Assembly (NCBI RefSeq): GCF_946479715.1 | Contig: NZ_CAMLHF010000133.1 | Coordinates: 1-15,543, forward strand | Direction of reading: 5' to 3' | From: an uncultured Pedobacter sp. | GTDB lineage: Bacteria; Bacteroidota; Bacteroidia; Sphingobacteriales; Sphingobacteriaceae | DNA: 15,543 nt | Shown: piece after piece, positions 1 to 15,543 of the stretch | How positions within the stretch are numbered: the first letter of the stretch is position 1 | Layout of the letters: every line of letters starts with the position of its first letter | Notes under the pieces: model-generated | Told to the model about the DNA's origin: nothing | Databases searched by the model: none | What the model saw: only the letters and a program-made list of their open reading frames with translations | Program-made: the position numbers and the translations under genes

Positions 1-2
1 AT

Positions 3-1163
3 TTTGATATTGACTTTAGCTGGTTGCAATCAATCAGGTATACTTTACAGAATTTTTTATTGGTTGGCAGCTCTGATTTGGTGCCGCAAGATGCGTTTGC
101 CAGAGGCTTCCTTTTTTCAATTAACATTAGCGGATTCTTATCTATAGCCTTCTTAATTTATACACTGATCAGGCCATATATTTTGAAAATGGACACTTCA
201 GAAGAGGAATTTGAAGGGGCTAAAGCCGATCTGGAAAGATATGGTAATTCGGCAATTGATTATTTTAAAACTTATAGAGATAAGCTGATTTACACCACAG
301 ATGAATTTGAAGGATTTATTGCTTATCGAATAGCTGGTAATTTCGCTGTGGTATTGGAGCTTCCGGTTACGTCGCCAGAGAACAGACAGGGTTTTATCAA
401 ATCGTTTGACCGATATTGTATAGAAAGCGGGATGAAAAGCCTTTATTACAGGGTCTCGGAAGAAAGCCTGAATGATTTTGTTTCGTTGGGTAAAAAGCGG
501 CTTTTTCTGGGGCAAGAGGGCGTGGTTGATCTGACTACTTTTTCTTTAGAAGGGGGAAGCCGAAAATCTATCAGGAATGCACTAAAAAAAGTTTCAGATC
601 AGGGGTTCCATACAAAGATCTATAATGGTCCAATAAAAGATGGTTTGCTTCAAAAACTCAAATCTGTATCTGACGAGTGGCTTAAAGAAACAGAACGCGA
701 AGAAATAGTGTTTTCGCAAGGTATATTTATATGGGATGAATTGAAAAATCAAACTATCATCACGGTAGAAAACACAGAGGAAAAGATTGTTGCCTTTTTA
801 AATGTAATACCTGATTATGTAAAGGGGGAAGGAACTTACGATTTAATCAGAAAAACGGCCGATGCTCCTAACGGTGTTATTGATTTTATTATGGTAGCCT
901 TATTCAATCACCTTAAGGAACAAAATTATACAGCTGTTAATCTAGGTTTCGCCCCTTTGTCGGGCCTTACAACACCCCATAATTTTACCGAGCGATCTAT
1001 GAGATTTGCTTATGAAAAGATCCGGTCATTTTCTCATTATAAGGGACTGCGCGCATCAAAAGAGAAGTTCTCGCCGATATGGCACAATAAGTATTTGATA
1101 TATGATCAGGATTATGACCTTTTGCAGGTTCCAAATGTATTAACTAAAGTAATTAAACCTTAA
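3..1163 (+). CDS. mprF: C-terminal part of MprF/LpiA-type aminoacyl-phosphatidylglycerol synthase (5' end outside window)
   Basis: The reading frame is open to the left edge, so only about 387 residues of a protein that is usually near 850 are visible; an internal TTG at 24 is not a credible start. One hydrophobic segment (about residues 35-63) ends the membrane part. A soluble DUF2156 catalytic domain follows, of the kind that moves lysine (or another amino acid) from aminoacyl-tRNA onto phosphatidylglycerol at the inner membrane. Family hallmarks visible are FSLEGGSRKSIRNAL, GTYDLIR followed by DAPNGVIDF, and the C-terminal LGFAPLSG. In this family, loading a cationic amino acid on lipid lowers membrane negative charge and gives resistance to cationic peptides and acid. 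The next gene starts five bases after the stop and encodes the hydrolase family known to reverse the reaction. Family assignment is firm; the amino acid transferred cannot be told from sequence. Confidence 0.9.
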   Translation, partial: FDIDFSWLQSIRYTLQNFLLVGSSDLVPQDAFARGFLFSINISGFLSIAFLIYTLIRPYILKMDTSEEEFEGAKADLERYGNSAIDYFKTYRDKLIYTTDEFEGFIAYRIAGNFAVVLELPVTSPENRQGFIKSFDRYCIESGMKSLYYRVSEESLNDFVSLGKKRLFLGQEGVVDLTTFSLEGGSRKSIRNALKKVSDQGFHTKIYNGPIKDGLLQKLKSVSDEWLKETEREEIVFSQGIFIWDELKNQTIITVENTEEKIVAFLNVIPDYVKGEGTYDLIRKTADAPNGVIDFIMVALFNHLKEQNYTAVNLGFAPLSGLTTPHNFTERSMRFAYEKIRSFSHYKGLRASKEKFSPIWHNKYLIYDQDYDLLQVPNVLTKVIKP

Positions 1164-1168
1164 TAATC

Positions 1169-2599
1169 ATGAAAAGATGCGTTGCCTTATGTTTTATGCT
1201 AATCTGCTTGTGGATAACAAAGAGTGTAGCCGGCGAAATTGACTCTGTAACGTATAAGAAGTTTGGTTTAATAACGGTATATCATCCCACCGGAACACCA
1301 ACCTCTGTGGCATTATTCGTTTCAGGAGATGGCGGCTGGAAGAATGGAGTTATTAATATGGCAAAGAATATTGCCAATCAGGGAGCATTAGTGTTAGGTA
1401 TAGATGGCAAACGTTATGGTAATTATTTATCAAAAGTATCTGCTCAATGCTTATATCCGGCAGCAGATTTCGAAGAACTGAGTCTTTTTATCCAAAAGAA
1501 ATACAAATTAACCAACTATCATAAGCCAGTGCTTCTCGGTTACTCATACGGGGCTGTATTGGTATATGGAATATTGGCGCAAGCTCCTGCAAATACATTT
1601 AAGGGTGCAATAGCTTTAGGCTTTTGCCCGGATATTAATATTAAAAAACCTATGTGTAAGGGTGCGGGGCTTACACAGCACGTATTAAAGCCCGGTGTTT
1701 CTTATTATCTGGAAGCCACTAAAAGTTTAACTGCTCCATTTATTGTACTAAACGGAGTAAAGGATCAGACTTGTCCGTTTGATGCCACGGCGGCTTTTCT
1801 GAAAGATATGCCAATGACTGAGCTTGTTACACTTACAAAAGTAGGGCACGGATTTTCTATTGCTAATAACTGGCTTCCTGATTTTAATGTGGCATATAAA
1901 AAAGTATTGGCTGCCCCAGCCTTTAATGAGCAAAAATCTGTTTATGATTTCTTTAAAACTACACAACCAAAAACATATTCTGGTGAAATGCCATTAACAC
2001 TGGTTCCTTCTGGTAAAAAGAATAATCTGCCGTTGGTTTTTATGATTTCTGGTGATGGCGGCTGGACCAGTTTTGATCAATCGCTAGCCGAATCAATGGC
2101 ATCAAAAGGACTATCGGTAATTGGGCTTGATGCACAAAAATACTTTTGGAATGCTAAAACTCCGGAGGGTGTAACTGGAGATTTAAGCAAGGCTATTGCC
2201 TACTACAAACAGGAGCTTGGAAAGGAAAGCTTTGTGCTTGCAGGGTACTCTTTTGGTGCTTCGGTTGTTCCGTTTCTTGCCAGCAGATTATCGGCTAATT
2301 TGAAAAGTGATTTAAAAGCAGTTTTTTCACTTTCTCCTGATGTGACCGCCGATTTTGAAATTCATATAGCAGACATGCTTAGTATTGGAAGCTCGAATGA
2401 TAAATATGATGTAATTGCTGAAATGAAAAAGATCAAGTCATTAAAACCTCTGTGTGTTTTTGGAACAGAAGAAGATGCGGATGTTAAGGATAAATTTGTG
2501 AGAAATGGCATCAAAGTAACCTCCATTCCCGGCACTCATCATTTTAATGATGATTATGCGGCCATTTCTTCTGTTCTCTTAAAGGAGTTAGCGGAGTAA
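1169..2599 (+). CDS. acvB: AcvB/VirJ-family periplasmic alpha/beta hydrolase, two tandem domains
   Basis: A 476-aa protein with a signal peptide (about residues 1-22) and two repeated VirJ-type alpha/beta-hydrolase domains (about 35-250 and 275-475). Each starts with the same SGDGGW signature (52-57 and 294-299) and carries a lipase box: GYSYG with Ser126, and GYSFG with Ser361. Candidate acid and base residues are Asp199/His227 and Asp436/His457 or 458, so both domains look catalytically complete. In Agrobacterium, AcvB is a periplasmic lysyl-phosphatidylglycerol hydrolase encoded beside lpiA, and the lpiA-acvB (atvA) pair is known from alpha-proteobacteria. Here the gene follows an mprF/lpiA homologue by five bases, so the same synthesis-hydrolysis pairing is inferred. 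Assignment to the family is strong; the lipid substrate in this organism is inferred from the neighbour. Confidence 0.85.
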   Translation: MKRCVALCFMLICLWITKSVAGEIDSVTYKKFGLITVYHPTGTPTSVALFVSGDGGWKNGVINMAKNIANQGALVLGIDGKRYGNYLSKVSAQCLYPAADFEELSLFIQKKYKLTNYHKPVLLGYSYGAVLVYGILAQAPANTFKGAIALGFCPDINIKKPMCKGAGLTQHVLKPGVSYYLEATKSLTAPFIVLNGVKDQTCPFDATAAFLKDMPMTELVTLTKVGHGFSIANNWLPDFNVAYKKVLAAPAFNEQKSVYDFFKTTQPKTYSGEMPLTLVPSGKKNNLPLVFMISGDGGWTSFDQSLAESMASKGLSVIGLDAQKYFWNAKTPEGVTGDLSKAIAYYKQELGKESFVLAGYSFGASVVPFLASRLSANLKSDLKAVFSLSPDVTADFEIHIADMLSIGSSNDKYDVIAEMKKIKSLKPLCVFGTEEDADVKDKFVRNGIKVTSIPGTHHFNDDYAAISSVLLKELAE

Positions 2600-2628
2600 G
2601 TTTTTTTCTTATTCACTGGCTGATTTGT

Positions 2629-2636
2629 TAACTTTA
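2629..2636 (+). promoter_or_regulatory. Weak candidate Bacteroidota -7 box before the DUF2147 gene
   Basis: TAACTTTA resembles the TAnnTTTG -7 element, with the last base differing. A T-run at 2601-2607 lies at about the distance of a -33 element, but no clear TTTG is present. It sits in the 51-base gap after the hydrolase gene, the only gap in this gene group large enough for a promoter. The call is weak. Confidence 0.25.
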
Positions 2637-2650
2637 AAAAACACTAACTT

Positions 2651-3088
2651 ATGATTATGAAATATTTTTCGCTGCTGTTGCTTTTTACTGCAATATCTTT
2701 CTCTGGCTTTACACAAAACAAGGATGCCATCCTTGGAAAATGGATCAATTCAACCGGCGAGGCTCACGTAGAAATTGCCAAAAAAGGAGATAAGTACTTT
2801 GGTAAAATAGTTTGGCTCAAAGAAACAAAAGATGACAAAGGAATTGTTAAAACGGATTTGAAAAATCCTGAAGCAAGCTTGAAATCAAGACCGATACTAG
2901 GATTGGAAATACTTAAGGATTTTGTTTTTGCAGGCAGTAAATGGACTGATGGGACTATATACGACCCTAAGTCGGGTAAGACCTATAGTTGCAATATGAC
3001 ACTTAAAGATAACGGTCAGCTAAACATGAGGGGGTATGTAGGTATCTCTCTGATTGGCAGATCAGAAGTTTGGAAAAGAGTTAAATAA
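2651..3088 (+). CDS. Secreted DUF2147 family protein
   Basis: A 145-aa protein with an N-terminal signal peptide (hydrophobic stretch to about residue 21, ending near SGFTQ) and a single DUF2147 domain. Family features visible are LGKWIN near the start of the mature protein, GKIVWL, RPILGLEIL, the block GTIYDPKSGKTYSCNM, and RGYVGISLIGRSEVWKR at the end. Proteins of this family are small, exported, lipocalin-like beta structures of unproven function that are common in Bacteroidota and Proteobacteria; no enzymatic role can be assigned. A second ATG six bases downstream (2657) would also give a good signal peptide. The stop codon overlaps the start of the next gene (TAATG), so the two are probably translationally coupled. 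Confidence 0.85.
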   Translation: MIMKYFSLLLLFTAISFSGFTQNKDAILGKWINSTGEAHVEIAKKGDKYFGKIVWLKETKDDKGIVKTDLKNPEASLKSRPILGLEILKDFVFAGSKWTDGTIYDPKSGKTYSCNMTLKDNGQLNMRGYVGISLIGRSEVWKRVK

Positions 3089-4110
3089 TGAAAAAACTAA
3101 TCTGGTGCCTGCTTTTTTTGCCCTTATTAGGGTATGGGCAAACCTATGAATTAACGCCCTTAACAGGTGGTACAAACACAAGCTTAAGGGGCATGTCTAT
3201 TGTTTCTGATCATGTTGCCTGGGTAAGCGGTAGCAATGGCAGTATTGGGAAAACTATTGATGGGGGTGCAACCTGGCAGTGGATAATGCCCGCTGGGTAT
3301 GAAACGCTCGATTTCAGAGATATTGAAGCCTTTGATGCGGATAGGGCCGTAGTTGTAAATGCGGGTGCCCCAGCGTTTATTTTACGCACAAAAGATGGTG
3401 GTAAAACATGGACTGAGCATTACAAGAATGTTGATTCTGCAATTTTCCTGGATGGCATGGACTTTTGGGACGGCCAAACAGGAATGACATTTGGCGATCC
3501 GATCAAGAATAAGATGCAGCTGCTTAGAACAAGGGATGGTGGCGTATCATGGATTGATGTTTCAGATAATTTGAAAACAAATATGGCCCAGGGTGAAGCT
3601 AGCTTTGCTGCCAGTGGATCTACTATTAAAACGATGGGTAAGGGTAAAGTGTGGATTGCTACAGGTGGTGCGGTATCTAATATTTACTTTTCGAACAATT
3701 ATGGTTACACCTGGAAGGTTTTTAAATGTCCTATTTTACAGGGAGAAAGTAGTACCGGGCCATTCTCTATCGCTTTTTTTGATAAGAACAAAGGGGTTGT
3801 TGTAGGTGGAAATTATTTAAAAGATAAAGAGAATACCAACAATGTGTTGCTGACCAACGATGGGGGACAGAGCTGGAAGAAACCTCTAAAACCTGTAAGC
3901 GGTTTCCGTTCAGGGGTTACTTATGTAAATTCAAAGGTATTACTGGCAACTGGCACATCTGGCACTGACGTATCTAAAGATGGGGGATTGAATTGGCATA
4001 ATATTTCCTCATCAAGCTTCAATGTAGTTCAAAAAGCAAAAAAGGGTAAGCTTATTCTTTTAGCAGGAAATAAGGGGGAGATTTATAAACTTACTATTGG
4101 AGCAAAATAA
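3088..4110 (+). CDS. Secreted Asp-box beta-propeller protein (YCF48/BNR-like)
   Basis: A 340-aa protein with a signal peptide (about residues 1-18) followed by a propeller made of Asp-box repeats. Six S/T-x-D-G-G-x-T/S-W type motifs are visible near residues 56-63, 101-108, 148-155, 202-209 (degenerate: SNNYGYTW), 256-263 and 296-303. This is the fold of the YCF48/HCF136-like and sialidase-type BNR proteins. The conserved catalytic arginine triad and tyrosine of true sialidases are not recognisable, so sialidase activity should not be assumed; a binding or assembly role in the periplasm is more likely. The start overlaps the stop of the DUF2147 gene by one base. Fold assignment is solid; function is unknown. 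Confidence 0.8.
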   Translation: MKKLIWCLLFLPLLGYGQTYELTPLTGGTNTSLRGMSIVSDHVAWVSGSNGSIGKTIDGGATWQWIMPAGYETLDFRDIEAFDADRAVVVNAGAPAFILRTKDGGKTWTEHYKNVDSAIFLDGMDFWDGQTGMTFGDPIKNKMQLLRTRDGGVSWIDVSDNLKTNMAQGEASFAASGSTIKTMGKGKVWIATGGAVSNIYFSNNYGYTWKVFKCPILQGESSTGPFSIAFFDKNKGVVVGGNYLKDKENTNNVLLTNDGGQSWKKPLKPVSGFRSGVTYVNSKVLLATGTSGTDVSKDGGLNWHNISSSSFNVVQKAKKGKLILLAGNKGEIYKLTIGAK

Positions 4111-4121
4111 TTCAAAATTAG

Positions 4122-4508
4122 ATGATGATAAATAAAGTCCATCACATTGCAATAATATGTAGTGACTATGAGGTTTCTAAAGCATTTTACACTGATGTTT
4201 TAGGACTTACAATAATTAGAGAAGTATACAGAGCAGAAAGGTTGTCGTATAAGCTAGATCTGGAATTGAATGGGACTTATATCATAGAACTTTTCTCTTT
4301 CCCCGATCCGGTTAAACGTCCGTCAAGGCCAGAAGCCGCAGGATTAAGACATCTTGCTTTTGAAGTTGATGATTTGGATAAGGTAGTAGGGGTGCTTAAT
4401 AGTAAAGGGGTAGAAGCTGAACCGATTCGCATTGACGAGTTTACCGGTAAGCGTTTTACTTTTATTTCTGATCCCGATCAGCTGCCGATTGAATTTTATG
4501 AAAAATAA
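4122..4508 (+). CDS. yaeR: YaeR/SMU1112c-type VOC metalloprotein (glyoxalase I-like)
   Basis: A 128-aa single-domain protein of the vicinal oxygen chelate superfamily, the same length as the E. coli YaeR subfamily (about 129 aa). It matches the subfamily along its length: VHHIAIICSDY at the start, the block IELFSFPDPVKRPSRPEAAG, then GLRHLAFEVDD, and GKRFTFISDPDQLPIEFYE at the end. Likely metal ligands are His8, Glu56, His77 and Glu124, the usual four VOC positions. The physiological reaction of YaeR is not established. Glyoxalase-type isomerisation is suggested by the fold, but the short single domain is also compatible with other metal-dependent chemistry. It is the last gene of the leftmost operon, 11 bases after the propeller gene, and is followed by a strong terminator. 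The adjacent in-frame ATG at 4125 is an equally possible start. Confidence 0.85.
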   Translation: MMINKVHHIAIICSDYEVSKAFYTDVLGLTIIREVYRAERLSYKLDLELNGTYIIELFSFPDPVKRPSRPEAAGLRHLAFEVDDLDKVVGVLNSKGVEAEPIRIDEFTGKRFTFISDPDQLPIEFYEK

Positions 4509-4581
4509 TATTTTTTTTGCCTCCTATACAATAAATCGAATATTTAGTCGTCTATGTATATGAGAGCGTTAATTTAGATAG

Positions 4582-4620
4582 CGGGGATACGGCGGATTGC
4601 TGTATCCCCGTTTCTTTTTG
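4582..4620 (+). terminator. Intrinsic terminator of the leftmost operon
   Basis: A perfect 9-bp GC-rich stem (CGGGGATAC at 4582-4590 with GTATCCCCG at 4602-4610) and an 11-base loop are followed directly by TTTCTTTTT. It lies 74 bases after the VOC gene and faces the tRNA gene, so it would stop transcription before it ran antisense through the tRNA. Confidence 0.85.
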
Positions 4621-4653
4621 CACTAATTTTTTCTTTTGATCTGGAATGCATTT

Positions 4654-4699
4654 TTGCTATTAAATAGCAAAGCCAGGTCATCCAACCTGGCTGCTTTTT
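4654..4699. terminator. Tandem hairpins between converging transcripts, probable terminator
   Basis: Two abutting hairpins: TTGCTAT/ATAGCAA (4654-4660/4664-4670, loop TAA) and AGCCAGGT/ACCTGGCT (4671-4678/4685-4692, loop CATCCA). On the + strand the second is followed by GCTTTTTAAA. On the - strand it lies just after the tRNA-Cys and is followed by TTTGCTATTT. Either or both strands could be terminated here; its place downstream of the tRNA favours a role in ending the tRNA transcript. Confidence 0.6.
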
Positions 4700-4756
4700 A
4701 AACAAAACTTAGATCTAACCAAACATCTAATGATTCAGACAATATAGAAATTGAAC

Positions 4757-4830
4757 TGGACGTCAAGGGCGGATTCGAACCGCCGTCAAAGGTTTTGCAG
4801 ACCCTCACCTAACCACTCGGCCACATGACT
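4757..4830 (-). tRNA. tRNA-Cys (GCA), CCA encoded, acceptor stem with two mismatches
   Basis: Read on the - strand, a 74-nt cloverleaf is visible. The anticodon loop is CTGCAAA, with anticodon GCA on a 5-bp stem (AGGGT/ACCTT). The T arm is perfect (GGCGG/CCGCC with loop TTCGAAT), the D stem is 3 bp (GCC/GGT), the variable loop is 4 nt, the discriminator is U73 as expected for Cys, and a 3' CCA is encoded. The acceptor stem AGTCATG/CTTGACG pairs at only five of seven positions: 1:72 is A-G and 6:67 is U-U. Bacterial tRNA-Cys normally begins with a G1-C72 pair. It may be a functional but unusual gene or a decaying extra copy. Confidence 0.85.
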
Positions 4831-4836
4831 ATGGGA

Positions 4837-4844
4837 CAAATATA
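4837..4844 (-). promoter_or_regulatory. Candidate -7 promoter element for tRNA-Cys
   Basis: On the - strand TATATTTG matches the Bacteroidota -7 consensus TAnnTTTG exactly and ends 6 bases before the first tRNA base, which places the transcription start at or just before the mature 5' end. No good TTG-type -33 element is visible at the expected distance. The box lies inside the left arm of an inverted repeat. Confidence 0.5.
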
Positions 4845-4882
4845 AATAAAGTCTAGTAAAATTGTAGACTTTATTTATATTT
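4838..4882. repeat. Perfect 18-bp AT-rich inverted repeat with flanking T-run
   Basis: Left arm AAATATAAATAAAGTCTA (4838-4855) and right arm TAGACTTTATTTATATTT (4865-4882) are exact reverse complements around a 9-base loop. The right arm continues into a T-run to 4888, so on the + strand it has the form of an AU-rich intrinsic terminator. It also overlaps the tRNA-Cys -7 box, which allows an operator or a barrier to antisense transcription as alternatives. Confidence 0.8.
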
Positions 4883-4956
4883 TTTTTTGAAACTTTATTT
4901 TTTTATCATTTTGCCTACCCAAAACGGAATAAACCATACCATATTGGAAGACTCTT

Positions 4957-4987
4957 TTTGTCGGGTAAAAGGCAAGAGATAATTCAT
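4957..4987 (+). promoter_or_regulatory. Weak candidate promoter upstream of the GNAT gene
   Basis: TTTG at 4957-4960 is followed after exactly 19 bases by TAATTCAT, which keeps the TA but only part of the TTTG of a Bacteroidota -7 element. It would leave a leader of about 90 bases. A competing candidate for the same gene lies closer to the start (5016-5051). Confidence 0.25.
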
Positions 4988-4994
4988 AAATGAC

Positions 4995-5008
4995 TTTATT
5001 TAACTGTA
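4995..5008 (+). promoter_or_regulatory. Shared 14-base element, copy 1 (upstream of GNAT gene)
   Basis: TTTATTTAACTGTA occurs here, 72 bases before the GNAT start codon, and again at 8823-8836, 74 bases before the first kdp reading frame. The similar distance suggests a common regulator-binding or promoter element; chance cannot be excluded in AT-rich DNA. Confidence 0.35.
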
Positions 5009-5080
5009 AAGGGCATTTTTGCTTCTAAACTTCACATAGGCATCTCATTTGATAAAGCCGTTCATTAATCTTTTAAAAAA

Positions 5081-6040
5081 ATGGAAAATCAAATGATATT
5101 TGTTCGTATCGCTACCGTCGCTGATATAAAACATGTTGATGAAATAGTGAAAGAAACTGAATCTTCGGCAATTGCCCGAGGATCCGGGATCGCAAAGCGC
5201 AGTCCCGAATCTATTGCCCAAAAGATAAAAGAAGGAAAAGCAGTTATTGCAGTAACCGGGGGTGGTGAATGGGTTGGGTTCTCTTATTTTGAAGTTTGGG
5301 AAAACAATTCTTTTGTTTCTAACTCTGGTTTAATTGTGGCTCCCAAATTTAGAAATGCAGGAGTTGCAAAGGCCATCAAAGATCGGATATTTAAAATTTC
5401 GAGAAGAATATATCCGGAGGCCAAGATATTTAGCATTACATCGGGAGCGGCTATTATGAAAATGAATTTTCAATTGGGTTTTGAGCCGGTAACATTTGAT
5501 CAAATTACACATGATGAACATTTTTGGGAAGGTTGTAAAAGCTGCATTAACTACAATATTCTTGAGGGTAAAAAAAGATGTAATTGCTTATGTACAGCTA
5601 TGCTATTTGACCCTCATAAAGAAAGTTTTAATAGTTATGCTTTAACACAAGCCACTGAAAAGTCTGAGATAACTCTTGATTGTATTGCTTGTCCGAAATT
5701 AAGCCTGGCCGCTGGCGCAGAGGGAACTAATGCTATTTGCAGTGCTTTGACAGATATTTTATGGTTTTCTGAATATACCTTTCCTATTGAATCCAATTTG
5801 CCAGATCCTGTAAAAATGACTGTTACTAATGTAAATATGGATGGTGGACAGAATTGTAATTCAAAAGAATGCCGATTCACGGTAAATATTGTTTATGATC
5901 ATAATTATACTGAAAAGGAGATTTTAAATACAATTAAAAACCATACAAGATGTAGATTTACCGTAAGACAGGATGTTTTTAACGTTGCTATTATAGATGA
6001 TACCGTCTACGAACAGCAACTTGTCTTGAATAATTGCTAA
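5081..6040 (+). CDS. ArgA-like GNAT acetyltransferase fused to a degenerate M20 (ArgE-type) dimerisation domain
   Basis: A 319-aa two-part protein. Residues 6-180 form a GNAT domain of the kind found in Bacteroidota arginine clusters, where it acts as an N-acetyl- or N-acylglutamate synthase: acetyl-CoA-binding strand and loop GLIVAPKFRNAGVAKAI (83-99) and a Cys-rich end (C152, C155, C167, C169, C171; CNCLCTAMLFDP). Residues about 187-305 align with residues 164-281 of the M20 enzyme encoded at 7598, including FPIESNLP, PVKMTVT and the identical 14-residue block YTEKEILNTIKNHT. The tail contains none of the M20 metal ligands, and the GHAAR motif of the dimerisation domain is replaced. It could mediate self-association or pairing with the intact M20 enzyme. 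The sigma-54 regulator follows by 20 bases. Both parts are clearly recognisable; the activity and role of the tail are inferred. Confidence 0.85.
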   Translation: MENQMIFVRIATVADIKHVDEIVKETESSAIARGSGIAKRSPESIAQKIKEGKAVIAVTGGGEWVGFSYFEVWENNSFVSNSGLIVAPKFRNAGVAKAIKDRIFKISRRIYPEAKIFSITSGAAIMKMNFQLGFEPVTFDQITHDEHFWEGCKSCINYNILEGKKRCNCLCTAMLFDPHKESFNSYALTQATEKSEITLDCIACPKLSLAAGAEGTNAICSALTDILWFSEYTFPIESNLPDPVKMTVTNVNMDGGQNCNSKECRFTVNIVYDHNYTEKEILNTIKNHTRCRFTVRQDVFNVAIIDDTVYEQQLVLNNC

Positions 6041-6060
6041 TATTGTTGAAATTATCAGCG

Positions 6061-7398
6061 ATGCAAAACACCGTTTTAATAATAGACGACGAGAAAAAGA
6101 TCTGTAGCCTGCTAGCGCGCATCATTGAACTGGAAGGCTTTAAGGTTTTTCAGGCAAATACAGGCAAAGAGGGGCTGAAAATTCTGGCTGCTCAAGATGT
6201 ATATGTAGTAATTAGTGATGTAAAACTTCCTGATATTAATGGAGTTGAACTGGTAAAAGAGATCAAGAAAATAAAACCTTATACCGAGGTGATCAATCTG
6301 ACTGCTTTTGGAACAATACAAGATGGTGTAATGGCGATGCGCAATGGTGCTTTTGATTACATCACGAAAGGGGATGATAATGATAAAATCATCCCCCTTG
6401 TTTATAAAGCATTAGATAAAGCTAAACTCCAGTTTAGGATTAGTGAACTGGAAAATAAAGTAGCCAGAAAGTATGATTTTACTGGCATATTAGGGCAGTC
6501 TAAGGCTATTAAGGAAGCAATAGCACTATCGGAAAAGGTTGCCGGTACAGATACAACTGTTCTTTTGCTTGGAGAAACAGGCACAGGAAAAGAAGTGTTT
6601 GCACAAGCAATACATTATGAAAGTTTAAGGAAAATGAAGCCATTCGTTGCCGTAAACTGTAGCGGATTTAATCATGAACTTTTAGAAAGTGAATTGTTTG
6701 GTCATAAAGAAGGTGCGTTTACTGGAGCTGTAAGAGATAAAAAAGGTTTGCTGGAAGAAGCTAATGAAGGGACTTTGTTTCTGGATGAAATTGGTGAGAT
6801 GAACCTGGATTTGCAAGCAAAATTACTTCGTGTATTGGAAAATCAGACCTTTATAAAGGTAGGAGATACCCAAACCAGTAAAGTGAATGTCCGTATTATT
6901 GCTGCAACCAATAGAGATTTAAAAGCAGAAGCAGAAAGTGGGAAGTTCAGATTAGATCTTTATTATCGACTTTCGGTATTTTCCATAGAACTTCCGCCTT
7001 TATCTCAACGGAAATCAGATATTTTACTAATCGCCAAACATTACTTAAAAGAGTTTGCGAATAAAGTAAACAAGCAGGAACTTGTAATGGGGGATGATTT
7101 TGCTGAACTACTCCTTAAGCATAATTGGAAAGGGAATATCAGGGAGCTAAAAAACGTAATTGAGCGTGTGGTTATTCTTGCCGATGGGAACTCAGTTACT
7201 GCGAATCTGTTGCCTTATGAGTTTCACGCTTTGGAACAACAGTCAGGGGAGACAGATCCCATGAAAATGGAACTTGTTGAAAAACAGCATATTATTAAAG
7301 TATTAACTTATACCAAAGGAAACAAGACAGAGACTGCCCGTTTATTGGGTATAGGACTTACTACTTTATATCGAAAAATTGAAGAATATAAAATTTAG
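6061..7398 (+). CDS. Sigma-54-dependent response regulator (NtrC/AtoC type)
   Basis: A 445-aa regulator with three domains: receiver (about 1-120; acidic pocket Asp9/Asp10, phospho-acceptor Asp53, Thr81, Lys103), AAA+ activator (about 141-370; Walker A GETGTGK at 171-177, GAFTGA sigma-54 contact loop at 218-223, Walker B LFLDE at 239-243, arginine-rich sensor region near 297-303), and a Fis-type helix-turn-helix (about 408-442). All elements for phosphorylation-controlled activation of RNA polymerase-sigma54 are intact. ATG at 6061 gives a receiver starting in the usual place; an in-frame TTG at 6034, overlapping the previous stop, would add nine poorly fitting residues. No histidine kinase is in the same operon. 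The K+ sensor KdpD lies 7.5 kb downstream and no kdpE is seen, so a role in controlling the kdp genes is a reasonable inference. Confidence 0.9.
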   Translation: MQNTVLIIDDEKKICSLLARIIELEGFKVFQANTGKEGLKILAAQDVYVVISDVKLPDINGVELVKEIKKIKPYTEVINLTAFGTIQDGVMAMRNGAFDYITKGDDNDKIIPLVYKALDKAKLQFRISELENKVARKYDFTGILGQSKAIKEAIALSEKVAGTDTTVLLLGETGTGKEVFAQAIHYESLRKMKPFVAVNCSGFNHELLESELFGHKEGAFTGAVRDKKGLLEEANEGTLFLDEIGEMNLDLQAKLLRVLENQTFIKVGDTQTSKVNVRIIAATNRDLKAEAESGKFRLDLYYRLSVFSIELPPLSQRKSDILLIAKHYLKEFANKVNKQELVMGDDFAELLLKHNWKGNIRELKNVIERVVILADGNSVTANLLPYEFHALEQQSGETDPMKMELVEKQHIIKVLTYTKGNKTETARLLGIGLTTLYRKIEEYKI

Positions 7399-7444
7399 AA
7401 CGCTCCCCATAACCTAAGCCGCTTCTTCAAAATGAAATTAATCA

Positions 7445-7462
7445 TACCATTTTGATATGGTA
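7445..7462. repeat. Short inverted repeat in the spacer before the M20 gene
   Basis: TACCAT and ATGGTA are separated by six bases (TTTGAT). No T-run follows, so this is more likely an operator-like palindrome than a terminator, or chance. Confidence 0.3.
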
Positions 7463-7526
7463 AATTCTATTCATATAAGGCCCAAAAAATATTTTATTAC
7501 TTATTTAAGCGAATTGGAAGCGTTTT

Positions 7527-7558
7527 ATTGATGATTTATGACTAGGGCATTCCTTTTG
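7527..7558 (+). promoter_or_regulatory. Weak candidate promoter of the M20 gene
   Basis: ATTG (7527-7530) is followed after 20 bases by TCCTTTTG (7551-7558), one base from TAnnTTTG. The start point would fall near 7564, after the upstream ATG at 7538 and before the preferred start at 7598. The sequence from 7546 resembles the leader of the GNAT gene. Confidence 0.3.
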
Positions 7559-7597
7559 AATTGCCGTATTCAACATTTAATCATAAATAACATCAAT

Positions 7598-8704
7598 ATG
7601 AACAAATTATATGACCAGGCTGTTGAACTACTGGAAAAACTAATTAAAATCCCTTCATTTAGTACAGAGGAAAAGCTAACTGCAGATTGTATTGAATCCT
7701 TCTTAAATGACCATGAAGTATTTACTATTCGTAAATACAATAACATCTGGTGTTACAATAAATACTTTGATCCTTCAAAACCCATTATTTTATTGAATTC
7801 CCATCATGATACAGTGCAACCGAATGATCAATACACTAACGATCCTTTTGTACCATTGATTAAAGATGGAAGACTATATGGCTTGGGCAGTAATGATGCA
7901 GGCGGGCCTTTGGTTTCACTCATTTCCGCTTTCCTTTTTTTCTATGAAAGGAAAGACCTTCCTTTCAATTTATGTTTGGCCGCAACTGCAGAAGAAGAGA
8001 ATTCAGGCAGAAAAGGGATTAAATCAATTCTGGATGATTTAATGCCTATTTCATTTGCAATTGTGGGAGAGCCTACGAATATGCAGATGGCAATTGCTGA
8101 AAAAGGCTCTATGGTATTGGACTGCGTTTCAACTGGTAGGCCCGGGCACGCCGCAAGAGAAGAAGGAGATAATGCCATTTATAAAGCATTGAAGGACATT
8201 CATTGGTTTTCAAGCTATGTTTTTCCTATTGAATCTAATCTGCCAAATCCAGTAAAAATGACTGTTACCCAGATCAATGCGGGGATACAGCATAACATTG
8301 TTCCGGGCGAATGCAGCTTTACTGTTGATATCAGATTTGACCATAGCTATACAGAAAAGGAAATACTAAATACAATTAAAAATCATACCTTTTGTGATAC
8401 CACGCTTCGTCCTAACGTACTCACACCATCAGCAATTGATCTTCTGCACCCCCTTGTAAGAACTGGTATTGCCATAGGCAGGAAAACATATATCTCTCCA
8501 ACCAGTTCTGATCAGGGCTGGCTTGAAATGCCATCTGTTAAAATAGGCCCCGGAGATTCTGCCCGCTCTCATTCTGCTGATGAATACATTTATCTTGCAG
8601 AAATAAGTGATGGGATTACAATTTATATCAATCTCTTAGAATCTATATTCCCATATCTTGTTAATGATTCTAGTCTGGATAAGCAATTATACACCTCCGC
8701 ATGA
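7598..8704 (+). CDS. argE: M20 metallo-hydrolase, ArgE-like (N-acetylornithine/N-acetylcitrulline deacetylase type)
   Basis: A 368-aa cytosolic zinc deacylase of the Bacteroidota ArgE type, which removes the acetyl (or acyl) group from an ornithine or citrulline intermediate. Catalytic elements are intact: HHD at 69-71, the bridging Asp100 in GSNDAGG, Glu132/Glu133 in AEEE, metal Glu158 in VGEPT, His184 in the GHAAR motif of the dimerisation domain, and His325 in the C-terminal SHSADEY. The start at 7598 gives the normal N-terminus (MNKLYDQAVELLEKL); the in-frame ATG at 7538 would add 20 residues not expected for the family and lies upstream of the candidate promoter. Residues 164-281 have a diverged copy at the end of the GNAT gene 1.5 kb upstream. 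Other arginine genes are absent from the window, so this may be a paralogue with a substrate outside arginine synthesis. A terminator follows. Confidence 0.85.
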   Translation: MNKLYDQAVELLEKLIKIPSFSTEEKLTADCIESFLNDHEVFTIRKYNNIWCYNKYFDPSKPIILLNSHHDTVQPNDQYTNDPFVPLIKDGRLYGLGSNDAGGPLVSLISAFLFFYERKDLPFNLCLAATAEEENSGRKGIKSILDDLMPISFAIVGEPTNMQMAIAEKGSMVLDCVSTGRPGHAAREEGDNAIYKALKDIHWFSSYVFPIESNLPNPVKMTVTQINAGIQHNIVPGECSFTVDIRFDHSYTEKEILNTIKNHTFCDTTLRPNVLTPSAIDLLHPLVRTGIAIGRKTYISPTSSDQGWLEMPSVKIGPGDSARSHSADEYIYLAEISDGITIYINLLESIFPYLVNDSSLDKQLYTSA

Positions 8705-8758
8705 TGAAAAGTTCATTCTAATTATAAGAGATAGAAGGATGGACTTTTTCATTTTGAT

Positions 8759-8787
8759 AAAAACCCTTTCATTATGGAAGGGTTTTT
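8759..8787 (+). terminator. Intrinsic terminator after the M20 gene
   Basis: AAAAACCCTTTC (8759-8770) pairs with GGAAGGGTTTTT (8776-8787) around a 5-base loop: 12 pairs including one G-U, with the T-run forming the end of the stem. The A-run on the other side could let it work on the opposite strand too. It separates the M20 gene from the kdp operon. Confidence 0.8.
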
Positions 8788-8822
8788 AGGTTTAATAATA
8801 AGGTGTTAAAATATTTTTATGT

Positions 8823-8844
8823 TTTATTTAACTGTAGATCAGTT
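8823..8844 (+). promoter_or_regulatory. Shared 14-base element (copy 2) overlapping a palindrome, upstream of kdp
   Basis: TTTATTTAACTGTA (8823-8836) repeats the element found before the GNAT gene. It runs into the palindrome AACTG-TAGAT-CAGTT (8830-8844), whose right half is missing in the other copy. It ends 23 bases before the candidate -24 box, a position usable by an activator. The palindrome is exact; its function is inferred. Confidence 0.4.
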
Positions 8845-8867
8845 GTTTACTTGTTTTTATTTAAGTG

Positions 8868-8883
8868 TGGTATATGAATTGGC
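8868..8883 (+). promoter_or_regulatory. Partial sigma-54 (-24/-12) promoter candidate for the kdp operon
   Basis: TGGTATATGAATTGGC resembles the TGGCAC-N5-TTGC pattern. The -24 TGG and the -12 TTG are in register, but the final C is shifted by one base (GG-N10-GG-C). It would start transcription about 16 bases before the first kdp reading frame. Part of the same stretch, TAAGTGTG at 8862-8869, is one base from a primary-sigma -7 box, so either reading is possible. Confidence 0.35.
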
Positions 8884-8910
8884 TTATGCTTCTCACAAAA
8901 TAAAAATATC

Positions 8911-8994
8911 ATGCTTACAATCCTGCTTTTTTTAGCCCTGCTGATCCTCTGCTGGGTAGTTTACAAATCAATCGACTGGTTCGAAAAAATCTAA
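8911..8994 (+). CDS. 27-aa membrane peptide preceding kdpF
   Basis: A short frame starts at ATG and stops at TAA four bases before the kdpF start. The product MLTILLFLALLILCWVVYKS continues with IDWFEKI: one hydrophobic helix (about residues 2-18) followed by a short charged tail, the same build as KdpF. The spacing, the A-rich leader (ACAAAATAAAAATATC) and the position as the first frame after the candidate promoter support real translation. I do not recognise it as a named family. It could be a second KdpF-like accessory subunit, a regulatory membrane peptide or a leader peptide. Confidence 0.6.
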   Translation: MLTILLFLALLILCWVVYKSIDWFEKI

Positions 8995-8998
8995 AATT

Positions 8999-9076
8999 AT
9001 GACTGCATTATTTATTATCGCAATCGCCGTATTTATCTATATGATTTACGTGTTGATTAAACCTGAAAAATTTTAA
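8999..9076 (+). CDS. kdpF: KdpF, small subunit of the K+-transporting ATPase
   Basis: A 25-aa single-helix peptide, MTALFIIAIAVFIYMIYVLI followed by KPEKF. The hydrophobic segment and the C-terminal L-I-x-P-E-x-F pattern are typical of KdpF, which in E. coli (29 aa) binds KdpA and stabilises the KdpFABC complex in the inner membrane. It lies four bases after the 27-aa frame and nine bases before the kdpA ATG, the normal place for kdpF. Confidence 0.85.
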   Translation: MTALFIIAIAVFIYMIYVLIKPEKF

Positions 9077-9085
9077 TTGTACATT

Positions 9086-10804
9086 ATGAACACAGAATTA
9101 CTTGGAATTGTTGCGACCTACCTGCTTACACTGGTCATCGCTATTCCGCTAGGCAAGTACCTGGCAAAGGTATTTGCCGGAGAAAAAGTTTGGACAGACT
9201 TTTTAAAACCTATTGAATCCGCAATCTATAAGCTTTCTGGTATTAACCCCAAAGAAGAGATGAATTGGAAGCAGCACATGAAAGCGCTGTTAACCATCAA
9301 TCTTGTATGGCTTGTATATGGCTTCTTTGTTCTGATGTATCAGGACAAGCTTCCATTGAATCCTGACGGAAACCCGGGAATGACACCGGATCTTTCCTTT
9401 AATACAATCATCAGTTTCGTAGTAAACTGTAACCTGCAGCACTATTCAGGAGAATCGGGTGTAACTTATCTTACTCAGCATTTTGTACTGATGTTTCTCC
9501 AGTTTGTGAGTGCGGCTACAGGCCTTGCTGCTGCTGTAGTTTTCTTTAAAGCTTTCAGAGATAAAACAAGTACTAAACTTGGTAACTTTTGGGAATTCTT
9601 TGTAAAATCTATTACGAGGTTATTACTCCCATTGTCATTGGTAATGGCAACTATTCTTGCCTTTAACGGTTCTCCAACAAGTTATGAGGCTAAAGATCAG
9701 TTTATTTCTGTTCAAGGAGATACCGTGAATGTTTCAAGAGGCCCTGCAGCTGCTTTTATTGCCATTAAGCACTTAGGTACTAATGGTGGTGGATGGTTTG
9801 GTGCAAACTCTACCCACCCTTTAGAAAACCCGAATTACATTACCAATACGGTTGAATTGGTTGCACAGGTAATTATTCCTATTGCAATGGTGATCGCATT
9901 TGGTATTTTCATCAGACGTAGAAGACTTGCGTGGATGATCTTTGGGGTCATGACGATTGGTATGCTGCTGCTTTTGATCCCAACAGTTAGCTCTGAACTT
10001 GGAGGAAATCCTGCCATTGCAAAAATGGGCATTTCGCAAACCACTGGGGCCATGGAGGGTAAGGAAGTTCGTTTTGGTCCGGCCATAACCGGCTATTGGA
10101 GCACAGTGACTACCATTATCTCTACCGGTTCCGTTAACGGGATGCATGACAGTACCATGCCATTAACAGGTGCATGGCAATTACTGGGCATGATGATTAA
10201 CTCCTTTTATGGAGGTTGTGGTGTAGGTGTGCTGAATTACTTTATCTACCTGATCATTGCTGTATTTATTTCGGGATTGATGGTAGGAAGAACACCGGAG
10301 TTCCTTGGACATAAGGTAGAGGCAAGAGAGGTTAAGATTGCCGCATTAATCACGTTGCTAAGTCCCTTTCTAATATTGGCAGGAACTGCAATAGCCAGTT
10401 ATGTATTTACCAATCATGGTGAAGCTGCATGGGCAGTACAACCTAAGAACTGGTTAAACAATCCAGGCTTTCACGGTTTCTCGGAGATGCTGTACGAAAT
10501 GACCTCATCCAATGCGAATAACGGTTCTGGTTTTGAAGGTCTTGGTGACAATAATGTTTTCTGGAACGTAGCCAGTGGCTTTGTACTATTCCTTGGCCGT
10601 TTCCTACCGATTATAGGCCCTGTTGCCATTGCAGGTTTGCTGGGTTCTAAAAAATATATCCCGGAGTCTGCTGGTACCTTGAAAACAGATACTTTGACTT
10701 TCAGTCTGATGACTTTTGCAGTGATCATTGTACTGAATGCACTTTCTTACTTCCCTGCCCTGGCTTTAGGCCCATTGGCAGAATACTTTACCATGCTTAA
10801 ATAG
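9086..10804 (+). CDS. kdpA: KdpA, potassium-channel-like subunit of the K+ P-type ATPase
   Basis: A 572-aa inner-membrane protein (E. coli KdpA is 557) of the SKT superfamily that binds and conducts K+ for the Kdp pump. The four pore-loop regions are recognisable: NCNLQHYSGES (114-124), GTNGGGWFGANSTHPLENP (231-249), TGSVNGMHDS (347-356) and SSNANNGSGFEG (474-485). About ten hydrophobic segments are present. ATG at 9086 is preferred; an in-frame TTG at 9077, directly after the kdpF stop, would add three residues. kdpB follows six bases after the stop. Selectivity-loop glycines are intact, so a functional pump is expected. Confidence 0.97.
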   Translation: MNTELLGIVATYLLTLVIAIPLGKYLAKVFAGEKVWTDFLKPIESAIYKLSGINPKEEMNWKQHMKALLTINLVWLVYGFFVLMYQDKLPLNPDGNPGMTPDLSFNTIISFVVNCNLQHYSGESGVTYLTQHFVLMFLQFVSAATGLAAAVVFFKAFRDKTSTKLGNFWEFFVKSITRLLLPLSLVMATILAFNGSPTSYEAKDQFISVQGDTVNVSRGPAAAFIAIKHLGTNGGGWFGANSTHPLENPNYITNTVELVAQVIIPIAMVIAFGIFIRRRRLAWMIFGVMTIGMLLLLIPTVSSELGGNPAIAKMGISQTTGAMEGKEVRFGPAITGYWSTVTTIISTGSVNGMHDSTMPLTGAWQLLGMMINSFYGGCGVGVLNYFIYLIIAVFISGLMVGRTPEFLGHKVEAREVKIAALITLLSPFLILAGTAIASYVFTNHGEAAWAVQPKNWLNNPGFHGFSEMLYEMTSSNANNGSGFEGLGDNNVFWNVASGFVLFLGRFLPIIGPVAIAGLLGSKKYIPESAGTLKTDTLTFSLMTFAVIIVLNALSYFPALALGPLAEYFTMLK

Positions 10805-10810
10805 ATTATA

Positions 10811-12841
10811 ATGAAACACTCATCTAATAAATTATTTGAACCTGCATTAGTGCAAACTGCACTGAAACAGTCCTTCATCAAACTTGACCCCAGAGTAATG
10901 GTTCGCAATCCGGTCATGTTTACCGTAGAGATCGGTACCATAATCATGGCTTACGTAACTATATACTCCATGAGTAACAAAGGCCAGGGATCACCACTAT
11001 ACAATTTTTTTATCTTTTTAATTTTGCTGCTTACTGTTCTTTTTGCAAATTTTGCTGAAGCCATTGCCGAAGCCAGAGGAAAAGCACAAGCGGATAGTTT
11101 AAGGAAAACGCGTGAAGAAACACCAGCTAAGGTGGTTCTGGCAAATGGAAAGATCGAGATCCGTTCTTCAAACCAATTAAAAAAAGGAGATGTATTTTTC
11201 TGTGAGTCCGGAGATACCATTCCAACCGATGGAGAGATTATTGAAGGTATTGCTACCATTGATGAATCTGCTATTACCGGTGAGTCGGCTCCGGTAATCC
11301 GTGAATCGGGAGGTGATAAATCCTCTGTTACCGGGGGCACAAAGGTGCTTTCAGACCATATCAAAGTTCAGGTAAATACCCAGCCAGGCGAAAGTTTTCT
11401 GGATAAAATGATTGCCCTTGTTGAAGGTGCATCAAGACAAAAAACACCGAATGAGATTGCATTGACCATATTGCTTGCCAGTTTTACCCTGGTGTTCATT
11501 ATTGTTTGTGTTACCTTAAAGCCATTTGCTGATTATGCAAATACCCCAATTACTATTGCTGCATTGATCTCATTGTTTGTTTGTTTGATTCCGACCACTA
11601 TCGGTGGACTGCTGTCTGCAATTGGTATTGCCGGGATGGATAGGGCATTGCGTGCCAACGTAATTACCAAATCAGGTAAAGCTGTGGAAACAGCAGGTGA
11701 TATTGACGTGTTATTGCTGGACAAAACAGGTACTATTACTATTGGTAACCGTAAGGCAACTAATTTCTACCCTACTTCGGGGATGGATAAGAAGCAATTC
11801 GTTGATGCCTGTATGTTAAGTTCCCTTGCTGATGAAACCCCTGAAGGTAAATCCATCATAGAGCTTGCAGTATTACAAGACCATAAATTACTGACTGCAC
11901 CTGAAGGGTCTAAGTTCATCAAATTTACTGCTGAAACCAGGTCAAGTGGTTTGGACACTCCGGATGGAAAAAGAATCCGCAAAGGCGCATTTGATTCTAT
12001 CCGTAACATTGTTTTAAAAGCTGGAAATCCATTTCCAATAGACATTGAAGAGCAGGTGAAAATTATTGCCAATAATGGGGGAACCCCGCTTGTTGTTTCT
12101 GAAAATGAAAAAGCACTTGGAGTAATTGAATTACAGGATATCATTAAGCCTGGTATTAGTGAGCGTTTTGAGCGCCTGCGCAAAATGGGTGTAAAAACAG
12201 TAATGGTTACCGGAGACAATCCGCTTACCGCAAAATTCATAGCAGAGAAAGCTGGTGTAGATGATTTTATTGCTGAGGCTAAACCTGAAGATAAAATGAA
12301 TTATATCAAAGAAGAACAAGCTTTAGGTAAACTTGTAGCCATGATGGGTGACGGTACCAATGATGCCCCTGCACTTGCACAAGCAGATGTTGGTGTGGCT
12401 ATGAATAGTGGTACGCAGGCAGCTAAAGAAGCAGGTAACATGGTGGATCTGGATAATGATCCAACAAAGCTGATAGAGATTGTGGAAATCGGTAAACAAT
12501 TGCTTATCACCCGCGGAACACTTACTACCTTCTCTATTGCAAATGACGTAGCGAAGTACTTTGCGATTGTACCTGCATTGTTTATTGCTTCGATTCCTGC
12601 ATTACAGAGTTTAAATATTATGGGGCTGCATAGCCCGGAGAGTGCGATTTTATCAGCTGTAATTTTCAATGCAATCATTATCCCGATCCTGATCCCACTA
12701 GCCTTAAAAGGTGTTGAATATAAACCAATCGGTGCCAGCGCACTATTGCGTAGAAATCTACTGATCTATGGGCTTGGCGGCGTGATAGCTCCATTCATAG
12801 GTATCAAACTTATTGATATTGTTGTAGGCTTATTTGTTTAA
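10811..12841 (+). CDS. kdpB: KdpB, catalytic ATPase subunit of the K+ pump
   Basis: A 676-aa P-type ATPase (E. coli KdpB is 682) that hydrolyses ATP to drive K+ uptake through KdpA. Phosphorylation motif DKTGT with Asp304, actuator motif TGES (156-159), membrane motif IPTTIGG (260-266), nucleotide-binding [15 protein letters not shown] and hinge motif [16 protein letters not shown] are all intact. The serine of TGES (Ser159) corresponds to the residue whose phosphorylation inhibits the E. coli enzyme at high K+, so that control could operate here. It is tightly packed between kdpA (6 bases) and kdpC (12 bases). Nothing is unusual. Confidence 0.97.
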
Positions 12842-12853
12842 AAAATAGAAATC

Positions 12854-13420
12854 ATGAAAAAATATATCATACAATCCTTACGCTTAACACTAGTACTTAT
12901 GGTATTACTGTGCGTTATTTATCCATTGATTGTTGCTTTTGCCGGTGGCTTCTCAAAAGGAAATGGTGGAGGCGAAAAGATCACCAAAAATGGTAAAGTT
13001 GTTGGTTATGCCGCAATTGGCCAATCGTTTACCAAACCAGAGTATTTCTGGGGAAGACCTTCAGCGGTTGGTTATAATGCTGCAGGCTCTGCCGGCTCCA
13101 ATAAAGGGCCTTCAAATCCTGATTACCTAAAAGAGGTTTCGAGCAGAATTGACACTTTGCTAAAATACAACCCATCTTTGAAAAAGGCTGATATTCCAGC
13201 CGATATGGTCACTGCTTCAGGTAGTGGTTTAGATCCAAACATTTCTGAACAGGGTGCCATTATCCAGATCAAAAGAATTGCGGCTTATCGTAAAATAGAT
13301 GAAAAGACAGTAGCTGAACTAGTAGTTAAAAATACTCAGGGGCCATTGTTAGGACTATTTGGTCCTTCATCCGTAAATGTACTTAAGCTTAACCTTGCCC
13401 TGGATGAGCTAAAAAAATAG
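12854..13420 (+). CDS. kdpC: KdpC, periplasmic-facing subunit of the K+ pump
   Basis: A 188-aa protein (E. coli KdpC is 190) with one N-terminal membrane helix (about residues 8-32) and a soluble domain that supports K+ binding by KdpA. Family motifs are present: AIGQSF, YFWGRPSA, AGSNKGPSNPDY, ASGSGLDPNIS and the C-terminal LNLALDEL. It starts 12 bases after kdpB and completes the kdpFABC set. A hairpin-rich spacer follows before the porin gene. Confidence 0.95.
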   Translation: MKKYIIQSLRLTLVLMVLLCVIYPLIVAFAGGFSKGNGGGEKITKNGKVVGYAAIGQSFTKPEYFWGRPSAVGYNAAGSAGSNKGPSNPDYLKEVSSRIDTLLKYNPSLKKADIPADMVTASGSGLDPNISEQGAIIQIKRIAAYRKIDEKTVAELVVKNTQGPLLGLFGPSSVNVLKLNLALDELKK

Positions 13421-13440
13421 AAGTGCTCGGATTGTTTAAG

Positions 13441-13529
13441 CCTATCGTCATCTGGACGATAGGATAGATCTCTTGATCACGAAGCAAATTGGCATAATCA
13501 AGAGACTCCTCGATTCCTCGGGATGACGA
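13441..13529. repeat. Composite inverted repeat between kdpC and porin (REP/MITE-like or attenuator)
   Basis: Three exact inverted pairs overlap: CCTATCGTC/GACGATAGG (13441-13449/13455-13463, 5-base loop), TCGTCATC/GATGACGA (13445-13452/13522-13529), and TCTCTTGAT/ATCAAGAGA (13469-13477/13497-13505). The outer pair and the small first hairpin share bases and cannot form together. The GTCAT...ATGAC ends and the nested structure resemble short interspersed palindromic elements common in Bacteroidota chromosomes. No T-run follows, so a simple terminator is unlikely; partial termination or RNA processing to separate pump and porin expression is possible. Confidence 0.7.
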
Positions 13530-13575
13530 CCGCATAACAGACAACAACAACAATTAAAAAACAATCAATAAATAA

Positions 13576-14646
13576 ATGAAAAGAATAATATTATTAGCCG
13601 GAGCCCTATCAACAGGATTATTTGCCAACGGCCAGGAAACATCAAAAATCAAAGTGAGTGGTTATCTGGAAACTTATTTCGGTTACGATTTTAATAAACC
13701 GACAGATAATAACAGACCTGGATTTATCTATTCTCATAACCGCCATAACGAAATGAATTTAAACCTGGGTTTCATTAAAGGGAATTATGATAATGGAGTC
13801 ATCAGGGCAAACGTAGCTGTAATGGCGGGAAGTTATGCCAATGCAAATTTAGCGGCGGAACCTGGGGTATTAAAGAACATCTATGAAGCAAATGCTGGGG
13901 TGAAACTTTCCAAAACGGCAAATTTATGGCTGGATGCGGGAATTTTCTCTTCACATATTGGTTTTGAAAGTGCTGTCTCTAAAGATTGCTGGGTATTAAC
14001 AAGAAACATTTCATCAGAAAATACACCTTATTATGAATCGGGTGCAAAAATTACCTATGGTACAAGCGACGGAAAGTTTACTGCTGCCGCATTTTATTTG
14101 AACGGATGGCAAAGAATTACCCGTCAGAACGGAAATAGCCAGCCAGCCGGTGGTGTACAATTGACATGGAAACCAACGGATAAAATTACGGTCAACTATA
14201 GCAATTACCTGGGAACGGAAGGTGCCGACTCTATACGGGTAACACGGTTTTATCATAATGTTTATGGGATATTCCAGGTAACTGATCAGTTTGGATTGAC
14301 TCTTGGCTTTGATTACGGAACGCAGCAGAAAACAAAAGGAAGCAGCGACAAAAATGAAGTTCTTTCGCCTGTTGCTATTGCTCAATACAAGATCAACAGC
14401 AACTGGGCTGTTGCCGCAAGAGGAGAATACTATCAGGATAAGAACGGTGTTTTTATTGCTACTGGAACACCTAATGGCTTTAAAACAACTGGATATTCCC
14501 TTAATGTGGATTACGCTCCTGTGAGTAATGCAGTAATCAGACTGGAAGGTAAAATGTATAGCAGTAAAGACAAAATATTTGTACGTAATTTGAATGCTGT
14601 GGATAACAATGCTGCGGTTACAGCAAGTATTGCTGTTGCTTTTTAG
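13576..14646 (+). CDS. Outer-membrane porin, Bbp2/OmpL-like beta-barrel, linked to kdp
   Basis: A 356-aa protein with a signal peptide (about residues 1-19, ending near FANGQ). The rest has the alternating pattern of an outer-membrane beta-barrel and ends in Phe, as barrel proteins usually do (VTASIAVAF). VSGYLETYFGYDFNKP near the mature N-terminus, SHNRHNEMNLN, and repeated strand-turn units fit the Bbp2 (putative beta-barrel porin-2) family. Its place between kdpC and kdpD suggests it lets K+ cross the outer membrane when the high-affinity pump is on. The leader (13530-13575) is A/C-rich with CAACAACAACAA and lacks a Shine-Dalgarno sequence. Porin fold is likely; K+ specificity is inferred from context only. 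Confidence 0.85.
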   Translation: MKRIILLAGALSTGLFANGQETSKIKVSGYLETYFGYDFNKPTDNNRPGFIYSHNRHNEMNLNLGFIKGNYDNGVIRANVAVMAGSYANANLAAEPGVLKNIYEANAGVKLSKTANLWLDAGIFSSHIGFESAVSKDCWVLTRNISSENTPYYESGAKITYGTSDGKFTAAAFYLNGWQRITRQNGNSQPAGGVQLTWKPTDKITVNYSNYLGTEGADSIRVTRFYHNVYGIFQVTDQFGLTLGFDYGTQQKTKGSSDKNEVLSPVAIAQYKINSNWAVAARGEYYQDKNGVFIATGTPNGFKTTGYSLNVDYAPVSNAVIRLEGKMYSSKDKIFVRNLNAVDNNAAVTASIAVAF

Positions 14647-14667
14647 ACTTAGATCAATATAGTTTTG
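14636..14667 (+). promoter_or_regulatory. Candidate promoter for the 43-aa gene and kdpD
   Basis: TTG at 14636-14638 is followed after 21 bases by TAGTTTTG (14660-14667), an exact match to TAnnTTTG. Transcription would start near 14673, inside the left arm of the following hairpin. This would give kdpD basal expression independent of the pump genes, as a sensor needs. Confidence 0.45.
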
Positions 14668-14708
14668 AATTACGGAATTCAGCTAAAAACCAGTTGGATT
14701 CCGTAATT
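14668..14708. repeat. Long 17-bp hairpin between porin and the small membrane gene
   Basis: AATTACGGAAT (14668-14678) pairs perfectly with ATTCCGTAATT (14698-14708). The stem continues inwards (CAGCT with AGTTG, two G-U pairs counted in total) to a 7-base loop AAAAACC. The 3' flank GTTAAAATC has no T-run, so it is not a standard terminator; RNA stabilisation of the porin end, processing or attenuation are options. Confidence 0.75.
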
Positions 14709-14728
14709 GTTAAAATCAAATATTTACT

Positions 14729-14860
14729 ATGAAAAAATGGACATTTCGGGGTTTTGTGAGCAATCCCTTTGGTAAACTGATTCTGTGTTTTGGTATTGGG
14801 TTGATTATTGGTGGATTATGGTATTTGATGAGTAATAATTACATCATTATTAAATGGTAA
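14729..14860 (+). CDS. 43-aa membrane peptide between porin and kdpD
   Basis: A short frame with an ATG start and TAA stop, 12 bases before kdpD. The product has a basic, aromatic N-terminus (MKKWTFRGFVSNPFGK), one glycine-rich hydrophobic helix (about residues 17-34; LILCFGIGLIIGGLWYLM) and a polar tail ending IIIKW. The close packing with kdpD and the coherent membrane topology (positive residues inside, helix, outside tail) support a real gene. I do not recognise the family. It could modulate KdpD or the pump at the membrane, or be an unrelated small membrane protein. Confidence 0.6.
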   Translation: MKKWTFRGFVSNPFGKLILCFGIGLIIGGLWYLMSNNYIIIKW

Positions 14861-14872
14861 TTTTATTGAGCC

Positions 14873-15543
14873 ATGGAAGAAGATAATAAAGCAGACTCAG
14901 TAAGGAAGTTTCTTGATCTGGTAAAGAAGTCCAGAAGAGGGAAATTTAAGGTATATATTGGCATGAGTGCGGGCGTGGGTAAAACATATAGAATGCTGCA
15001 GGAAGCCCATGCTTTATTAAAGAATGGTATTGATATTCGGATTGGCTATATAGAAACCCATAACAGAGCTGAAACACACGCATTATTAGACGGTATCCCA
15101 ATTATTTCCAGAAGAAAGCTTTTTTATAAGGGTAAAGAACTGGAGGAGATGGATGTAAATGCAATTATTAACATACACCCAGAGGTTGTTATTGTTGATG
15201 AATTAGCGCACACAAATGTTGAAGGTAGTAAAAATGGCAAGCGTTGGCAGGATGTGGCCGATATCCTGGAGGCGGGAATTAGTGTGATCTCTGCGGTAAA
15301 TATTCAACATCTTGAAAGTATGAATGAGGATATTGAAACCATTACCGGGATCCCGATCACAGAGAGAATACCAGATAAGATTTTAGAAACAGCTGATGAG
15401 ATTGTTAACATAGACCTAACGGCAGATGAGTTGATAGAACGATTAAAAGCTGGGAAAATTTATGATAAAAGCAAGATCGAACGCGCCCTCGGGAATTTTT
15501 TTCAACCAGAGCGTATACTGCAACTTCGTGAACTTGCTTTAAA
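14873..15543 (+). CDS. kdpD: KdpD, K+ sensor protein, N-terminal part (3' end outside window)
   Basis: The first 223 residues of KdpD are visible and the frame is open at the right edge. This is the cytoplasmic KdpD domain (PF02702 type): Walker A-like GMSAGVGKT (30-38), GYIETHNRAET (58-68), Walker B-like VIVDELAHTN (106-115), and SAVNIQHLESMNE (140-152). In E. coli this domain precedes a Usp-type ligand-binding domain, four membrane helices and a histidine kinase, and controls the kinase/phosphatase balance in response to K+. In many Bacteroidota the protein is shorter and the kinase is a separate gene; which applies here lies beyond the edge. The start ATG lacks a strong Shine-Dalgarno sequence, as is usual for the phylum. 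Confidence 0.95.
   Translation, partial: MEEDNKADSVRKFLDLVKKSRRGKFKVYIGMSAGVGKTYRMLQEAHALLKNGIDIRIGYIETHNRAETHALLDGIPIISRRKLFYKGKELEEMDVNAIINIHPEVVIVDELAHTNVEGSKNGKRWQDVADILEAGISVISAVNIQHLESMNEDIETITGIPITERIPDKILETADEIVNIDLTADELIERLKAGKIYDKSKIERALGNFFQPERILQLRELAL

Follow-up and report, generated by a model that had tools for sequence, protein, structure and literature searches.

Why would a GNAT acyltransferase encoded beside potassium-stress (kdp) genes carry at its C-terminus the lid, or dimerisation domain, of an M20 deacylase, and with which partner might such a lid pair? The question is raised by one 319-aa open reading frame (positions 5081-6040, + strand) in the window, the whole 15,543-nucleotide stretch of DNA analyzed here, which comes from an uncultured Pedobacter sp. 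The lid was followed through 145 genomes of the genus, one per species and several of them drafts; the nearest of these to the window, G001, has 29% of sampled words in common with it.

The fusion protein and its locus

The protein consists of a GNAT domain (residues 1-178; 5081-5614, +), a variable and poorly conserved linker (residues 179-192; 5615-5656, +; pLDDT <50 at residues 181-192) and a lid (residues 193-306; 5657-5998, +). The lid is 57% identical to that of the M20 enzyme encoded farther downstream in the window, which over residues 193-306 rules out chance similarity. The preliminary description of this DNA had proposed that the tail is paralogous to this lid and has neither metal ligands nor the GHAAR motif, and our comparison agrees. 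The tail is predicted to fold as a lid (b-a-b-b-a-b), and the predicted structure and the tree described below show common descent with the M20_dimer domain (PF07687), for which the window tail scores 12.0 bits, under the gathering cut-off of 21; at E ≤ 1 the profile matches 7 of 16 lid sequences (best 1.2e-05). Peptidase_M20 was not matched anywhere in the fusion at E ≤ 0.1: the two-zinc catalytic domain is absent and the tail is lid only. The GNAT part likewise scores below its best Pfam cut-off (17.4 vs. 23.6 bits), and a structure search with the full-length model (pTM 0.53, with the relative placement of the two domains not confident) matched GNATs, including the N-acetylglutamate synthases 2r8v and 5yge. 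This part is a paralogue of an arginine-cluster GNAT: its identity to a second GNAT found in the genus is 51-56%, and at locus L025 that relative (55%) lies directly upstream of an argG-like ORF that we take to encode argininosuccinate synthase.

Gene order in the window is VOC protein, tRNA-Cys, GNAT-lid fusion, response regulator, M20, kdpA, kdpB, kdpC, BBP2 porin and the first part of a presumably KdpD-like ORF. By Pfam (Response_reg, Sigma54_activat, HTH_8) the regulator (6061-7398, +) is a sigma-54-dependent protein of NtrC type and not an OmpR-type KdpE. The intact M20 deacylase (7598-8704, +) is of ArgE/DapE type by Pfam and NCBIfam, its start codon having been picked by comparison with relatives. 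Within the kdp genes (9086-13420, +), KdpA and KdpC were recognized by Pfam, and an ORF with relatives was assumed from its position to be kdpB. The BBP2 porin (13576-14646) lies between kdpC and the KdpD-like ORF, and at several other loci kdpB is followed by relatives of it. Near the start of the window, positions 24-2599 encode the C-terminal part of a phosphatidylglycerol lysyltransferase (LPG_synthase_C) and, directly after it, a VirJ-type hydrolase (both by Pfam), in what we presume resembles a lipid aminoacylation/hydrolysis pair. Promoter scans of the window gave 30 matches to the sigma-54 pattern vs. 36 expected, and 22 matches to the sigma-70 pattern vs. 17.9 expected. A plasmid-borne unit was rejected, with no plasmid record covering 80% of the query.

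Distribution and origin of the lid

The preliminary description had looked to related genomes for whether the fusion is peculiar to this strain. It is not: the fusion occurs in 10 of the 145 genus genomes (G098, G001, G077, G085, G135, G089, G060, G110, G012, and G088), and seven fused relatives were present among database proteins (P0001-P0006 and P0008), the closest being P0001, which is annotated as a hypothetical protein (319 aa) from Pedobacter panaciterrae and is 91% identical in the tail. These finds rule out a strain-specific accident or assembly artefact. At least five genus genomes encode the lid as an ORF of its own, 121-162 aa long (matches listed down to E about 2e-29), which lies between GNAT and regulator in G014 and G029 and between regulator and kdpA in G081, G086, and G018, loci that also contain an intact M20. 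All 16 lids found (11 fusions, counting the window, and five lid-only ORFs) adjoin the regulator gene. Nine short lid relatives (P0031-P0039) were present in the protein collection; P0031, labeled Pedobacter hartonius, represents the G086 locus and P0034, labeled P. westerhofensis, the G018 locus. The 119-aa lid protein P0038 begins with MIFNP, compared with MLFDP at the end of the GNAT domain, and is possibly a lid released from a fusion. A 177-aa ORF of G063 (L182) was rejected as a lid protein, since it keeps GHAA and is a truncated M20; it looks like a recent pseudogene. A family-wide lid profile (E ≤ 1e-36) gave matches in 1 of 25 genera among the matches listed (60 of 399 genomes drawn), a result that does not prove absence outside the genus because the threshold was strict and the draw or the listing missed five of the 15 genomes known to carry a lid (G089, G060, G012, G018, possibly others).

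The GNAT paralogue itself is much more widespread. At E ≤ 1e-75 it was found in 72 of the 145 genomes; counting the window this makes 73 loci, 56 of which have a full M20 immediately after the GNAT. In 62 of the 73 the stretch read includes a kdp gene or the regulator, and 58 of the 73 loci or genomes bearing the paralogue are without a lid. G018 has both lid and M20, and no GNAT paralogue was found there at E ≤ 1e-75. In G072 no M20 occupies this place in the locus. In G032 (L116), a 232-aa GNAT without lid retains the C-terminal residues of the fusion (SNNY) and the same 3′ end, which looks like a secondary, in-frame loss of the lid.

We placed the lids in a tree of 95 lid domains (LG+G4; the 177-aa ORF of G063 included, G030_M203 dropped as a presumed duplicate). 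All 16 form a single clade (UFBoot 100) among the GNAT-type M20s and away from the ArgE outgroup. Support is 93 where the lids join the larger M20 group, 83 once the G154-type group is included and 100 at the next node, with the exact sister of the lids uncertain because the branches are long. The fusions are not one clade, as the G081, G086, and G018 lids group with the window's fusions (99; 77 for all fusions plus these), and fusion has thus either arisen more than once or been undone.

A 43-base segment at 6021-6063 (+), covering the last codons, stop, leader and regulator start codon, is shared with the intact M20 genes of five operons ordered GNAT, M20, regulator. The 11 fusions and G032 are identical to these M20 genes (G154, G124, G065, G160, and G161) at 34-39 of 43 bases; for the lid-only loci the figures are 33/43 in G029 and 14/43, ungapped, in G014. 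Against the M20 genes of G102, G116, G129, G082, and G143, the 11 fusions and G032 match at 17-19 bases in an ungapped comparison in which these genes look shifted by eye. These matching 3′ ends point to an origin of the fusion at this very position, with the M20 gene of a GNAT-M20-regulator-kdp operon losing both its catalytic halves; the tree by itself does not put the lids beside the G154-type M20s. An ancestral operon would have encoded GNAT, M20 deacylase, response regulator and Kdp; its M20 gene would have lost both halves of the catalytic domain, in an order of deletion steps that we infer, leaving the inserted lid and, in the fusions, the last few residues of the enzyme. The leftover lid would then have become a small separate protein or been joined in frame to the GNAT.

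The M20 that follows the regulator in the window as well as in G001 and G098 falls in a separate M20 group of the tree and is apparently not the parent of the tail. These enzymes are 98-99% identical between the window and G001/G098, while the tails are 91-92% identical, and the second M20 of G160 groups with them (support 74); this M20 has perhaps spread recently. Synonymous distances (NG86) are uneven between neighboring gene parts, as in the G077-G135 pair (tail 0.11, GNAT 0.42), which may reflect local recombination among close relatives.

Purifying selection and lost active-site loops

Codon models gave an omega of 0.100 for the tail across the 11 fusions (0.075 for the six nearer, 0.134 for the five farther); the GNAT part (0.040) and the regulator (0.038) have lower values. 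An omega of 1 was rejected for all 11 (lnL -3049.3 vs. -3276.5; 2 × ΔlnL about 454), where long branches are partly saturated, and the six nearer fusions alone agree (lnL -1366.1 vs. -1491.8; 2 × ΔlnL 251), as do the five farther ones (2 × ΔlnL 173). The five lid-only ORFs, again with long branches, have an omega of 0.200 (lnL -2009.9 vs. -2060.4). Constraint is unevenly spread within the tail: the segment from helix 1 to strand 2 (residues 214-252; 5720-5836, +) has an omega of 0.037, as low as that of the enzyme domain, and the C end one of 0.303. The preliminary description had counted by eye about ten synonymous differences and one amino-acid change in 30 codons of two conserved blocks shared by tail and M20, a count that our recount reproduces exactly, and had argued for protein-level selection rather than recent copying or decay, and hence for a function of the tail. 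The low dN/dS bears out the first of these points, and the second follows from it.

The strongly constrained segment corresponds to the elements that build the M20 dimer. One structural account attributes the Campylobacter DapE dimer to helix 5, strand 11 and the loops next to them (PMC12731327); their counterparts in the lid are helix 1 and strand 2. E. coli ArgE dimerizes solely via its lid domain (PMC11270798), and removal of the lid from two DapE enzymes is described as abolishing activity (PMC4012986). What the lids have lost are the loops that in M20 enzymes face the active site of the partner subunit, now the least conserved part (17-19% identity to M20). With P0032, P0031, and P0034 left out of the comparison, the GHAA histidine is present in 1 of 22 lids vs. 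17 of 17 M20s, and the HN pair in none of 22 vs. 17 of 17. Residue 220 (5738-5740) is Cys in all 21 lids having that column and Tyr in all 17 M20s.

Partner, function and known counterparts

That the lid is a selected dimerization module of some kind is highly probable from these comparisons; the conserved face and the M20 precedent both suggest that it dimerizes. Which partner it has is far less certain. The reading we lean toward, with a little under even confidence, is that the lid pairs the GNAT with itself. Having kept the helix-strand face of M20 dimerization and shed the two loops facing a partner's active site, two fusion proteins would pair lid to lid through helix 1 and strand 2, giving a dimer of GNATs of the N-acyl-glutamate-synthase type, and kinship with the arginine-cluster copy suggests glutamate, or an amine related to it, as the acyl acceptor. 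The lid would then play a part like that of the dead kinase-like domain that builds the oligomer of classical N-acetylglutamate synthase (NAGS); this precedent, and that of H-NAGS, fused to ArgH, are why a pairing of two GNATs seems the likeliest. Several observations count against it. A lid that bound a different protein would be expected to show constraint at helix 1 and strand 2 too; no confident two-domain arrangement emerges from the full-length model; the fusions are not one clade; most GNAT loci do without a lid, and G032 seems to have lost its own in frame. Lids are moreover unfused in 5 of 16 cases, one of them (G018) lacking a detected GNAT paralogue, and therefore a role only as GNAT glue does not cover all cases.

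The main rival, appreciably less likely, is pairing with a catalytic M20 subunit, above all of ArgE type but also GNAT-type, forming either a half-dead dimer that restrains deacylation or an acyltransferase docked on a deacylase. Retention of the interface segment with loss of the active-site-facing loops is what a non-productive partner would be expected to show, stand-alone lids lie beside the regulator with an intact M20 in the same loci (G081, G086, and G018), and across the two blocks the protein sequences of the window's tail and M20 hardly differ. A heterodimer with the neighboring deacetylase, as first proposed for this locus, is nonetheless possible only where that enzyme is present: GNAT-type M20s were found in 8 of the 16 lid genomes (window, G098, G001, G077, G135, G081, G086, and G018), among them 5 of the 11 fusion genomes with the window counted, and were not found in the other eight (G085, G089, G060, G110, G012, G088, G014, and G029), so that this pairing cannot be the general function. 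In those eight only an ArgE-type enzyme was found, 57-60% identical to GNAT-type M20. Given also the G018 case, the lid is accompanied consistently neither by the GNAT nor by the GNAT-type M20; its regular companions are ArgE, present in all 15 lid genomes searched (the window's genome was not among them), and the regulator, at 16 of 16 loci. The lid may thus pair with ArgE, acting as a brake or a scaffold, or have a part in regulating kdp, although the window tail is 35-42% identical to ArgE lids of the genus.

A broader form of pairing with M20, which we consider rather unlikely, would make the lids a bacterial counterpart of microProteins: lid-only proteins, free or borne on a GNAT, would pair with M20 deacylases by their native face and withhold the residues that act in trans, so that in a potassium-stress operon deacylation would go down when acylation is on. 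Less likely again is that the lid, using its ferredoxin-type fold in an ACT-like way, is a sensor of a small molecule or protein tied to the kdp regulator or to an acyl-amino-acid pathway, dimerization being secondary. The regulator adjoins every lid ORF, whether or not a GNAT or M20 is also adjacent, and the nearly invariant helix-1 Cys (C220) in place of the M20 Tyr would fit such a sensor. However, the substrate-facing loops are the least conserved part relative to M20, within the fusions another part is under stronger constraint, and with those two loops lost the proposal that the tail senses the deacetylase substrate is weakened.

A relic decaying toward loss, in frame by luck, is very improbable and already contradicted: G032 and G072 do show further reduction at the same place, the tail evolves under weaker constraint than the GNAT and its C end is loosely constrained, but neutrality was rejected in all three sets of fusions, the interface segment is as constrained as GNAT and regulator, a lid fold is predicted, and the reading frame is uninterrupted in all 17 fused sequences, genomic and database entries together. 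Scarcely credible is a recent copy from, or homogenization by, the downstream M20, for although the tail's 57% identity to that enzyme exceeds the 41-51% seen for GNAT-adjacent M20s elsewhere, and synonymous differences at 0.34 of amino-acid-identical codons in the two blocks are on the low side of the 0.23-0.67 found against M20s of other genomes, 0.34 lies inside that range for unlinked M20s and the tails group with other lids rather than with their own genome's M20 (UFBoot 100).

A literature search returned nothing relevant on M20 proteins reduced to the lid, on fusions of a GNAT with a lid, or on any connection between kdp and acyl-glutamate. The locus offers a stepwise case of a domain made by deletion, with full M20, lid-only, fused lid and lid lost all at one operon position in one genus. 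It also allows a clean test of whether a bare enzyme dimerization domain can act as a bacterial regulator. MicroProteins, which consist of a dimerization domain only and act as dominant-negatives, are regulators of plant transcription factors. The lid-only ORFs resemble these and other small interfering peptides in their reduction to the dimerization domain of a larger relative: at least five ORFs hold only that domain, and the lids are nested among M20s.

The closest known relative of the tail is the lid of the M20 ArgE/DapE deacylases (3ct9 of Bacteroides thetaiotaomicron; Pfam M20_dimer), from which it differs in lacking the catalytic domain, the GHAA His and the HN loop; we take 3ct9 to be the deacylase named in the arginine-cluster literature. 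The GNAT part resembles ArgA2, the N-succinylglutamate synthase of BT3761 type, not through BT3761 itself but through the genus GNAT that precedes the argG-like ORF, and it differs from ArgA2 in that the fused copy sits in a kdp locus and has a lid only in some species. According to PMC7311316 and PMC9026213, the Bacteroidetes arginine-cluster GNAT is an N-succinyl- or N-acetylglutamate synthase and the 3ct9-like enzyme a deacylase. In classical NAGS (ArgA, AAK kinase-like domain plus GNAT), the kinase-like domain provides oligomerization, arginine binding and the arginine response, and in H-NAGS a short NAGS GNAT is fused to the C-terminus of the argininosuccinate lyase ArgH, both as described in PMC4490483. 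Like these, the fusion joins a GNAT of acyl-glutamate-synthase type to a domain of another arginine-pathway enzyme, and it would add a deacylase lid as a third kind of domain, after kinase-like and lyase, joined to NAGS-type GNATs. It differs from classical NAGS in that the donor is a deacylase lid rather than a kinase, attached at the C-terminus, apparently by deletion in place, and from H-NAGS in that the other enzyme has been reduced to its lid.
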